64,000 bases of DNA from assembly GCF_900187035.1 (NCBI RefSeq), contig NZ_LT906446.1:682001-746000 (forward strand), given 5' to 3'. Below are positions 1-64,000 of this stretch, in pieces (the stretch's first letter is position 1; each line of letters opens with the position of its first letter). The notes below the pieces were generated by a model. That model made no database searches. It had not been told where the DNA came from and saw nothing but the letters and a program-made list of their open reading frames with translations. A program made the position numbers and the translations under genes. This DNA is from Megamonas hypermegale (GTDB lineage Bacteria > Bacillota > Negativicutes > Selenomonadales > Selenomonadaceae).

Positions 1-247
1 CTATCTTTGTATCAGGTAATAAAATCTTTGATTTAATCTGTAATAAAGTCGCAGCCATTACGAGAAATTCACTGGCAATTTCAATATTGAATTTCTTGAA
101 TGTGTTTAAATAATCCATGTATTGCTCTGTTAATAGAGCGATTGGGATATCATAAATATCGATGCGATTTTTTTCGATTAAATGTAGGAGTAAATCGAGT
201 GGTCCTTCAAAACTTTTAAGATGTACTTTATATTGTTCTTTTTGCAT
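1..247 (-). CDS. scpA: ScpA, segregation and condensation protein A (N-terminal part only)
   Basis: This is the first ~82 residues of a gene that runs off the left edge. The protein starts [20 protein letters not shown], and the [19 protein letters not shown] stretch is the typical start of the ScpA kleisin, which bridges the SMC heads in the condensin complex that organises the chromosome. The ATG at 247 lies one base after the stop codon of the site-2 protease gene upstream on the same strand, so the two are probably co-transcribed. ScpB would be expected just beyond the window. The identification rests on the N-terminal signature only. Confidence 0.88.
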
Positions 248-248
248 A

Positions 249-875
249 TTAAACGATGAGAGATACGATTATATTTAAAAAGCTGATGATAAGTCCGCTA
301 ATCGGACGAATGATGAAGCCTAAAATGCCAGTAAATACGAGCAGAATAAGCAAAATAAAACTGTATCTAGCAATTATAGATGTTTCATATTTATATGCCA
401 TTTCGCCTGGCAAAAGTGAAAGCAAGACCTTAGAACCATCAAGTGGTGGGATTGGCACTAAATTGAAAATAGCAAAATTGACATTGTAAATAATAATAAG
501 TTGCAAAATGGCTGTGAGCCAATGTGCAGACATATTGTATTTAAAAGTGAGTGCAAATAAGACAGTTGCAACCAGGGCAACAATCAAATTAGAAAGTGGG
601 CCAGCTAGTGAGACCTGCATCATACCATTACGATAATTAGAGAAATTATTAGGGTTAATCGGCACAGGTTTTGCCCAGCCGATTTGAGCGAAAAACAGCA
701 TAATCAATCCAATTGGGTCAATATGTGATATTGGGTTGAGTGTCAAACGTCCTTGCATGCGAGGCGTATAGTCGCCAAGATTATCCGCAACCTTAGCATG
801 TGCCCATTCGTGTACTGTCATTGCAATTAAAAGTCCTGGTATAGCATAAATCATATCGGGACCGAAACCAAACAT
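249..875 (-). CDS. Site-2 protease family (M50) membrane metalloprotease
   Basis: A 208-residue integral membrane protein of the small M50 family without a PDZ domain. The zinc motif HEWAH (HExxH) sits at residues 22-26 in the first membrane segment. The second metal-ligand region, [12 protein letters not shown], lies near residue 140 and matches the NPxDG-type motif. About five hydrophobic segments are visible. In many Firmicutes this gene lies directly upstream of scpA, as here (1-bp gap). The substrate is unknown for this subfamily. The start ATG at 875 follows a good GGAGG. Confidence 0.9.
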
Positions 876-890
876 TGAATACCTCCAAAA

Positions 891-1439
891 TTATTTATTG
901 TTTTGTAAATTATTTACCATTAAAATAGCTGTCACGGTTTTTGCGTCATAAATTTCACCTTTATTGACGAGTTCAACAGCTTCACTCAATGGAATTTCTA
1001 CTAAATTAATAAATTCGTCATCATCTGTATGTTGTTTGCCTTTTGTTAAGCCATCAGCTAAATAAATGTAAATCCATTCGTTAGAAAAACCAACTGTTGT
1101 AGCTAATTTATGAAGTAAAGTGTATTTTTCAGCGCTGTAACCAGTTTCTTCAGATAATTCACGTTTAGCACAAACCAATGGGTCTTCATCTATGCTATCG
1201 AGTTTGCCTGCTGGAATTTCTAAAGTTACTTTGCCGATTGGATAACGATATTGACGAACCATGATGATATTGCCATTAGGAAGAAGTGGAATTACAGCGG
1301 AAGCACCTTGATGTTTAATCCATTCACGTACAGCTTTGTTGCCATTCGGTAATTTTACATAATCGCGTTTTACATGGAGCAAAACTCCGTCAAAAATATC
1401 TTCTGAAGAAATTTTTTCTTCAATTAAATCTTCGTACAT
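891..1439 (-). CDS. NUDIX hydrolase, ADP-ribose pyrophosphatase type
   Basis: This should hydrolyse ADP-ribose or a related nucleoside diphosphate to AMP plus a sugar phosphate. The Nudix box is readable: GKLDS, then RELSEETGY (the REx2EExG core). The upstream LPNGNIIMVRQYRYPIG strand is typical of the NudF/ADPRase group. An ATG at 1454 is in frame, but its ATGGAGG contains the Shine-Dalgarno sequence for the ATG at 1439 (GGAGG, 8-base spacer), so I place the start at 1439 (182 residues). It is followed by the site-2 protease and scpA on the same strand. Confidence 0.88.
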   Translation of the reverse strand: MYEDLIEEKISSEDIFDGVLLHVKRDYVKLPNGNKAVREWIKHQGASAVIPLLPNGNIIMVRQYRYPIGKVTLEIPAGKLDSIDEDPLVCAKRELSEETGYSAEKYTLLHKLATTVGFSNEWIYIYLADGLTKGKQHTDDDEFINLVEIPLSEAVELVNKGEIYDAKTVTAILMVNNLQNNK

Positions 1440-1542
1440 ACCAAAATCCTCCATTAAACAGAAAAAATTTTAATTTACTGATATCATCAATTATATCATT
1501 AAAGTTGTCAGCAAGCTATGAAAATTATTTTACAAAACGATA

Positions 1543-1571
1543 TTGATAATTTTTATCATTTATGTTATATT
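1543..1571 (+). promoter_or_regulatory. Predicted sigma-A promoter of eno
   Basis: TTGATA (1543-1548), a 17-base spacer and TATATT (1566-1571) lie 70 bases upstream of the enolase start. Assignment is by consensus match only. Confidence 0.55.
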
Positions 1572-1640
1572 AGGTACATCAAGTTGAGATTATTTAGATA
1601 AAATTTTATCTGATATTTAAATGATAAAGGAGTTTTGTAA

Positions 1641-2942
<1,302 letters not shown>

Positions 2943-2961
2943 AATTTAATATTGATATAAG

Positions 2962-2995
2962 AAAAACCTGTTCTACTATGTAGAGCAGGTTTTTT
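2962..2995 (+). terminator. Rho-independent terminator of eno
   Basis: Stem AAAAACCTGTTCTA / TAGAGCAGGTTTTT with a short loop and a following T run, just after the eno stop codon. Confidence 0.85.
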
Positions 2996-3006
2996 ATTTT
3001 AGCTAT

Positions 3007-3055
3007 AAAAAAATCTTGCTGAAAGATAAATGATATTGATATCCTCCAGCAAGGT
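3007..3055 (-). terminator. Rho-independent terminator of csaB
   Basis: On the minus strand CTTGCTG pairs with CAGCAAG across a long loop and is followed by a T-rich run. It sits immediately downstream of the csaB stop codon and back to back with the eno terminator. Confidence 0.7.
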
Positions 3056-3057
3056 TT

Positions 3058-4155
3058 TTATTTTTGTCTGTTAATGAAATCCAAAGCCATTTCAGCGTTA
3101 GATTTTGCTAATATACGTAAATTTTTCATACGTTTTAAATTAGCTTGGCGATAGCATTCTTTGTAGTGCCATTTTTGACGAATTTGCTCCATCAAGGCAT
3201 CTACTGTTATATTTTGTAAATCGCCAGCAACTTCTTCATCAATGGATTTTAAAAATCTGTCAATTTTAGGGTCATAGGAAATACCAATCATTGGCGTTCC
3301 CATAACACCAGCAAATATAAGTGCATGCAGTCTAATACCTATCATTAAGTCCATATTGCCTACTAATGACATGAGCTGAGCTGTAGTAAAATCCTCTTTT
3401 AAAATATAAACGGGATTTTTCATTTTAGCAGCAATTTGTTTAGCCGCTTTTACATCTTCTGGATATTGCATTGGCATGAATACAATTTGAGCATTAAATT
3501 CTTCTGTAGCACAATCAGCAGCTTGTGCAATAATTTCTTTATAATGAGTCCAATCACGCCATTCGCGTACGGATATCCCGATTATTGGTTTGGAGATATC
3601 TACATGCGCTTTGAGAAAAATATTTTTTCCTGCTTGTTTGTCTACTGGTTTTATCGCAAGTACAGGGTCGGCTGTTGCTTTTATAGGTGGTTTGATAATT
3701 TTTAGCATGGCAAGCTCTTTTAAAGAGTCTTCATCGCGTACTGTGATTAAACTGCTATGATTGCCGAACCAGCGCATTAAACGACGGGCAAATCTGCCAT
3801 ATATAGGGCCAATGCCCTGTGCGTACAGCATTATTGGAGTACGCACAAGTTTAGCCAGAAATAATATACCCATATAATAATATAAGCTACGACCGCTTGT
3901 TACATTCTGTAATAAACTGCCACCACCACTTATCAGTAAATCAGCTTTGTACAATACTTTTAAGATATCGATGACATTGAGCCAATTGACAGCATTTACG
4001 CCATGACGGATTTTAGTGTAATCCGGGTCAGATGAAATAACGGTAATATTCAGTTTTGGGTCAAGCTCCGAGAATATTTCTAACATTGCAGAGAGCATTG
4101 CTTCATCTCCTGCATTTTTAGAACCGTAATACCCGGAAATTACAATATTACTCAT
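3058..4155 (-). CDS. csaB: CsaB, polysaccharide pyruvyl transferase
   Basis: A 365-residue protein that begins MSNIVISGYYGSKNAGDEAM, the classic CsaB start. It should add pyruvyl ketal groups to a secondary cell-wall polymer, the anchor for S-layer-homology domain proteins. Further family features are LISGGGSLLQN, the LYAQGIGPI strand, a central SVREW segment and IGIRLHALIFA near the C-terminus. In Negativicutes, SLH-domain porins tether the outer membrane to pyruvylated wall material, so CsaB probably serves outer-membrane attachment (inference). Its start overlaps the end of the upstream DUF5693 gene by 8 bases, indicating translational coupling. Confidence 0.93.
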   Translation of the reverse strand: MSNIVISGYYGSKNAGDEAMLSAMLEIFSELDPKLNITVISSDPDYTKIRHGVNAVNWLNVIDILKVLYKADLLISGGGSLLQNVTSGRSLYYYMGILFLAKLVRTPIMLYAQGIGPIYGRFARRLMRWFGNHSSLITVRDEDSLKELAMLKIIKPPIKATADPVLAIKPVDKQAGKNIFLKAHVDISKPIIGISVREWRDWTHYKEIIAQAADCATEEFNAQIVFMPMQYPEDVKAAKQIAAKMKNPVYILKEDFTTAQLMSLVGNMDLMIGIRLHALIFAGVMGTPMIGISYDPKIDRFLKSIDEEVAGDLQNITVDALMEQIRQKWHYKECYRQANLKRMKNLRILAKSNAEMALDFINRQK

Positions 4156-6202
4156 TCAAAGATTTGCTCCTGTCTGTCGAAGATGTAAAATATTGCCATA
4201 AGTACAGAGCACCCATGATAATACAGCCTAAAATACATCCCCAGATAACGCCATCAATACCACGCACCAAGGACATAAATACAGGCGTACGCATATGGGC
4301 GAAGGTTTCAACCATTGAACCCTGTCCAATAGTAGCGATTATAGTTAAAATGAAAAATACAGCTGATGGCCATTTACGATACCAAGCCATCATCATGAGA
4401 ATAAAAGCAGGGTGACCGATAAAGAGTTCTTTAGAACGTGGACGAGCATAAAAAGCTTGTTCTAAGAAAGCTCTTAATTTAAGTTCGATACCAGGAACTG
4501 GAACACCTGCTGTATGACCGGAACGGCCGATAAAAATTACAGCAGCAATCAATGCTACAACGAAACCTGCCAAAACTTTTACAGAAACATTCATATTTAA
4601 AATGCGCTTTATCTGTACTTTAATGTTTGGCGGATTTAATAATTTTTCACCGAAAATATCAAAGCGTTGCATGAAGGCAAGTGCTACTAAAATTAACGGT
4701 AAAACAAAAGTGAGTTTTATGCCACGGAATATATTCATTTCCAAGAAGAATTCTACATCAGATAAAATACCTGATAAGAACATTGCGCCCATTAAAGAAA
4801 TAATAGAAGCACAAACTATGGCTTTTACGGATTTGAGCAGTAATGCAGTAAATTTCAATTTACCGATTAAGCGATTTTTGCGAATTACATCAAGTTGGCT
4901 AATCATAGCCAAAGTTGGGAAGATATTGGCAGCTGCTAATGCTCCTGCTACACGTATTAAAGAGCCTTTACCTAGGAAGATAAATATCAAACAAGCTACA
5001 AAGCATACACCAAGCAATGCATAAAGATTTTTGTTTGGTACTTTAGGGAATACGAGTGAAATGTATAAAACACCCGCAGCGCAAACGCCTAAGAGCATTA
5101 AGATTTGAAGAACTTTGTTGCCAAAGTATGGTTCAAAACAGCTGGCTTTATCAATAGTAAAGCCTTTTTCGATTAATTTATCTTTTGTCAAGGAAATATA
5201 CTGCATATTCGTATCTAATAAAGATAAATCATCGACTGGTTTTTCATAGATACGCATTAAGTTTATGCGGATATTGCGTTCTTGGTCAGTGTTTGCCCAA
5301 CGTTCAACAGCAACATCCATCTTTAATTTTGGCTGTTCATCTTTTGGAATGGCATAAAGACGCGCTACATTGTAATCAAGTCCACGGATTATATCGTATA
5401 AGCCATCTTGTGGATAAAATTGTAGCTGTGTTACGTGTTCAATCGCACCGAGTGCAATACCGCGTTCTTTCATCTGTTCGATAGTGCGAGCTGTATTGTG
5501 TAAGCCACCCAATGTTTCTGAGCCAGAAAATACGATTTCAGATACATTGATGCCGTCTAAGCGTTTAAAAACAGCATCGATATCGTCATCAGTTACATTT
5601 TTGTAATTACTTGGACGAGCTAATACATAAAAGCCCGCATCATTAACGGCTTTCATTTCATCAGTAGGCATACCTAAATTCATTTTTAACAGTTCAGTAT
5701 GATTGGCTTTAACTGCTAAAAATTCTTGACCGCCCGCATGAAGAACAGTTACACGGTCTTCACCCAATCTGCGGATTAAATCTGCTTTTACTTCTGTGTA
5801 TGTCTGTAAGTCATTACCTACTACATAGGATTCGTCGCCTTTAATCGTGCCGTTAGATACCAAAGCGCGCCAAGCAGGGTCACTCATTGTGCCACTATAA
5901 TAGTTTTCTAATAGTTGACTGCCTGGAATAGCTATAGTTTTACCGCTTTTATTTAATTTTTCAAAAGTCGTTTCATATACTGCTAATGAAGTTATGCCTG
6001 CTTCTTTGGCACGAGAAAGCACTTCTTCTACAGGTAAACCTTCCATTTGCGCCAATTTCAACATATCTTCATAGTCAATAGCTAAATCAACAGTTTTATT
6101 AGATTGTTCAACATTGTAACGCTGAACATTTACTACAATAGCAGCTATTAGGCCAATTATTATGCAAACGATTAACAAACGGTTATAGTTAAACTTTGTC
6201 AT
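4148..6202 (-). CDS. DUF5693-type membrane protein coupled to csaB
   Basis: A 684-residue membrane protein of unknown biochemical role. Residues ~9-26 form an N-terminal anchor. A long extracytoplasmic domain follows, to about residue 365, containing LYAIPKDEQPKL and an EALSRAKEAGIT-like segment. The C-terminal 300 residues hold about eight membrane helices. This layout matches the family I know as DUF5693, typically found next to csaB in Negativicutes and related Firmicutes. The 8-base overlap with csaB suggests a shared role in wall-polymer or outer-membrane attachment (inference from context). Confidence 0.75.
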   Translation of the reverse strand: MTKFNYNRLLIVCIIIGLIAAIVVNVQRYNVEQSNKTVDLAIDYEDMLKLAQMEGLPVEEVLSRAKEAGITSLAVYETTFEKLNKSGKTIAIPGSQLLENYYSGTMSDPAWRALVSNGTIKGDESYVVGNDLQTYTEVKADLIRRLGEDRVTVLHAGGQEFLAVKANHTELLKMNLGMPTDEMKAVNDAGFYVLARPSNYKNVTDDDIDAVFKRLDGINVSEIVFSGSETLGGLHNTARTIEQMKERGIALGAIEHVTQLQFYPQDGLYDIIRGLDYNVARLYAIPKDEQPKLKMDVAVERWANTDQERNIRINLMRIYEKPVDDLSLLDTNMQYISLTKDKLIEKGFTIDKASCFEPYFGNKVLQILMLLGVCAAGVLYISLVFPKVPNKNLYALLGVCFVACLIFIFLGKGSLIRVAGALAAANIFPTLAMISQLDVIRKNRLIGKLKFTALLLKSVKAIVCASIISLMGAMFLSGILSDVEFFLEMNIFRGIKLTFVLPLILVALAFMQRFDIFGEKLLNPPNIKVQIKRILNMNVSVKVLAGFVVALIAAVIFIGRSGHTAGVPVPGIELKLRAFLEQAFYARPRSKELFIGHPAFILMMMAWYRKWPSAVFFILTIIATIGQGSMVETFAHMRTPVFMSLVRGIDGVIWGCILGCIIMGALYLWQYFTSSTDRSKSLNE

Positions 6203-6222
6203 TTTTTTCCACCTTACTCATA

Positions 6223-6912
6223 TTACTTATTGATAGTTGCTACAATAAGCACTTGACCATTTTGCTGTTCTACATTAGTAAATTGCATTCCTTCAAATGG
6301 CAATGAAGTAGCTTGAACAATTGGAATGTCTTTTGTAAAGCTCAAACCGATTTTGCCAAATAAACTGCTTTGTGTATCTGCATCTGTGATGCGGAATACT
6401 AAATCATTGCCTTCAATAAGAACATGTCCTTTTACATGAACAGTAGCTTCTCTACCTAAAAATGAAACCTTGCCAGTGGCTTCTATGCCATCAGGCGCAA
6501 TTTTTGCTTGTATATCAGAGATATTTTCTACTTTTTCATTTAAGAAACGAGTTAAATTAGCTTCGTCCATAGTGCCAGTTACTGTGAGATTTTGGGCAGA
6601 ATTTACTACGAGATGACGAGCTAAAAGTAAATCTGATATACTGATTTGTATATCTTGACCACTCAAAGTCAGATTGTTTAATTTGACTTTATCTAAATCA
6701 ATATTGTCAGCTGAAATTTTCAGCGTATCAACTTGTCCGAATAAAAACATGAAATTAGGTGAGGTTTCAACAGAAGATGTTATATTCTCAGCATGGATAT
6801 TTTGCTGTAATTTTGAAGATATCTGACTGTTGATAAGTGATGGCAAGAAAAATACTGTGCCACCGAAAAGGAGAACAAGGACAATGACAATAGTTATTAA
6901 TAATTTGCGCAA
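6223..6912 (-). CDS. DUF2993-type (LmeA-like) membrane-anchored protein
   Basis: A 229-residue protein with one N-terminal membrane anchor or signal (LLITIVIVLVLLFGGTVFF), followed by a beta-rich domain with alternating NLTLSGQDIQIS-type strands. This pattern fits DUF2993, a lipid-binding-like fold represented by mycobacterial LmeA. It lies 20 bases upstream of the DUF5693/csaB pair on the same strand and is probably in that operon. A role in envelope lipid or polymer handling is inference. Confidence 0.65.
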   Translation of the reverse strand: MRKLLITIVIVLVLLFGGTVFFLPSLINSQISSKLQQNIHAENITSSVETSPNFMFLFGQVDTLKISADNIDLDKVKLNNLTLSGQDIQISISDLLLARHLVVNSAQNLTVTGTMDEANLTRFLNEKVENISDIQAKIAPDGIEATGKVSFLGREATVHVKGHVLIEGNDLVFRITDADTQSSLFGKIGLSFTKDIPIVQATSLPFEGMQFTNVEQQNGQVLIVATINK

Positions 6913-6934
6913 ATTACCACAACCTTATTCTATT

Positions 6935-8045
6935 TTAAATTTGATGGTTTGCTTTTGCATGGAGATAAGCTTCAATAAATCTATTGATATCGCCATCCAT
7001 TACGCCTTGCGTATCACTCGTTTCTGTATTAGTACGATGGTCTTTTACTAAGTTGTATGGATGGAATACATAGGAGCGAATTTGGCTACCCCATTCGATT
7101 TTTTGCTGGTCACCTTCAAGTGCAGCTAATTCTTTTTCTTTTTTCTGTTGTTCTAATTCAAATAAACGAGCACGTAATAAGCGCAAGCACTGTTCACGGT
7201 TTTGAAGCTGAGAACGTTCGCTTTGGCACTGTGCAACAACACCTGTTGGTATATGTGTCATACGTACTGCGGAGTCTGTTTTATTGATGTGCTGACCGCC
7301 GGCACCGCTGGCACGGTAAGTATCAACACGAACATCAGCCATATTGATATCTACTTCTACATCATCATCGATTTCTGGCATTACATCGCAAGCAGAAAAT
7401 GATGTATGACGGCGAGAGTTAGCATCAAATGGAGAAATACGAACAAGACGGTGTACGCCTTTTTCAGATTTTAAATAACCGTAAGCATTATGGCCTTTTA
7501 TCATGAGAGTAACGGATTTTACGCCAGCTTCATCACCTGGTAAAAGGTCAACTGTTTCAACAGAAAAACCATTGCGTTCTGCCCAACGACCGTACATGCG
7601 TAGTAGCATTTGTGTCCAGTCTTGTGCTTCTGTTCCGCCTGCACCAGCATGAAGTGTTAAAATTGCGTTGTTGGCATCATATCTATCAGATAAAAGCAAT
7701 TCAAGTTCTAACTGTTCCATTTCATTGTTGATTTCTTTTATTTCATTTTCAACATCATCAAGAACAGATTCGTCCTTGTCTTCCATGCCCATTTCCCAAA
7801 GGACTTGCATATCTTCGAATTTATTGAGAATGTGCTTGTATTTATCTACACCAGCTTTGACATCGTTTAATTCCTGGGTTATTTTTTGTGCCTGTTCTGG
7901 ATTATCCCAGAATGTAGGCTCACCCATTTTATATTCTAGCTCAGCAATTTTTTCTTCTTTGCGAGCGATGTCAAAGTGAATCCCCCATTTCATTTAGCTT
8001 TTTCTCTATGGCTACAATTGTAGTACGTAAGTCTTCGAGCATCAT
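6935..8045 (-). CDS. prfB: Peptide chain release factor 2, with programmed +1 frameshift
   Basis: RF2 recognises UGA and UAA stops. The gene is in two frames: codons 1-24 start at the ATG at 8045 (AAGGAAG upstream) and end at an in-frame TGA at 7973-7971. The rest (from Asp at 7972) is in the +1 frame down to 6935, giving 369 residues. The stop-recognition tripeptide SPF is seen in RISPFDANSRR, and the peptidyl hydrolysis motif GGQ in GAGGQHINKTDSAVR. Annotating only the 352-codon open frame would lose the true N-terminus. The TGA makes the gene autoregulated by RF2 level, as known in Escherichia coli. Confidence 0.96.
7971..7988 (-). promoter_or_regulatory. prfB programmed frameshift site
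   Basis: On the minus strand the order is ATGGGGG, ATTCA, CTT, TGA, C. The internal Shine-Dalgarno-like GGGGG (7986-7982) lies 5 bases before the slippery CTT at 7976-7974, followed by TGA at 7973-7971. The E. coli site has a 3-base gap at the same place, so this spacer is slightly longer. Confidence 0.9.
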
Positions 8046-8084
8046 GTCACTTCCTTATAAATAAAATTTTATTTAAATTGACGA

Positions 8085-8126
8085 AAGGCTCTATTTGCTC
8101 AACTGAAATTAATCAAATAAAGCCTT
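8085..8126 (-). terminator. Possible terminator between secA and prfB
   Basis: A 13-bp stem (AAGGCTTTATTTG / CAAATAGAGCCTT, one mismatch) lies 20 bases after the secA stop. The following T run is weak, so it may be leaky and permit read-through into prfB. Confidence 0.5.
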
Positions 8127-8146
8127 CTTTGTATATTATACAGAAT

Positions 8147-10660
8147 TTATTTATTTCTGCCACAACAATTTTTATATTTTTTACCACTACCGCAAGGGCA
8201 AGGGTCATTTCTGCCTACAGTATTTTTTTTCGCCTGTGGGGATTTAGAAATGCTTTCGCCATGGTTTACAGTAGCATTTTTCAATCTATCTTCTGGTTGT
8301 GGTGGTTGTTCGCGAACGACATTTACACGATACATAAGGCTAACGATATCATCTTGAATATTGTCAATCATTTCTTGGAACATATTATGACCTTCAATTT
8401 TATACTCTACGAGAGGATTTCTCTGACCGTAAGAGCGTAAGCCGATACCTTCGCGGAGCATATCCATGTGGTCGAGGTGTTCCATCCATTTATTGTCGAC
8501 AACTTTAAGCATGATGAGACGTTCCAAATCACGCATGATTTCGGAGCCGAATAATTTTTCACGTTGATTGTAATTGTCTTCAGCTGTTTTGTAAAGTTTT
8601 GCTTTGAGTTCATCACGGCTCATAGCTTCGAGTTCAGATTTTACTAAAGAACCTTTTGGTGCATAGATGCCTTCAGCTTCAGTGATGAGTCCATCTAAAG
8701 TCCATTCTTCTGGATAAAGTTTTTCATTAGCAAATCTATCCATTTCACTATCGATAGTGCGGTGTATCATATCGATGATGTTTTCATGCAAGTTTTCGCC
8801 AAGTAAAATCTTACGACGTTGGTCATAAATAACTTCACGTTGTTGATTCATAACATCATCGTATTCAATAACGTGTTTACGAATATCAAAGTTGCGAGCT
8901 TCAACTTTTTTCTGTGCCTGTTCAATAGAACGAGTTACAAGTTTGTGTTCGATTGGGTCATCTTCGCCCATGCCGAGTTTATCCATGATATTAGCAATGT
9001 TATCAGAACCAAACAGACGCATTAAATCATCTTCTAAGGATAAATAGAAGCGAGAAGCACCTGGGTCACCTTGACGACCGGAACGACCGCGTAACTGGTT
9101 ATCAATACGGCGGGATTCATGGCGTTCTGTACCGATTACGAAGAGACCACCGAGTTCTGCTACACCTTCGCCGAGCGTGATATCTGTACCACGACCAGCC
9201 ATGTTTGTAGCGATAGTTACAGCGCCCTTTTGACCAGCGTCTTTGATGATTTCAGCTTCCATTTCATGGTATTTAGCATTTAATACTTTGTGTTCAATGC
9301 CTTGACGTTTTAAGAAACCACTGATTTCTTCAGATTGAACGATGGAAGTCGTACCAACGAGCACTGGCTGACCTTTTTCATTACATTCTTTAATTTTATT
9401 GATAACGGCTTTGATTTTAGCGCGTTTTGTTTTGTAAATTACATCAGGATAATCTATACGCTGAATTGGTTTATTTGTAGGGATTACAATAACTGGCAAT
9501 TTATAGACTTTCAAGAATTCATTTTCTTCTGTTTTAGCAGTACCAGTCATACCAGCTAATTTTTTATACATACGGAAATAATTCTGGAATGTAATTGTCG
9601 CTAAAGTTTGGGATTCACGCTGAATTTTTACGCCTTCTTTAGCTTCGATTGCTTGGTGTAAACCATCAGAATAGCGACGACCAAACATTAAACGACCAGT
9701 AAATTCATCGACGATGACGATTTCACCATCGCGAACAACGTAGTCGCGGTCGCGTTTCATCATTGCTTTAGCTCTCAATGCTTGAGTGAAGCAATGGGAC
9801 ATTTCGATATTAGAGCTATCATAAAGGTTTTTGATATTTAATGCTTTTTCTACTTTAGCTACAGCAGATTCATTTGGCGAAACAGTTTTTTCTTTTTCAT
9901 TTAAAGTATAATCTTCGCCTTCTTTTAAATTAGCTACAGCTCTTGCCATGATAGCATACATTTCAGTAGATTTTGCACCAGGGCCAGAAATGATGAGCGG
10001 AGTACGAGCTTCATCGATTAAGATACTGTCCACTTCATCGATGATAGCATAGTGTAAATCACGCTGAACCATTTGGTCTTTAGAAACAACCATGTTATCA
10101 CGAAGATAGTCAAAACCAAATTCATTATTTGTACCGAATGTAATATCGCAATTATAAGCAAATTTACGGGAAGGAAAATCCATATCATGAGTTATAAGCC
10201 CTACACTAAGACCTAATGAACGATATAATCTACCCATCCATTCGCTATCACGTTTTGCCAAATAGTCATTGACAGTAATCATATGAACGCCTTCACCTTT
10301 AAGGGCGTTTAAATATACAGGTAAAGTAGCAACGAGGGTTTTACCTTCACCAGTACACATTTCAGCAATTTTACCTTCATGAAGGCAAATACCACCGATA
10401 AGCTGTACATCATAGTGGCGCATACCGAGTACACGGCGAGAAGCTTCACGTACAGTTGCAAAAGCTTCCGGTAAGATACTATCTAAACTTTCGCCATTAG
10501 CAATACGTTCTTTAAATTCATCAGTTTTTCCATATAGAGAACCATCGCTCAGCTGTTGCATCTTTGGTTCCAAATCGTTTATTTTGGAAACGATGCCTCG
10601 CATACGGCGAATTTCACTTTCATTATTATCGCCTAAAATTTTCTTAATAAAGCCGAACAA
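8147..10660 (-). CDS. secA: SecA preprotein translocase ATPase
   Basis: The motor that drives secreted proteins through SecYEG. Walker A is in [13 protein letters not shown], the DEAD-type box in [21 protein letters not shown] and the [11 protein letters not shown] helicase motif follow, and the C-terminus is a zinc-binding SEC-C tail ([14 protein letters not shown]) for SecB or ribosome contacts. A TTG at 10669 directly abuts the TAGGAG ribosome site. The next in-frame TTG at 10660 has a 9-base spacer and gives the usual N-terminus [12 protein letters not shown], so I place the start there (837 residues). Confidence 0.96.
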
Positions 10661-10723
10661 AAATCTCAACTCCTAACAATATTTATAAATGCAGAAGAAA
10701 TTCTGCAACTAAAACTACATCAA

Positions 10724-10752
10724 ATTTTATCAAACTATAAACAATAAGTCAA
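10724..10752 (-). promoter_or_regulatory. Predicted secA promoter
   Basis: Minus-strand TTGACT (10752-10747), 17-base spacer, TAAAAT (10729-10724). The leader contains a small hairpin GCAGAA-GAAA-TTCTGC at 10691-10706, about 30 bases upstream of the start codon. No other feature was seen between 10753 and 10890. Confidence 0.6.
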
Positions 10753-10910
10753 AGAACTATCTATATTTAAACAAAAAAAGGTTTTATAATAAATAATGTA
10801 TTTATTTGATGTATTAATATTTAAATTAAATTTGACAACATCATAATACATATTGTATAAAATACTTTTTAATAGATGGGTATATAATAAGAAGAAAAGA
10901 GATGATTTTT

Positions 10911-11066
10911 ATGGATATAAAATGTCCTGTTTGTCGTAGAAAGCTCGGTAATGTAGTTCGTCCTGAAGCGAAAGGCAGATTTTTTTGTACTGCTTGTGAT
11001 TTATGGGTATATTTTACGAAAAAAGAAGCGAAGGTATCATATCGTTTAAGACGACCTGGCAGATAA
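10911..11066 (+). CDS. Small zinc-ribbon protein, 51 residues
   Basis: The reading frame from ATG 10911 to TAA 11066 encodes a 51-residue basic protein. Two CxxC knuckles, CPVC near residue 5 and CTAC near residue 27, are spaced as in a rubredoxin-like or Com-like zinc ribbon. The C-terminus is arginine-rich (SYRLRRPGR). A role in nucleic-acid binding is inferred from charge and fold only. The ribosome site is weak (AAAAGAGATG). It lies 118 bases before the thioesterase gene on the same strand. I do not recognise a named family. Confidence 0.65.
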   Translation: MDIKCPVCRRKLGNVVRPEAKGRFFCTACDLWVYFTKKEAKVSYRLRRPGR

Positions 11067-11183
11067 AGGCTGTTGAGGATTATTTGCGAAAATAATCTTG
11101 AAATGCATTTAATTTATTAGTATAATGAACTCTAGTCTATTCCGCTATAAAGCGGTCGTTTATCTTATTTTGGAGATGATTTT

Positions 11184-11591
11184 ATGGTTGGTACCACTAT
11201 TCATCGTGTTAATTTTTATGATACAGATGCAATGGCTGTAGTACATCATTCAAATTATATTCGTTGGTTTGAAATCGGTCGTGTAGACTTTCTCAGACGA
11301 ATTGGCATCACTTTAGGTGAAATGATGGATGATGGTTATGTTTTTCCAATTACAGAAGTAAAATGTAAATATATTGCTTCAGGAAAATTTGATGATGTTT
11401 TGCGCATTGAAACAACACCAGTTGCTTTAACTAAGGTAAAAATGGAATTTAGTTATAAAATTTATCGTGATAGTGATAATACTTTATTAGTTGAAGGTTT
11501 CACTCAAAATGTATTTACCAGCAAAAAAACTGGGCATATTACTCGTTTACCAGAAAAATATTATACGAAAATGCGTGCTGCATTAAATTGA
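11184..11591 (+). CDS. Acyl-CoA thioesterase, YbgC/4-hydroxybenzoyl-CoA type hotdog fold
   Basis: A 135-residue single-hotdog thioesterase that should hydrolyse acyl-CoA or acyl-ACP. The catalytic Asp is in the FYDTDAMAVVHHSNY stretch (residues 10-24), followed by the hotdog helix IRWFEIGRVDFLRRIG. Length and motif match the YbgC branch. TGGAGATG precedes the ATG. The physiological substrate cannot be told. murI follows 31 bases later on the same strand. Confidence 0.88.
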   Translation: MVGTTIHRVNFYDTDAMAVVHHSNYIRWFEIGRVDFLRRIGITLGEMMDDGYVFPITEVKCKYIASGKFDDVLRIETTPVALTKVKMEFSYKIYRDSDNTLLVEGFTQNVFTSKKTGHITRLPEKYYTKMRAALN

Positions 11592-11622
11592 TATAAAAAA
11601 AGATTAAGGAGCAGTTTATTTT

Positions 11623-12435
11623 ATGGATAGCAATTCACCAATAGGTGTCTTTGATTCAGGGCTAGGAGGGCTTACTGTACTCAAAGCACTGCGCCGTTTG
11701 TTGCCGAATGAAAATTTTATATTTGTCGGAGATTGTGCTAGAGCACCATATGGTGGTCGCACACCGGAAGAAATCACATTATTTTTAAAACAGTTCATGG
11801 AATATTTTGCACAACGTGATGTTAAAATGGCTGTTTGTGCATGTAATACAATGACTTCATATGGTTATCCACTTGTTAAAGATACAACACCATTTACACT
11901 CGTTCCAATGAATCCATCTATTGTTCCAGCTGTAAGGGCAGCGGCTAATAAACATATTGGTGTTATTGCTACAGCAGCAACTATCAATAAAGGTTTGCAC
12001 AGAAATACGGCGGCTGCTATAGATAAAAATATAAAAGTTTATGGTATGCCGTGTCCAAAATTTGTGCCACTCATTGAACGTGGCTGCATTGAAGGCCCTG
12101 AAATAGAAGCTGCTGTTAAATATTATGCTAAAAAATTTGAAGACGCAGATATTCATGCTTTGATTTTAGGTTGTACGCATTATCCAATCATTCGCAAAGT
12201 TCTTGCCAAATATTTTGGAACAGATGTTGCCTTGATTGACCCAGCATTTGAAACAGCTAAAAATGCAGTAGATATTTTGCGCCAAAAGAATTTATTAAAT
12301 ACCCAAAATCATCAAGGTTCTTTGGAAATCTGTTTTTCTGCCCAGCAAAAAAATACAGCTGAAATGGCAAAACTGATTTTAGGTAGTGATATTCCACCTA
12401 TTACAGGTGTGGATTTAACTATATTTGCAAAATAA
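11623..12435 (+). CDS. murI: Glutamate racemase
   Basis: Makes D-glutamate for peptidoglycan. The two catalytic cysteines are readable in VCACNTMTSYG (about residue 72) and LGCTHYPIIR (about residue 186). The N-terminus has the family start IGVFDSGLGGLTVLKAL, including the catalytic Asp region, and YGGRTPEEI follows. The length of 270 residues is normal. An AAGGAG site precedes the ATG. It is clustered with an unknown membrane protein and a CofE-like protein, all on the plus strand. Confidence 0.95.
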   Translation: MDSNSPIGVFDSGLGGLTVLKALRRLLPNENFIFVGDCARAPYGGRTPEEITLFLKQFMEYFAQRDVKMAVCACNTMTSYGYPLVKDTTPFTLVPMNPSIVPAVRAAANKHIGVIATAATINKGLHRNTAAAIDKNIKVYGMPCPKFVPLIERGCIEGPEIEAAVKYYAKKFEDADIHALILGCTHYPIIRKVLAKYFGTDVALIDPAFETAKNAVDILRQKNLLNTQNHQGSLEICFSAQQKNTAEMAKLILGSDIPPITGVDLTIFAK

Positions 12436-12453
12436 CAAATTGGAGGCATTGAT

Positions 12454-13002
12454 GTGGATTTTCTAATCACAATTGTTTTATGGGTTCTTATTATCTTATT
12501 AGTTTTAATGTTATTAAACGAAGCTATCATTCGCTTTATCGGTGATGCTATCGTCAACATGAAAGCTGATGAACACACTCCATTTACAGTAGATGAAATC
12601 ACTCAAGATAGTATTTCATTTAGCACTACTATAAATGTTGCCAATGAAGGCAAACAGTGTGCTACTATTATGGACTGCTATGTGCGCCCACTTTTGCCAT
12701 TTGAACAATTCGATGGTGTAAAAGTTGAAGCTAAAGCAGAACTTAAAGGCGTTCCACGTGAAGATGATTATTTTGAATCTGTTTTAATTCAGAAAAAAGA
12801 AAGCATTGATATCGTTATTCGCGTAAAACTCATTGACCGCAAAAACAATGATATTAAAAAGACACTTACTAATATGGTTGATTTACCGCTTGATATTGTT
12901 TACCAGCATGCTGCACGTTATCCTTGGAAAATTTCTAAAGAAACAGTGGTACTCACAGCAGAAGAAATTGCTGATTTAGCTGGTATCAAACTTGCAGATT
13001 GA
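12454..13002 (+). CDS. Unknown membrane-anchored protein
   Basis: A 182-residue protein starting with GTG at 12454, eight bases after TGGAGG (12441-12446). The out-of-frame ATG at 12452 is not used. Residues 2-22 (DFLITIVLWVLIILLVLMLL) form one membrane helix. The rest is a soluble beta-rich domain (FSTTINVANEGKQ) reminiscent of an immunoglobulin-like sandwich; that comparison is loose. It sits between murI and a CofE-like gene with short gaps, so it is probably co-transcribed with them. Function unknown. Confidence 0.7.
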   Translation: MDFLITIVLWVLIILLVLMLLNEAIIRFIGDAIVNMKADEHTPFTVDEITQDSISFSTTINVANEGKQCATIMDCYVRPLLPFEQFDGVKVEAKAELKGVPREDDYFESVLIQKKESIDIVIRVKLIDRKNNDIKKTLTNMVDLPLDIVYQHAARYPWKISKETVVLTAEEIADLAGIKLAD

Positions 13003-13051
13003 TTTTCGTTGAATGATAATGAAAAATGAACAGAAAGGTAAGAGGTAAATC

Positions 13052-13711
13052 ATGTCAGAAGTAAAAATTATACCAATTCCTACACGTATCCTTACTAAAA
13101 AAGATGATATTGTAGATACAATTGAAAAATATACCAAAGGTAAAATTGGCGAAAATGATGTAATCACTGTAGCTGAAAGCGTTGTAGCTATAACACAAGG
13201 TCTTTACATTCGCCCAGAAGATTTAAAAATCTCTTCTATGGCACAATTTTGTTGTCGTTTTATTCCAGATTACGGCAGTCTTGCTACACCACACGGCATG
13301 GAATCCTTGATGGTTAAAGAAGGTCATTTCCGTGTAGCAGCTGGTTTATTCATCGGCTTTTTAGCAAAACTCGTTGGCAAATCTGGTGTTTTCTATAAAA
13401 TTGCAGGTCGTCAAACTGCATTGATTGATGATGTAACAGGTACTATGCCACCATTTGATAAATCCATCGTATATGGTCCTGAAAATACAAAAGAAGTTGT
13501 AAATAATTTAAAATCACGTCTTGGTTGTTTTGGTGCAGTCATCGCCGATGTAAACGATTTAAAACGTTCTCGTATCGTAGATGTAACTGATGGTTGTAAT
13601 GGTGCTTTAGTAGCAAAATTATTGATTGATAATCCTTTTGGTAATGCTTCACAGAAAACACCAATTGCGATTATTAAAAACTTTAAACAGTATCAAGAAG
13701 CTAATGCTTAA
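13052..13711 (+). CDS. CofE-like (F420-0:gamma-glutamyl ligase family) protein
   Basis: A 219-residue protein with the family layout of F420-0:L-glutamate ligase: [17 protein letters not shown], the [17 protein letters not shown] strand pair, and the later [18 protein letters not shown] segment with metal and nucleotide-binding acidic residues. F420 synthesis is not expected in these bacteria, so the acceptor is probably something other than F420-0 (inference). GGTAAGAGG precedes the ATG. It is the last gene before a strong bidirectional terminator. Confidence 0.8.
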
Positions 13712-13720
13712 ATAATACGA

Positions 13721-13773
13721 AAAAAGACCAATCTATACTTAAAATAATTAAAGTGTAGATTGGTCTTTTTTTT
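13721..13773. terminator. Bidirectional terminator between the CofE-like gene and marR-type gene
   Basis: AAAAAGACCAATCTATACTT pairs with AAGTGTAGATTGGTCTTTTT (one wobble). T runs on both strands serve two convergent genes. Confidence 0.9.
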
Positions 13774-14227
13774 AATTATCATCGTTGATATGTTGGCGAA
13801 TTTTACCAAGAAGTTTCATCAAAGTCGCTTGTTCACTTTCATTGACAGCTTCAAATACACGCTTGCTATTTTGTTTTATAATTTGATGCCAAGTATCATA
13901 TTGTTCCAAAGCTAATGGAGTTAGATATATGTATTTTTCACGTTTATCCGTACCACTTTGACGAGTTATTAAATGTTTCTTTTCTAATTGGCGTAAAGTC
14001 TTGGAAATAGCTGCTGGCTCAATGTTTAAACAATTAGCCAAAACGGTTTGAGTCATGGTTCCCTGTGTGCGAATGGTCTTTAAGATTATCCATTCAGAAC
14101 CGTAAATGTTGGTACTATCTAGCGCTCTATTGATACTTTTACTCATGGCTCGTGTCGTCTGATAAAGCTGATGTACCAATTTAGAGGCTTGTTCTAATTT
14201 TTCTTCACTTATACTAATGGTAATCAC
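13772..14227 (-). CDS. MarR-family transcriptional regulator
   Basis: A 151-residue winged-helix regulator. The N-terminal dimerisation helix is followed by NIYGSEWIILKTI, the recognition region LNIEPAAISKTLRQLEKKHLI and the wing SGTDKREKYIYLTPLA (DxRxxxxxLT-like). It is transcribed divergently from the YdcF gene with about 110 bases between starts, so it may regulate that gene or itself; the target is not shown by the sequence. Confidence 0.9.
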   Translation of the reverse strand: MITISISEEKLEQASKLVHQLYQTTRAMSKSINRALDSTNIYGSEWIILKTIRTQGTMTQTVLANCLNIEPAAISKTLRQLEKKHLITRQSGTDKREKYIYLTPLALEQYDTWHQIIKQNSKRVFEAVNESEQATLMKLLGKIRQHINDDN

Positions 14228-14338
14228 CCTCTATTTGGATATATAATAAATAATTATACAATATAATGAGAAATTTTTGTTGAAATATTTGATATTTTGT
14301 TTTTTAATTATACTATATTGAAAAAAAGGAGTAAAAAC

Positions 14339-15103
14339 ATGCTTTATAAAGTATTTTATTCATTTATAATGCCACCAGGTGGCATCATATCCCTTTTGAT
14401 TTTGTTTAACATCTATTTGTATTGGAAAAAAATAAAAGGCAAATTCATTTTAACTGGGATTATCTTATTGTTTTATATATTGTCAATGCAATTTACAGCA
14501 TTTCATTTAATGAAACCACTAGAAAATACGTATACGAACTATTCAATAGAAGAATTGAAAGCGCAAAATCCAGATGTCATAATTATGTTAGGCGGTGGTG
14601 CTATCAATAATATTGCTGATATTGATGGTGATGGACAAGTCAGCGGTTATGTAGCAAATCGCATGATTACAGTTATGCGCCTGCAAAATGAACTTGATAT
14701 ACCTGTAATCTTGTCTGGTGGCAAAGTTTTTGAAGACACAGGTAGAGAAGCAGATATCGAGCAGCGAATTTTTAAAGGCATGGGCATGCCGGAAAATATG
14801 ATGCTCTTGGAAAATCAAAGTCGCAACACTGTAGAGAATGCGCGCAATAGTAAAGTGATTATGCAGGGAAATAATTTTACAAAGCCGATTTTAATAACAT
14901 CAGGCTTTCATATGCCTCGCTCTATGATGATTTTCGAGCGCGAAGGCATAAATCCAGTGCCATACGTTACGGATTATCAGCTTAGCGGTGAATTAGCTTG
15001 GAGCATTTTTAATTTTATTCCAGCTAATGGTGCATTCAATAATTCTTGTATGGCGATTAGAGAATACATGGGTATATTAGCGTTAAGACTTCATTTACAA
15101 TAG
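14339..15103 (+). CDS. YdcF family (DUF218) membrane protein
   Basis: A 254-residue protein with two N-terminal membrane helices and a DUF218 domain: VIIMLGGGAINN, VILSGGKVFEDT, SRNTVENARNS and ILITSGFHMPRSM are the conserved blocks. Homologues (YdcF, SanA, ElyC) act in envelope biology in other bacteria, but the reaction is not established here. An upstream TTG (14297) opens the frame 14 codons earlier; AAAAAAAGGAG at a proper distance supports the ATG at 14339. uvrC follows after 17 bases. Confidence 0.85.
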   Translation: MLYKVFYSFIMPPGGIISLLILFNIYLYWKKIKGKFILTGIILLFYILSMQFTAFHLMKPLENTYTNYSIEELKAQNPDVIIMLGGGAINNIADIDGDGQVSGYVANRMITVMRLQNELDIPVILSGGKVFEDTGREADIEQRIFKGMGMPENMMLLENQSRNTVENARNSKVIMQGNNFTKPILITSGFHMPRSMMIFEREGINPVPYVTDYQLSGELAWSIFNFIPANGAFNNSCMAIREYMGILALRLHLQ

Positions 15104-15120
15104 TAAAAGTAGGTGCTTTA

Positions 15121-16938
15121 ATGAATGATGTAGTAGCAGAAAAATTAAAACTTTTACCAGAAAAACCGGGTGTTTATTTGATGAAAAACAAGCGCGGTCA
15201 AATCATTTATGTTGGTAAAGCGATAAAATTAAAAAATCGCGTTCGCCAGTATTTTCAGTCTTCGCGCAATCATTCAGCTAAGACAATAGCAATGGTTTCG
15301 CATATTGAAGATTTTGAAACGATTATCACGGACAATGAACTCGAAGCTCTGATTTTAGAATGTAATTTGATAAAAAAGCATCACCCTAAATACAATATCA
15401 TGTTGCGTGATGATAAAACGTATCCTTATTTAAAAATAACATTGAATGAACAATATCCGCGTTTGACCACGACAAGGCGCGTTATCAAAGATGGTAGTAA
15501 ATACTTTGGCCCGTATACGAATATAACAGCTATGAAAGAAACAGTAAAACTTTTGCGCCGTTTATTTCCACTTCGCACTTGTAAGCACTTAGGTGAAAGA
15601 CCTTGCCTTGAATATCATATAAAACGCTGTTTAGCTCCTTGCGCTAGGCTCGTAAAAGAAGATGTGTACAATGAAATGGTGCATTCTGTTTGTTTATTCT
15701 TAGAGGGAAAAACAGAAGATATAGAGAAAAATTTAACAGCTAAAATGCAAAATTTAGCGCAGAATTTAGAATTTGAGATGGCAGGAAAAATTCGCGACCA
15801 GCTATTATCTATAAGACAAGTTACAGAAAAGCAAAAAATATTGACAGATACGGGAAATATGGATGCTATCGGTATGGCTACTTCACCATATGGCATTTGT
15901 ATGCAAGTATTTTTTGTACGCAGTGGTAAAATATTAGGTAGAAATCAATTCTTGATGACAGGCGATATGGAAGATAATAAAGAAAATGCTCTCAGTGCAT
16001 TTTTAAAGCAGTATTACAATGATGCAGTATTCATACCAGCAGAAATATTATTGCCACAGGATATTAAAGAAACAGCTTTACTAGAAAAATGGTTAGCAGA
16101 AGAAAAAAGCGTTAAAACTAAAATAATCACGCCAAAACGCGGTGTAAAAAAAGATATTGTAGAGATGGCAAATGAAAACGCCGTTAAATATCTGCAAGAC
16201 CAAGAAAATAAATTAAAAGATAAAATGGCACGCAGCATAGGCGCTGTATATGATTTACAAAAATATCTACATTTGACGAAGCCACCTATGCGCATGGAAT
16301 GCTTCGATATATCGCATATTCAAGGTTCAGAAACAGTAGCTTCAATGGTGGTGTTTCAAGATGGCAAGCCAGATAAAGAGTCGTATCGCCGTTTTAAGAT
16401 AAATTCTACCGAAGGAAAACCAGATGATTTTATGTCTATGCGTGAAGTCACAATGCGCAGATATGGCAAAGCAACGGCAAAAGAGATGCCGGACTTGATT
16501 ATCATTGATGGCGGTAAAGGACAACTAAGCTCCGCACTGGAAATAATTCGCGGTGCAGGTCATTTGACTGTGCCAGTAGTGGGGCTTGCTAAACAATTTG
16601 AATACATCTTTACAGAACATTCCTCTGAACCTGTGATTTTACCGCGCCAATCCGATGCATTGTACCTAGTGCAACAAATTCGCGATGAAGCACATCGCTT
16701 TGCTATCACTTATCACCGCAATTTGCGCACTAAGCGCAATAAAGTATCACTGCTAGATAATATAGCTGGAGTTGGTGCAAAACGGCGCAAAGCTTTATTT
16801 GACCGCTTTGAAAATATCTCCAATATAAAAAATGCAACAGTAGAAGAGCTATCTTCTGTTCCAGGTATCAGTGAAAATATAGCTAAATCTATTTATAATT
16901 TTTTCCGTACACATGAATTAATAAGCAAAAAAATATGA
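15121..16938 (+). CDS. uvrC: UvrC, excinuclease ABC subunit C
   Basis: The nuclease subunit of nucleotide excision repair, 605 residues. The N-terminal GIY-YIG domain is at 14-95 (KPGVYLMKNKRGQIIYVGKA), followed by the Cys-rich RTCKHLGERPCLEYHIKRC segment, a UVR motif around 200-235, the RNase H-like C-terminal nuclease (MECFDISHIQG and LIIIDGGKGQL with catalytic Asp residues) and two helix-hairpin-helix motifs at the end (DNIAGVGAKRRKAL, SSVPGISENIAKSI). Confidence 0.97.
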   Translation: MNDVVAEKLKLLPEKPGVYLMKNKRGQIIYVGKAIKLKNRVRQYFQSSRNHSAKTIAMVSHIEDFETIITDNELEALILECNLIKKHHPKYNIMLRDDKTYPYLKITLNEQYPRLTTTRRVIKDGSKYFGPYTNITAMKETVKLLRRLFPLRTCKHLGERPCLEYHIKRCLAPCARLVKEDVYNEMVHSVCLFLEGKTEDIEKNLTAKMQNLAQNLEFEMAGKIRDQLLSIRQVTEKQKILTDTGNMDAIGMATSPYGICMQVFFVRSGKILGRNQFLMTGDMEDNKENALSAFLKQYYNDAVFIPAEILLPQDIKETALLEKWLAEEKSVKTKIITPKRGVKKDIVEMANENAVKYLQDQENKLKDKMARSIGAVYDLQKYLHLTKPPMRMECFDISHIQGSETVASMVVFQDGKPDKESYRRFKINSTEGKPDDFMSMREVTMRRYGKATAKEMPDLIIIDGGKGQLSSALEIIRGAGHLTVPVVGLAKQFEYIFTEHSSEPVILPRQSDALYLVQQIRDEAHRFAITYHRNLRTKRNKVSLLDNIAGVGAKRRKALFDRFENISNIKNATVEELSSVPGISENIAKSIYNFFRTHELISKKI

Positions 16939-16953
16939 TTAGGGGGTTATTTT

Positions 16954-17826
16954 ATGATAGACTTACATGTACACTCTACAATGTCTGATGGTACATATGC
17001 GCCAGCAGAAATCGCAAAATTAGCAAGTCAAAAAGGTATGTTTGCTTTTGCTTTGACTGACCATGACACAATTTTTGGCAATACAGCAGCGAAAATTGCC
17101 AGCAAAGCATATAAAATTAACTTTATAAACGGTATGGAAATGAGCCTTAATTATGACAACCATCAAATTCATGTCGTAGCGCTTGGTTTTGACCAAAATA
17201 GTGAAGCTTTTAAAAACTTTTATAAAGAATTGCGCTATAAAAAAGAATCTTCCATTGCAAATGTAATAGATTATTTGCATAAGCAAGGTTTGGATATTTC
17301 TATAGAAAAAGTTCAGCCGTACGTTTCAGGTGATGGTATGGATAAATATGCAATCTTGCGCTATTTAGTAACTAATCAATCAGCTGTGGGAGATATTCAA
17401 TATTTATGGGATAAATACATTGACCCGGCTTTTCGCAAATTAAAATTAGGCATTGTTGAAAATCCAAAAGCAGAAGATGCAATAGCCCAAATGAAAATGG
17501 CAGGTGCTGTGACATCATTGGCACATTTTCATAAAAAAATTGGTTTTATCAATAATAATAGAGCTGAACAAGAATACCATATAAAATATCTGCATGAAAT
17601 GGGCTTAGATGGCATGGAAGCATATTATCCAAATTATACTGATGATGATAGAGCTTTTGCGCATTATATGATTGAGAAATATAACTTATTGCCAACTGGC
17701 GGAACAGATTTCCATGGAGCAAATCGTCCATCAGTTGAACTCGGTACAGGAACGAATAATAATATGAATGTACCAGATGAATTTTATATAAATATCTGCC
17801 AGAAAATAGAAGAAAGACGAAAATAA
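16954..17826 (+). CDS. PHP-domain phosphoesterase, RNase AM / nucleoside bisphosphatase type
   Basis: A 290-residue polymerase-and-histidinol-phosphatase domain protein. Metal ligands appear in IDLHVHSTMSDGTY (HxH at residues 4-6 and the following Asp), FALTDHDTIFG, SLAHFHKK and the C-terminal TGGTDFHG. The TrpH/RNase AM group removes 5' nucleotides or dephosphorylates 3',5'-bisphosphates; that assignment is by family resemblance. AGGGGG precedes the start, 15 bases after uvrC. It is the last core gene before the accessory island. Confidence 0.87.
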   Translation: MIDLHVHSTMSDGTYAPAEIAKLASQKGMFAFALTDHDTIFGNTAAKIASKAYKINFINGMEMSLNYDNHQIHVVALGFDQNSEAFKNFYKELRYKKESSIANVIDYLHKQGLDISIEKVQPYVSGDGMDKYAILRYLVTNQSAVGDIQYLWDKYIDPAFRKLKLGIVENPKAEDAIAQMKMAGAVTSLAHFHKKIGFINNNRAEQEYHIKYLHEMGLDGMEAYYPNYTDDDRAFAHYMIEKYNLLPTGGTDFHGANRPSVELGTGTNNNMNVPDEFYINICQKIEERRK

Positions 17827-17833
17827 GAATTAT

Positions 17834-17869
17834 AAAAAGCTATTATGATAAATTCATAATAGCTTTTTT
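17834..17869 (+). terminator. Terminator of the uvrC-PHP operon
   Basis: A perfect 15-bp stem (AAAAAGCTATTATGA / TCATAATAGCTTTTT) ends in T6. It marks the left edge of the accessory island. Confidence 0.92.
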
Positions 17870-17895
17870 GTTATGTTAAAAATATTTGATGTAAA

Positions 17896-17924
17896 TTAAC
17901 AGATATTCATTTTTATTATATAAT
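17896..17924 (+). promoter_or_regulatory. Predicted promoter at the left edge of the defence island
   Basis: TTAACA (17896-17901), 17-base spacer, TATAAT (17919-17924), 32 bases before the first island gene. Confidence 0.6.
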
Positions 17925-17955
17925 TAATCGTATAAATAATAGAAGGTGAATAAAT

Positions 17956-18456
17956 ATGGCAATTCAAATGCAACAACGATATTTTTATTATGGAGCAATT
18001 TTGGATACATTTATATTAAAAAATCCAGGATGTTCCCCCACTTTGATAAGTAAAGAAGATGTGGAGCATAGACAAATTTATAAAATACTTACAAGTGAAG
18101 CAAAAGGAGAATACATATTATTTTTTAAATATACTACTAATTGCAATAGTGAAACTGAAAATTATAGAAGTTGGACATTTAGTTTTTTAGATAAAGATAG
18201 AGATTTATTGAAAAAATATAATGAAAAATATCCTATTTTCATCTGTTTATTATGTGAACAAAAACCTTTGAATAAAAGTAAAATAGCGATACTTAAATAT
18301 GAGGAATTTTTAAAAGTAACCAATAAAACATCAATTACAATTGGATTGAAAAAAAGTTCATCAACTTTTTTATTATTTAAAGGTACGTCTAGAGAAAGAA
18401 ACAAAGCGTATAAATTTCCTACTAAACGTATAGAACAAAAATTAGAAAGTATATAA
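17956..18456 (+). CDS. Unknown protein, first gene of the type III RM island
   Basis: A 166-residue soluble protein with AAGGTG before the ATG. It has no membrane segment and no motif I can name. The core looks alpha/beta (YILFFKYTTN, YPIFICLLCEQ, ITIGLKKSS) with a basic C-terminus (SRERNKAYKFPTKRIEQKLE). The hydrophobic strand followed by an E-Q pair could suggest a nuclease-like core, but I cannot align catalytic residues. It precedes the helicase remnant by 31 bases and shares its orientation, so it probably belongs to the same defence cassette. Confidence 0.6.
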   Translation: MAIQMQQRYFYYGAILDTFILKNPGCSPTLISKEDVEHRQIYKILTSEAKGEYILFFKYTTNCNSETENYRSWTFSFLDKDRDLLKKYNEKYPIFICLLCEQKPLNKSKIAILKYEEFLKVTNKTSITIGLKKSSSTFLLFKGTSRERNKAYKFPTKRIEQKLESI

Positions 18457-18487
18457 TCAATACATATAGATATTAAGAGGTTAAGAG

Positions 18488-19013
18488 ATGAAGATATTTA
18501 ATAATATTACAGAGAAACTTAAAGATGATTTAATTCAACAAATAAAAAAGGGCAGTAAAGTTTCAATAGCAGCGTCCTGTTTTTCAATATATGCTTATAA
18601 TGAGTTAAAAAAGCAATTAGAGAAAGTTGATAGTTTTAAATTTATTTTTATTAAAGTTTGAAGGAAAATATCAAGCTTGGATTAGTTATAAAGAGATAAT
18701 ACATGATACTGTAAAAGTAAATCAGTATTATCATACTGCATGGGTAGATGAAGAAAGCCTTCCATGTAAATTGGAGGGCTTAGATATGAATGCTGTATAT
18801 GAAAATTTTGTGCGACAAATTGCAGGAGCTGAATTAAGCGCAGACGAGAATACAAATTTAAAAGAAGATATTGAACAAGCAGAAGAAAAGAAACAAATAG
18901 AAAAACAGATAAAAGTATTACAAGCAAAAATTCGTAAAGAAAAACAGTTTAATCGAAAAGTAGAGCTTAATAATGAATTAAAAAGATTGAGGAAAATAAT
19001 AAATAAAAATTGA
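18488..19013 (+). pseudogene. Deletion-fused remnant: helicase N-terminus joined to DUF4391 C-terminus
   Basis: From ATG 18488 (AGAGGTTAAGAG upstream) the frame encodes MKIFNNITEKLKDDL, then KKGSKVSIAASCFSIYAY, the characteristic start of the PLD-like N-terminal domain of large defence-island helicases. It breaks near 18645-18660. The DNA continues in another frame as a DUF4391 C-terminus (GKYQAWISYKE, YYHTAWVDEE, LEGLDMNAVYENFVRQIAG, then a charged coiled coil) ending at 19013. Intact islands have a ~1000-residue helicase, then DUF4391, then mod and res. Here about 3 kb appears to have been deleted, leaving both outer ends. The apparent start inside the DUF4391 part (TTG 18627) is not a real gene start. 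Confidence 0.75.
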
Positions 19014-19028
19014 GGTGAAGAAGTTTAG

Positions 19029-22000
19029 ATGAAGGATTTTATAATAAAAATTGCATTATCTATACGGAATGCGATTAGTAAAAAAGTAACTTATTTGATA
19101 AATAGATTTTATTTAAAAGAGTTTGTAATAAAATTTGCATTATCTGTATTAAATATAATCAATAAAAAAGCAACTTATTTAATAGATAAATTTAATAATA
19201 TAATAGATAAGCCTGATTTAGAGAAGTATAAAAAGTTATCTCCAATAGATGATATGGAAAATGGAGATGAATATATTGATGCTCTGGATTGGGCTATTAA
19301 GCATAAAGATATAAAAAATATAGCTATTACTGCTCCTTATGGGGCTGGGAAAAGTAGTGTTATAAAGACATATGTAAAGAAACATCCTAGTTTAAAATAT
19401 ACATTTATATCTATGGCAACTTTTAATAGTAGCGAAGGGAAATCTCAAGATGATGGGGAAAAAGAAGAGATACCTTTAGAAAAAATAGAAAATGTAATAT
19501 TAAAACAATTTTTTTATAAAGTAAAAAAGAATATGTTGCCACAAAGCAGATATAACAAGATAGAAAAAATGAGCTATAAGTATATTTTTGCATGGATTTT
19601 CTGCATTAATGTGTTTTGTTCAATCGGAAGCGTATTAGTTTTTCCAGATGTTTTAAGGGAAAAAGTGATTAATTGTATTAATTTTTTAATTGATTTAGGT
19701 ATTCCTGAATTTTGGACACACGTAATAATACCATGCTTAGTATTATTAGAAATGATAATACTTGCTAGTATAATAAAACAAGGTATGATTAAATTAAAAC
19801 TGAAAGAAATAAAATTATTTTCTAATGCTACTCTTGGGAGTGAAGCGATTGATGAAAAATCTATTTTTAATAAAAATATAGATGAAATTTTGTATTTTTT
19901 TGAAGCAACAGGATATGAAGTTGTATTTTTTGAGGATTTAGATAGACTAGAAAACAATGATATATTCATAGAGTTAAGAGATTTGAATTTTATCATAAAT
20001 AATTATGAAGGCTTAGAGAAACCCGTAAAATTTGTTTATGCAGTAAAAGATGAATTATTCCATAATAAAGAAGAACGCACTAAATTTTTTGATTATATTA
20101 TACCTGTCGTTCCAATAATCAATGCAAGTAATTCAGAAGATGTTTTTTTAAAGGAATTTGAAAATAATGCTGAATGTAATATATCGAAGGAATATATAAA
20201 AGATGTAGCACCATTCGTATCAGATATGCGAGTTTTATATAATATTTTTAATGAATTTAAGATTTATAAAAGAACATTAAAAGATTCAGATAGCATAAAA
20301 CTTGTAGATGAAAAAATGTTATCATTGATAATATTTAAAAATTTATATCCAAAAGATTTTGCTGAACTTCAAAATGAACAAGATGAAGGTATTGTTAAGC
20401 AAGCATTTAAAGATAAACAATCATTTATAGAAAAAAGAACTGAAAAAATTAGAGAAGATATAAATGAATTAGAAGAACAAATTATATTAGTAAAAGAAGA
20501 TTGTTTAAAGAGTACTAAAGAAATAAAATATGCTTTTTGTGGTCATTTAGTTGATTGGAAAGGTTCAGTTCGTAGAATAGAAAGATATAACGGATATAGA
20601 AATTATCTTTATATAATAGAAGAAATATTAGATGATAATTTTAATTTAAAAGATATTTATGAGGATAAGAGTATTTATACTATTTATTATGCTAATAGTA
20701 GTTACGATAATAAACGGAAAGATATAAATTCTAATGAGTTAAAAGTATTGTTAGAAAGTTATGCTAAAAGATGGACAGCTTTAAAATTATTAGAAGATAA
20801 GAAAAAGGAAGGCATACATCAAGATTTAGAAGAATTAAATAAACAGTTACAAAATATATCAATATTATCTTTAAAAGAATTAATTGATAGAAATGATGTT
20901 AAAGAAGTTCTATCTGATAATGTTAGAAGTAATAAAGTCTTAGTCTTTATGTTAAGATATGGTTATATTAATGAAGATTATAGTATGTATATTAACTATT
21001 TTAAAGGAGATAGTATAACAAAAGATGATATGAACTTTATTCTTAACATAAGAAATAGAGAGGTTCAGTCATTTGATTATAAATTGACTAGATTAAGAGG
21101 TATAGTTGATAGATTAAATATAAGAGATTTTAAGCAAAAAGAAGTTTATAATTTTTACTTATTAGAGTATTTATTATCAAATAGTAGTAAAGAAATTGAT
21201 AAGAATAAATTAGATAATTTTATACAACAATTAGCAGATGAGGAAAAAGAAAGTTGGTCTTTTATAGATGCTTTTGTAAGGAAGAATAATAACAGAAAGA
21301 AATTTATAAATTTATTAGCTTTAAAATGGGAAAATATGTGGATTTTTTTAACTGAAAAAGCAGCATTGACATATAATAGACAAATAGAATATTTTAAATG
21401 GTTATGTGAAAGTTTAAAAGTAGAAGAATTGCTTAATTTAAATAAAGATAAAGCATTTGAACAATTTTTTGAAGAAAATGAAGACATATTGATACAACTT
21501 AAAGATGTGAATATTAATTATTTGGAAAAGATAATCGAGAAATTAGAAATACATTTTTATAAGTTGAATATAGCGGGAGTTGATAAAAAACTTTTGGATT
21601 TTGTATTTGATAATAACTATTACAATATCAATAAATATATGATAGATACTATTCTTGTATACAAAAACAGTGAAATAACAGAAAGTGATTTAAATAGGAA
21701 AAACTATACAATGATAATGACTTCTGGATATGATTGTTTAATAGATAATGTTTTCGCTAATATTGAAGAATATGTAAAAGAAGTTATATTGAGTAACGAT
21801 AATAACTATGATGATGAAAAATATATTTTAGTCTTAATGATTAAATGTAGCGATGATATGGATTTAGTAGAAAAAATTATAGTGCATGAAATTTTTAAGT
21901 TAAAAAATATATCTGTTTGTGAAAATAAATATTGGTTATTATTACTAAAACATAGAAAAATTAATGCTAATTTTGAAAATGTTATTCAATATTGGAAACA

Positions 22001-22802
22001 ATTTTCAGAAAATGGATTAGATGAGGCATTAATAGATTTTTTATCTACAGAATGTGATGCAATCTTAAATAGTGACAGAAGTTTTGTTGAAGAAAAATTT
22101 ATAAAAGACTTATCATTTAGCGATATAGATAATAATATTTTTGAAAAATATATATCGTATGTAAGACTTATTTTTAATGATTTAGAATTGGATTTTGCTT
22201 CAATGAACCAAGAAAAACTTAAAATTTTGATACAAAATAAATATATACCTTTAAATAAAGAATGTTTTGACAAGATAAAAGATGTGTCTGTAGAAATGGC
22301 AACGTTATATATATTATCAGATAAAGATAACTTTATTGATAATATAGAAATATTTCAGATTGATGAAGATATATTTAATAATTTGCTGGAAGAAACGGGA
22401 AGGACAGATAAAGTATTTTGTCAAAAAATAGTAAATTATTATGGTAAAAATTTTATGAATGAAAATTTGATAAGAGCAATTTTTAACATGAATATTACTC
22501 TAACGAAAGATTTATTTAAAATTGTATTTGATGAAATAGATAATAAATTAAAATTAACATTGTTAGTAAGACATTTAAATTTATTTAATGCTGATGAATT
22601 AGAAAAGATTTTTTCAAAAATGGATGGTGAATATAAAGAATTATCAAATAGAGAAAAAAGACGTGATATACATTTACCTATAAATAGTAAAAATGAACGA
22701 TTATGTATTTATTTGCAAAAAATAAATTATATTTCTAATAAAAATATATATGATAAAGAACAACTTTTATTTAGAATAAAAGTTAACAAACAACAAAGGT
22801 AA
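19029..22802 (+). CDS. YobI-type giant membrane P-loop ATPase
   Basis: A 1257-residue protein. Residues ~4-55 contain a tandem duplication of 28 residues (19038-19205). Next come KLSPIDD and ALDWAIKHKDIKNIAIT, then Walker A APYGAGKSS (102-110), two membrane helices (~185-205 and ~230-250), and a STAND/KAP-like Walker B VVFFEDLDRLEN (298-309). The remaining ~900 residues are helical and charged, probably a sensor or scaffold. This matches the YobI-ATPase family, predicted from genomic context to act in phage defence. Its insertion between DUF4391 and mod supports that. The ATG follows GAGGTGAAGAAG, 15 bases after the DUF4391 stop. The catalytic output is unknown. Confidence 0.82.
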   Translation: MKDFIIKIALSIRNAISKKVTYLINRFYLKEFVIKFALSVLNIINKKATYLIDKFNNIIDKPDLEKYKKLSPIDDMENGDEYIDALDWAIKHKDIKNIAITAPYGAGKSSVIKTYVKKHPSLKYTFISMATFNSSEGKSQDDGEKEEIPLEKIENVILKQFFYKVKKNMLPQSRYNKIEKMSYKYIFAWIFCINVFCSIGSVLVFPDVLREKVINCINFLIDLGIPEFWTHVIIPCLVLLEMIILASIIKQGMIKLKLKEIKLFSNATLGSEAIDEKSIFNKNIDEILYFFEATGYEVVFFEDLDRLENNDIFIELRDLNFIINNYEGLEKPVKFVYAVKDELFHNKEERTKFFDYIIPVVPIINASNSEDVFLKEFENNAECNISKEYIKDVAPFVSDMRVLYNIFNEFKIYKRTLKDSDSIKLVDEKMLSLIIFKNLYPKDFAELQNEQDEGIVKQAFKDKQSFIEKRTEKIREDINELEEQIILVKEDCLKSTKEIKYAFCGHLVDWKGSVRRIERYNGYRNYLYIIEEILDDNFNLKDIYEDKSIYTIYYANSSYDNKRKDINSNELKVLLESYAKRWTALKLLEDKKKEGIHQDLEELNKQLQNISILSLKELIDRNDVKEVLSDNVRSNKVLVFMLRYGYINEDYSMYINYFKGDSITKDDMNFILNIRNREVQSFDYKLTRLRGIVDRLNIRDFKQKEVYNFYLLEYLLSNSSKEIDKNKLDNFIQQLADEEKESWSFIDAFVRKNNNRKKFINLLALKWENMWIFLTEKAALTYNRQIEYFKWLCESLKVEELLNLNKDKAFEQFFEENEDILIQLKDVNINYLEKIIEKLEIHFYKLNIAGVDKKLLDFVFDNNYYNINKYMIDTILVYKNSEITESDLNRKNYTMIMTSGYDCLIDNVFANIEEYVKEVILSNDNNYDDEKYILVLMIKCSDDMDLVEKIIVHEIFKLKNISVCENKYWLLLLKHRKINANFENVIQYWKQFSENGLDEALIDFLSTECDAILNSDRSFVEEKFIKDLSFSDIDNNIFEKYISYVRLIFNDLELDFASMNQEKLKILIQNKYIPLNKECFDKIKDVSVEMATLYILSDKDNFIDNIEIFQIDEDIFNNLLEETGRTDKVFCQKIVNYYGKNFMNENLIRAIFNMNITLTKDLFKIVFDEIDNKLKLTLLVRHLNLFNADELEKIFSKMDGEYKELSNREKRRDIHLPINSKNERLCIYLQKINYISNKNIYDKEQLLFRIKVNKQQR

Positions 22803-22857
22803 TAGATTTTTTAATGAAAAAATGATATAATAATTAGTTGGATTTTGAACGGAAGAA

Positions 22858-22903
22858 GAAGCCACTATTCTCAATTAAATAAAGTTGAGATAGTGGCTTT
22901 TTT
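22858..22903 (+). terminator. Terminator after the YobI-type gene
   Basis: Stem AGCCACTATTCTCAA / TTGAGATAGTGGCT with one bulged base and a T6 run. It separates the ATPase from the mod-res pair, which should therefore have its own promoter. Confidence 0.85.
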
Positions 22904-22938
22904 ATGTAGAAATAAAACAAAGTATGGAGGTTTGAATT

Positions 22939-24787
22939 ATGGAGAAAATGCGAATGGAGTCCATGGATATAGTGGCTAAAAACGTGGAAAAGATAGAAAA
23001 ATTATTTCCTGATTGCATTACAGAAGCTAGAGATGAAAATGGTAAATTACAGAAAGTTGTAGATAGAGATAAGTTGCTGCAAAATTTTTCACATAAGATA
23101 ATCGGGGGGGGGTACAGCGGAACGTTATGAGTTTACTTGGGTAGGTAAAAAAGATGCTAAAGTAGAAGCTAATAGACCTATTCGTAAAACTTTGCGTCCA
23201 TGTATTGAAGAAAGTAAAGACTGGGATAATACAGAAAACCTCTATATTGAAGGCGATAATTTAGATGTACTTAAATTATTGCAAAATAGTTACTTCAATA
23301 AAGTGAAAATGATATATATAGACCCACCATATAATACCGGTAATGACTTTATTTATAAGGATAATTTTTTCCAGACAACAGATGAATATGAGGAAGCTAA
23401 AGGTACTTTTAATGAAAATAATGAACGGTTATTTAAAAATACAGATACTAATGGTAGATTTCATTCTGATTGGTGTTCAATGATTTATCCTAGGTTAATA
23501 TTAGCTAAAAATTTATTGGCTGATGATGGTTTGATTTTTATTTCAATTGATGATAGTGAGCAAGAAAATTTAAAGAAAATTTGTGATGAAATTTTTGGTG
23601 AAAATAATTTTATCTGTAATTTTGTTTGGAAATCTAAATTAGGAAAAGTGGGAACTGGTACTAAAATAGCTACTTTACATGAATATATAATATGTTATGC
23701 TAAAAAAATAAATTTAACTAAAATAAAAATGATAGAGAATAAATCTCAAGGAAGAAAAGAAAATTTAAGACAATGGGGTGTTGCTGATAGAAAAGAAGAC
23801 AGACCATCAATGTTTTATCCTATAAATATAGAAGGTAAAGAGATATTTCCAATAAAAGAAGATAGAACAGAAGGAAGATGGAGAGTAGGTGAAGATACTG
23901 CTAAAAAGTTATTAAAAGAGGGTTATTTAGAGTTAGTAAATAAAAATGGGAAATATAATATATACAGAATATTTCCAGATAGTATATCATATATTCCCTT
24001 TGGTAGTTTGATATTGGATAATGTAGGAACAACAGCTAATGGAGCTAAAATATTAAAAGCTTTGAATATGAGTAGTAGTTTTAGTTTTTCAAAACCAGTT
24101 GATTTAATAAAATATTTTATAAATTTATTGATAAAAAGTAGCGGAATAATTATAGATTTTTTTAGTGGTTCAGCAACAACTGCTCATGCTGTTATGCAGT
24201 TAAATGCAGAAGATGGCGGTAAACGTAAGTTTATTATGGTACAGTTGCCAGAGAAAACAGATGAAAAGAGTGAGGCTTTTAAGGCGGGTTATAAAAATAT
24301 TTGTGAAATCGGCAAAGAACGTATTCGCCGTGCTGGTGAAAAAATAAAAGAAGAAGCAGGGCTTAATGGGCAAGATTTAGATATTGGCTTTAGAGTTTTA
24401 AAATTAGATGATAGCAATATGAAAGACGTATACTATAGCATTGATGAATACGACCAACAAATGTTATCTAATTTAGAGGAAAATATAAAAAAAGATAGAA
24501 CGGATTTAGATTTGTTATTCGGTTGTTTATTAGATTGGGGCGTAGAGCTGGATAAACCGTATATTACAAAAGATATCAATGGACATAAAGTGCATATCTA
24601 TAATGATGGTGATTTAGTAGCTTGTTTTGAAAAAGATTTAGATATGGAAACTATAGATGAAATTGCAAAATTACAAGCTTTAAGAGTAGTATTTCGTGAT
24701 AGCTGTTTTATCGATACACCTAGCAAAATAAATGTAGCTGAACGTTTTAAAATGATTGCTCCAGATACTGAAATAAAGGTTATATAA
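22939..24787 (+). CDS. mod: Type III DNA methyltransferase Mod, out of frame at a G9 tract
   Basis: N6-adenine methyltransferase and specificity subunit of a type III RM system. ATG 22939 (GGAGG upstream) opens a 63-residue frame that stops just after a G9 run at 23104-23112. The rest of the protein (to 24787) is in the frame that would be joined if the run had eight Gs: GGGTAERYEFTWVGKK is then continuous, giving 615 residues. In that numbering DPPYNTG (motif IV) is at 128-134 and FFSGSATT (motif I) at 407-414, the beta-class order, with the target recognition domain between. As written the gene is OFF; translation from an internal start at 23192 would lack the N-terminus. res follows after 15 bases. 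Confidence 0.9.
23104..23112 (+). repeat. G9 homopolymer in mod, probable phase-variation tract
   Basis: Nine consecutive Gs in otherwise very AT-rich coding DNA. G8 gives full-length Mod, G9 (this sequence) ends 8 codons later at TGA, and G10 ends at TAG. Slipped-strand mispairing at such tracts is known to switch type III mod genes in several pathogens. A base-calling error is the main alternative. Confidence 0.85.
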
Positions 24788-24802
24788 TGGGGTGATGAAT
24801 AG

Positions 24803-27800
24803 ATGAAACTGCAATTTAAACATCAAAAATTTCAGCAGGATGCTGCAAATGCTGTTTGCGATATATTTATGGGACAACCATATGGTGTATTCCAATATAA
24901 AGTGGATAGTGGAAATAGTCCTACTTTGGATGATATGGGATGGAAAAATAAAAAAATTGAATTAAACGATGATATTATTTTATCTAGGGTACAAGATATC
25001 CAAAGAAAAAATATGATTGTGCCATCTAAAAAATTAGAAGGACGATATAATTTCACCATTGAAATGGAAACAGGTGTAGGTAAAACTTATACTTATATAA
25101 AAACTATATTTGAACTTAATAAAAGATATGGTTGGAGTAAGTTTATAGTAATCGTTCCATCTATTGCTATACGTGAAGGTGTGTATAAAACTTTTCAAGT
25201 TACACAAGACCATTTTGCAATGGAATATAATAAAAAAATTGATTTTTTTATCTATAACTCAAAACAAATAGCGCGTTTAGAAGATTTTGCAACTAGTAGT
25301 TCAATAAATGTAATGATAATAAATTCACAAGCTTTTAATGCCAACGGTAAAGATGCGCGCCGTATTTATATGGAATTGGATGAATTTCGCTCACGTGTAC
25401 CAATTGAAGTTATAGCAGAAACCAATCCTATTTTAATCATAGATGAACCTCAATCTGTTGAAGGAAAGAAAACAAAAGAAGCATTAAAAGATTTTAATCC
25501 ATTGTTTACTTTGCGCTATTCTGCTACGCATAAAAAAAATAGCATTTATAATATGGTTTATAAATTAGATGCGATAGATGCGTATAATCAAAAATTAGTA
25601 AAGAAAATTACTGTTAAAGGCATTACTCAAAGTGGAACTACTGGAACGGAAGGCTATTTATATTTAGATAAAATAAAACTATCAAAAGCTGCTCCAAAGG
25701 CTATAATTGAATTTGATGTGAAAAAAGCAAATGGAGTTATACGTAATAGTGTAACCGTAGGTGAAGGTTATAATCTTTATGAAAACTCGGGTAATCTGGA
25801 TGAGTATAAAGATGGTTATGTAGTAAAAGAAATTAATGGTAAAGATGAATATATTGAACTTTTAAATGGTAAAAGGGTTTATGTAGATAAAGCAATTGGA
25901 GAAATGAATGAAGAACAAATACGCCGTGTTCAAATTCGTGAAACAATTCTTTCACATATTGAGAGAGAACGCCATTTATTCCGCAAAGGAATAAAAGTAT
26001 TATCATTATTCTTTATTGATGAAGTAGCTCATTATAAATGGTATGATGAAGCAGGACAAGCACAAAATGGCATCTTTGCTAAAATGTTTGAAGAAGAGTA
26101 CACAAATATCATAAATCATTTACAGCTAGAATTTTATGATGAAGAATATTTGAAGTATCTTGATAGTATTGATGTAAAAAGGACGCATGCAGGATATTTT
26201 TCTGTAGATAAAAAAGGGCATATGATTAACGGAAAGATATCAAAGAAAGAAAAAATATCTGATGATGTAGATGTATATGATTTAATCATGAAGGATAAAG
26301 AACGTTTATTATCTTTTGAAGAACCTGTACGATTTATCTTCTCTCATTCAGCATTAAAAGAAGGCTGGGATAATCCAAATGTATTTCAGATTTGTACATT
26401 AAAGCAAAGTAATAGTGATGTTCGCAAACGCCAAGAAGTAGGACGCGGACTGCGTTTATGTGTTAATAAAAATGGTGAACGTATGGATGAAGCTGTATTG
26501 GACAGAGATGTTCATAATGTAAATGTGCTGACTATTATTGCTAGTGAAAGTTATGATAGTTTTGCGCGTGGTTTACAAACTGAAATTGCTGAAAATATTG
26601 ATAGACCAAGCGTTATTACAGAAGATTTATTTGTGGGTAAAATCATCGAGAATATCAATGGTGATAAGCTTGTTATAGATAAAGATATGGCACATAGCAT
26701 GTGGTTTGACTTAGTTATTAGCAAGTATATTGATAAAAAAGGCATATTAACGGATAAATATCATACTGATTTGGATAATAAAGAAATTAAATTATCAGAA
26801 GAAGTACAAGAGTATGCACCAGAAATTATAAACATTATTAATTCTGTTTACGATGAAAAACGTTCACTTCCTATTGAAAACGCTAGAGATTATGATGTAG
26901 ATTTAAAACTCGATAAAAATAAAATGGCTATGCCAGAATTTAAAGCTCTTTGGTCAAAAATAAATACAAAAACAGTGTATGAAGTTCATTTTAATACTAA
27001 TGAATTGATAAAAAAAGCTATTTCAAATTTAAATGTTAATTTAAGAGTAGCTAATATTTATTTTAAAATTGAGACGGGCAGTCAAACTGATAGAATTGAA
27101 TCAAAAGAAGATTTATTAGAAGGAAAGACTTTTGTAAAAGAAGATACTAAATCATATAACAGTCAAAGATATTCCAAAGTTAATAATGCAGTAAAATATG
27201 ATTTAGTTGGCAAATTAGTAAAAGAAACTAATCTCACGCGCAAAGATATTATAGCCATTTTGACAGGTATTGAGAAAAATGTATTTAATATGTTTAAGAA
27301 TAATCCTGAAGAATTTATTATTAAAGCTGCAAGAATAATAAATGATGCAAAGGCTACAACAGTGATTGAACATATTAGTTATGAATCAACAAATAATCAT
27401 TACGATATAGATATATTTAATGATAATATGGTTAAAGGAAAACGCGATGTAAATTCAATTAAAGTAAATAAGCATTTATATGATTATGTTGTGTATGATT
27501 CAAATATTGAAAGAAAATTTGCCGAAGACTTAGATACAGATAGAAATGTAGCTGTATATGTAAAATTACCGAATAGCTTCTTTATTTCAACTCCAGTAGG
27601 TAAATACAATCCTGATTGGGCTATTGCTTTTTATGAAGGAACAGTTAAACATATTTATTTTGTAGCAGAAACAAAAGGTTCTATGTCATCTTTACAGCTT
27701 CGTTTAATTGAAGATACGAAAATTAAATGTGCAAGAAAACATTTTGCTGCAATTAGTAAAGGTGATGTCGTATATGATGTAATAGATAGCTATGATAAAT

Positions 27801-27823
27801 TACTTGAAGTATTGAAAAGTTGA
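24803..27823 (+). CDS. res: Type III restriction enzyme Res subunit
   Basis: A 1006-residue ATP-dependent translocase and endonuclease. Walker A ETGVGKT is at 89-95, followed by the motif II variant IIDEPQSVEG (about 210), motif III LRYSATHK, and motif VI RQEVGRGLRLCVN. The C-terminal PD-ExK nuclease is seen in YNPDWAIAFYEG followed by FVAETKGSM (about 935-965). The frame is intact. It needs Mod for sequence recognition, so its activity is tied to the G-tract state of the gene just upstream. GGGGTGATG precedes the ATG. Confidence 0.95.
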   Translation: MKLQFKHQKFQQDAANAVCDIFMGQPYGVFQYKVDSGNSPTLDDMGWKNKKIELNDDIILSRVQDIQRKNMIVPSKKLEGRYNFTIEMETGVGKTYTYIKTIFELNKRYGWSKFIVIVPSIAIREGVYKTFQVTQDHFAMEYNKKIDFFIYNSKQIARLEDFATSSSINVMIINSQAFNANGKDARRIYMELDEFRSRVPIEVIAETNPILIIDEPQSVEGKKTKEALKDFNPLFTLRYSATHKKNSIYNMVYKLDAIDAYNQKLVKKITVKGITQSGTTGTEGYLYLDKIKLSKAAPKAIIEFDVKKANGVIRNSVTVGEGYNLYENSGNLDEYKDGYVVKEINGKDEYIELLNGKRVYVDKAIGEMNEEQIRRVQIRETILSHIERERHLFRKGIKVLSLFFIDEVAHYKWYDEAGQAQNGIFAKMFEEEYTNIINHLQLEFYDEEYLKYLDSIDVKRTHAGYFSVDKKGHMINGKISKKEKISDDVDVYDLIMKDKERLLSFEEPVRFIFSHSALKEGWDNPNVFQICTLKQSNSDVRKRQEVGRGLRLCVNKNGERMDEAVLDRDVHNVNVLTIIASESYDSFARGLQTEIAENIDRPSVITEDLFVGKIIENINGDKLVIDKDMAHSMWFDLVISKYIDKKGILTDKYHTDLDNKEIKLSEEVQEYAPEIINIINSVYDEKRSLPIENARDYDVDLKLDKNKMAMPEFKALWSKINTKTVYEVHFNTNELIKKAISNLNVNLRVANIYFKIETGSQTDRIESKEDLLEGKTFVKEDTKSYNSQRYSKVNNAVKYDLVGKLVKETNLTRKDIIAILTGIEKNVFNMFKNNPEEFIIKAARIINDAKATTVIEHISYESTNNHYDIDIFNDNMVKGKRDVNSIKVNKHLYDYVVYDSNIERKFAEDLDTDRNVAVYVKLPNSFFISTPVGKYNPDWAIAFYEGTVKHIYFVAETKGSMSSLQLRLIEDTKIKCARKHFAAISKGDVVYDVIDSYDKLLEVLKS

Positions 27824-27859
27824 ATGATATTTAAAAATGAATATAAATAATAATTATTG

Positions 27860-27888
27860 TTGACAAATAGTAATATTAATTATATTAT
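27860..27888 (+). promoter_or_regulatory. Predicted rubredoxin promoter
   Basis: TTGACA (27860-27865), 17-base spacer, TATTAT (27883-27888). The leader to the start codon is about 65 bases and ends in TTGGAGG. Confidence 0.65.
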
Positions 27889-27961
27889 ATAGCTATGGTA
27901 TTAATGAATTCTATTTAGCACTATGCTAACTTAAAATAATTATATTGGAGGTTTTCTTATT

Positions 27962-28123
27962 ATGAAAAAATGGGTTTGCACTGTATGTGGTTGGGTTTAT
28001 GATGAAGAACTCGGCGATCCAGATTACGATTTAGCTCCTGGTGTATCTTTTGAAGATTTACCAGACGATTTTGTTTGCCCTCTTTGTGGTGTAGGCAAAG
28101 ACCAGTTTGAAGAACAAGAATAA
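27962..28123 (+). CDS. Rubredoxin
   Basis: A 53-residue iron electron carrier with the two knuckles [10 protein letters not shown] (residues 6-15) and CPLCGVGK (39-46) that bind one Fe through four cysteines, and the aromatic core WVC, YDLAPG and [10 protein letters not shown]. The length is typical. In anaerobes it passes electrons to rubrerythrin, superoxide reductase or similar oxygen-defence enzymes, none of which is adjacent. It is monocistronic with its own promoter and hairpin. Confidence 0.97.
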
Positions 28124-28154
28124 TTTTTGTTTGCAATCTATTAAGTTTGAAAGT

Positions 28155-28190
28155 AAAACGCAGTATTACCTTTTGGTATACTGCGTTTCT
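28155..28190 (+). terminator. Terminator of rubredoxin gene
   Basis: AAAACGCAGTATTACC pairs with GGTATACTGCGTTT (one bulge); the T run is short and interrupted. Confidence 0.7.
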
Positions 28191-28225
28191 TGTATTATAA
28201 AATATTTTAATGTGAGGTAAGAATT

Positions 28226-29011
28226 TTGTTTAAACGAAAATATCATCATAATGCAACGAGTGATGATTGCGCTAAATTGTGTTGTACTAAAATCGAACAT
28301 TTTTCTGCACATGCAGGTGAAACGAAAATTTTTGAAGACATAAATCTTCATATTCATTGTGGACAATTAACAGCAATTATCGGCCCTAATGGAGCAGGTA
28401 AATCGACTTTGCTTCGCTGTATTTTGGGAGAATTTCCGCATACAGGGAAATTGCATTATGTCGATGCTAAAGGCAAACACACAGGTCATCCTGTAATCGG
28501 TTATGTGCCTCAATACTTGCGTTTTGATAGAACTTCGCCGACAAGTGTAATGGATTTTTTCTGTGCATGTTTGTCACGCCGTCCTATTTGGTTATGTAAT
28601 ATGAAAAAATATCGTCCAATGGTTTTAGAAAGCTTAGCAAGAGTAAAAGCACAGCATTTAATAGATAGAAGACTGGGCGCTTTATCTGGCGGAGAAATGC
28701 AACGCGTTTTGCTTTCACTGGCTTTAAATCCGATGCCTGATTTACTGTTTTTAGATGAACCAGTATCTGGCGTTGACCATAATGGATTGAAATTGTTTTA
28801 TGAAATTTTATCGGAACTCAGAGAAAAAGAAGATATGGCGATTGTGCTTGTATCGCATGATTTGCCACTTGTGGCAGAATATGCTGACCAAGTAGTGCTG
28901 TTGAATAAAAAAGTTATTTGTCATGGAACTCCTAAGGAAGTATTTAATCGCAAGGAAACGAAAGATATATTTGGCACGATTATAGTTCCAGATAGGGAGG
29001 AGGTCGAATAA
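28226..29011 (+). CDS. Metal (Zn/Mn-type) ABC transporter ATPase
   Basis: A 261-residue ATPase of the ZnuC/MntB group that powers uptake through the permease encoded next. Walker A is GPNGAGKST (about residue 53), the Q-loop is in GYVPQYLRFD, the signature is LSGGEMQRV, and Walker B is LLFLDEP followed by VSGVDHNG. The N-terminal ~20 residues are rich in His and Cys (HHNATSDDCAKLCCTK), unusual for this family. The start is TTG at 28226 after GTGAGGTAAG. It abuts the permease gene without a gap. Confidence 0.88.
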   Translation: MFKRKYHHNATSDDCAKLCCTKIEHFSAHAGETKIFEDINLHIHCGQLTAIIGPNGAGKSTLLRCILGEFPHTGKLHYVDAKGKHTGHPVIGYVPQYLRFDRTSPTSVMDFFCACLSRRPIWLCNMKKYRPMVLESLARVKAQHLIDRRLGALSGGEMQRVLLSLALNPMPDLLFLDEPVSGVDHNGLKLFYEILSELREKEDMAIVLVSHDLPLVAEYADQVVLLNKKVICHGTPKEVFNRKETKDIFGTIIVPDREEVE

Positions 29012-29857
29012 ATGCTCGATACAATTTATTCTGTAATAGATACGATTTTGCCATTTGCATGGCTTGGACATACTTTTATGAAAAATGCTTTTTTAGCGAT
29101 ACTAATGGTTACTCCGCTTTTAGGTATTTTAAGTACAATGGTTGTTAGCAATCGCATGGCATTTTTTTCAGATTCACTCGGTCATGGTGCTTTTACAGGC
29201 GTAGCAGTCGGTGTGCTTTTAGGCAGTGGGCAGCCTCTCGTTTCACTGATTATATTTTCAATAGTATTTGCGTGTGCTATCACGTACATTAAACATCGTA
29301 GCAGTGCTTCAACGGATACAATAATCGGTGTATTTTCTTCGGCGGGTATTGCCATAGGTCTTATTTTAATGTCACATGGCGGAAACATCGGTAATTACAC
29401 TTCATATTTTATCGGTGATATTTTAAGCATAAGCGGTGAAGAATTATTGTATTTGTTCATCACGTTTTTAGTCGTAATCATCGCTTGGTGTATCTTATTT
29501 AATCAATTATTGATTATAAGCATAAATGATAGTTTTGCTGCCAGTCGTGGCATTAAAACACTGTATATTGAAATGATTTTTGCTGCTATTGTTGCAGTTG
29601 TCGTATCCATCAGTATTCAGTGGGTAGGGCTTTTAATCATCAATTCTCTCTTGATTTTGCCTGCCGCTGCTGCTAGAAACATAGCGGTTAACGCTCGTCA
29701 ATATCATGGACTTTCCGTTTCATTTGCAATCGTATCGGGGCTTTTAGGTTTAATCATTTCATATTATGCAGATATCGCTACAGGTGCAACTATTGCTATT
29801 TTTGCAGCAGCGATATTTTTTATTACATTGTTTTTGCGACCGCATTTTCAGAGATAA
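29012..29857 (+). CDS. Metal ABC transporter permease, ZnuB/MntC type
   Basis: A 281-residue inner-membrane permease with eight or nine hydrophobic helices. Family blocks include the SDSLGHGAFTGVAVG loop, which contacts the ATPase, and LLIINSLLILPAAAARN near the C-terminus. It directly follows the ATPase gene (GGGAGGAGG before ATG). No substrate-binding lipoprotein gene is present here, so the binding protein must be encoded elsewhere. Zinc or manganese is likely; the sequence does not decide. Confidence 0.9.
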   Translation: MLDTIYSVIDTILPFAWLGHTFMKNAFLAILMVTPLLGILSTMVVSNRMAFFSDSLGHGAFTGVAVGVLLGSGQPLVSLIIFSIVFACAITYIKHRSSASTDTIIGVFSSAGIAIGLILMSHGGNIGNYTSYFIGDILSISGEELLYLFITFLVVIIAWCILFNQLLIISINDSFAASRGIKTLYIEMIFAAIVAVVVSISIQWVGLLIINSLLILPAAAARNIAVNARQYHGLSVSFAIVSGLLGLIISYYADIATGATIAIFAAAIFFITLFLRPHFQR

Positions 29858-29946
29858 ACAGATATTTTGCTGGATTTAGTAAAAACTGTGTGCTATACTG
29901 AATTTCGCGGGTTTATTATATTATGTTAGGGCGGGATAAGGTTTTT

Positions 29947-30585
29947 ATGAAGGTTACAAAAAAAGTAAAAGATGAAATGCTGGCTATTTTAGAGAATACT
30001 TATAAAGACACAAAATCAGCACTTAATTTTAATAATCCGTTTGAATTATTAATCGCAGTAATCTTGTCAGCGCAATGCACAGATAAACGTGTAAATGTTA
30101 CGACTGCTAGATTATTTGCTAAAGCTAATACGCCAGAAGCTATTTTAAATATGGGCGTAGAAAATTTAGAAAATGAAATCCGTGATTGTGGATTATTCCG
30201 CAACAAGGCTAAAAATATAATTGCTACTTGTCATAAATTATGTAGTGATTATAATGGACAAGTGCCAAGCGGTTTTGATGAATTGTTAAAATTACCTGGT
30301 GTAGGTAGAAAAACGGCTAATGTCGTATCGAGTATTGCTTTTAATAGACCAGCGATTGCTGTTGATACACATGTTTTTCGCGTATCTAATAGATTGCGTT
30401 TAGCTGAAGGAGCTACACCAAATGAAGTAGAGAAAGGGTTGCAGAAGGCAATTCCTATGGAAAAATGGTCTGATGCACATCATTGGCTTATATGGCATGG
30501 TAGAAAAATTTGCCGTGCTAGAAAACCGTTGTGTGGAGAATGTCCATTAAAAGAACTGTGCCCATCAGCTGCAATTGATGCTTAA
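29947..30585 (+). CDS. nth: Endonuclease III
   Basis: A DNA glycosylase/AP lyase for oxidised pyrimidines. The helix-hairpin-helix LPGVGRKTANVV carries the catalytic Lys, and the catalytic Asp is in VDTHVFRVSNRL. The C-terminal [4Fe-4S] loop shows C-x6-C-x2-C-x5-C (CRARKPLCGECPLKELC). The frame opens at ATG 29923, but ATAAGG before the ATG at 29947 and the family N-terminus favour the latter (212 residues). The GNAT gene follows after 23 bases. Confidence 0.94.
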   Translation: MKVTKKVKDEMLAILENTYKDTKSALNFNNPFELLIAVILSAQCTDKRVNVTTARLFAKANTPEAILNMGVENLENEIRDCGLFRNKAKNIIATCHKLCSDYNGQVPSGFDELLKLPGVGRKTANVVSSIAFNRPAIAVDTHVFRVSNRLRLAEGATPNEVEKGLQKAIPMEKWSDAHHWLIWHGRKICRARKPLCGECPLKELCPSAAIDA

Positions 30586-30608
30586 AAATATAAGGGGAGA
30601 GGTTTTGT

Positions 30609-31061
30609 ATGATTTATCGTAAAGCTACTTTTAATGATGTTGAGGATATATTTGAATTAGTCAATGATTATGCCCAAGATGGAATTATGTTAGCGCGTTC
30701 ACGTAATACATTATATGAAACATTGCGTGATATGTATGTTGCAGAAGAAAATGGTGAAATTTTAGGTGTTGGCGGGTTGCATATAGTTTGGGAAGAATTG
30801 GCCGAAGTACGCACATTGGCGGTTTCTAAAAAGGCTTTACGTCGTCATATTGGTGCAAATATTGTAAAACATTTGCTCGAAGAAGGCAAAATTTTAGGTG
30901 TACGAAGAGTATTTACTTTGACTTATCAAGATAAATTTTTCGCAAGCCTTGGTTTTGAAGTCGCTACAAAAGATAATTTACCGCAAAAAGTATGGAAAGA
31001 ATGCATCGATTGCCCTAAGTTCCCGCATTGCGACGAAATCGCCATGGAACTTTACATTTAA
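30609..31061 (+). CDS. GNAT N-acetyltransferase, ArgA/N-acetylglutamate synthase-like
   Basis: A 150-residue single-domain acetyltransferase. The fold starts YRKATFNDVEDIFELVNDYA. The acetyl-CoA site is in EVRTLAVSKKALRRHIGANIVKHL (the usual RxxGxG appears as RRHIGA). The C-terminus YQDKFFASLGFEV, then CPKFPHCDEIAM, matches the short ArgA-like group proposed to acetylate glutamate for arginine synthesis. GGGGAGAGG precedes the ATG. Substrate assignment is by resemblance only. Confidence 0.85.
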   Translation: MIYRKATFNDVEDIFELVNDYAQDGIMLARSRNTLYETLRDMYVAEENGEILGVGGLHIVWEELAEVRTLAVSKKALRRHIGANIVKHLLEEGKILGVRRVFTLTYQDKFFASLGFEVATKDNLPQKVWKECIDCPKFPHCDEIAMELYI

Positions 31062-31070
31062 TAGATTAAT

Positions 31071-31101
31071 AAAAGCTGGCTATTAGTCAGCTTTATTTTT
31101 T
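31071..31101 (+). terminator. Terminator of nth-GNAT unit
   Basis: AAAGCTG / CAGCTTT stem with a T-rich tail. The next 180 bases hold no gene I can support. Confidence 0.65.
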
Positions 31102-31285
31102 TGTCTTTGTAAAAGTTGAGGTTTATATAGTTGGCAAAAAGACCAATATGAACAATTATGGTTTGATATTTTATGTGCTAGTAAACTTATCTGTAATGGT
31201 TGTAATGAGTGTAAGCAAGATTGTAAATGATTGGTTATGTAACCTATTGGATGCATAAATAAATATTATGATAAATGGAGCTTGA

Positions 31286-33823
31286 ATGGTTTCAGCAGGA
31301 AGTGCTAATATTGGTGCTATGACAAATGGACAACAACAAATATTAGCGGATGCGGCAGGAACAATAGAGCAAATGAATGGTGGTTCCCAGATAGTAAGTG
31401 GAACAGGAAGCATAAAAGATATGCAAGCAGGTGTTCAATATGTTGATGGTGGCAATGCAACAATAGAAAAAATGAATGGTGGAACACAAAAAATTTCATC
31501 AGGAAATGCAAGCATTAACACGATGGCTGGTGGACAACAACAAATACTAACTAATACTACAGGTAATATAAATATAGTAAATGGTGGTTCTCAGATAGTA
31601 TGGGGAATTGGTGCAATTGATAGTTTGAATAGTGGAGAACAAATTATTGAAAATGGTGGTATTGGTACTATAAAAAATATTGTAGGTGGTAAACAGATTA
31701 TAAAATCTGGTGGTACTGGGAAAGTTGAAAAATACACAGAAAACCAAATTATTCAAGCTGGTGGTACAGGTATTATTGAAACTTTAGATACTAAGTACAC
31801 ATTGACTTCTGGACAAACAGGAAAAGTAAATATTGTATTATCAGGAGGTACACAGATTGTAGGCAGTGGAGCAATTGGCTATGTTTCTAATGTACAATCT
31901 GGTGGACAACAAATTGTACAAGCTAATGGTATTGGTCATATTGATAAAATAAATCAAGATAGTGTAAATACACAAGTTGTTGAAAAAGGTGGTACAGGTA
32001 TTATTGGTCAGTTAAATACAAGTATTACTTTGACAGAAGGACAAACTATTCAAGTAGAGAATTTCGGTGATAATGGTAAACTGGTTATTGGACAGGGAGC
32101 GACAGGTCAGACCGATAAATATGACGAAAATGTTGAAGTTGGTGAAGGTGGAACTATCAATGTAGGTACGTTGGATACTGAAATGAATTTAGAAGGAGAT
32201 AAAACAGCTGTTATTGAAGACGAAATGACGGAAGATGCGGTACAAATTGTAGGACAAGATGCTACAGGAACAATAAAGAACTTGAACACTGGAATGCAAA
32301 TAGTACAAAAAGGTGGTATTTCTAAAGACACTGTTATCAATGGTGGTTTATTATATGTAAATGAAGGTGCTATTGTACAAGATACTACAATTAATTCAGG
32401 AACGTTGTCATTTGCTAATACAGGTGGAGTATATGAATTAACAGGTACATTTACAGCTAATGGTGGAAATATTGTATTAACACAAGAAGCCTCTAATAAA
32501 TTAAGAACTGTTAATACAATAAATAACGCCTCTTATGAAACTTTAAATATTCAAAAGATGAAAGGTTCAAATGCTCATTTTATTTTAGATACGGATTTGG
32601 AAAATGGTATGACATTTGACAAAAATGATGAAAGTAAAACATTAGCAGAATTGAAAAATGAGGCGACACAAAATAATGATAAGATTATAATTAATGAAGC
32701 TGAAAAAGGCACACATTATATACAAGTAAAAGACGCTAGTGGGGAAAATTTCTCTAAAATAGAACCAGGTAAATATCAAGTTCTAGTAGTAGATAAAAGT
32801 GGTAATTTAGAATTTAAAGGTGAAAAATACAATGCTGGCGGATTATATGAGTATGACCCATCTATTGTTCGTGGTGATAAATATGGATTGGATAAAAATG
32901 AATGGCTTTTAACTAGTGTAGAAAAAAATATAAATAATGATACTAGAGTTTTATTAGATGCTACAGATAATGCTTATGCAATGTGGAGAAATACAAATGA
33001 TAGTATGCGTTCTCGTTTGGGTGAGTTGCATAATAGCAATATAAATGATATGGGATTATGGGCTAGATATCTTGATGGTAGTTTTGATAACAGTGCTTTT
33101 GACAGTGATTATAATTTATTCCAATTGGGATATGATAAACAAGCTGATACAAAATCTATTTATGGTGTAGCTATCGATTATGGTACTGGTAAAAGTAAAT
33201 ATGTAAATGGCGGTAGCAATGATAAATTAACTGCACTTAGTGTATATGCAGTATGGAATAATGATGATGATGCATATACAAATTTAACAGCACGTATAGG
33301 TCAATTTGATACAGAATTAAATTCTTATGGAGATTATGCAGATAGTACAAATTATAAACATAATGCGTACAGTTTAAGTGCTGAATACGGTAAACGTTAT
33401 AATTATGATAATAATTTTTATATTGAACCACAAGCACAATTAACTATTGGTAGATTAGCAAGTTTTGACTATACTACAAATCGTGGTGCAACAGGGAATG
33501 TTGATGGATTAAATAGTGTTATTACTCGTTTAGGTTTTACAGTAGGTAAACAAGCAGAAAATGGAAATAATATTTATTTAAAAGCTGATATGTATCATGA
33601 ATTTGCAGGAACACGAAATTTAATACTTGAAAGTAAAGCCAGTGGAAGTAGTGAATTTTTATCTAGAAATGCAGACTATAGTGATACATGGTTTGAAGTA
33701 GGTGTTGGTGGTAATATTAAATTATCTGAAGACGTTACTTTCTATGGTGATGTAACACGTGGATTTGGTGGCGACATTAATAAAGATTGGCAAGTAAATG
33801 GAGGTATTCGTTGGGCATTTTAA
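31286..33823 (+). CDS. AIDA-repeat autotransporter with beta-barrel, no signal peptide
   Basis: An 845-residue type V secreted protein. Residues 1-~400 are degenerate ~18-20-residue repeats of the form GGxQxVxxGxGxIxxM (for example GGSQIVSGTGSIKDM), predicting a beta-helix passenger. A linker follows, and from about 560 (LLDATDNAYAMWRN) comes a 12-strand autotransporter barrel ending in GGIRWAF with the terminal Phe needed for outer-membrane assembly. The frame begins at ATG 31286 after TGGAG and enters the repeats at once. No signal peptide is encoded in frame, so the 5' end is probably lost and the product may not be exported. The barrel proves a diderm host. Confidence 0.82.
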   Translation: MVSAGSANIGAMTNGQQQILADAAGTIEQMNGGSQIVSGTGSIKDMQAGVQYVDGGNATIEKMNGGTQKISSGNASINTMAGGQQQILTNTTGNINIVNGGSQIVWGIGAIDSLNSGEQIIENGGIGTIKNIVGGKQIIKSGGTGKVEKYTENQIIQAGGTGIIETLDTKYTLTSGQTGKVNIVLSGGTQIVGSGAIGYVSNVQSGGQQIVQANGIGHIDKINQDSVNTQVVEKGGTGIIGQLNTSITLTEGQTIQVENFGDNGKLVIGQGATGQTDKYDENVEVGEGGTINVGTLDTEMNLEGDKTAVIEDEMTEDAVQIVGQDATGTIKNLNTGMQIVQKGGISKDTVINGGLLYVNEGAIVQDTTINSGTLSFANTGGVYELTGTFTANGGNIVLTQEASNKLRTVNTINNASYETLNIQKMKGSNAHFILDTDLENGMTFDKNDESKTLAELKNEATQNNDKIIINEAEKGTHYIQVKDASGENFSKIEPGKYQVLVVDKSGNLEFKGEKYNAGGLYEYDPSIVRGDKYGLDKNEWLLTSVEKNINNDTRVLLDATDNAYAMWRNTNDSMRSRLGELHNSNINDMGLWARYLDGSFDNSAFDSDYNLFQLGYDKQADTKSIYGVAIDYGTGKSKYVNGGSNDKLTALSVYAVWNNDDDAYTNLTARIGQFDTELNSYGDYADSTNYKHNAYSLSAEYGKRYNYDNNFYIEPQAQLTIGRLASFDYTTNRGATGNVDGLNSVITRLGFTVGKQAENGNNIYLKADMYHEFAGTRNLILESKASGSSEFLSRNADYSDTWFEVGVGGNIKLSEDVTFYGDVTRGFGGDINKDWQVNGGIRWAF

Positions 33824-33865
33824 TTTAAATTAATATATTTAAGTAATAAATCATAAAAAGCTCTA

Positions 33866-34181
33866 TGAATTGCACCCAAAAAGTTGGATATAAAAACAAT
33901 TTTTTGGGTGCAGTTTTTATATAATTAAATATTCAAATGAACTTAAAAGAAAAAGGCATTATCCAAAGCATGAGCCGAAAGAAAACTTGCTTAGATAATG
34001 CCGTAATAGAAAATTTCTTTGGTTTATTAAAAATAGAATTAATCTATTAAAAAAATTTAAATCTGTTGAAGATTTTATAAATGAATAAAGATAAAACTAA
34101 AAGGACTTAGTCCCGTAAAACACAGAACTAAGTCCTATTTAGTAGCTTAATTAATATGTCCAATATTTTGGGTGCATATCA
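33866..34181 (+). mobile_element. 316-bp decayed relic of the IS3-family element
   Basis: It starts TGAATTGCACCC and ends GGGTGCATATCA, close matches to both ends of the two full copies in this window. Inside, the first ~70 bases are followed directly by pieces from the 3' part of orfB ([11 protein letters not shown] and [14 protein letters not shown], then a stop) with further deletions. It is non-coding but keeps both terminal repeats, so it could still be mobilised in trans. The left flank AAAAAGCTCTA looks like the first arm of a terminator for the autotransporter gene; the matching second arm is absent. Confidence 0.85.
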
Positions 34182-34209
34182 CATATGTTCAGTTTTTTAT
34201 CGTATTATA

Positions 34210-34761
34210 TTATTGTACACCGGATTCGATTAAGCCATATTTGCCATCTTTACGTCTGTAAACAACATTAACGTCTTCTGTTTTATCGTCGCGATATACA
34301 AAGAAATCGTGGTTTAATAAATTCATTTGCATTATAGCTTCTTGAACATCCATAGGTTTAACTATAAAACGTTTTGTTTTGATGATAACAGCGTCTTCAT
34401 CTTCTGCATGTTTACCGGAGCCTGCGCCCTGAGACATCAATTCAGTTTTCATGCTGCCTTCGCGGAAACGTCTTTCCAATTTAGTTTTATATTTACGAAT
34501 TTGGCGTTCAATTTTTTCGATAACTAAATCTATAGATGTATACATATCCATAGTTGCTTCCTGTCCACGAAGTAAAATACCCTGAACAGGTACAGTAACT
34601 TCTACAATATGACGGTCTTTTGATACTGTAAGAAGGACGGTAATTTCTCCGACATTATCGAAGTACTTTGTTACTTTTCCTATTTTCTTTTCTACATAGT
34701 CGTGAAGTGCAGGAGTGACTTCAATGTTTTTGCCTCTAATAGTGAATGTTGCCATATGCAT
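34210..34761 (-). CDS. hpf: Ribosome hibernation promoting factor, long form
   Basis: A 183-residue protein that dimerises 70S ribosomes into inactive 100S particles. The N-terminal RaiA/YfiA domain (FTIRGKNIEVTPALHDYVEKK and the IDLVIEKIERQIRKYK helix) is joined by a charged linker to the C-terminal dimerisation domain (VIIKTKRFIVKPMDVQEAIMQMNLLNHDF, then FRRKDGKYGLIE-like). AAAGGGG lies 5 bases before the ATG at 34761 and 11 before the ATG at 34755; either start is possible. Confidence 0.94.
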   Translation of the reverse strand: MHMATFTIRGKNIEVTPALHDYVEKKIGKVTKYFDNVGEITVLLTVSKDRHIVEVTVPVQGILLRGQEATMDMYTSIDLVIEKIERQIRKYKTKLERRFREGSMKTELMSQGAGSGKHAEDEDAVIIKTKRFIVKPMDVQEAIMQMNLLNHDFFVYRDDKTEDVNVVYRRKDGKYGLIESGVQ

Positions 34762-34950
34762 TCATCCCCTTTTCTGTATCTTTAGTTATATATATTCTAC
34801 ATAGAGAAATGTATTCCTGCTGTTTTTTATAAATTTTTTAAAAAATTTATATTTATATTTTATTTTTATGAGAAAGTTCTTATCAAGATTAATATTTGCA
34901 AATGAAATAAAAAGCTATATAATATCCTATAGAATAGGAGAGATAAACAA

Positions 34951-35823
34951 ATGTTAGATACAGATTTATGTTGGTGTGGCAGTGGCAAACAGTATGCCGA
35001 ATGCCATAAAAGTTTTGATGAACGTTTAAATTCAATCAAATTAAAAAAATTTAGAGGTCAATGCCGTCCTCCACGTCAGATTATCAAAAATGAAAAAGAT
35101 ATTGAAGGTATCAGAAAAAGTGGCATTATAAATAATGGTGCACTCGATTTAATTGCTGAAAATATCTGCGCTGGAATGGATACGGAAACAGTAAATTTAT
35201 TAGCGCATAATTATATTGTAGAACATGGCGGTATTCCTGCATGTCTCAATTATGAAGGCTATCCAAAAAGCATTTGCGTATCAATCAATAATGTAGTTTG
35301 CCATGGTATTCCAAGTCGCGACATCGTCTTAAAAGATGGCGATATCGTAAATGTCGATGTAACTACAATTCTTGATGGTTATTATGCTGATGCTTCTCGT
35401 ATGTTTATGATTGGTGATGTTTCACCTAAAGCTAAAAAATTAGTTGAAGTGACAAAAGAATGTATGGAACTCGGTATTAAAGCACTTAAACCATGGGGTT
35501 TTATCGGTGATGTAGGTGCTGCAATTCAGTATTACGCTCATAAAAATGGCTATTCCATAGTTGAAGTATTAGGCGGTCATGGCGTAGGTAAAGAATTCCA
35601 TGAAGAACCATTTGTCGCTCATTTTGGCAAACAAAATACGGGTATGCTTCTCGTTCCTGGTATGGTTTTAACAGTAGAACCAATGATTAATATGGGTAAA
35701 AAAGATGTAGTAATCGACCCACTTGATAATTGGACTATTTATACAAAAGATGGTTCATTATCTGCTCAATGGGAAAAAACTGTATTGATTACAGAAACAG
35801 GTACAGAAATTTTAGCTTATTAA
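34951..35823 (+). CDS. map: Methionine aminopeptidase type I with N-terminal SEC-C zinc motif
   Basis: Removes the initiator Met from nascent proteins. Residues 6-18 (LCWCGSGKQYAECH) form a SEC-C zinc motif like the one ending SecA, expected to help ribosome docking. The pita-bread catalytic domain follows: VCHGIPSRDIVLKDGDIVNVDVT with the first metal Asp, GYYADASRMF, GHGVGKEFHEEP with the catalytic His, LTVEPMI, and the terminal Glu region. Length 290 residues. AGGAGAG precedes the ATG. Confidence 0.95.
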   Translation: MLDTDLCWCGSGKQYAECHKSFDERLNSIKLKKFRGQCRPPRQIIKNEKDIEGIRKSGIINNGALDLIAENICAGMDTETVNLLAHNYIVEHGGIPACLNYEGYPKSICVSINNVVCHGIPSRDIVLKDGDIVNVDVTTILDGYYADASRMFMIGDVSPKAKKLVEVTKECMELGIKALKPWGFIGDVGAAIQYYAHKNGYSIVEVLGGHGVGKEFHEEPFVAHFGKQNTGMLLVPGMVLTVEPMINMGKKDVVIDPLDNWTIYTKDGSLSAQWEKTVLITETGTEILAY

Positions 35824-35852
35824 TCTGATTTTCGGTTTATTAATTGCAAAAG

Positions 35853-35893
35853 AAATGCTTCCTGAAATTTTATTTTGTTCAGGAAGCATTTTT
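35853..35893 (+). terminator. Terminator of map
   Basis: Perfect 13-bp stem AATGCTTCCTGAA / TTCAGGAAGCATT followed by T run; it lies 30 bases upstream of ftsE. Confidence 0.9.
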
Positions 35894-35922
35894 ATACTAT
35901 ATTTGACAAAAGGAGTTTTGTG

Positions 35923-36621
35923 ATGACACAGCCAATGATAACAATGGAACATGTTTCTAAAAAATATGAAAATGATGCTTTGGCTTTAGATGATGTTAAT
36001 ATAACAATTAATAAAGGTGAATTTGTTTTTATAGTTGGGCCAAGTGGAGCCGGTAAATCCACTTTTATGCGTTTATTATTGCGAGAAACTTTGCCTAGTT
36101 CTGGTACAGTAAAAGTTAATGGATATAATATTTCCAAAATGAAAAATAAAGATGTACCGTATTTAAGACGCAGTCTGGGCATTGTATTTCAGGATTATCG
36201 CTTATTGCCGAACAAAACGGTTTATGAAAATGTTGCCTTTGCAATGCGCGTTATCGAAGCACCGCGCCGTTTAATTCAGCGCAGTGTAATCAGTGTTTTA
36301 GATGTAGTAGGCTTAAAAGAAAAATATCGCTGTTTTCCTAGTCAATTATCTGGCGGAGAACAACAGCGCGTGGCTATCGCTAGAGCTATTGTCAATCAGC
36401 CTTCTATCGTTATAGCCGATGAACCTACAGGCAATCTTGACCCAGAAACGACTTGGGGTATTATGGAAATTTTTCATCGCATTAATCAGTCAGGCACAAC
36501 AATTGTCATGGCAACGCATAATAAAGATATCGTAGATACTATGCAACGCCGTGTTATAGCGATTTCCGATGGAAAGATTATCCGTGATGTGGCACAGGGA
36601 GGTTATGACGATGAAATTTAG
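35923..36621 (+). CDS. ftsE: FtsE, cell-division ABC ATPase
   Basis: A 232-residue ATPase that works with FtsX to activate periplasmic or extracellular murein hydrolases. Walker A GPSGAGKST, Q-loop VFQDYRLLPNKTV, signature LSGGEQQRVAIARA, Walker B IVIADEPTGNLDPE and H-loop MATHN are all present. The frame is open from 35875, inside the map terminator, but AAAGGAG and homology place the start at ATG 35923. It overlaps ftsX by 11 bases. Confidence 0.96.
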   Translation: MTQPMITMEHVSKKYENDALALDDVNITINKGEFVFIVGPSGAGKSTFMRLLLRETLPSSGTVKVNGYNISKMKNKDVPYLRRSLGIVFQDYRLLPNKTVYENVAFAMRVIEAPRRLIQRSVISVLDVVGLKEKYRCFPSQLSGGEQQRVAIARAIVNQPSIVIADEPTGNLDPETTWGIMEIFHRINQSGTTIVMATHNKDIVDTMQRRVIAISDGKIIRDVAQGGYDDEI

Positions 36622-37498
36622 CACGAGTGAGTATTTTATCAAGGAAGTATACCTCTCGTTTAAGCGCAACACTTGGATGACGTTAGCTTCAATATTGACA
36701 GTAGTATTATCATTGTTCATTTTAGGATTTTTCTCTATTGCGGTATTGAATTTAAATAAATTGGCTAATACTTTAGAGTCACAGGTACAAGTCAGTGTAT
36801 ATTTAAAAGATGATATCAATAAAGAAGATTTAGATGAAACAAAACGGGTTTTAGAAAATATTGAAGGCACGCAGAGCGTAAAATATATAACGCGCGATGA
36901 AGCAATGAAGAATTTTAAAGACCGTTTGGGTGACCAACAGTTTTTATTAGATGCCTTAGACAATACTAATCCATTGCCAGACTCATTTTCAGTCGTGGTG
37001 ACGACACCAGAGCAAGTTAAAGAAGTGGCAGATGTAGCGCAGACTTTATTTACGGTTGAAAGCGTATCATACAGTCAAGATATAATAAACCATATTTTTA
37101 ATTTGACTCATTTGATTAGAATTGTCGGAGTAGCTTTGATAATTCTGTTATTAGCTGCGGCAATATTTATAATTTCTAATACAATCCGTTTGACCGTATT
37201 TGCACGACGTAAAGAAATTGCTATAATGAAATATGTTGGCGCGACTGATTGGTTCATTCGCTGGCCGTTTTTATTAGAAGGTATTGCACTAGGCTTTATC
37301 GGTGGCAGTATTGCAGCATTTTTATTAATTATGATTTATGCGCAAATATCACAGGAAATTTACGATGCAATGGCATTTTTCCCATTAATTCCACAATATC
37401 CTTTTATTAATTATATTGTTTTGGCAGTGCTTATAAGTGGTATTGTTATCGGTGCAGTAGGAAGCCTTATCTCGCTTAAAAGATTTCTTAGAGTTTAA
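36611..37498 (+). CDS. ftsX: FtsX, cell-division membrane protein
   Basis: A 295-residue partner of FtsE: one N-terminal helix (TLASILTVVLSLFILGFF), an extracellular domain (~55-165), then three helices ending VLISGIVIGAVGSLISLKRFLRV. The extracellular domain should touch the M23 protein encoded next. Several ATGs are possible; the ATG at 36611 has GGGAGG at 8 bases, whereas the one at 36605 is only two bases away from it. Confidence 0.95.
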   Translation: MKFSTSEYFIKEVYLSFKRNTWMTLASILTVVLSLFILGFFSIAVLNLNKLANTLESQVQVSVYLKDDINKEDLDETKRVLENIEGTQSVKYITRDEAMKNFKDRLGDQQFLLDALDNTNPLPDSFSVVVTTPEQVKEVADVAQTLFTVESVSYSQDIINHIFNLTHLIRIVGVALIILLLAAAIFIISNTIRLTVFARRKEIAIMKYVGATDWFIRWPFLLEGIALGFIGGSIAAFLLIMIYAQISQEIYDAMAFFPLIPQYPFINYIVLAVLISGIVIGAVGSLISLKRFLRV

Positions 37499-37511
37499 GG
37501 AGCAATAGTTG

Positions 37512-38603
37512 ATGAGAATTTTTATAATCTTTATGTTGATATGTTCTCTGATGAATACGACTTTTGCTCAGACTTTAGGAGAACGACAAGATGAATTGAA
37601 TGAAAAGGCACAGGCTGAACGACAAAAGATAGACGAAGCAAATAAGAAAATAGATGAAGTTTCGGAAAAAATGCGCGCTATGCAAGATGATTTAGATACT
37701 GCCAATGCTGAATATAATGAAGTAAAGACAAAACTTGATGATGCTAATGCTCAGATTAAAGAGAATGAGGAAAAATTAGAAAAGACAGAGGCTTCATTAA
37801 AGGAAAATAGAAAGTATTTGCAAAAGCGAGTGCGTAATATTTACATGCATGGGCAAATTTCCTATTTAGATATATTGTTTGGTGCTAAGGATTTTTCTGA
37901 TTTTCTTACACGAATGGATTTGATAAAGCGAATTTTGCGTTATGATTATGATTTAATCACTAAGATTAATGATGAACGCAATACAATCGTTGAAACAAAG
38001 AAACAATTAGAAAAAGATAAGAAAGAAACAGAAAAATTATATGATGATGCCTTGCATAAAAAATTAGTAATGGATAGAAAAAAAGACGCGTTAGATAAGA
38101 TGATGGATAGGCTGAAATACGATAAAGAAACATCTGAAAAAGCTTATCAAGAAATAATGGCGGCATCAGCTAATATAACGCGAATGTTGCAAAACCATAG
38201 CCCTTCTACTGTAATGGGTACAGGGCAAATGATTTGGCCATTAGGTGGGCCAGTGACTTCAGAATTTGGCTGGCGTACACATCCGATTTATGGAAATGCT
38301 CGTTTTCATAGTGGCATTGATATTGGCGGTGATTATGGGCTTAATATCGCAGCAGCAGATTCTGGCACAGTCACTTATGCTGGCTGGATTAGTGGCTACG
38401 GCAATACAGTCATAATAGACCATGGCAATGGCATTTCTACATTGTACGGGCATAATCAATCGCTCACAGTCAGTGAAGGTCAAGCCGTATCACAAGGACA
38501 GACCATTGCACATTGCGGTTCAACGGGTAACTCTACAGGGCCACATTGTCATTTTGAAGTGCGCGTAAACGGTGAACCGACAAGCCCATATGGCTATCTT
38601 TGA
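37512..38603 (+). CDS. Secreted M23 (LytM-domain) murein hydrolase or activator, EnvC-like
   Basis: A 363-residue exported protein. The signal peptide ends at about TTFAQ (residue 20). A long coiled coil follows (~20-220) and then an M23 domain (~240-355) with all zinc and catalytic positions in place: FHSGIDIGG (HxxxD), the GYGNTVIIDHGNG strand, YGHNQSL and the HCHFEVR HxH motif. Because these residues are conserved it may be a real endopeptidase, unlike the inactive EnvC. Placement 13 bases after ftsX indicates that it is the FtsEX-controlled hydrolase (established arrangement; pairing here is inferred). Start ATG 37512 after AAGGAGC. Confidence 0.92.
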   Translation: MRIFIIFMLICSLMNTTFAQTLGERQDELNEKAQAERQKIDEANKKIDEVSEKMRAMQDDLDTANAEYNEVKTKLDDANAQIKENEEKLEKTEASLKENRKYLQKRVRNIYMHGQISYLDILFGAKDFSDFLTRMDLIKRILRYDYDLITKINDERNTIVETKKQLEKDKKETEKLYDDALHKKLVMDRKKDALDKMMDRLKYDKETSEKAYQEIMAASANITRMLQNHSPSTVMGTGQMIWPLGGPVTSEFGWRTHPIYGNARFHSGIDIGGDYGLNIAAADSGTVTYAGWISGYGNTVIIDHGNGISTLYGHNQSLTVSEGQAVSQGQTIAHCGSTGNSTGPHCHFEVRVNGEPTSPYGYL

Positions 38604-38628
38604 TTAATCTATAATTTTGGTGATAAAA

Positions 38629-39780
38629 ATGAATAAAATATTGAGAAATATAATAATAGCTTTGTTGATAGCGATTTTTTCTTCCTTATCAACATTGGGC
38701 GTTATTTATTATTTACTTGGTTTCAATCAGCAGGGATTTTTCAATCTCATGCGTTTTGTAACAGCATATCGTTTTATTGAACTTAAATATGTAAATCAAA
38801 CAGATGATGTTAATTTAATAGATGGCGCTATTGATGGAATGGTAAAATCTTTAGGCGACCCACATTCTAATTATCTCTCTCCTAAGATGTATCAAAGTCT
38901 AAAAGAACAAACACAAGGTTCTTTTGCAGGCATTGGCGTGGTAATGGGAATGGATAATAATAAAAATATTAATATTGTCGCTGTAATGGAAGACTCTCCT
39001 GGTCAAAAAGCTGGACTTGCCGAAGGCGACCAGATAATAGCAGTAGATGGAACACCTGTCACAGAAATGGCTTTTGATGAAGTGGCAGCTCATGTGCGTG
39101 GTGAACCAGGAACTGATGTAGTACTTACAATCATGCGCGATGGCACTCAGCAAGATTATACAATTACTCGTGATAATATCAAGCTTAAAACAGTTGGTCA
39201 TGAAATGCTCGATAACAATATCGGCTACATTCAGATTGTTTCATTCTCTGAAGATACAGCACAGGAATTTATGGACGCATATACTGATTTACAAAATCAA
39301 GGTATGCAAGGTTTAGTGCTTGATTTACGAAATAATCCAGGTGGACTTTTAGGTGCATGCGTTGATATTGCTAAAAATCTTGTACCAAAAGGCGATATTG
39401 TTTCAATTGTGGATAAAGATGGAAATAAAGAAGTTTATAGCTCTGATTTAGAACAAGTACCGTATCCTGTAGCTGTTTTAATCAATAAAAACAGTGCAAG
39501 TGCTTCAGAAATTTTATCAGGCGCTATACAAGATACAAAATCAGGTGTGATAATCGGCGAAACTTCATATGGAAAAGGTTCTGTACAGACGATTTTACCA
39601 ATGATGGATGATGATGCAGTAAAATTGACAATTGCCAAATATTATACGCCAAGTGGTCGCTCCATTGATGGTGTAGGTATCACGCCAGATATAGAAGTCA
39701 AATTAGATGAAGGTTCTACAGTTGATACACAGCTTGATAAAGCAAAAGAAGTAATAAGTCAACAGATAAATAATCAATAG
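38629..39780 (+). CDS. S41 C-terminal processing peptidase (CtpA/Prc type)
   Basis: A 383-residue membrane-anchored serine protease. One N-terminal helix (IIIALLIAIFSSLSTLGVIYYLL) is followed by a helical region with LGDPHSNYL, a PDZ domain (~95-175, GIGVVMGMDNN to DGTPVTEM), and the S41 catalytic core with nucleophile Ser in INKNSASASEI and the Lys in TSYGKGSVQT. Its place after the M23 gene suggests that it trims envelope hydrolases (inference). The TTG at 38617 is in frame but the ATG at 38629 is preferred; the ribosome site is poor (TTTTGGTG). Confidence 0.93.
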   Translation: MNKILRNIIIALLIAIFSSLSTLGVIYYLLGFNQQGFFNLMRFVTAYRFIELKYVNQTDDVNLIDGAIDGMVKSLGDPHSNYLSPKMYQSLKEQTQGSFAGIGVVMGMDNNKNINIVAVMEDSPGQKAGLAEGDQIIAVDGTPVTEMAFDEVAAHVRGEPGTDVVLTIMRDGTQQDYTITRDNIKLKTVGHEMLDNNIGYIQIVSFSEDTAQEFMDAYTDLQNQGMQGLVLDLRNNPGGLLGACVDIAKNLVPKGDIVSIVDKDGNKEVYSSDLEQVPYPVAVLINKNSASASEILSGAIQDTKSGVIIGETSYGKGSVQTILPMMDDDAVKLTIAKYYTPSGRSIDGVGITPDIEVKLDEGSTVDTQLDKAKEVISQQINNQ

Positions 39781-39834
39781 TTTATAAAAAAGCGGTAGTT
39801 TTTTGATATGCACCCAAAATATTGGACATATTAA

Positions 39835-40728
39835 TTAAGCTATTAATTGAGACTTAGTTCTGTATTCTACGGGACTAAGTCCTTTTAGTTTTATCTTTAT
39901 CCGTTTTGTATTATAATATTTTATATAAGATTTTAACTCTTTTATAAAATCTTCAACGGATTTAAATTTTTTTAAATAGAACAATTCGCTTTTTAGCAAA
40001 CCAAAGAAATTTTCTATTACGGCATTATCTAAGCAGTTTCCTTTTCGGCTCATGCTTTGGATAATGCCTTTTTCTTTTAATAACTCCTGATATCTTCTAT
40101 TCTGATACTGCCATCCTTGGTCTGAGTGTAGAATTATCCCTTTTGTTTCTTTTATCTTTCTTGTTGCATCTTCTACCATATCTAATACTTGCTTTAGTAT
40201 TAGTCTTTTCGATATTTTATAACATATTATTTCTCCGTTATATAAATCTATTATTGGTGATAAATATATTTTTTCATTACATAATGCAAATTCTGTTACA
40301 TCTGTTGCCCATTTTTCGTTTGGTTTTTCTGCTTTGAAATTTCTATTTAATATATTTTTAGCTATTTTCCCTTCTTGCCCTCTATATGATTTATATTTCT
40401 TTGCTCTTACTTTGCATGTTAAATTTTCTTCTTTCATCAATCTCATAACTACTTTATGATTGACTTTTATTCCTTGTTTATGCAGCTGCATAGTTACTCT
40501 TCTATATCCATATCTTCCATGATTTTTATTACAAATATTATGAATTAATGTTTTTAATCCTTTATATTTGTCTTCTTTTGATAAATTTTTTAATGCATCA
40601 TAATATGTGCTTTTAGCTAATTTTGTATAGTTTAATAGGGCTTTTAGAGTATATTTTTTCCTTAATTTAGCAATTACTAAAACTAGTGTCTTCCTTCCTT
40701 TTCCCATTGCTTCATTAAGGCATGCCAC
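39835..40728 (-). CDS. IS3-family transposase OrfB (DDE domain), copy A
   Basis: Catalytic part of the transposase. An HTH_21-like N-terminal region (YKGLKTLIHNIC, HGRYGYRRVTMQL) is followed by the rve integrase core with the DDE triad: WATDVTEFAL, LHSDQGWQYQN and [14 protein letters not shown] (D, D, E with 35 residues between the last two). It should be made as an OrfAB fusion by -1 slippage on A6G in the overlap with orfA; the listed start GTG at 40728 is only the beginning of the open frame. Confidence 0.93.
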   Translation of the reverse strand: MACLNEAMGKGRKTLVLVIAKLRKKYTLKALLNYTKLAKSTYYDALKNLSKEDKYKGLKTLIHNICNKNHGRYGYRRVTMQLHKQGIKVNHKVVMRLMKEENLTCKVRAKKYKSYRGQEGKIAKNILNRNFKAEKPNEKWATDVTEFALCNEKIYLSPIIDLYNGEIICYKISKRLILKQVLDMVEDATRKIKETKGIILHSDQGWQYQNRRYQELLKEKGIIQSMSRKGNCLDNAVIENFFGLLKSELFYLKKFKSVEDFIKELKSYIKYYNTKRIKIKLKGLSPVEYRTKSQLIA

Positions 40729-41189
40729 TTTTTTAATAGGTCATTTTCCATCCTTAATTGATAATTTTCTTGTTCCAATTGTTCAACATAAGAAAGTTCT
40801 TTTTTAGGTTTGTTAACTTTGTTTTTAGATTTTTTCATAGATGGTCTACCTCGTTTCTTAGAAACTAAGCCAGAAAATCCATAAGAGCTATACAATTTTT
40901 CCCATGTAGAAATTGTACCAGTATTAGGAATGGAAAATTTGGCTGCTGTTTGATTTAATGATAAATGATGTAGCCATTTATATTCAATAACTTTTTGTTT
41001 AAAGATAGGAGTATATTTACGATTTTTATGAAGAAGTTGTGAGATGCCACCATTTTCATAATGAAATATCCATCTACGAAGAGAAGCTGTATTTGGCATG
41101 TTTAGAATTTTAGATACATGAGAAATAGAATCTCCTTTTAAAACCATTTTAATTGCTTTAACTTTAAATTCATTTGAGTATTTAGTCAT
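40683..41189 (-). CDS. IS3-family transposase OrfA (HTH), copy A
   Basis: A 168-residue DNA-binding part with two helix-turn-helix segments (EFKVKAIKMVLKGDSI, then LNQTAAKFSIPNTGTIS), a basic linker KKRGRPSMKKSKNK and a C-terminal leucine-zipper-like stretch. The start ATG at 41189 follows TGGAGG. The longer open frame beginning inside the terminal repeat is not the true start. It differs from copy B at a few residues (HVSKI for HVAKI, SGLVSKK for SGLLAKK). Confidence 0.9.
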   Translation of the reverse strand: MTKYSNEFKVKAIKMVLKGDSISHVSKILNMPNTASLRRWIFHYENGGISQLLHKNRKYTPIFKQKVIEYKWLHHLSLNQTAAKFSIPNTGTISTWEKLYSSYGFSGLVSKKRGRPSMKKSKNKVNKPKKELSYVEQLEQENYQLRMENDLLKKWHALMKQWEKEGRH

Positions 41190-41358
41190 AAAAAAACTGC
41201 ACCTCCAAAAGTTGTTTTTTTGTCCAACTTTTGGGGTGCAGTTCATTTTACTATCGCTTTTTTTATTGTGATGTATAGGGCTATATTTATTAAGATAATT
41301 GAAATATAAATGATAGAAATGTACAATATTATTGTATTTTATATTTGGTGGTGATTTT

Positions 41359-42180
41359 ATGAAAAAAGTAATGGCTCCTTGTGTAGAGTGCTTTAAAGAA
41401 ACGGGTATACCTAATTTTAATTTTGTAATACAAGAACAAAATGATGAATGTGTATATTCATTTAAATGTGATAAAGGTCACGAATTCATATTGATACAGC
41501 AAATTCAAAGATTTGAATTAAAATTCGATATGGCTTGTTTTAGCTATATAAATGATGATTACAGTGCGGCTGTAATGCATTGTGCTTCAGCTCTTGAGCG
41601 TTTTAGAGAATTTTTTGTGCAAGCGGTATGGCTTAATAATAATTGCAAAGAAAATATAGCTTTATATGAAAAATATTGGAAAAAAGTAAAATCTAGGTCT
41701 GAAAACCAATTAGGTACATTTTATGTAGTTTATTTCTCTAAATTTGGGGATTTAGATGATGTAATTGAGCGTGAAGTAAAATTCACACAAGGTGATGTTT
41801 AATTTAGAAATAATGTAGTGCATAAGGGATTTTATGCTAATCGGGAAAGAACTTTTGCATACTTAGAAAAAGTATATAAATATATTTCTATTTTATTAAA
41901 ATATTTAAATGACAGATATGCGAATGGTATAAAAGAAGCTATATCATATAATATCGAAACTAATGTAAACGAATACAAAAAATCTTGTAACAAAAAAGTT
42001 TGTTCATCTACAATAACAGAATATCATGTTATATCTTTAAGTGATTTGGAAAATATCGAAAATCCAAAACCATTACTTGATAGAATAAATACTTATATTG
42101 ATATGACAAATAAGGTTAATAGTATGATTACTAATAAGCCGAGCGATTTTGTAGAAAGAATAATTCAGCATAATAAATAG
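41359..42180 (+). pseudogene. HEPN-like, zinc-knuckle protein interrupted by one in-frame stop
   Basis: ATG 41359 (GGTGGTG upstream) opens 147 codons with a C-terminal half rich in helices (MHCASALERFREFFVQ) after an N-terminal CVEC ... CDKGH zinc-like knuckle. TAA at 41800-41802 stops it. The same frame then continues without a break for 125 more codons to 42180, starting FRNNVVHKGFY. R-x4-H in that sequence (codons 150-155) is the HEPN motif found in many defence RNases. A single GAA-to-TAA change would account for the stop. Either it is a recent pseudogene or the two halves are made separately. The function of the intact protein is unknown. Confidence 0.7.
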
Positions 42181-42301
42181 ATAAATATATAAATAATTTA
42201 TTAGACAAATGTTAATTTATATTAAGTCTTTTTACTAAAAAATATTAAAATTCTATTAAATAAAGAAAAGTAAAATATATAGCTAAATATCTAAAATGTG
42301 A

Positions 42302-42345
42302 TATAATGAATGTAATACTATGCTATAGTGTATTAATATACTATA
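42302..42345 (+). promoter_or_regulatory. fabV promoter -10 and adjoining palindrome
   Basis: TATAAT at 42302-42307 is followed at 42324-42345 by a 22-bp near-perfect palindrome, TATAGTGTATT then AATATACTATA. It lies just downstream of the presumed transcription start, a position suited to a repressor. No convincing -35 is visible. A fatty-acid repressor is a guess. Confidence 0.45.
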
Positions 42346-42387
42346 TGCACAAAAAACTTAGATACTCTAAGTAAAGGGGATTTATAT

Positions 42388-43560
42388 ATGATTATTAAGC
42401 CAAGAGTAAAAGATTTTATATGTTTGACTTCTCATCCTGAAGGCTGTAAAGAAAATGTTCGCCGTCAAATCGAATATGTAAAAAATCAGCCTAAAGTTGA
42501 TTTGGGTAAACGTGTATTGGTAATCGGCGCATCCACTGGTTACGGATTAGCATCTCGTATTTGTGCTGCTTATGGTAGCGGAGCTTCTACTATCGGTATT
42601 ATTTTCGATAAACCAGCTCATGGAAAACGCACTGCTACAGCTGGCTGGTACAATACAGCAGCTTTTGAAGAAATAGCTAAAGCTGATGGACTTTATGCTA
42701 AAACTATAAATGGCGATGCTTTTTCACAAGAAATCAAAGCAAAAACTATCGAATTAATCAAAAAAGATTTTGGTCAAATCGACATGATAGTTTATTCTCT
42801 TGCTGCTCCACGTCGCACTACAGCTGATGGTACTATGTACTCTTCCGTACTTAAAACAGTAGATAAACCATTTACAGCTAAAACTCTTAACTTAAAAACA
42901 AATGAAGTTACCGAAGCCACACTTCCTCCAGCAACTCCTGAAGAAGTTGAAGCAACTATTAAAGTTATGGGTGGCGAAGACTGGGCAGATTGGATGCACG
43001 CATTAAAAGATGCAGACGTACTTGCACCAAACGCTTTGAGCATTGCATATTCCTATATTGGTTCAAAAATCACTTATCCAATATATTATGAAGGCACTAT
43101 CGGTGCTGCTAAACAAGATTTATATAAAACAGCTGAAAACTTACGCAAAGAAGGCTTTAATGCCGTTATTTCTGTAAATAAAGCATTGGTAACACAGTCT
43201 AGCTCTGCTATTCCTATTGTACCTTTATATGTTGCAGTAATGTATCGTGTAATGAAAGATAAAAATGTTCATGAAGGAACTATTCAACAGATGTCCCGCT
43301 TATGGCATGAATATTTATCTAAAGATAACCCAGTAAAAGATGATGAAGGACGTATACGCATCGATGATTTAGAAATGCGCGATGATGTTCAGGAAACAAT
43401 CTTCAAATATTGGGATATTGTAAACAATGATAATTTAAAACAATATGCTGATGTTGAAGGCTATTGGAATGATTTCTACAACTTATTTGGTTTTGGTTTC
43501 GATAACGTAGATTATGATGCAGATGTAAATCCAGATATTGAAATCGATTTAGTAAAATAA
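42388..43560 (+). CDS. fabV: FabV-type trans-2-enoyl-CoA/ACP reductase
   Basis: NADH-dependent reduction of the enoyl intermediate, the last step of the fatty-acid elongation cycle (or of crotonyl-CoA in fermentation). 390 residues. The N-terminus MIIKPRVKDFICLTSHPEGC and the Rossmann motif LVIGASTGYGLASRI are diagnostic, as is DMIVYSLAAPRRT. The catalytic Tyr-x8-Lys motif of this family is seen around AYSYIGSKITYPIYYEGTIG. FabV is naturally resistant to triclosan in known cases. AAAGGGG precedes the ATG. It is monocistronic. Confidence 0.95.
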   Translation: MIIKPRVKDFICLTSHPEGCKENVRRQIEYVKNQPKVDLGKRVLVIGASTGYGLASRICAAYGSGASTIGIIFDKPAHGKRTATAGWYNTAAFEEIAKADGLYAKTINGDAFSQEIKAKTIELIKKDFGQIDMIVYSLAAPRRTTADGTMYSSVLKTVDKPFTAKTLNLKTNEVTEATLPPATPEEVEATIKVMGGEDWADWMHALKDADVLAPNALSIAYSYIGSKITYPIYYEGTIGAAKQDLYKTAENLRKEGFNAVISVNKALVTQSSSAIPIVPLYVAVMYRVMKDKNVHEGTIQQMSRLWHEYLSKDNPVKDDEGRIRIDDLEMRDDVQETIFKYWDIVNNDNLKQYADVEGYWNDFYNLFGFGFDNVDYDADVNPDIEIDLVK

Positions 43561-43562
43561 TA

Positions 43563-43598
43563 AAAAAACGGGACTATTATAATATAGTTCCGTTTTTT
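43563..43598 (+). terminator. Terminator of fabV
   Basis: AAAAAACGGGACTAT / ATAGTTCCGTTTTTT stem with one wobble pair. Confidence 0.9.
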
Positions 43599-43640
43599 AC
43601 ATATGAAAACGTATAATACAACACATGAGGAGATGAAACC

Positions 43641-44450
43641 ATGACACTTGAACAACAGTTTTTATCTACAGCAGGTCGTATAAATCGTAAAATATTTGTA
43701 CAATATGTTTTTGCATTTATTTTGCTTTGTATATTGCTTGCTATTCCTACGATTTTATTAAACTTTACTAGAAGTGGTTTTATTGTGGAAATCATCTCCA
43801 GTATAACTTTTATAATAATAGAATTAGCCATGCTTCCAGGTATTTTTTTAAGTGTTAAACGGTTGCATGATTTAAATAAATCGGCTCTTTTTGTCATATA
43901 TTATATTTTGCCACTTATAAATATTGCTTTACTGCTTTATTTAATCTTTTTTAAAGGTAGTGCAGGTGATAATAAATATGGTGCAAGTCCGCTTGATGAT
44001 GATTACGATGAGAATTTTAGTGAAAATCCTCTACCTAAAAGTTTAGATATGATGGATATTCTTGAACAAAAATTTTTCTCGACTGTAGGGAGAGTTAATC
44101 GCAAACCTTTAATACTGTATTTAATATTTTTAATCGTATGCGGTATTATTGGATTTTCAATTTATTATGTATTTTTCATGGTAAATCCAGCCGCTTTATA
44201 TATGGATATAGTTTCTAGCGGTGAAATCTTGTTGATGTATTATTTGTTTACTGCGTATATTTTTATCACTATGCCTTTGCGATTTTTACTCATACGTCGT
44301 TTACACGATTTAAATTTATCTGGTTGGTGGAGTATACTCGGCATTATTTTGCCATATGGCTATATCGTATTGACAATTATACTAATATTTATAAAAGGCT
44401 CAATTAAAGAAAATAAGTACGGCAAAAGCCCTTTAGTTAGAGATAATTAA
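43641..44450 (+). CDS. Tandem DUF805 membrane protein
   Basis: A 269-residue membrane protein with two copies of a DUF805-like unit. Each begins with EQ(Q/K)FxSTxGRxNRK, has three to four helices with a VKRLHDLN / IRRLHDLNLSGWW motif, and ends in FxKGSxxxNKYGxSPL. The units span about 1-125 and 138-269. This is an internal gene duplication in a family usually present as single units. Function is unknown. GAGGAG lies before the ATG. Confidence 0.85.
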   Translation: MTLEQQFLSTAGRINRKIFVQYVFAFILLCILLAIPTILLNFTRSGFIVEIISSITFIIIELAMLPGIFLSVKRLHDLNKSALFVIYYILPLINIALLLYLIFFKGSAGDNKYGASPLDDDYDENFSENPLPKSLDMMDILEQKFFSTVGRVNRKPLILYLIFLIVCGIIGFSIYYVFFMVNPAALYMDIVSSGEILLMYYLFTAYIFITMPLRFLLIRRLHDLNLSGWWSILGIILPYGYIVLTIILIFIKGSIKENKYGKSPLVRDN

Positions 44451-44452
44451 AG

Positions 44453-44503
44453 AAAAAACTTGCTTTTAAAGTTAACCAAAGTTAGCCCAAAGCAAGTTTT
44501 TTT
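44453..44503. terminator. Bidirectional terminator between DUF805 and RibU-like genes
   Basis: AAAAAACTTGCTTT pairs with AAAGCAAGTTTTTTT across a ~20-base loop; the genes converge on it. Confidence 0.85.
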
Positions 44504-44509
44504 ATTTTA

Positions 44510-45052
44510 TTACATATTATGAATGAAGCGAGAAATAGGTTTATATACAAACCAAGTTATAATGGCATTTACACCTGCTTTAATTAAATTAAATGGAATG
44601 ATTGCAGGTAATAAAAGTTCAACAACTTTTCCCATCGGTGCGCCTAAGAAAAGCGGTGTAAATATCAAATTGCAAATTACCATTACCACAGTCATTGTCA
44701 AAGCACCGCAAATAAGCGAGATAAGTGCTGCCATTTTTGTTCTAGTTCGTTGATAAATCATACCTGCAACAAACACGAAACTGCCAGTTGCAAGGATATG
44801 CATTAAAACACCGATTGGACCACCATCACCGCTGATGAAAAGTCCCTGTATAACTGATACAAGAACGGTTAAAATAAGACCACCGCTAGTGCCGAATAAA
44901 AAAGTACCAATCAATATCGGAATATCTGCTGGGTCATATTTCATAAAAGGAACGGCTGGCAAAATAGGAAAATTAATCAATAAGATTAACACTAAAGATA
45001 ATGCGGTAAGCATTCCCATGCCAGTTAAAGTACGTGTTTTATTTGTTAACAT
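44510..45052 (-). CDS. ECF transporter S component, RibU-like
   Basis: A 180-residue membrane protein with six helices. The pattern LINFPILPAVPFMKYDPADIPILIGTF and GGPIGVLMHILATGSFVFVAG matches the riboflavin-binding RibU group of energy-coupling-factor transporters. It would need the shared EcfAA'T module encoded elsewhere. I looked for an FMN riboswitch in the 137-base leader (45053-45189) and saw none, so riboflavin specificity is not independently supported. AGGAG precedes the ATG. Confidence 0.8.
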   Translation of the reverse strand: MLTNKTRTLTGMGMLTALSLVLILLINFPILPAVPFMKYDPADIPILIGTFLFGTSGGLILTVLVSVIQGLFISGDGGPIGVLMHILATGSFVFVAGMIYQRTRTKMAALISLICGALTMTVVMVICNLIFTPLFLGAPMGKVVELLLPAIIPFNLIKAGVNAIITWFVYKPISRFIHNM

Positions 45053-45189
45053 TTAAAATCTCCTAACATAAAATGATAAAATCAATTTATATTTTATACA
45101 ATAATTATCACTTATTCATAAATAATAAAATTTTTATCATAAAGCTTTATAAAATATATAATAATATATTTTGTCTTGTATTGGCAACA

Positions 45190-45999
45190 TTAAGCGATTT
45201 GAACTTCTATTTTCATTAAATAATCATTGAAATCTGCTTCAGATAAATAATTTAGTAAATCTTCTTCATATATATTGCCGATGACTTTATAGCCACTTTG
45301 AGTAAGTTCATCAATAAAAATCATGTATTTTTCGATTAAATCGCTATATGAACCATAAACGTATTTGACTGCATATTTTCCCGCTGGCTTTGTATGCAGT
45401 TGTTTGCTATTTACTTTTTTATCTATCTTTGTACTATAAAAAGTTGTTTTAAAAGTTTTATTATCGATATTTTCTTTACTGATAATTTCTCCAATCATAA
45501 ATGTATACGAATAATTGTGTTTTACACAGTAGTTTATATGGTTGAAGATAGCTTCACAAACTAATTTTTCTGTATATTTTTCTTCACCTGGTGTAACGAT
45601 AAAATATTCTTCTTCTCTATTGACGAAAGATATTTTATCCGTTTCTACATCAAAAGCATTTTGTGTGATATTTATGGTGTTTTTTAGTAAACTGCGCAAT
45701 CGTTTTAATCGCTCAATCTCTTCGCGCATTTTCTTATCTTTTTCTTTGAGCATATTTAGAAAAATAGTGGTATTTCTTTTATCCATATAATTTTTTATTT
45801 CTATTAAATTCATGCCAACTTCTTTTAAAAGCGATATCATATCAAATAAATAAGCTTGATTGACAGAATAATATCTATAGCCATTTTCGCCAACCTTGGC
45901 TGGCTTTAATAAACCGATAGTATCGTAATGAAATAATGTATCTTTTGTTGTATTGCACAGTTTGGCAAATTCTCCTGTTTTAAAATACGTTTGCGACAT
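45190..45999 (-). CDS. MerR-family regulator with effector-binding domain
   Basis: A 269-residue regulator of the BmrR type. The N-terminal winged helix (FKTGEFAKLCNTTKDTLFHYDTIGLLKPAK, NGYRYYS) is followed by a dimerisation coiled coil (~75-120) and a GyrI-like ligand domain in the C-terminal half (about 130-265, with KPAGKYAVKYVYGSY). Such proteins usually activate efflux genes in response to hydrophobic drugs; no transporter adjoins it. The region upstream (46000-46170) holds no gene. Confidence 0.88.
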   Translation of the reverse strand: MSQTYFKTGEFAKLCNTTKDTLFHYDTIGLLKPAKVGENGYRYYSVNQAYLFDMISLLKEVGMNLIEIKNYMDKRNTTIFLNMLKEKDKKMREEIERLKRLRSLLKNTINITQNAFDVETDKISFVNREEEYFIVTPGEEKYTEKLVCEAIFNHINYCVKHNYSYTFMIGEIISKENIDNKTFKTTFYSTKIDKKVNSKQLHTKPAGKYAVKYVYGSYSDLIEKYMIFIDELTQSGYKVIGNIYEEDLLNYLSEADFNDYLMKIEVQIA

Positions 46000-46171
46000 G
46001 GTATTTATCCTTTCTGTACATTTTTTGTTAAACCCTAAAAAATGGAAGTTACAATATAACTTCCATGAATTTTTATCACTAATAAAGCATTATACCATAT
46101 ATTTTTATTTGCTCCTATTTAATAAAATTTTAATAAAATGAACGTTATTTTTTACAAATAAGTCTTATAAA

Positions 46172-46210
46172 AAAAGGATATGCAAAGTTGTAGCTCTACA
46201 TATCCTTTAT
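46172..46210 (-). terminator. Terminator of the EF-G-like gene
   Basis: Minus strand: AAAGGATATG / CATATCCTTT stem followed by T-rich sequence, 13 bases after the stop codon. Confidence 0.85.
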
Positions 46211-46222
46211 TATATTTAATTA

Positions 46223-48280
46223 TTATTTATTTCTTTCTGCTACAATTTTTTCGCTGATTTTAGCTGGAACTTCTTCATAATGAGAGAAGGTCATTGTGTA
46301 GCTACCGCGTCCCTGTGTTGCAGAACGAAGGTCTGTAGCATATTTATAAAGTTCAGCTTGTGGTACTTGTGCTTCAATGATACATACAGAATGGGAAGGA
46401 CTTTCTGTGCTCAAAATACGGCCACGTTTTGTATTGATACCACTGATTACATCGCCCATGTAGTATTCTGGAATAGTAATTTTCAAATTGCAATATGGTT
46501 CTAAAAGTACAGGTTTTGCTTCTGGAACACCTTTTTTAATTGCAATAGCTGCTGCTGTTTTAAATGCCATTTCAGAAGAGTCTACTGTATGATAAGAACC
46601 ATCATATAAATTTACTTTGATATCCACCATTGGATAGCCAGCTAAAATACCATTTTGCAATGTTTCGCGCACGCCTTTTTCTACAGCTGGAATGTATTGA
46701 CGTGGTACAGCACCGCCTACGATAGTTTCTGTAAATGTAACGCCACTGCCCTGTTCACCAGGTGAGAATTCAAGCCATACATCGCCATATTGACCGTGAC
46801 CACCACTTTGTTTTTTGTGTTTACCTTCAACTTTGCTAGTGCCACGAATTGTTTCGCGATAAGCGATTTCTGGTTTATAAAGTTTAGCAGTTACGCCGAA
46901 TTTATTTAAAAGTTTTTCTAATGCGATATCCAAATGAGCTTCGCCAACGCCGCTGATTAATAAATCGCCAGTTTCTGTATTTTTTTCTAATTTCAATGTA
47001 GGGTCTTCATCAATCAAACGATTTAATGCGTTACCGATTTTATCTTCATCAGTTTTCTTATCAGCTTTGATTGCCATTGTAAACATAGAATCAGCAAATT
47101 CAACTGGTTCATAGCGAATAGGGCTTTGAGCATCGCAAAGAGTGTCGCCTGTTTTTGTGGATTGTAATTTAGTTACAATCACGATATCGCCAGCATGAGC
47201 GATTTTTTGTGCTTGCTGATTTTTACCACAAGCAGTATAGAAATTAGCTACGCGTTCAGTTTTATCGCATACGCTATTGTATACCATGGCATTTTCTTGC
47301 AATGTTCCAGATAAAACTTTCAAATAGCTTATACGACCGATAAATTGGTCAACTACTGTTTTAAATACATAACCAGAGAATGCATCTTCTGTATTGCGTT
47401 CGATGAGTTCATTTGTTTTTGGATTTACGCCCATAGAAGAACGGAAATATGGAGTAGGCATATATTCAACAATACTGTTCATGAGTTGTCTAAAGCCGAT
47501 ACCTTTTGCAGCACTACCGCAAAGTACAGGGAAAATACGTGCATTTACGATACCTTCAATCAATGCTGCAGCAACTTCTGTTTCAGTTATTTCTTCGCCT
47601 TCTAAATATTTTTCCAAAAGTTCATCATTGAATTCCGCACAAGTTTCCATGAGCATATGGCGAGCTTCATCGACTTCTTCTTCCATATATTCTGGAATTT
47701 CATAAATCAAATCTTTATTTTTAATTAAAACTTTTGTATTCATTGTGATGAGGTCTGCTACACCTTGGAAGCTGTCTTCACTACCGATTGGAAGCTGAAT
47801 AGGTACAACGCCTTTACCGTATTTAGCGCGAAGTTCTTCTACAACTTTATTGAAATCAGCATGTTCTCTATCCATTTTATTGATAAAAATTGCACGAGGA
47901 AGAGAAAGTTCTTCTGCATATTGCCATGCTTTATCAGTTTCAACTTCTACACCAGAAACAGCAGATACTACTACAATAGCAGCTTCACAAGCCATTAAAG
48001 CGGATTTTACCTCTCCTGTAAAATCAGGATATCCAGGAGTATCCAACAAGTTTATTTTATAACCCTGCCATTGGCAAGAGGCAAGTGAAGTGTCAATCGT
48101 CATTTTGCGTTTGATTTCTTCTGGTTCATAATCGAGGACAGATGTTCCGTCTTCTGATTTACCAACACGATTAACAGTGCCACTTTTAAATAAACAGTTT
48201 TCTGCAATCAATGTTTTTCCAGATTTTCCGTGTCCTACTAAAGCTAAGTTTCTCAATTGAATACTATTAAATTCTGTCAT
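46223..48280 (-). CDS. Elongation factor G-like GTPase (second EF-G)
   Basis: A 685-residue translational GTPase that is not the main fusA. G1 is GHGKSGKT, where canonical EF-G has AHxDxGKT; G3 is LLDTPGYPDF, and G4 is INKMDRE. EF-G domains II to V follow, including SGVGEAHLDIALEKL and QYGDVWLEFSPGE. This fits the divergent EF-G2/FusA2 group seen in Firmicutes, whose role (possibly recycling or stress translation) is not settled. It is alone, away from rpsL-rpsG-tuf. AGGAGGG precedes the ATG. Confidence 0.88.
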   Translation of the reverse strand: MTEFNSIQLRNLALVGHGKSGKTLIAENCLFKSGTVNRVGKSEDGTSVLDYEPEEIKRKMTIDTSLASCQWQGYKINLLDTPGYPDFTGEVKSALMACEAAIVVVSAVSGVEVETDKAWQYAEELSLPRAIFINKMDREHADFNKVVEELRAKYGKGVVPIQLPIGSEDSFQGVADLITMNTKVLIKNKDLIYEIPEYMEEEVDEARHMLMETCAEFNDELLEKYLEGEEITETEVAAALIEGIVNARIFPVLCGSAAKGIGFRQLMNSIVEYMPTPYFRSSMGVNPKTNELIERNTEDAFSGYVFKTVVDQFIGRISYLKVLSGTLQENAMVYNSVCDKTERVANFYTACGKNQQAQKIAHAGDIVIVTKLQSTKTGDTLCDAQSPIRYEPVEFADSMFTMAIKADKKTDEDKIGNALNRLIDEDPTLKLEKNTETGDLLISGVGEAHLDIALEKLLNKFGVTAKLYKPEIAYRETIRGTSKVEGKHKKQSGGHGQYGDVWLEFSPGEQGSGVTFTETIVGGAVPRQYIPAVEKGVRETLQNGILAGYPMVDIKVNLYDGSYHTVDSSEMAFKTAAAIAIKKGVPEAKPVLLEPYCNLKITIPEYYMGDVISGINTKRGRILSTESPSHSVCIIEAQVPQAELYKYATDLRSATQGRGSYTMTFSHYEEVPAKISEKIVAERNK

Positions 48281-48404
48281 ATAAAAATCCCTCCTGGATA
48301 TAAAATCTTTTTCAATTTATCTATATTTATAAATATTCTCTGAAAATTGCTAATTACCTTTAATTTGTTAAAAATATTTTTAAAATATCTGTTTTTATGG
48401 TAAT

Positions 48405-48447
48405 AAAAAAGCTTCATGAAAGAGTAATTTTACTTTTCATGAAGCTT
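48405..48447 (-). terminator. Terminator of the telA-type gene
   Basis: A strong 17-bp stem, AAGCTTCATGAAA paired with TTTCATGAAGCTT at its base, with a T6 run on the minus strand. Confidence 0.9.
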
Positions 48448-48470
48448 GATATTCATTAAAATAACGAATT

Positions 48471-49625
48471 TTATCTATGAGCTAATAATGTTTGTTTTAA
48501 GCGGTCTTCAATTTGAACGAGTTCAGCTTCAGCAGCTTTGCGTTTTTGGCGTCCTTCTTGCTGAATTTTAATCGTTTCTTCAATAGTGCTGATTAAATCA
48601 TCATTGACTTTTTTTACTGTTTCAATATCAACGATGCCACGTTCTGTTTCGCGAGCCGTTTCAAGTGTGCTTTGTTTGAGCATTTCTGCATTGCGACGCA
48701 AAAGTTCATTTGTTGTGTTGGTGATTTCACGTTGCATTTGCAAAACTTTTTGTTGGCGGGATAAACCAAGCGCTATGACAATCTGACTTTTCCAAAGTGG
48801 AATTGTGTTAAAGATAGCACTTTGCACTTTATCCACAAGTACTTTATCATTATTTTGAATTAGACGAATTTGAGGAGCTGTTTGAATGGCAATTGTTTTG
48901 CTGAGTTTTAAGTCATGGACTTTCTTTTCAAAGCGACTTACAGCATTTTCAAAATCGCTGACGAGTTGTACTGCCATTTGATTTTGTAAATTAGCGGCTT
49001 CTTGGCGCAATCTAGGAATTGTCTGTGTTTGCAATTCTTGAATTTTTTCTTCGCCAGCTCTTATATACAGCTGTAATTCTTTAAAGTATTCTACGTTTTT
49101 ATCGTACATGGTATCAAACATAACGATGTCTTTGAGCATTACCATGCGTGCTTTATCCAATTCAGCTTGAATTTTATCCACTTGAACGGATAATTTATCG
49201 TATTCAGCCATCATATTTTGAGCTTTACCGACGAGTGAGCCGAGAATTGGTATTTTTTTAATAAAGCTACCATTACTGCTACCATCAACTTCAAAACCTT
49301 TTACTTTCACTACGAGATTGCTGAGCAATTCGCCTACGTAGCCACTATCTTTGCTGCGAATGTTATTTAAAATTGTATCTGAGAATTCAGCGATATTTCT
49401 TTGAGCGTTGACACCGTATTGGACAGAAGCCTGTGAATCAGTTAAATCAATGGCGTTTTTTATTTCATCAATACGTTTACGGTCTTCTGGTGAAATGAGT
49501 TCTGTTTGTTGTGTAACTTTAGCTATTTCTTTGCTCGGTTCTACAGTTTGAATTTGTGTCTGTGTTTGGGCATTGAATTCTCGTTCTTTTGCTTTTAATA
49601 AATCATCTAAACTAATATCTGCCAT
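48471..49625 (-). CDS. TelA-like toxic anion resistance protein
   Basis: A 384-residue mostly helical protein of the TelA/KlaA family. The N-terminal charged region is followed by NAIDLTDSQASVQYGVNAQRNIAEFSD, a family block, and by long coiled coils to the end; SAIFNTIPLWKSQIVIALGL is another conserved block. Family members are linked to tellurite and cell-wall-antibiotic tolerance, with unknown mechanism. ATG 49625 is preferred over 49634 because AGGGG lies at the right distance. It is 19 bases downstream of the xpaC-type gene, the usual pairing. Confidence 0.88.
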   Translation of the reverse strand: MADISLDDLLKAKEREFNAQTQTQIQTVEPSKEIAKVTQQTELISPEDRKRIDEIKNAIDLTDSQASVQYGVNAQRNIAEFSDTILNNIRSKDSGYVGELLSNLVVKVKGFEVDGSSNGSFIKKIPILGSLVGKAQNMMAEYDKLSVQVDKIQAELDKARMVMLKDIVMFDTMYDKNVEYFKELQLYIRAGEEKIQELQTQTIPRLRQEAANLQNQMAVQLVSDFENAVSRFEKKVHDLKLSKTIAIQTAPQIRLIQNNDKVLVDKVQSAIFNTIPLWKSQIVIALGLSRQQKVLQMQREITNTTNELLRRNAEMLKQSTLETARETERGIVDIETVKKVNDDLISTIEETIKIQQEGRQKRKAAEAELVQIEDRLKQTLLAHR

Positions 49626-49644
49626 AAAAATCAACCCCTATTTA

Positions 49645-50625
49645 TCATTTTGAAATATATTTGTCAAAAAATTCATCTTGACTCATGAAAATATAACGAA
49701 CACCTTCTACAAGACCGACAATAAAAGGAATGCCTGTCCAGCAGAATAGTAAATATAAAACACCCCAGAAAGTTTTGCCTAAATAAAATTTATGAGCACC
49801 AAAACTACCAAAGAAAATTCCTAGTGCGCCAGCAGTAAGTTTGCGCTTTAAAATGGAAGTGTTACTACTTTCAAATAATGCTTGAGGAACATTAGACATA
49901 TGTTTTTTCATTTGGTTAAAGCCCATATTATGACGTCCTTTGCGTTTTCCACAGAATGAATCAAGATTATCTATAGATGGAATGTCTTGAGAATTTTTTG
50001 GTGTTGTTTTTTCTGTAGTATAACCATCAGCCTTTATGGATTGCTCCATGACTTTTAATTCAGCATCCATATTCAATAATTGTTCATTAATGATTTTTTC
50101 AAATTGTTCAGTGTAAGCATTGTTGAGGCCATATAATGTTTCTTTTGTACGTTCTTTAATTTCACGTACATTATCTGTTGTGAGCTGAGTGTTTTCAATT
50201 TCGATATATTTTTCCAAAAGTCCAGCAGCCGAGTCTTGATAATAATCAATAAAACGTCTAGCTGTAGGAATTTTTTCTGGATGTTTTTGCAAATAAGTTA
50301 AAATATTCCATGCTGTTTTTTGCATATTTTGGATTAATCGTTTAAGTTCAGTATCTTTGATATATTTAGTTGAACTTTTAATATAATTATAATCCTCAAG
50401 AGCGTTTTCAAAACTTTCTTCAAGCATTTTATTATTATCATTGTCATCTAAATCCAACTTTAATTTTTTATCTTTAGGCTTAAATATAGCGTAAGAAACG
50501 ACTCCAGCACCAAAAGCTATAGCGATAAGTGGCAAAAAATCATTTAAAATATTTAAGCCAGTTAAAAATCCAGCAAATGCCGCAACGAAGAAAAGCACAA
50601 TTATTATTGATATAAAAGTAAACAT
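49645..50625 (-). CDS. XpaC-like membrane protein fused to a C-terminal TM2 domain
   Basis: A 326-residue protein. Two N-terminal helices (residues 2-45) are followed by an XpaC-like helical domain (~65-190, with YIKSSTKYIKDTELKRLIQNM), then a linker with a basic KRKGRHNMG stretch, and a C-terminal TM2 domain (~262-315: AGALGIFFGSFGAHKFYLGK, LFCWTGIPFIVGLVEGV). XpaC is named from an old indolyl-phosphate hydrolysis phenotype and is normally encoded before telA, as here. The TM2 fusion is less usual. AGGAG precedes the ATG. Confidence 0.83.
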   Translation of the reverse strand: MFTFISIIIVLFFVAAFAGFLTGLNILNDFLPLIAIAFGAGVVSYAIFKPKDKKLKLDLDDNDNNKMLEESFENALEDYNYIKSSTKYIKDTELKRLIQNMQKTAWNILTYLQKHPEKIPTARRFIDYYQDSAAGLLEKYIEIENTQLTTDNVREIKERTKETLYGLNNAYTEQFEKIINEQLLNMDAELKVMEQSIKADGYTTEKTTPKNSQDIPSIDNLDSFCGKRKGRHNMGFNQMKKHMSNVPQALFESSNTSILKRKLTAGALGIFFGSFGAHKFYLGKTFWGVLYLLFCWTGIPFIVGLVEGVRYIFMSQDEFFDKYISK

Positions 50626-50803
50626 GATAAAAATTCTCCTTCATTAATATATATGTTAAATTCTAAATACTTATGGAAAAATCCTGCTTATATAATTTTA
50701 CTTATACGCCTATTATACAAAACCCTTAATATGCTTTTCTACGTTTAACGCAAAATATAATCTAAACTTAATCTAATTTTAATGAGATTATAACAAAACT
50801 ATA

Positions 50804-50850
50804 TAAAAAAATAGAAGTACAATACTTATAAAAATAAATATTATACTTCC
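50804..50850 (-). terminator. Terminator of the small HTH-like gene
   Basis: Minus strand: GAAGTATAATA / TATTGTACTTC (one mismatch) followed by T7. The rest of 50626-50942 holds no gene, repeat or RNA that I can recognise; it is 75-80% AT. Confidence 0.65.
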
Positions 50851-50942
50851 AGTAGTTTTTTTGTATAAATAATAGTTGTTATTGTTAATAATATGATAAT
50901 AAAAAATGCCATATAAAGTATTCATAAAATCCAATAAAATTA

Positions 50943-51164
50943 TTAGATTTTTTTCTTTATATCTATTTTATAACCGATACTATCTAATATATCTACTAAG
51001 GTATTAAACTTAATATTATTACTATTTATCATTTTGTTAAACACAGATTCTAACATTTTTTTATTATATTTTTCATTATACGTTGCTAGTATTTTTCTAC
51101 GTGTAATACCATCTTGGTAACATATATCCATTATAACTTTCCTAATATCTGTTACATTTTCCAT
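50943..51164 (-). CDS. Small putative helix-turn-helix protein next to the CRISPR trailer
   Basis: A 73-residue protein, MENVTDIRKVIMDICYQDGI, then RRKILATYNEKYNKKMLESVFNKM and FNTLVDILDSIGYKI. The second half resembles an XRE-type HTH in which a LESVFNKMINSNN helix would be recognition-like and LVDILDSIGYKI a stabilising helix; I rate that comparison as moderate. GAGGTG precedes the ATG. It is isolated, between the xpaC-telA operon and the CRISPR array. It might be a phage-type or toxin-antitoxin regulator remnant. Confidence 0.55.
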   Translation of the reverse strand: MENVTDIRKVIMDICYQDGITRRKILATYNEKYNKKMLESVFNKMINSNNIKFNTLVDILDSIGYKIDIKKKI

Positions 51165-51230
51165 TATAACACCTCGTATTTTTTATATATAATTTGTTAA
51201 TATAACAATTATATATAAATGGCTAGAAAA

Positions 51231-52840
51231 ATTCAAAAACAACTCTTGCTAAGGTTAATTTTGTTTATATTATATACTACATTGCTTTAATTATGGATTT
51301 AAATACAACTCTTGTTAAAGTTAATCGTGAGCAGTCCAGTAGTTTTTTAATTCTTGAGTTAATTCAAATACAACTCTTGTTAAAGTTAATCGCGAACTTG
51401 GATAGTATCTATCTATCTTTTGCACTATATTCAAATACAACTCTTGTTAAGGTTAATCGGTGTTTATCGTTTCAATCCTTATTTGTTCGGAAAAATTCAA
51501 ATACAACTCTTGTTAAGGTTAATCGTTGTATCAGTCAAAGAAATTAACATCTTGATGACATTCAAATACAACTCTTGTTAAGGTTAATCTTGGATGTTGC
51601 ATAATTTATATTATTAATTCCCCATATTCAAATACAACTCTTGTTAAGGTTAATCAGGTTTCTAAATCTTCGGCAGCACAATTTTTAACAGATTCAAATA
51701 CAACTCTTGTTAAGGTTAATCGCTTCGTTAACTTCTGCTTGTGTTGGCGTTTTTTGTATTCAAATACAACTCTTGTTAAGGTTAATCAAGAAAATCTTGT
51801 CGACCCTAACCTTGCTAAATACAATTCAAATACAACTCTTGTTAAGGTTAATCTTTATGGTTATGGTTCTAGCAGCACATTCAAGAAAAATTCAAATACA
51901 ACTCTTGTTAAGGTTAATCAAATTTTGCAATGATTTATAAATTAGATTTAAACAAATTCAAATACAACTCTTGTTAAGGTTAATCCATGGTCTATGAATT
52001 TTTCTGAGTCTTTCCATTTCCATTCAAATACAACTCTTGTTAAGGTTAATCTAATCTACAGACAAACACCACTAACACAAGAAATAGATTCAAATACAAC
52101 TCTTGTTAAGGTTAATCAATAAAAATGGATAATGAGTGGATAGAGAATTTGTAATTCAAATACAACTCTTGTTAAGGTTAATCACTAGCAAGTGTATTTG
52201 CACGATTAAGCAAAAATGAATTCAAATACAACTCTTGTTAAGGTTAATCAGAGGCAATTATTACTTATTATACTGCTGCTGATGAATTCAAATACAACTC
52301 TTGTTAAGGTTAATCTAATCAAGAAGATGTTAATATTGATAATGAGCCTCCATTCAAATACAACTCTTGTTAAGGTTAATCCCACCAGCTACAGAACGCA
52401 ATTTCTTTATTTTAGGATTCAAATACAACTCTTGTTAAGGTTAATCAAATTCTAATAATAACGCTCTATCAATGTTTGCCTGATTCAAATACAACTCTTG
52501 TTAAGGTTAATCTCATATAGTTCTTCATTCTTATAAATCTTATCCAGATTCAAATACAACTCTTGTTAAGGTTAATCAAACTACCACCTACATTACCTAT
52601 TACAGGAACAGCATTCAAATACAACTCTTGTTAAGGTTAATCTTTTTTCTTTTTCAGACGCAAACCAACAGCGAGATTAATTCAAATACAACTCTTGTTA
52701 AGGTTAATCTGATAGTATAGCTGCATAATGGGTGGTAATTATTAATTCAAATACAACTCTTGTTAAGGTTAATCAAACGCTGAAAAGGCTTCTACGGCTA
52801 CAGAATTAATATTCAAATACAACTCTTGTTAAGGTTAATC
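51231..52840 (-). CRISPR. CRISPR array, 25 repeats of 30 bp and 24 spacers of 35-37 bp
   Basis: On the plus strand the repeat reads ATTCAAATACAACTC, then TTGTTAAGGTTAATC. Starts lie at 51231 (three mismatches), 51297, 51362, 51429 and so on at ~66-bp steps to 52811. The leftmost three are degenerate (51297 and 51362 have AAAG for AAGG); all from 51429 on appear identical. Degeneracy at the left and a promoter at the right show that it is transcribed on the minus strand, where the repeat starts GATTAACC and ends GTATTTGAAT. That form resembles repeats I associate with subtype I-B. No cas gene occurs in the window, so it is an orphan array or uses cas genes elsewhere. Confidence 0.97.
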
Positions 52841-52980
52841 CCATGTAAATATTGGATTTCTTTTTTCTAGTATATCCTAAAAAGCCTTATTTATCAATGT
52901 TTTTATCTATTTTTACCAAGTGATTGGTTATCTTTTCATATTTATTAAAAAAAAGCGATAAACGCCTATAACTAAAGGGT
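52841..52980 (-). promoter_or_regulatory. CRISPR leader with predicted promoter
   Basis: The AT-rich sequence next to the conserved end of the array. Minus-strand TTGATA (52897-52892), 17-base spacer and TATACT (52874-52869) would start transcription about 20-25 bases before the first repeat. There is no gene between 52841 and 53059. Confidence 0.7.
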
Positions 52981-53020
52981 TTTAGCATAAGAGGTTTATT
53001 TTATGGCTGGTAAAATGCAT

Positions 53021-53047
53021 AAAAAAAGAGCCTTTAAAGGCTCTTTT
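53021..53047 (-). terminator. Terminator of the 112-residue gene
   Basis: Perfect 24-bp palindrome (AAAAGAGCCTTT and its complement) with a T run on the minus strand, 12 bases after the stop. It shields the CRISPR leader from read-through. Confidence 0.85.
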
Positions 53048-53059
53048 AGTTTATCGTTT

Positions 53060-53398
53060 TCAAGCTATATAAGATTGAAATATATTATTGCTAGTCATAA
53101 TACGATTGATATAAGAATCAGTGAAGCGAACTTCGATTTCGCGGGTGATATCGATATTTACATCTTTAGTTTGATGGTATAAAGCGATTTTATTCATATC
53201 TGTATCAGCGGAAATTTCTTCGCCTTGTGCATTATAAAAATTGATTTTACCACCGTTAAAAATGATGATGTAATCAGTTTGTATATCACGGGATAAGCAT
53301 TGTAATTCATCAGCAGAAAAATTATTGTTTAATAAGTTTGTATTATAAATTAAGAAAAGATTGTCGTTATATTTATATTTTGTCATTATAGTAGGCAT
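53060..53398 (-). CDS. Unknown small protein downstream of the PLD/ATPase gene
   Basis: 112 residues starting at ATG 53398; the ATGGAGG 15 bases upstream supplies the ribosome site rather than the start. The sequence MPTIMTKYKYNDNLFLIYNT, then IIIFNGGKINFYNAQGEE and ITREIEVRFTDSYINRIM, looks like a small alpha/beta or beta-rich soluble domain without membrane segments or metal motifs. It is on the same strand as the PLD-remnant ATPase, 160 bases after its stop, and may work with it. I do not recognise a family. Confidence 0.6.
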   Translation of the reverse strand: MPTIMTKYKYNDNLFLIYNTNLLNNNFSADELQCLSRDIQTDYIIIFNGGKINFYNAQGEEISADTDMNKIALYHQTKDVNIDITREIEVRFTDSYINRIMTSNNIFQSYIA

Positions 53399-53558
53399 TG
53401 TGCGTTCCTCCATAATAAAAAGTTTTTATTTCAATTTGATTATTTGCTTTCCAGAAATTGATTATATTATAATCTATGGATTTGAAAAAAACTTTGCTAA
53501 AATGATGAAAAATATTGCAAAAAATGCTCTGTTATGATGATTTTATAATAAATAGATA

Positions 53559-55562
53559 TTAACGATTAAATAATTTTCCTAAAAGGCTTTGTTCTTTAAA
53601 GTTGATACCAAAGAAATTGATAGCACTATCTAAGCGCATGATGATTTTATCGCCAACGACATCAGCTTCTAGTTCTGGAGGTAAGGACTCTACAATTTTC
53701 ATTGGAGTCATTTTTCCTACAGTGGAAGAGCTTTTATCTTCAAAAATCAATTGATTATTTTTCTTGTTGATTTCAAAGAAATCGCGGTTTAAGCGGTATT
53801 GACGCTGGAAGAATTTTATCATGATTTCATTAACAGCTTTGCTATCGAAGTAATCTTTCATTGTCAACGGGCGCATATAAGATGGAATATCCAATCTGCA
53901 ATCTTTGAATATGGACAAAATAACTTCTGAACTAGTGTTGTATAAATCAGTGGTGCTAGAACCGATATCGGTTATTTCGCTCAAATATTCATTAATATGA
54001 GGCATTATGCGGCGAAGATATTCACTGTAAAAAGCATTGCGCATCTTTTTGATTATTTCAGAGCATGGGCTTTTTTGCTGGCGAGTGAATTCATTGTTCC
54101 AGCTAGCATTTACATGGAATATAACCATACGTTTTGTCAATTCATTTTTTAAGCTATTTAAATCTTTATTAGCTGTGAGCAACATAGCTGGATAATAATT
54201 TAAGTTTTCAGGTTTGTTTTCGCGAATGACGCGTTCTTCTTGTTTAATGATATTACCGCTATTGTTCGTGAATTGAGTTTGCGTTATATCATCGATTAAA
54301 ATTGGCAATCCCTTTATATCGGATAATAATGCGTCTGTGCGCGTTTTTGTGAAGTTACTTTGTCCAAATGCTTTATATAAAGATGAATCAGTCATCATTT
54401 TTATTAAAAGTGAAGCGTAAATTGTTTTGCCTGCGTTGGATTGACCGCATAAAAGCGCAACTATTGGATAAGTGAATACTTCATCTGTAACAGTGGCTTC
54501 GCGAATGGTAGTGCGAATGCGCGCTAAAAATGGGGATAAGAAGCACCATGACATCAATTTAAAGTATTCAAATTTGAGTGGCTGAACATTTTTACTTGGT
54601 ACAGCAGTGTCAAAGCCTTCCATGTATTTGAGATAAAGTTCGGCATCTTGTTTAATATCAGCGCGAAGGGGGTGCAAATTGTATTCGCGGTCATTGTAAA
54701 AAGCGCGCTCTTTATCTGGTTCAATGACGAGTTGTGGCATGAATTTTTCAAATTTAGCACGGCGCGCTGCCATATTATCCAGTGTTTTTGTCTTAATCGT
54801 ATCAATTTTATCAAAGGTTATGCGAGATTGTCCTTTGCGGTCAGCTTTTGGCAATTCTACGAAGTCTTTAGCTAAGCGGTCAATATCTGCCATGTATTCA
54901 GTCATTTTTACGATAGTGGATTTAGGGGCAGATTGATAAATATGTTCACTATCCGCTTCAGCTTTGTGTAAAATAGGCAGATTTTCCAAAATTTGCTTAT
55001 CTTCAAAAGTTGTTTGCGCTGCTGTTTTGTCTAAGATATAGCTATGTTCATTTTTAAATTGTTCAAATAAATCAATGTAATAAGTATAAGCAACTTCATC
55101 ATCAAAGCAAATAATAGAAGCGTTTTTGTCGCAGTTAGATGGTAATTGGTCAAAATTGCTAGAGCCTAAAATTACACGCGTTTTGCCTTCTTTATTTTTT
55201 AAGCAAAATAATTTTTCTGGATAAAGCGGTGCATCAGCTAAGAAAAATTTTAAACTATCATCATTTATGCGCTGAGCGAGTTGTTCATAATGTTCATTTT
55301 TATATAGTTCGTATAAAGCATCGCGTTGCATGGCAAAAGTCGTATCCAAGCGAGTCGGAATAATCGAAGGGTTGCCGAATATTATTTCTATTTTAGTGAA
55401 AAACTGCATGATTTCTGCTAAAAAATCAAGATTAGTGATGAAGTTGATAGCGTAAAGTTCATCATAACCTTCAAATAAATCAAGATAAGAGATATTAGTT
55501 GGGGCTGTAAAATTAGCTGTTATGACATTTACTGTATGTTGTTTAGTTTTGCGGTGAGCCAT
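53559..55562 (-). CDS. Degenerate PLD-domain plus P-loop ATPase protein (candidate defence factor)
   Basis: 667 residues. The N-terminal ~160 residues follow the phospholipase-D-like fold of defence proteins (ELYAINFITNLDFLAEIM, KIEIIFGNPSII, KTRVILGSSNF), but the HxK motif reads PEK (115-117), so the catalytic His is missing. After a linker comes an AAA+/SF3-like ATPase: Walker A GQSNAGKT (373-380), Walker B LPILIDDI (419-426), sensor LLTANKD (461-467) and a possible arginine finger TKRM (476-479). The domain resembles phage/plasmid primase-helicases. GGAGG precedes the ATG, with a promoter at 55588-55616. It is divergent from a GmrSD-like gene. I know of no named family with this combination. 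Confidence 0.65.
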   Translation of the reverse strand: MAHRKTKQHTVNVITANFTAPTNISYLDLFEGYDELYAINFITNLDFLAEIMQFFTKIEIIFGNPSIIPTRLDTTFAMQRDALYELYKNEHYEQLAQRINDDSLKFFLADAPLYPEKLFCLKNKEGKTRVILGSSNFDQLPSNCDKNASIICFDDEVAYTYYIDLFEQFKNEHSYILDKTAAQTTFEDKQILENLPILHKAEADSEHIYQSAPKSTIVKMTEYMADIDRLAKDFVELPKADRKGQSRITFDKIDTIKTKTLDNMAARRAKFEKFMPQLVIEPDKERAFYNDREYNLHPLRADIKQDAELYLKYMEGFDTAVPSKNVQPLKFEYFKLMSWCFLSPFLARIRTTIREATVTDEVFTYPIVALLCGQSNAGKTIYASLLIKMMTDSSLYKAFGQSNFTKTRTDALLSDIKGLPILIDDITQTQFTNNSGNIIKQEERVIRENKPENLNYYPAMLLTANKDLNSLKNELTKRMVIFHVNASWNNEFTRQQKSPCSEIIKKMRNAFYSEYLRRIMPHINEYLSEITDIGSSTTDLYNTSSEVILSIFKDCRLDIPSYMRPLTMKDYFDSKAVNEIMIKFFQRQYRLNRDFFEINKKNNQLIFEDKSSSTVGKMTPMKIVESLPPELEADVVGDKIIMRLDSAINFFGINFKEQSLLGKLFNR

Positions 55563-55587
55563 AAAAGTGCCTCCTTGTTGTCGTTAA

Positions 55588-55616
55588 TTTATAAATATAT
55601 GGGAAAATGATTTCAA
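55588..55616 (-). promoter_or_regulatory. Predicted promoter of the PLD-remnant ATPase gene
   Basis: Minus-strand TTGAAA (55616-55611), 17-base spacer, TATAAA (55593-55588), 26 bases before the start codon. Confidence 0.55.
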
Positions 55617-55619
55617 TAA

Positions 55620-55645
55620 TAAAAAAACCTTATTATATAAGGCTT
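55620..55645 (-). terminator. Terminator-like hairpin insulating the divergent promoters
   Basis: Minus strand: AAGCCTTAT / ATAAGGTT followed by T6. It lies just upstream of the minus-strand promoter, so it would stop antisense transcripts coming from the DUF262 gene. On the plus strand a TATAAT (55718-55723) 55 bases before the DUF262 start is a likely -10 element. Confidence 0.5.
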
Positions 55646-55777
55646 TGTAGACGATATTATTTTAACATAACACCGCTTAAAATACAAAGATAAGCATATT
55701 TTAAATAAATTTTGCGTTATAATATATACATTGTACTGATTATTGACTTAATTAAATAATATGAGGAGATGTAGAAT

Positions 55778-57475
55778 TTGAAAGCTGGAGAAGCTACACT
55801 ACAAAAGATTTTAAATACGTCCCGTCAATTTATTATACCGATTTTTCAACGCAATTTCAGTTGGGAGAAAAAGCAATTTAAGCAGTTATGGACTGATATA
55901 CAACGTGCGAGCAAATTTACAAGAGAACGGACACATTTTATCGGTTCGATTGTATATATAGATATGGGAACGCCTGCTGGAAGACCGCAACAATTAATGT
56001 TGATTGATGGGCAGCAGCGCCTTACAACATTATCATTGCTCTTATGTGCTTTAAAGAGATATGTTCAAAAAAATGATGTAGAAACGAATTTGATAAAAAC
56101 GAAAAAGATAGACAATCAATTCTTGCTCAATAGCGATGAAATGGGCGATGATAAATATAAATTGCTATTGAATGCACAAGATAGAGAAACGTATATAAAA
56201 TTATTAGAGCAGACAGAATTTACAGTGAATACGCCATCAAAAAGAATAATGAATTGCTATGAGTATTTTTATCAGCAAATAGAAAAATGTGCTGATGATT
56301 TAAATAGCATTTTTCTGGGAATTTTAAATTTGAGTTTAGTAGCGATTTCACTTGATAAAGATAAGGATAATCCACAGCTCATTTTTGAAAGCATGAATTC
56401 CACTGGGAAAGATTTAGCTCAATCGGATTTATTGCGCAATTATTTATTGATGGATTTATCCACAAGGGAACAAAATAGACTTTATACGACATATTGGAAG
56501 CCGATGGAAGACGCTTTTGGTCAATATGCTTATCTGGAAAAATTTGATTATTTTATCCGTGATTTTTTGACGATAAAACAGAATAACGGTCATATTTGTA
56601 AAGTAAATGATGTATATGAACAATTCAAGCGCTATTATATAGAGCAGAATTTGACGAAAGAGGATATTTTAAAGGAAATTTTCATCTATGCTAAATATTA
56701 TGCTGCTATAGAATTGGATAGAGAAAAAGATAAAGATTTGCGCATGTACTGGCGACAAATTAGAATGATAGATTGCCATGTAGCGTATCCATTTTTCTTG
56801 CAATTATACCATGATTATGAACAAAAAAATTTAGCTAAAGAAGATTTTATTTTAATCATAAAAACGACGATTAGTTATATTGTGCGGCGTGCCATATGCG
56901 AAATTCCAACAAATTCATTGAATAAAACTTTCGCTGTTTTTTACAACAAAATCAATAAACAAGATTATGTAAATAGCGTATTGAAAGAATATATTCTAAA
57001 GACTGCATACAGAGCTTTTCCAACAGATTATGAAGTGCGAGAAAAATTGCAAACAAAGGATATCTATCATTTTAGATTAAAAAATTATCTTTTGGAAATG
57101 CTCGAAAATTATTATCATAAAGAACCGATTGATATTGTGCGGGACAATTACACCATTGAACACATAATGCCTCAATCGCCAGAACTCAATACGACTTGGC
57201 AAAAAATGCTTGGTGAAAATTGGCGAGAAGTACAAAAGATTTATTTGCATACTTTGGGCAATCTCACGCTTACAGGTTACAATAGTGAAATGGGCAATAA
57301 GTCTTTTGAAGAAAAATTAAATGGTGAAAATGGTTTTAAACACAGTCATTTAAAATTAAATCAATATGTTGCAAGTTGTGAAGCTTGGAACAAGAAGAGC
57401 ATTCAACAACGAACAAGTTTATTGACAGATTTAATACTTAAAATCTGGTCGTATCCCGTTTTTAAAAACAAATGA
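55778..57475 (+). CDS. DUF262-DUF1524 protein, GmrSD-like type IV restriction
   Basis: A 565-residue protein joining the two halves of GmrS/GmrD in one chain. The N-terminal DUF262 domain has the nucleotide-binding block LIDGQQRLTTL (~80-90) after FIIPIFQRNFSWEKKQF. The C-terminal DUF1524 domain has the HNH-like YTIEHIMPQSPEL and LGNLTLTGYNSEMGNKSF motifs (about 465-530). Known members cut modified phage DNA with nucleotide dependence. The start is TTG 55778 after GAGGAG. The terminator beyond its stop codon is broken by the second IS copy. Confidence 0.88.
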   Translation: MKAGEATLQKILNTSRQFIIPIFQRNFSWEKKQFKQLWTDIQRASKFTRERTHFIGSIVYIDMGTPAGRPQQLMLIDGQQRLTTLSLLLCALKRYVQKNDVETNLIKTKKIDNQFLLNSDEMGDDKYKLLLNAQDRETYIKLLEQTEFTVNTPSKRIMNCYEYFYQQIEKCADDLNSIFLGILNLSLVAISLDKDKDNPQLIFESMNSTGKDLAQSDLLRNYLLMDLSTREQNRLYTTYWKPMEDAFGQYAYLEKFDYFIRDFLTIKQNNGHICKVNDVYEQFKRYYIEQNLTKEDILKEIFIYAKYYAAIELDREKDKDLRMYWRQIRMIDCHVAYPFFLQLYHDYEQKNLAKEDFILIIKTTISYIVRRAICEIPTNSLNKTFAVFYNKINKQDYVNSVLKEYILKTAYRAFPTDYEVREKLQTKDIYHFRLKNYLLEMLENYYHKEPIDIVRDNYTIEHIMPQSPELNTTWQKMLGENWREVQKIYLHTLGNLTLTGYNSEMGNKSFEEKLNGENGFKHSHLKLNQYVASCEAWNKKSIQQRTSLLTDLILKIWSYPVFKNK

Positions 57476-57558
57476 ATATAAAATAAAAAGAACAGATTAA
57501 AATGAACTGCACCCCAAAAGTTGGACAAAAAAACAACTTTTGGAGGTGCAGTTTTTTT

Positions 57559-58065
57559 ATGACTAAATACTCAAATGAATTTAAAGTTAAAGCAATTAAA
57601 ATGGTTTTAAAAGGAGATTCTATTTATCATGTAGCTAAAATTCTAAACATGCCAAATACAGCTCCTCTTCGTAGATGGATATTTCATTATGAAAATGGTG
57701 GCATCTCACAACTTCTTCATAAAAATCGTAAATATACTCCTATCTTTAAACAAAAAGTTATTGAATATAAATGGCTACATCATTTATCATTAAATCAAAC
57801 AGCAGCCAAATTTTCCATTCCTAATACTGGTACAATTTCTACATGGGAAAAGTTGTATAGCTCTTATGGATTTTCTGGTTTGCTTGCTAAGAAACGAGGT
57901 AGACCATCTATGAAAAAATCTAAAAACAAAGTTAACAAACCTAAAAAAGAACTTTCTTATGTTGAAAAATTAGAACAAGAAAATTATCAATTAAGGATGG
58001 AAAATGACCTATTAAAAAAGTGGCATGCCTTAATGAAGCAATGGGAAAAGGAAGGAAGACACTAG
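57559..58065 (+). CDS. IS3-family transposase OrfA (HTH), copy B
   Basis: 168 residues, the same domain plan as copy A (two HTH segments, basic linker, zipper-like end DLLKKWHALMKQWEKE). The start ATG at 57559 lies 12 bases after GGAGG (57542-57546). Near its end the heptamer A-AAA-AAG (58014-58020) is in the correct phase for -1 slippage into orfB. Confidence 0.9.
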   Translation: MTKYSNEFKVKAIKMVLKGDSIYHVAKILNMPNTAPLRRWIFHYENGGISQLLHKNRKYTPIFKQKVIEYKWLHHLSLNQTAAKFSIPNTGTISTWEKLYSSYGFSGLLAKKRGRPSMKKSKNKVNKPKKELSYVEKLEQENYQLRMENDLLKKWHALMKQWEKEGRH

Positions 58066-58913
58066 TTCTAGTAATTGCTAAATTAAGGAAAAAATATACT
58101 CTAAAAGCCCTATTAAACTATACAAAATTAGCTAAAAGCACATATTATGATGCATTAAAAAAATTATCAAAAGAAGACAAATATAAAGGATTAAAAACAT
58201 TAATTCATAATATTTGTAATAAAAATCATGGAAGATATGGATATAGAAGAGTAACTTTGCAGCTGCATAAACAAGGAATAAAAGTCAATCATAAAGTAGT
58301 TATGAGATTGATGAAAGAAGAAAATTTAACATGTAAAGTAAGAGCAAAGAAATATAAATCATATAGAGGGCAAGAAGGGAAAATAGCTAAAAATATATTA
58401 AATAGAAATTTCAAAGCAGAAAAACCAAACGAAAAATGGGCAACAGATGTAACAGAATTTGCATTATGCAATGAAAAAATATATTTATCACCAATAATAG
58501 ATTTATATAACGGAGAAATAATAAGTTATAAAATATCGAAAAGACCAATACTAAAGCAAGTATTAGATATGGTAAAAGATGCAACAAGAAAGATAAAAGA
58601 AACAAAAGGAATAATTCTACATTCAGACCAAGGATGGCAGTATCAGAATAGAAGATATCAGGAGTTATTAAAAGAAAAAGGCATTATCCAAAGCATGAGC
58701 CGAAAAGGAAATTGCTTAGATAATGCCGTAATAGAAAATTTCTTTGGTTTGCTAAAAAGCGAATTGTTCTATTTAAAAAAATTTAAATCCGTTGAAGATT
58801 TTATAAAAGAGTTAAAATCTTATATAAAATATTATAATACAAAACGAATAAAGATAAAACTAAAAGGACTTAGTCCCGTAGAATACAGAACTAAGTCTCA
58901 ATTAATAGCTTAA
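58020..58913 (+). CDS. IS3-family transposase OrfB (DDE domain), copy B
   Basis: The catalytic part, intact, with WATDVTEFAL, LHSDQGWQYQN and [14 protein letters not shown] as the DDE triad. It is expected only as the C-terminal part of the OrfAB fusion; the first codon of the open frame (GTG 58020) overlaps the slip site. A few substitutions separate it from copy A (KKLSKE for KNLSKE, RRVTLQL for RRVTMQL). Confidence 0.93.
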   Translation: MACLNEAMGKGRKTLVLVIAKLRKKYTLKALLNYTKLAKSTYYDALKKLSKEDKYKGLKTLIHNICNKNHGRYGYRRVTLQLHKQGIKVNHKVVMRLMKEENLTCKVRAKKYKSYRGQEGKIAKNILNRNFKAEKPNEKWATDVTEFALCNEKIYLSPIIDLYNGEIISYKISKRPILKQVLDMVKDATRKIKETKGIILHSDQGWQYQNRRYQELLKEKGIIQSMSRKGNCLDNAVIENFFGLLKSELFYLKKFKSVEDFIKELKSYIKYYNTKRIKIKLKGLSPVEYRTKSQLIA

Positions 58914-59003
58914 TTAATATGTCCAATATTTTGGGTGCATATCATTAATCTGTTCTTTTCGTTTATTTAAAGAAATTATCGAATTTATCTTTTAGTTCAC
59001 TGA

Positions 59004-60149
59004 TTATTGTTTTTTTTTAGTTTTTCCAGTTCCAGTAGCAGTTTTATCATCTGTCATACCTGCAAATTCACGCAACAATTCTTTTTGTCTTTCTGTGAGT
59101 TTTTGCGGTGTTAAAACTTTGATACGTACATGTTGGTCACCGCGTCCTGTGCTTCTGAGATAAGGAATACCTTTACCTCTTAAGCGCATAACTGTACCAG
59201 ATTGTATGCCTGCTGGTATTTTCATTTCTACTTTACCATCGAGAGTAGGTACTTCGATAGTATCGCCGAGAGCTGCCTGAACAAAAGTGATTGGCATTTC
59301 ACAAATTACTTCGGAGCCTTCACGCTGGAAGAACTTGTCTGGTTTTACTGTAATATATACATATAAGTCACCAGTAGAACCACCGCGAACACCTGCATCA
59401 CCTTCACCAGCTACGCGGATACGGTTGCCTGTATCAACACCTGCTGGGATTTTAACTTCAACTTTAGAACGAATGGATTTTACGCCTTTACCGCCACAAG
59501 TTTTACATGGATTTTTGATGATTTGACCAGTACCACTGCAACGAGAGCAAGGATGTTGGTTAACCATGCGACCAAATGGCGTATTTTGTACGGATTGTAC
59601 TGTACCTGTACCATGGCAATCTGGGCAAGTTTCTGGATGTGAACCAGCAGCTGCACCAGTACCGTGGCAGTCTGGACATTGTTGTGTTCTTGGAATGTTA
59701 AGTGTTTCTGTTTTACCAAAAGCAGCTTCTTCAAATGTGATTGTCAAATTATAGCGAAGGTCAGCACCGCGTTCTGGGCCACGTTTGCGTGCGCCACCGC
59801 GAGGACCGCCACCACTGCCAAAGAACATATCGAAGATATCGCCAAAGCCATCAAAGCCACCGCCTTGACTAAATCCACCAAAGCCGTCGAAACCGCCTGC
59901 ACCAGCACCGGCTGTTCCGTCAAAAGCTGCATGACCAAATTGGTCGTACTGTGCTTTCTTCTTCGGATCGGATAATACGCTGTAAGCTTCGTTTACTTCT
60001 TTCATCTTTTCTTCGGCTTCTTTTGGATTATCACGATTGCGGTCTGGGTGGTATTTTAAAACCATTTTACGGAAAGCTTTCTTTATTTCTGCTTCTGAAG
60101 CATTTTTATCAACGCCTAACACTTCATAATAATCGCGTTTTGTACTCAC
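59004..60149 (-). CDS. dnaJ: DnaJ co-chaperone
   Basis: 381 residues. The J domain has the HPD motif ([10 protein letters not shown], about residue 35), followed by a Gly/Phe-rich linker, four CxxCxGxG zinc repeats ([32 protein letters not shown]) and the substrate-binding C-terminal domains. It stimulates DnaK ATPase and delivers substrates. It is the last gene of the hrcA-grpE-dnaK-dnaJ operon; the C-terminal tail is Lys-rich (TKKKQ). Confidence 0.97.
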
Positions 60150-60193
60150 TTTGCACCACCTGAATTTAATAACGAAAATTTATGCTTAATTGA

Positions 60194-60229
60194 CATAACT
60201 CCAGCTAATAAGAGTTAACTGGAGTTATG
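60194..60229 (-). other. Hairpin between dnaK and dnaJ
   Basis: CATAACTCCAG pairs with CTGGAGTTATG (extended to 15 bp with one mismatch). No T run follows on the minus strand, so it looks like an RNA-processing or mRNA-stability element rather than a terminator. Confidence 0.55.
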
Positions 60230-60250
60230 CAAATTGAATTTCTCTAATTA

Positions 60251-62107
60251 TTATTTGTCTGTTACATCTTTGAATTCAGCATCAACAGTGCCATCATCTT
60301 TTGGTTGGCTTTGTTGTTGTGCACCTGCACCAGCATTAGCGCCGCCTGCTTGTTGTTGTGCCTGTTGAGCTTGTTGATAAGCTGCTGCACTTAATTCATA
60401 AAGTGGTTTTTGTAATTCTTCCATAGCTTTTTTGATTGCTTCAGTGTCATTACCTTTTAATGCAGTTTTAACGCCTTCGATGCCGTCTTTAACTTTAGAA
60501 ACAGTACCAGCGTCAGCTTTATCGCCTAAATCTTTAATAGTTTTTTCTGCTTGGAATACTAAAGCATCTGCATTATTTCTTGTTTCTACAGCTTCTTTAC
60601 GTTTTTTATCTTCTGCTTCATGAGCTTGAGCTTCTTTAACCATGCGGTCGATATCTTCTTTGCTCATGCCGCTATCGGATTTGATTGTGATATTTTGTTC
60701 TTTACCAGTACCGAGGTCTTTTGCGGATACATGAACGATACCGTTGGAGTCGATATCAAATGTAACCTGAATCTGAGGAACTCCTCTTGGAGCTGGTGGA
60801 ATATCAGTTAATTCGAAAGTACCGAGTAATTTGTTGTCAGCAGCCATTTCACGTTCGCCCTGGAATACGCGAATTGTAACAGCTGGCTGATTATCTGCTG
60901 CAGTGGAGAATACTTGGCTCTTAGATGTAGGAATTGCAGTATTTCTTTCAATCATGCGAGTGCAGATACCGCCGAGAGTTTCGATACCAAGAGAAAGTGG
61001 AGTTACATCGAGTAATACGATGTTTTTATCATTGAGTTCACCGGATAAGATACCAGCCTGAATAGCTGCACCTACTGCAACGCATTCATCAGGGTTTACA
61101 CCATGGCTAGGTTCTTTACCGAAGTATTTTCTAATAGCTTCTTGTACAGCTGGGATACGAGAAGAACCACCAACGAGGATGATTTTATCAATTTCAGAAG
61201 CAGAGAGTCCAGCATCTGCCATTGCTTTACGAGTTGGTTCAACAGTTGCTTCAACGAGGTCTGCTGTGAGTTCATCGAATTTAGCACGAGTAAGTGTTAA
61301 ATCAAGATGTTTAGGACCAGTAGCATCAGCTGTGATGAATGGTAAGTTGATGTTAGTAGAAGTCATACTGGATAATTCGATTTTTGCTTTTTCAGCAGCT
61401 TCTTTAAGACGCTGAGCAGCCATTTTATCTTGAGATAAATCAATGCCGTTGGATTTTTTGAATTCTTCAACCATCCAGTTCATAACAGCGTTATCGAAGT
61501 CATCGCCACCTAAATGAGTGTTACCATTTGTAGCAACAACCTGGAACATACCATCATCGAGGTTTAAGATAGATACATCAAATGTACCACCGCCAAGGTC
61601 GAATACGAGGATTGTGCCGTTTTCGCCTTTATCAAGACCATAAGCAAGAGCTGCTGCTGTTGGTTCGTTTACGATACGAAGTACATCAAGACCTGCGATT
61701 TTACCTGCGTCTTTAGTTGCTTGACGCTGGCTATCGTTGAAGTAAGCAGGAACAGTGATAACTGCTTGAGTTACTGTTTCGCCGAGATATTTTTCAGCAT
61801 CGCCTTTTAATTTCTGTAAAATCATAGCAGAAATTTCAGGTGGTGTATAAGATTTACCATCAATATTTACTTTATAATCAACTTCACCCATATGACGTTT
61901 GATTGAAGCGATTGTTCTATCTGGATTGGATACGGCTTGACGTTTTGCAAGCTGACCGATGAGGCGTTCACCATCTTTTGTGAAACCTACAACTGAAGGA
62001 GTAAGTCTGCTACCTTCTGGATTTGTGATAACGGTAGGTTCGCCGCCTTCCATAACAGCTACTACAGAGTTAGTAGTACCTAAGTCAATACCAATTACTT
62101 TGGACAT
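60251..62107 (-). CDS. dnaK: DnaK (Hsp70) chaperone
   Basis: 618 residues with the actin-like ATPase signatures [28 protein letters not shown] and [14 protein letters not shown], and the linker-to-substrate domain [11 protein letters not shown]. The C-terminal tail is Gln/Ala/Gly-rich ([16 protein letters not shown]) and ends [11 protein letters not shown], typical of bacterial DnaK. AGGAGG precedes the ATG. Confidence 0.98.
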
Positions 62108-62183
62108 TTAAAATTCCTCCTAAAAAAACATCTATATATAAATATAAGTGTTATCAAATATTAATATTTAAACTAACTATTGA

Positions 62184-62774
62184 TTAGTTAGCTACAACCT
62201 TTACCATACTTGGGCGAATTACTCGTCCTTGTACCATGTAACCTTTTTGTAATACTTCTTCAACTGTATTATCTTCTTTTTCAGGGTCTTCTACACGCAT
62301 TACTGCTTGATGGAAATTAGGGTCGAATTTTTCACCGACAGCTTTAATTTCTTCAAGACCATTTTTCTGAAGAGAAGTAATAAGCTGATTGTAAACCATG
62401 GAAATACCATCGTGAAGTGGACTGCCCTTGGCTTCTTCAACAGCAAGAGCACGTTCAAAATTATCTATGATAGGAAGTAAATCTTTTATAAGACCTTGAA
62501 GAATTACACTGGATAAATCTTCGCGTTCTTTTTCATTACGACGACGGAAGTTCATAAAATCTGCTTGCAGTCTTTTGTAATGTTCTTCACTTTCCTGTAA
62601 TAAAGCTTTTTGAGCTTCAAGTTCTTTTTTTATAGCTTCTAAATCATCAGTTGCTTGTTCAGCAGGAGATTCTTTGGCATCATTATCAGTATTATCAGCA
62701 GTAGTATCAGTGACATTTTCATTAACTTCTGTTTCTTTGGCTACTGTATTTTTATTTTCTTCTGGAGATGTCAT
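62184..62774 (-). CDS. grpE: GrpE nucleotide exchange factor
   Basis: 196 residues. An acidic, disordered N-terminus (to ~50) is followed by the long dimerisation helix (EEHYKRLQADFMNFRRRNEKE) and the beta-rich head with the family signature YNQLITSLQKNGLEEIKAVGEKFDPNFHQAV and VLQKGYMVQGRVIRPSMVKV. It releases ADP from DnaK. AAGGTGG precedes the ATG; 41 bases separate it from hrcA. Confidence 0.96.
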   Translation of the reverse strand: MTSPEENKNTVAKETEVNENVTDTTADNTDNDAKESPAEQATDDLEAIKKELEAQKALLQESEEHYKRLQADFMNFRRRNEKEREDLSSVILQGLIKDLLPIIDNFERALAVEEAKGSPLHDGISMVYNQLITSLQKNGLEEIKAVGEKFDPNFHQAVMRVEDPEKEDNTVEEVLQKGYMVQGRVIRPSMVKVVAN

Positions 62775-62815
62775 AAATTAAACCACCTTCTTATATTTTA
62801 AAATAGCTATTTCAG

Positions 62816-63841
62816 CTACAAATGTAAGCGATGAAATATATCGGCAAGATTTGTATTCATAAATTCTAGCAATGAAATAATTTTGCCGTAATCCATACGC
62901 GTCGGACCTAAAACAGCTAAGGTTGCAACGGGTTTGCCATCTAAATGATATGTTACACTTATGATACTGCAATCTTTTATATCATTATATTTATTTTCTT
63001 GCCCAATCGTAACAGCTAATCCTTTGTTGCGTTGTTCTTGTAAGATGTTACAAAGTAAGGTTTCTTGCTCTAGCATGGATAAAATTCGTTTTACATTATC
63101 TATATTGTGAAATTCTGGTTGTTCCATCAGTTGTCCAGCTCCGCCTAAATAAAGGCGATTTTTTTTGTCTTGAGCCATAGCCTCATCAATTATATTGATT
63201 ATGGCATTGAACACTGTGGTATTTACTGTTTCACCACGAATTTTGCGAATTGAAGCCATGCTGATATCACGAAGATTGCGACCCTTTAAATAAGAGTTAA
63301 AAACATTCGCGATGTTTTCAAAATCCTTAAAAGTTACACCGCTTGGAACTGCGATAACCTTATTATTAATAAAGCCTGCATCTGTCATTATAATTGCTAT
63401 GACATGAGAGCTGTCGAGTGGCAGAAAACGTAGATATCTGAAAGCTGTTTGAGATAATTGCGGTGCCAAAACTAAAGAAATATTTTTGGTTAATTGAGAA
63501 ATTATGCGACTTGTTTCACGAAAAATTCCTTCTACTGAACGTGCTTTAGTGGCATACCAATGGTTGATAAGATTTTTCTCATCCTCCGACAATTGTTCCA
63601 ACGTTAAGAGGTCATCTACATAAAAACGATAACCTTTTGATGAAGGGATGCGCCCCGATGATGTATGGAGATGCTTGATATAACCAAGCGTTTCCAAATC
63701 AGCCATTTCATTACGAATAGTAGCAGGGCTAATTCCCAAACCGTATTTTTTGGCGATTGTTCGGGAGCCGATAGGCTCTGCTGTAGATATATAATCATCT
63801 ACAATGGCTCGGAGAATGCGTTGTTTTCTTTCATCTAGCAT
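62816..63841 (-). CDS. hrcA: HrcA heat-shock repressor
   Basis: 341 residues from ATG 63841 (AGGGGTG upstream). An N-terminal winged helix (RQRILRAIVDDYISTAEPIGSRTIAKKYGLGISPATIRNEMADLE in pattern) is followed by the GAF-like and dimerisation regions and the C-terminal VTYHLDGKPVATLAVLGPTRMDYGKI block. It binds the CIRCE site just upstream and so represses its own operon. An in-frame GTG at 63865 lies within the CIRCE and is not a plausible start. Confidence 0.96.
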   Translation of the reverse strand: MLDERKQRILRAIVDDYISTAEPIGSRTIAKKYGLGISPATIRNEMADLETLGYIKHLHTSSGRIPSSKGYRFYVDDLLTLEQLSEDEKNLINHWYATKARSVEGIFRETSRIISQLTKNISLVLAPQLSQTAFRYLRFLPLDSSHVIAIIMTDAGFINNKVIAVPSGVTFKDFENIANVFNSYLKGRNLRDISMASIRKIRGETVNTTVFNAIINIIDEAMAQDKKNRLYLGGAGQLMEQPEFHNIDNVKRILSMLEQETLLCNILQEQRNKGLAVTIGQENKYNDIKDCSIISVTYHLDGKPVATLAVLGPTRMDYGKIISLLEFMNTNLADIFHRLHL

Positions 63842-63858
63842 TTTTTTCACCCCTGTTG

Positions 63859-63885
63859 TTAGCACTCTATATTAGTGAGTGCTAA
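63859..63885 (-). promoter_or_regulatory. CIRCE operator
   Basis: TTAGCACTC, nine bases, GAGTGCTAA: a perfect match to the consensus HrcA operator, located between the promoter and hrcA. Confidence 0.98.
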
Positions 63886-63897
63886 CTTCTAATTAAG

Positions 63898-63926
63898 AGA
63901 GTAGCACTATTAGGACAAAAAGTCAA
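63898..63926 (-). promoter_or_regulatory. Promoter of the hrcA-grpE-dnaK-dnaJ operon
   Basis: Minus-strand TTGACT (63926-63921), 17-base spacer, TACTCT (63903-63898), with the CIRCE covering the expected transcription start. Confidence 0.85.
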
Positions 63927-64000
63927 GGTTTTTTTAATAATTTTTCTAAAAACTTTATATTAGGCAGTTTTATAAATAAAAATGCAGGGTGCATAGATAG

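Follow-up and report, generated by a model that had tools for sequence, protein, structure and literature searches.

A poly-G tract at a reading-frame break points to a phase-variable type III methyltransferase in Megamonas hypermegale

Results

A Small Island with Candidate Defence Genes

We analyzed a 64,000-nucleotide stretch of the Megamonas hypermegale genome (contig NZ_LT906446.1, positions 682,001 to 746,000 of the forward strand; hereafter the window) and found a mod-res gene pair within an island of about 10 kb, placed between a PHP-domain gene and rubredoxin. In a genome of the same genus (G001), these two neighbors are present and the island is absent. The pair shares the island with a candidate defence gene encoding a Tmn-like NTPase (19029..22802, +), which contains a YobI-ATPase domain (PF20693; Pfam E-value 8e-111) and matches the PADLOC Tmn profile with an E-value of 1.5e-84. 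Just before this gene lies a deletion relic (18488..19013, +), in which 54 N-terminal residues of an SNF2-type helicase continue directly into the C-terminal portion of DUF4391. Relatives, L010 and L040 among them, have the helicase and DUF4391 as two whole genes before mod, and the relic thus indicates that the island is partly decaying. Judged by its predicted gene content, the island is best read as a small defence island combining Tmn and type III restriction-modification (R-M).

Between the Tmn gene and mod we identified a strong hairpin followed by a T run (22856..22904, +), with 13-nt arms, a predicted RNA folding energy of -31.1 kcal/mol and a z-score of -5.6. It ends 35 bases 5' of the mod start codon, with TGATATAAT upstream (region 22818-22938), and may serve as a terminator of the Tmn gene or as an attenuator in the mod leader. 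The hairpin matched no Rfam family significantly and has no second copy in the genome. Two other features of the window lie outside the island. A few genes downstream, positions 31286-33823 encode a protein of 845 residues in which glycine-rich motifs recur and whose end resembles that of an autotransporter. Positions 51230-52860 hold a CRISPR-like array in which a repeat of about 30 nt (ATTCAAATACAACTCTTGTTAAGGTTAATC) occurs 25 times with a period of 65-67 nt, the repeats at the low-coordinate end being degenerate.

A G9 Tract Separates Two Reading Frames of mod

The mod gene is split into two frames. The N-terminal frame (22939..23130, +) is preceded by a GGAGG-like Shine-Dalgarno sequence and runs from the ATG at 22939 to a TGA at 23128-23130, encoding 63 residues that end in KIIGGGYSGTL; this short peptide would be the product in the OFF state. 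The catalytic frame (23102..24787, +) is one base out of step with it and carries the N6/N4 methylase domain (PF01555) with the motifs DPPYNTG and FFSGS; its earliest listed start is a TTG at 23192. The TTG, GTG and ATG codons at which translation could restart before the DPPYNTG region have no clear Shine-Dalgarno sequence, and their use would cost at least 84 residues.

Direct reading of the window gives AATC-G9-TACAGC at the junction of the two frames, and the nine guanines that the initial annotation had placed inside the mod frame lie at exactly 23104-23112 (+). This putative slippage site codes for GGG in the linker between the N-terminal module and the methyltransferase core. When the tract was read with one G less, the two frames joined into a Mod of exactly 615 residues, and the joint reads GGGTAERYEFTW. 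The joined protein with one guanine fewer had been proposed in the initial annotation and stands, with the correction that the frame is restored by any tract of 3n+2 guanines, that is, by G8 or G11 and not by G8 alone. As in a contingency locus, the length of the tract sets the reading frame of mod.

Such a tract is hardly expected by chance. A pattern search of the 2,230,342-base genome found a single G/C run of nine, none of seven or eight, and 14 others of six. According to order-2 and order-3 Markov models trained on the window, 0.02-0.03 runs of at least nine would be expected genome-wide, a figure that is slightly generous because the window used for the fit contains the run itself. The tract is thus longer than genome composition predicts. 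The same counts modify the earlier impression that G-rich runs are conspicuous in this AT-rich genome: only one G/C run reaches seven or more, and it is this tract that stands out.

Mod and Res Appear Otherwise Intact

The joined Mod matched the PADLOC MTase_III profile over residues 1-615 (profile positions 2-621 of 621, E-value 1.5e-214) and, by sequence, the type III Mod structures 4zcf (EcoP15I), 6k0w and 7dsu (Mbo45V). An AlphaFold model of the protein matched the fold of the same three structures with overall TM-scores of about 0.6, a level that indicates fold agreement at the domain level. In comparison with relatives, DPPYNTG is invariant and FFSGS near-invariant. The adjoining res (24803..27823, +) is intact and encodes a type III restriction subunit of 1006 residues with a helicase and an endonuclease domain (PF04851, PF19778), matching the PADLOC REase_III profile over positions 1-986 of 989 (E-value 1e-299). 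With a type III profile and beta-class motifs in Mod and both domains in the neighboring Res, the locus is predicted to encode an otherwise intact type III R-M pair.

The part of mod left out of frame has been preserved. Of the positions that are invariant in 44 relatives, Mod keeps all 52, and of the near-invariant ones 136 out of 138. The catalytic frame contains no stops, whereas the two alternative frames contain 61 and 98. As all invariant residues are kept in the out-of-frame part, we see no coding decay; to judge from these residues, a long-dead gene would look different. Apart from the frame break, mod is thus intact, as a contingency locus should be. The same genome encodes a second type III-like mod (G000:C1:1861494-1862732, -), which is uninterrupted, shares 41% identity and has no G-tract.

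The tract falls at a position where additional residues might do little harm. In the AlphaFold model, the GGG lies within residues 51-69, a stretch of low confidence that is lowest at 59-61, between the N-terminal helical module and the core. In most relatives the linker is short (GDEAYEFTW, for example), and the window Mod and that of a Clostridiales metagenome-assembled genome (MAG; L006) add the GGG to it; in the alignment, the window Mod is 1-3 residues longer here than nearly all relatives. A linker of this kind would probably tolerate glycines.

Tracts in Related Loci

We compared the locus with roughly 85 related loci, most of which have no G-run and a frame open straight through. The initial annotation had suggested an alignment of mod start regions and had counted a non-repetitive in-frame sequence in related strains as evidence against a switch. 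Most relatives do have such a linker, but they are distant (about 40-57% identical) and the argument concerned related strains.

A few relatives carry tracts of their own. In L006 the same linker carries G9, in frame, with a nonsense codon upstream of the tract. A Spirochaetales MAG (L053, 3846-7700) has tandem mods, one intact and without a tract, the other with G7 at the linker and the frames out of register. Two Duncaniella MAGs carry tracts at a second N-terminal site, different from that of the window: G9 in frame in L045 (5740-7695) and G10 out of frame in L076 (1-2046), their mods being sisters on the tree with support 100/98. Every one of these genomes is a draft MAG, and their tract lengths therefore need the same caution as that of the window. 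On a tree computed without L006, the tract label requires at least three changes, meaning that tracts have been gained or lost repeatedly; a FastTree phylogeny including L006 did not group it with the window. From these comparisons, the repeat tracts appear to be lineage-specific insertions at the species level and beyond.

Wider searches with the tract pattern covered 380 further Negativicutes and 398 further genomes of the phylum and found no same-site tract in a mod linker. Pattern matches in G167 and G071 were not readable as a mod linker and look like chance, and a G8 in L111 was not counted, as it lies in a different Mod-like gene (36% identity) whose frame is open across the run. Neither the exact tract-flank pattern nor the combination of a G-tract and Y(E/Q)FTW had a match in viral contigs; plasmids gave distant homologs only, and two homologs on human faecal phage scaffolds had no tract.

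Discussion

A Candidate Switch and Its Alternatives

We consider it likely that the locus is a phase-variable type III mod of the Helicobacter pylori modH type, captured in the OFF state in this assembly. In the proposed mechanism, slipped-strand mispairing during replication would add guanines to the tract or remove them. With 3n+2 guanines the gene would be ON, giving the full 615-residue Mod, methylation of the target and guidance of Res; other lengths would break the frame, and with G9 translation would end after codon 63. Type III Res is active only together with Mod, as in EcoP15I and EcoP1I. Toggling of Mod should for this reason toggle restriction too, and the OFF state would leave the cell with neither methylation nor restriction by the mod-res system. 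Slippage, its reversibility and the loss of activity in the OFF frame are what we infer from this arrangement, and the status of the locus as a phasevarion is a prediction. What favors the switch is that the sole G/C run of seven or more in the genome falls exactly on the frame break. The phase-variable mod in its OFF state, as the initial annotation had it, is further supported by the gene family, the two frames and their joint, the lack of decay, and the tract lengths and frames seen in relatives. Against a switch stand the single assembly with its single allele, the error-prone length of homopolymers, a run of nine that is short as slippage tracts go, the rarity of same-site tracts together with the nonsense codon ahead of the one in L006, and the neighboring helicase/DUF4391 relic in a partly decaying island.

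The main rival is that the true length is G8 in most cells and the ninth guanine a base-calling or consensus error, mod being on in the sequenced strain. Homopolymers are a frequent cause of assembly errors, deep sequencing of a Bifidobacterium gave G-tract lengths other than those reported for its reference genome (PMC9187656), and the remainder of mod is intact. We regard such an error as rather unlikely, and it would alter the reported state while leaving the kind of locus largely as described: a true G8 would still be the sole G/C run longer than six in the genome and still a candidate switch. A fixed frameshift could instead have killed mod once, leaving a decaying locus and an incidental tract. 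The relic state of the adjoining helicase and DUF4391 genes would fit such a history, but the break sits exactly at the only long G-run, mod (with its 52 of 52 invariant residues and no stops) and the intact res show no further damage, and relatives have comparable arrangements of tract and frame; these points make decay improbable. We give still less credence to programmed recoding, in which the ribosome or RNA polymerase slips on the run so that a fixed G9 yields some full-length Mod. Homopolymer runs can favor slippage and a one-base shift would suffice, but recoding sites are usually conserved, whereas nearly all relatives lack the tract and those that have one differ in its length and site.

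The flexible linker that precedes the methyltransferase core in this Mod family could be a site where poly-G switches arose recurrently and independently in Bacillota and Spirochaetota, with a nearby N-terminal site used in Bacteroidota; gut anaerobes outside the classical pathogens would then have made type III R-M phase-variable repeatedly. We put this forward tentatively, rating it at slightly less than an even chance.

Comparison with Known Switches

Poly-G-switched type III mods are already known, and a Negativicute example would apparently be new within the open-access literature searched: there we found no report of a phasevarion or of phase variation in Veillonella, Megamonas or Negativicutes. 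If true, the finding would add a gut Negativicute to the bacteria with repeat-controlled type III R-M and, via the relatives, MAGs of gut Bacteroidota and Spirochaetota as well. A genome whose only such tract lies in a defence gene rather than a surface gene would be a clean system in which to ask whether the switch benefits phage defence or gene regulation, roles between which a recent review leaves the matter unsettled (PMC11868660).

The closest model is modH of H. pylori, whose poly-G tract ranges from G9 to G15 across strains and sets the gene ON or OFF through the frame (PMC3230613, PMC5700931). Both are type III N6-adenine mods, the activity here being predicted, with a poly-G tract inside the reading frame. 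For modH, however, both length alleles in different strains and changes in gene expression have been demonstrated, whereas one allele is known here; the host belongs to another phylum, and the ON class is 3n+2 (G8) in place of the G10 and G13 of modH. More generally, a repeat inside the mod frame is shared with the REBASE type III mod genes that bear simple sequence repeats, quoted as 17.4% of type III mod genes (Atack et al. 2018, cited in PMC7394358). The modA and modD genes of Haemophilus and Neisseria and modS of Streptococcus suis have longer repeat units (GAGCA in modS; PMC8125046), unlike the poly-G tract found here. Outside methyltransferases, the pilus switches of Bifidobacterium breve use a G-tract that joins two frames and was seen to vary in length both within one culture and in mice (PMC9187656). 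Those switches involve a pilin gene and a measured tract length, and the locus described here a methyltransferase gene, but in both cases a gut commensal has two frames linked by a G-tract.
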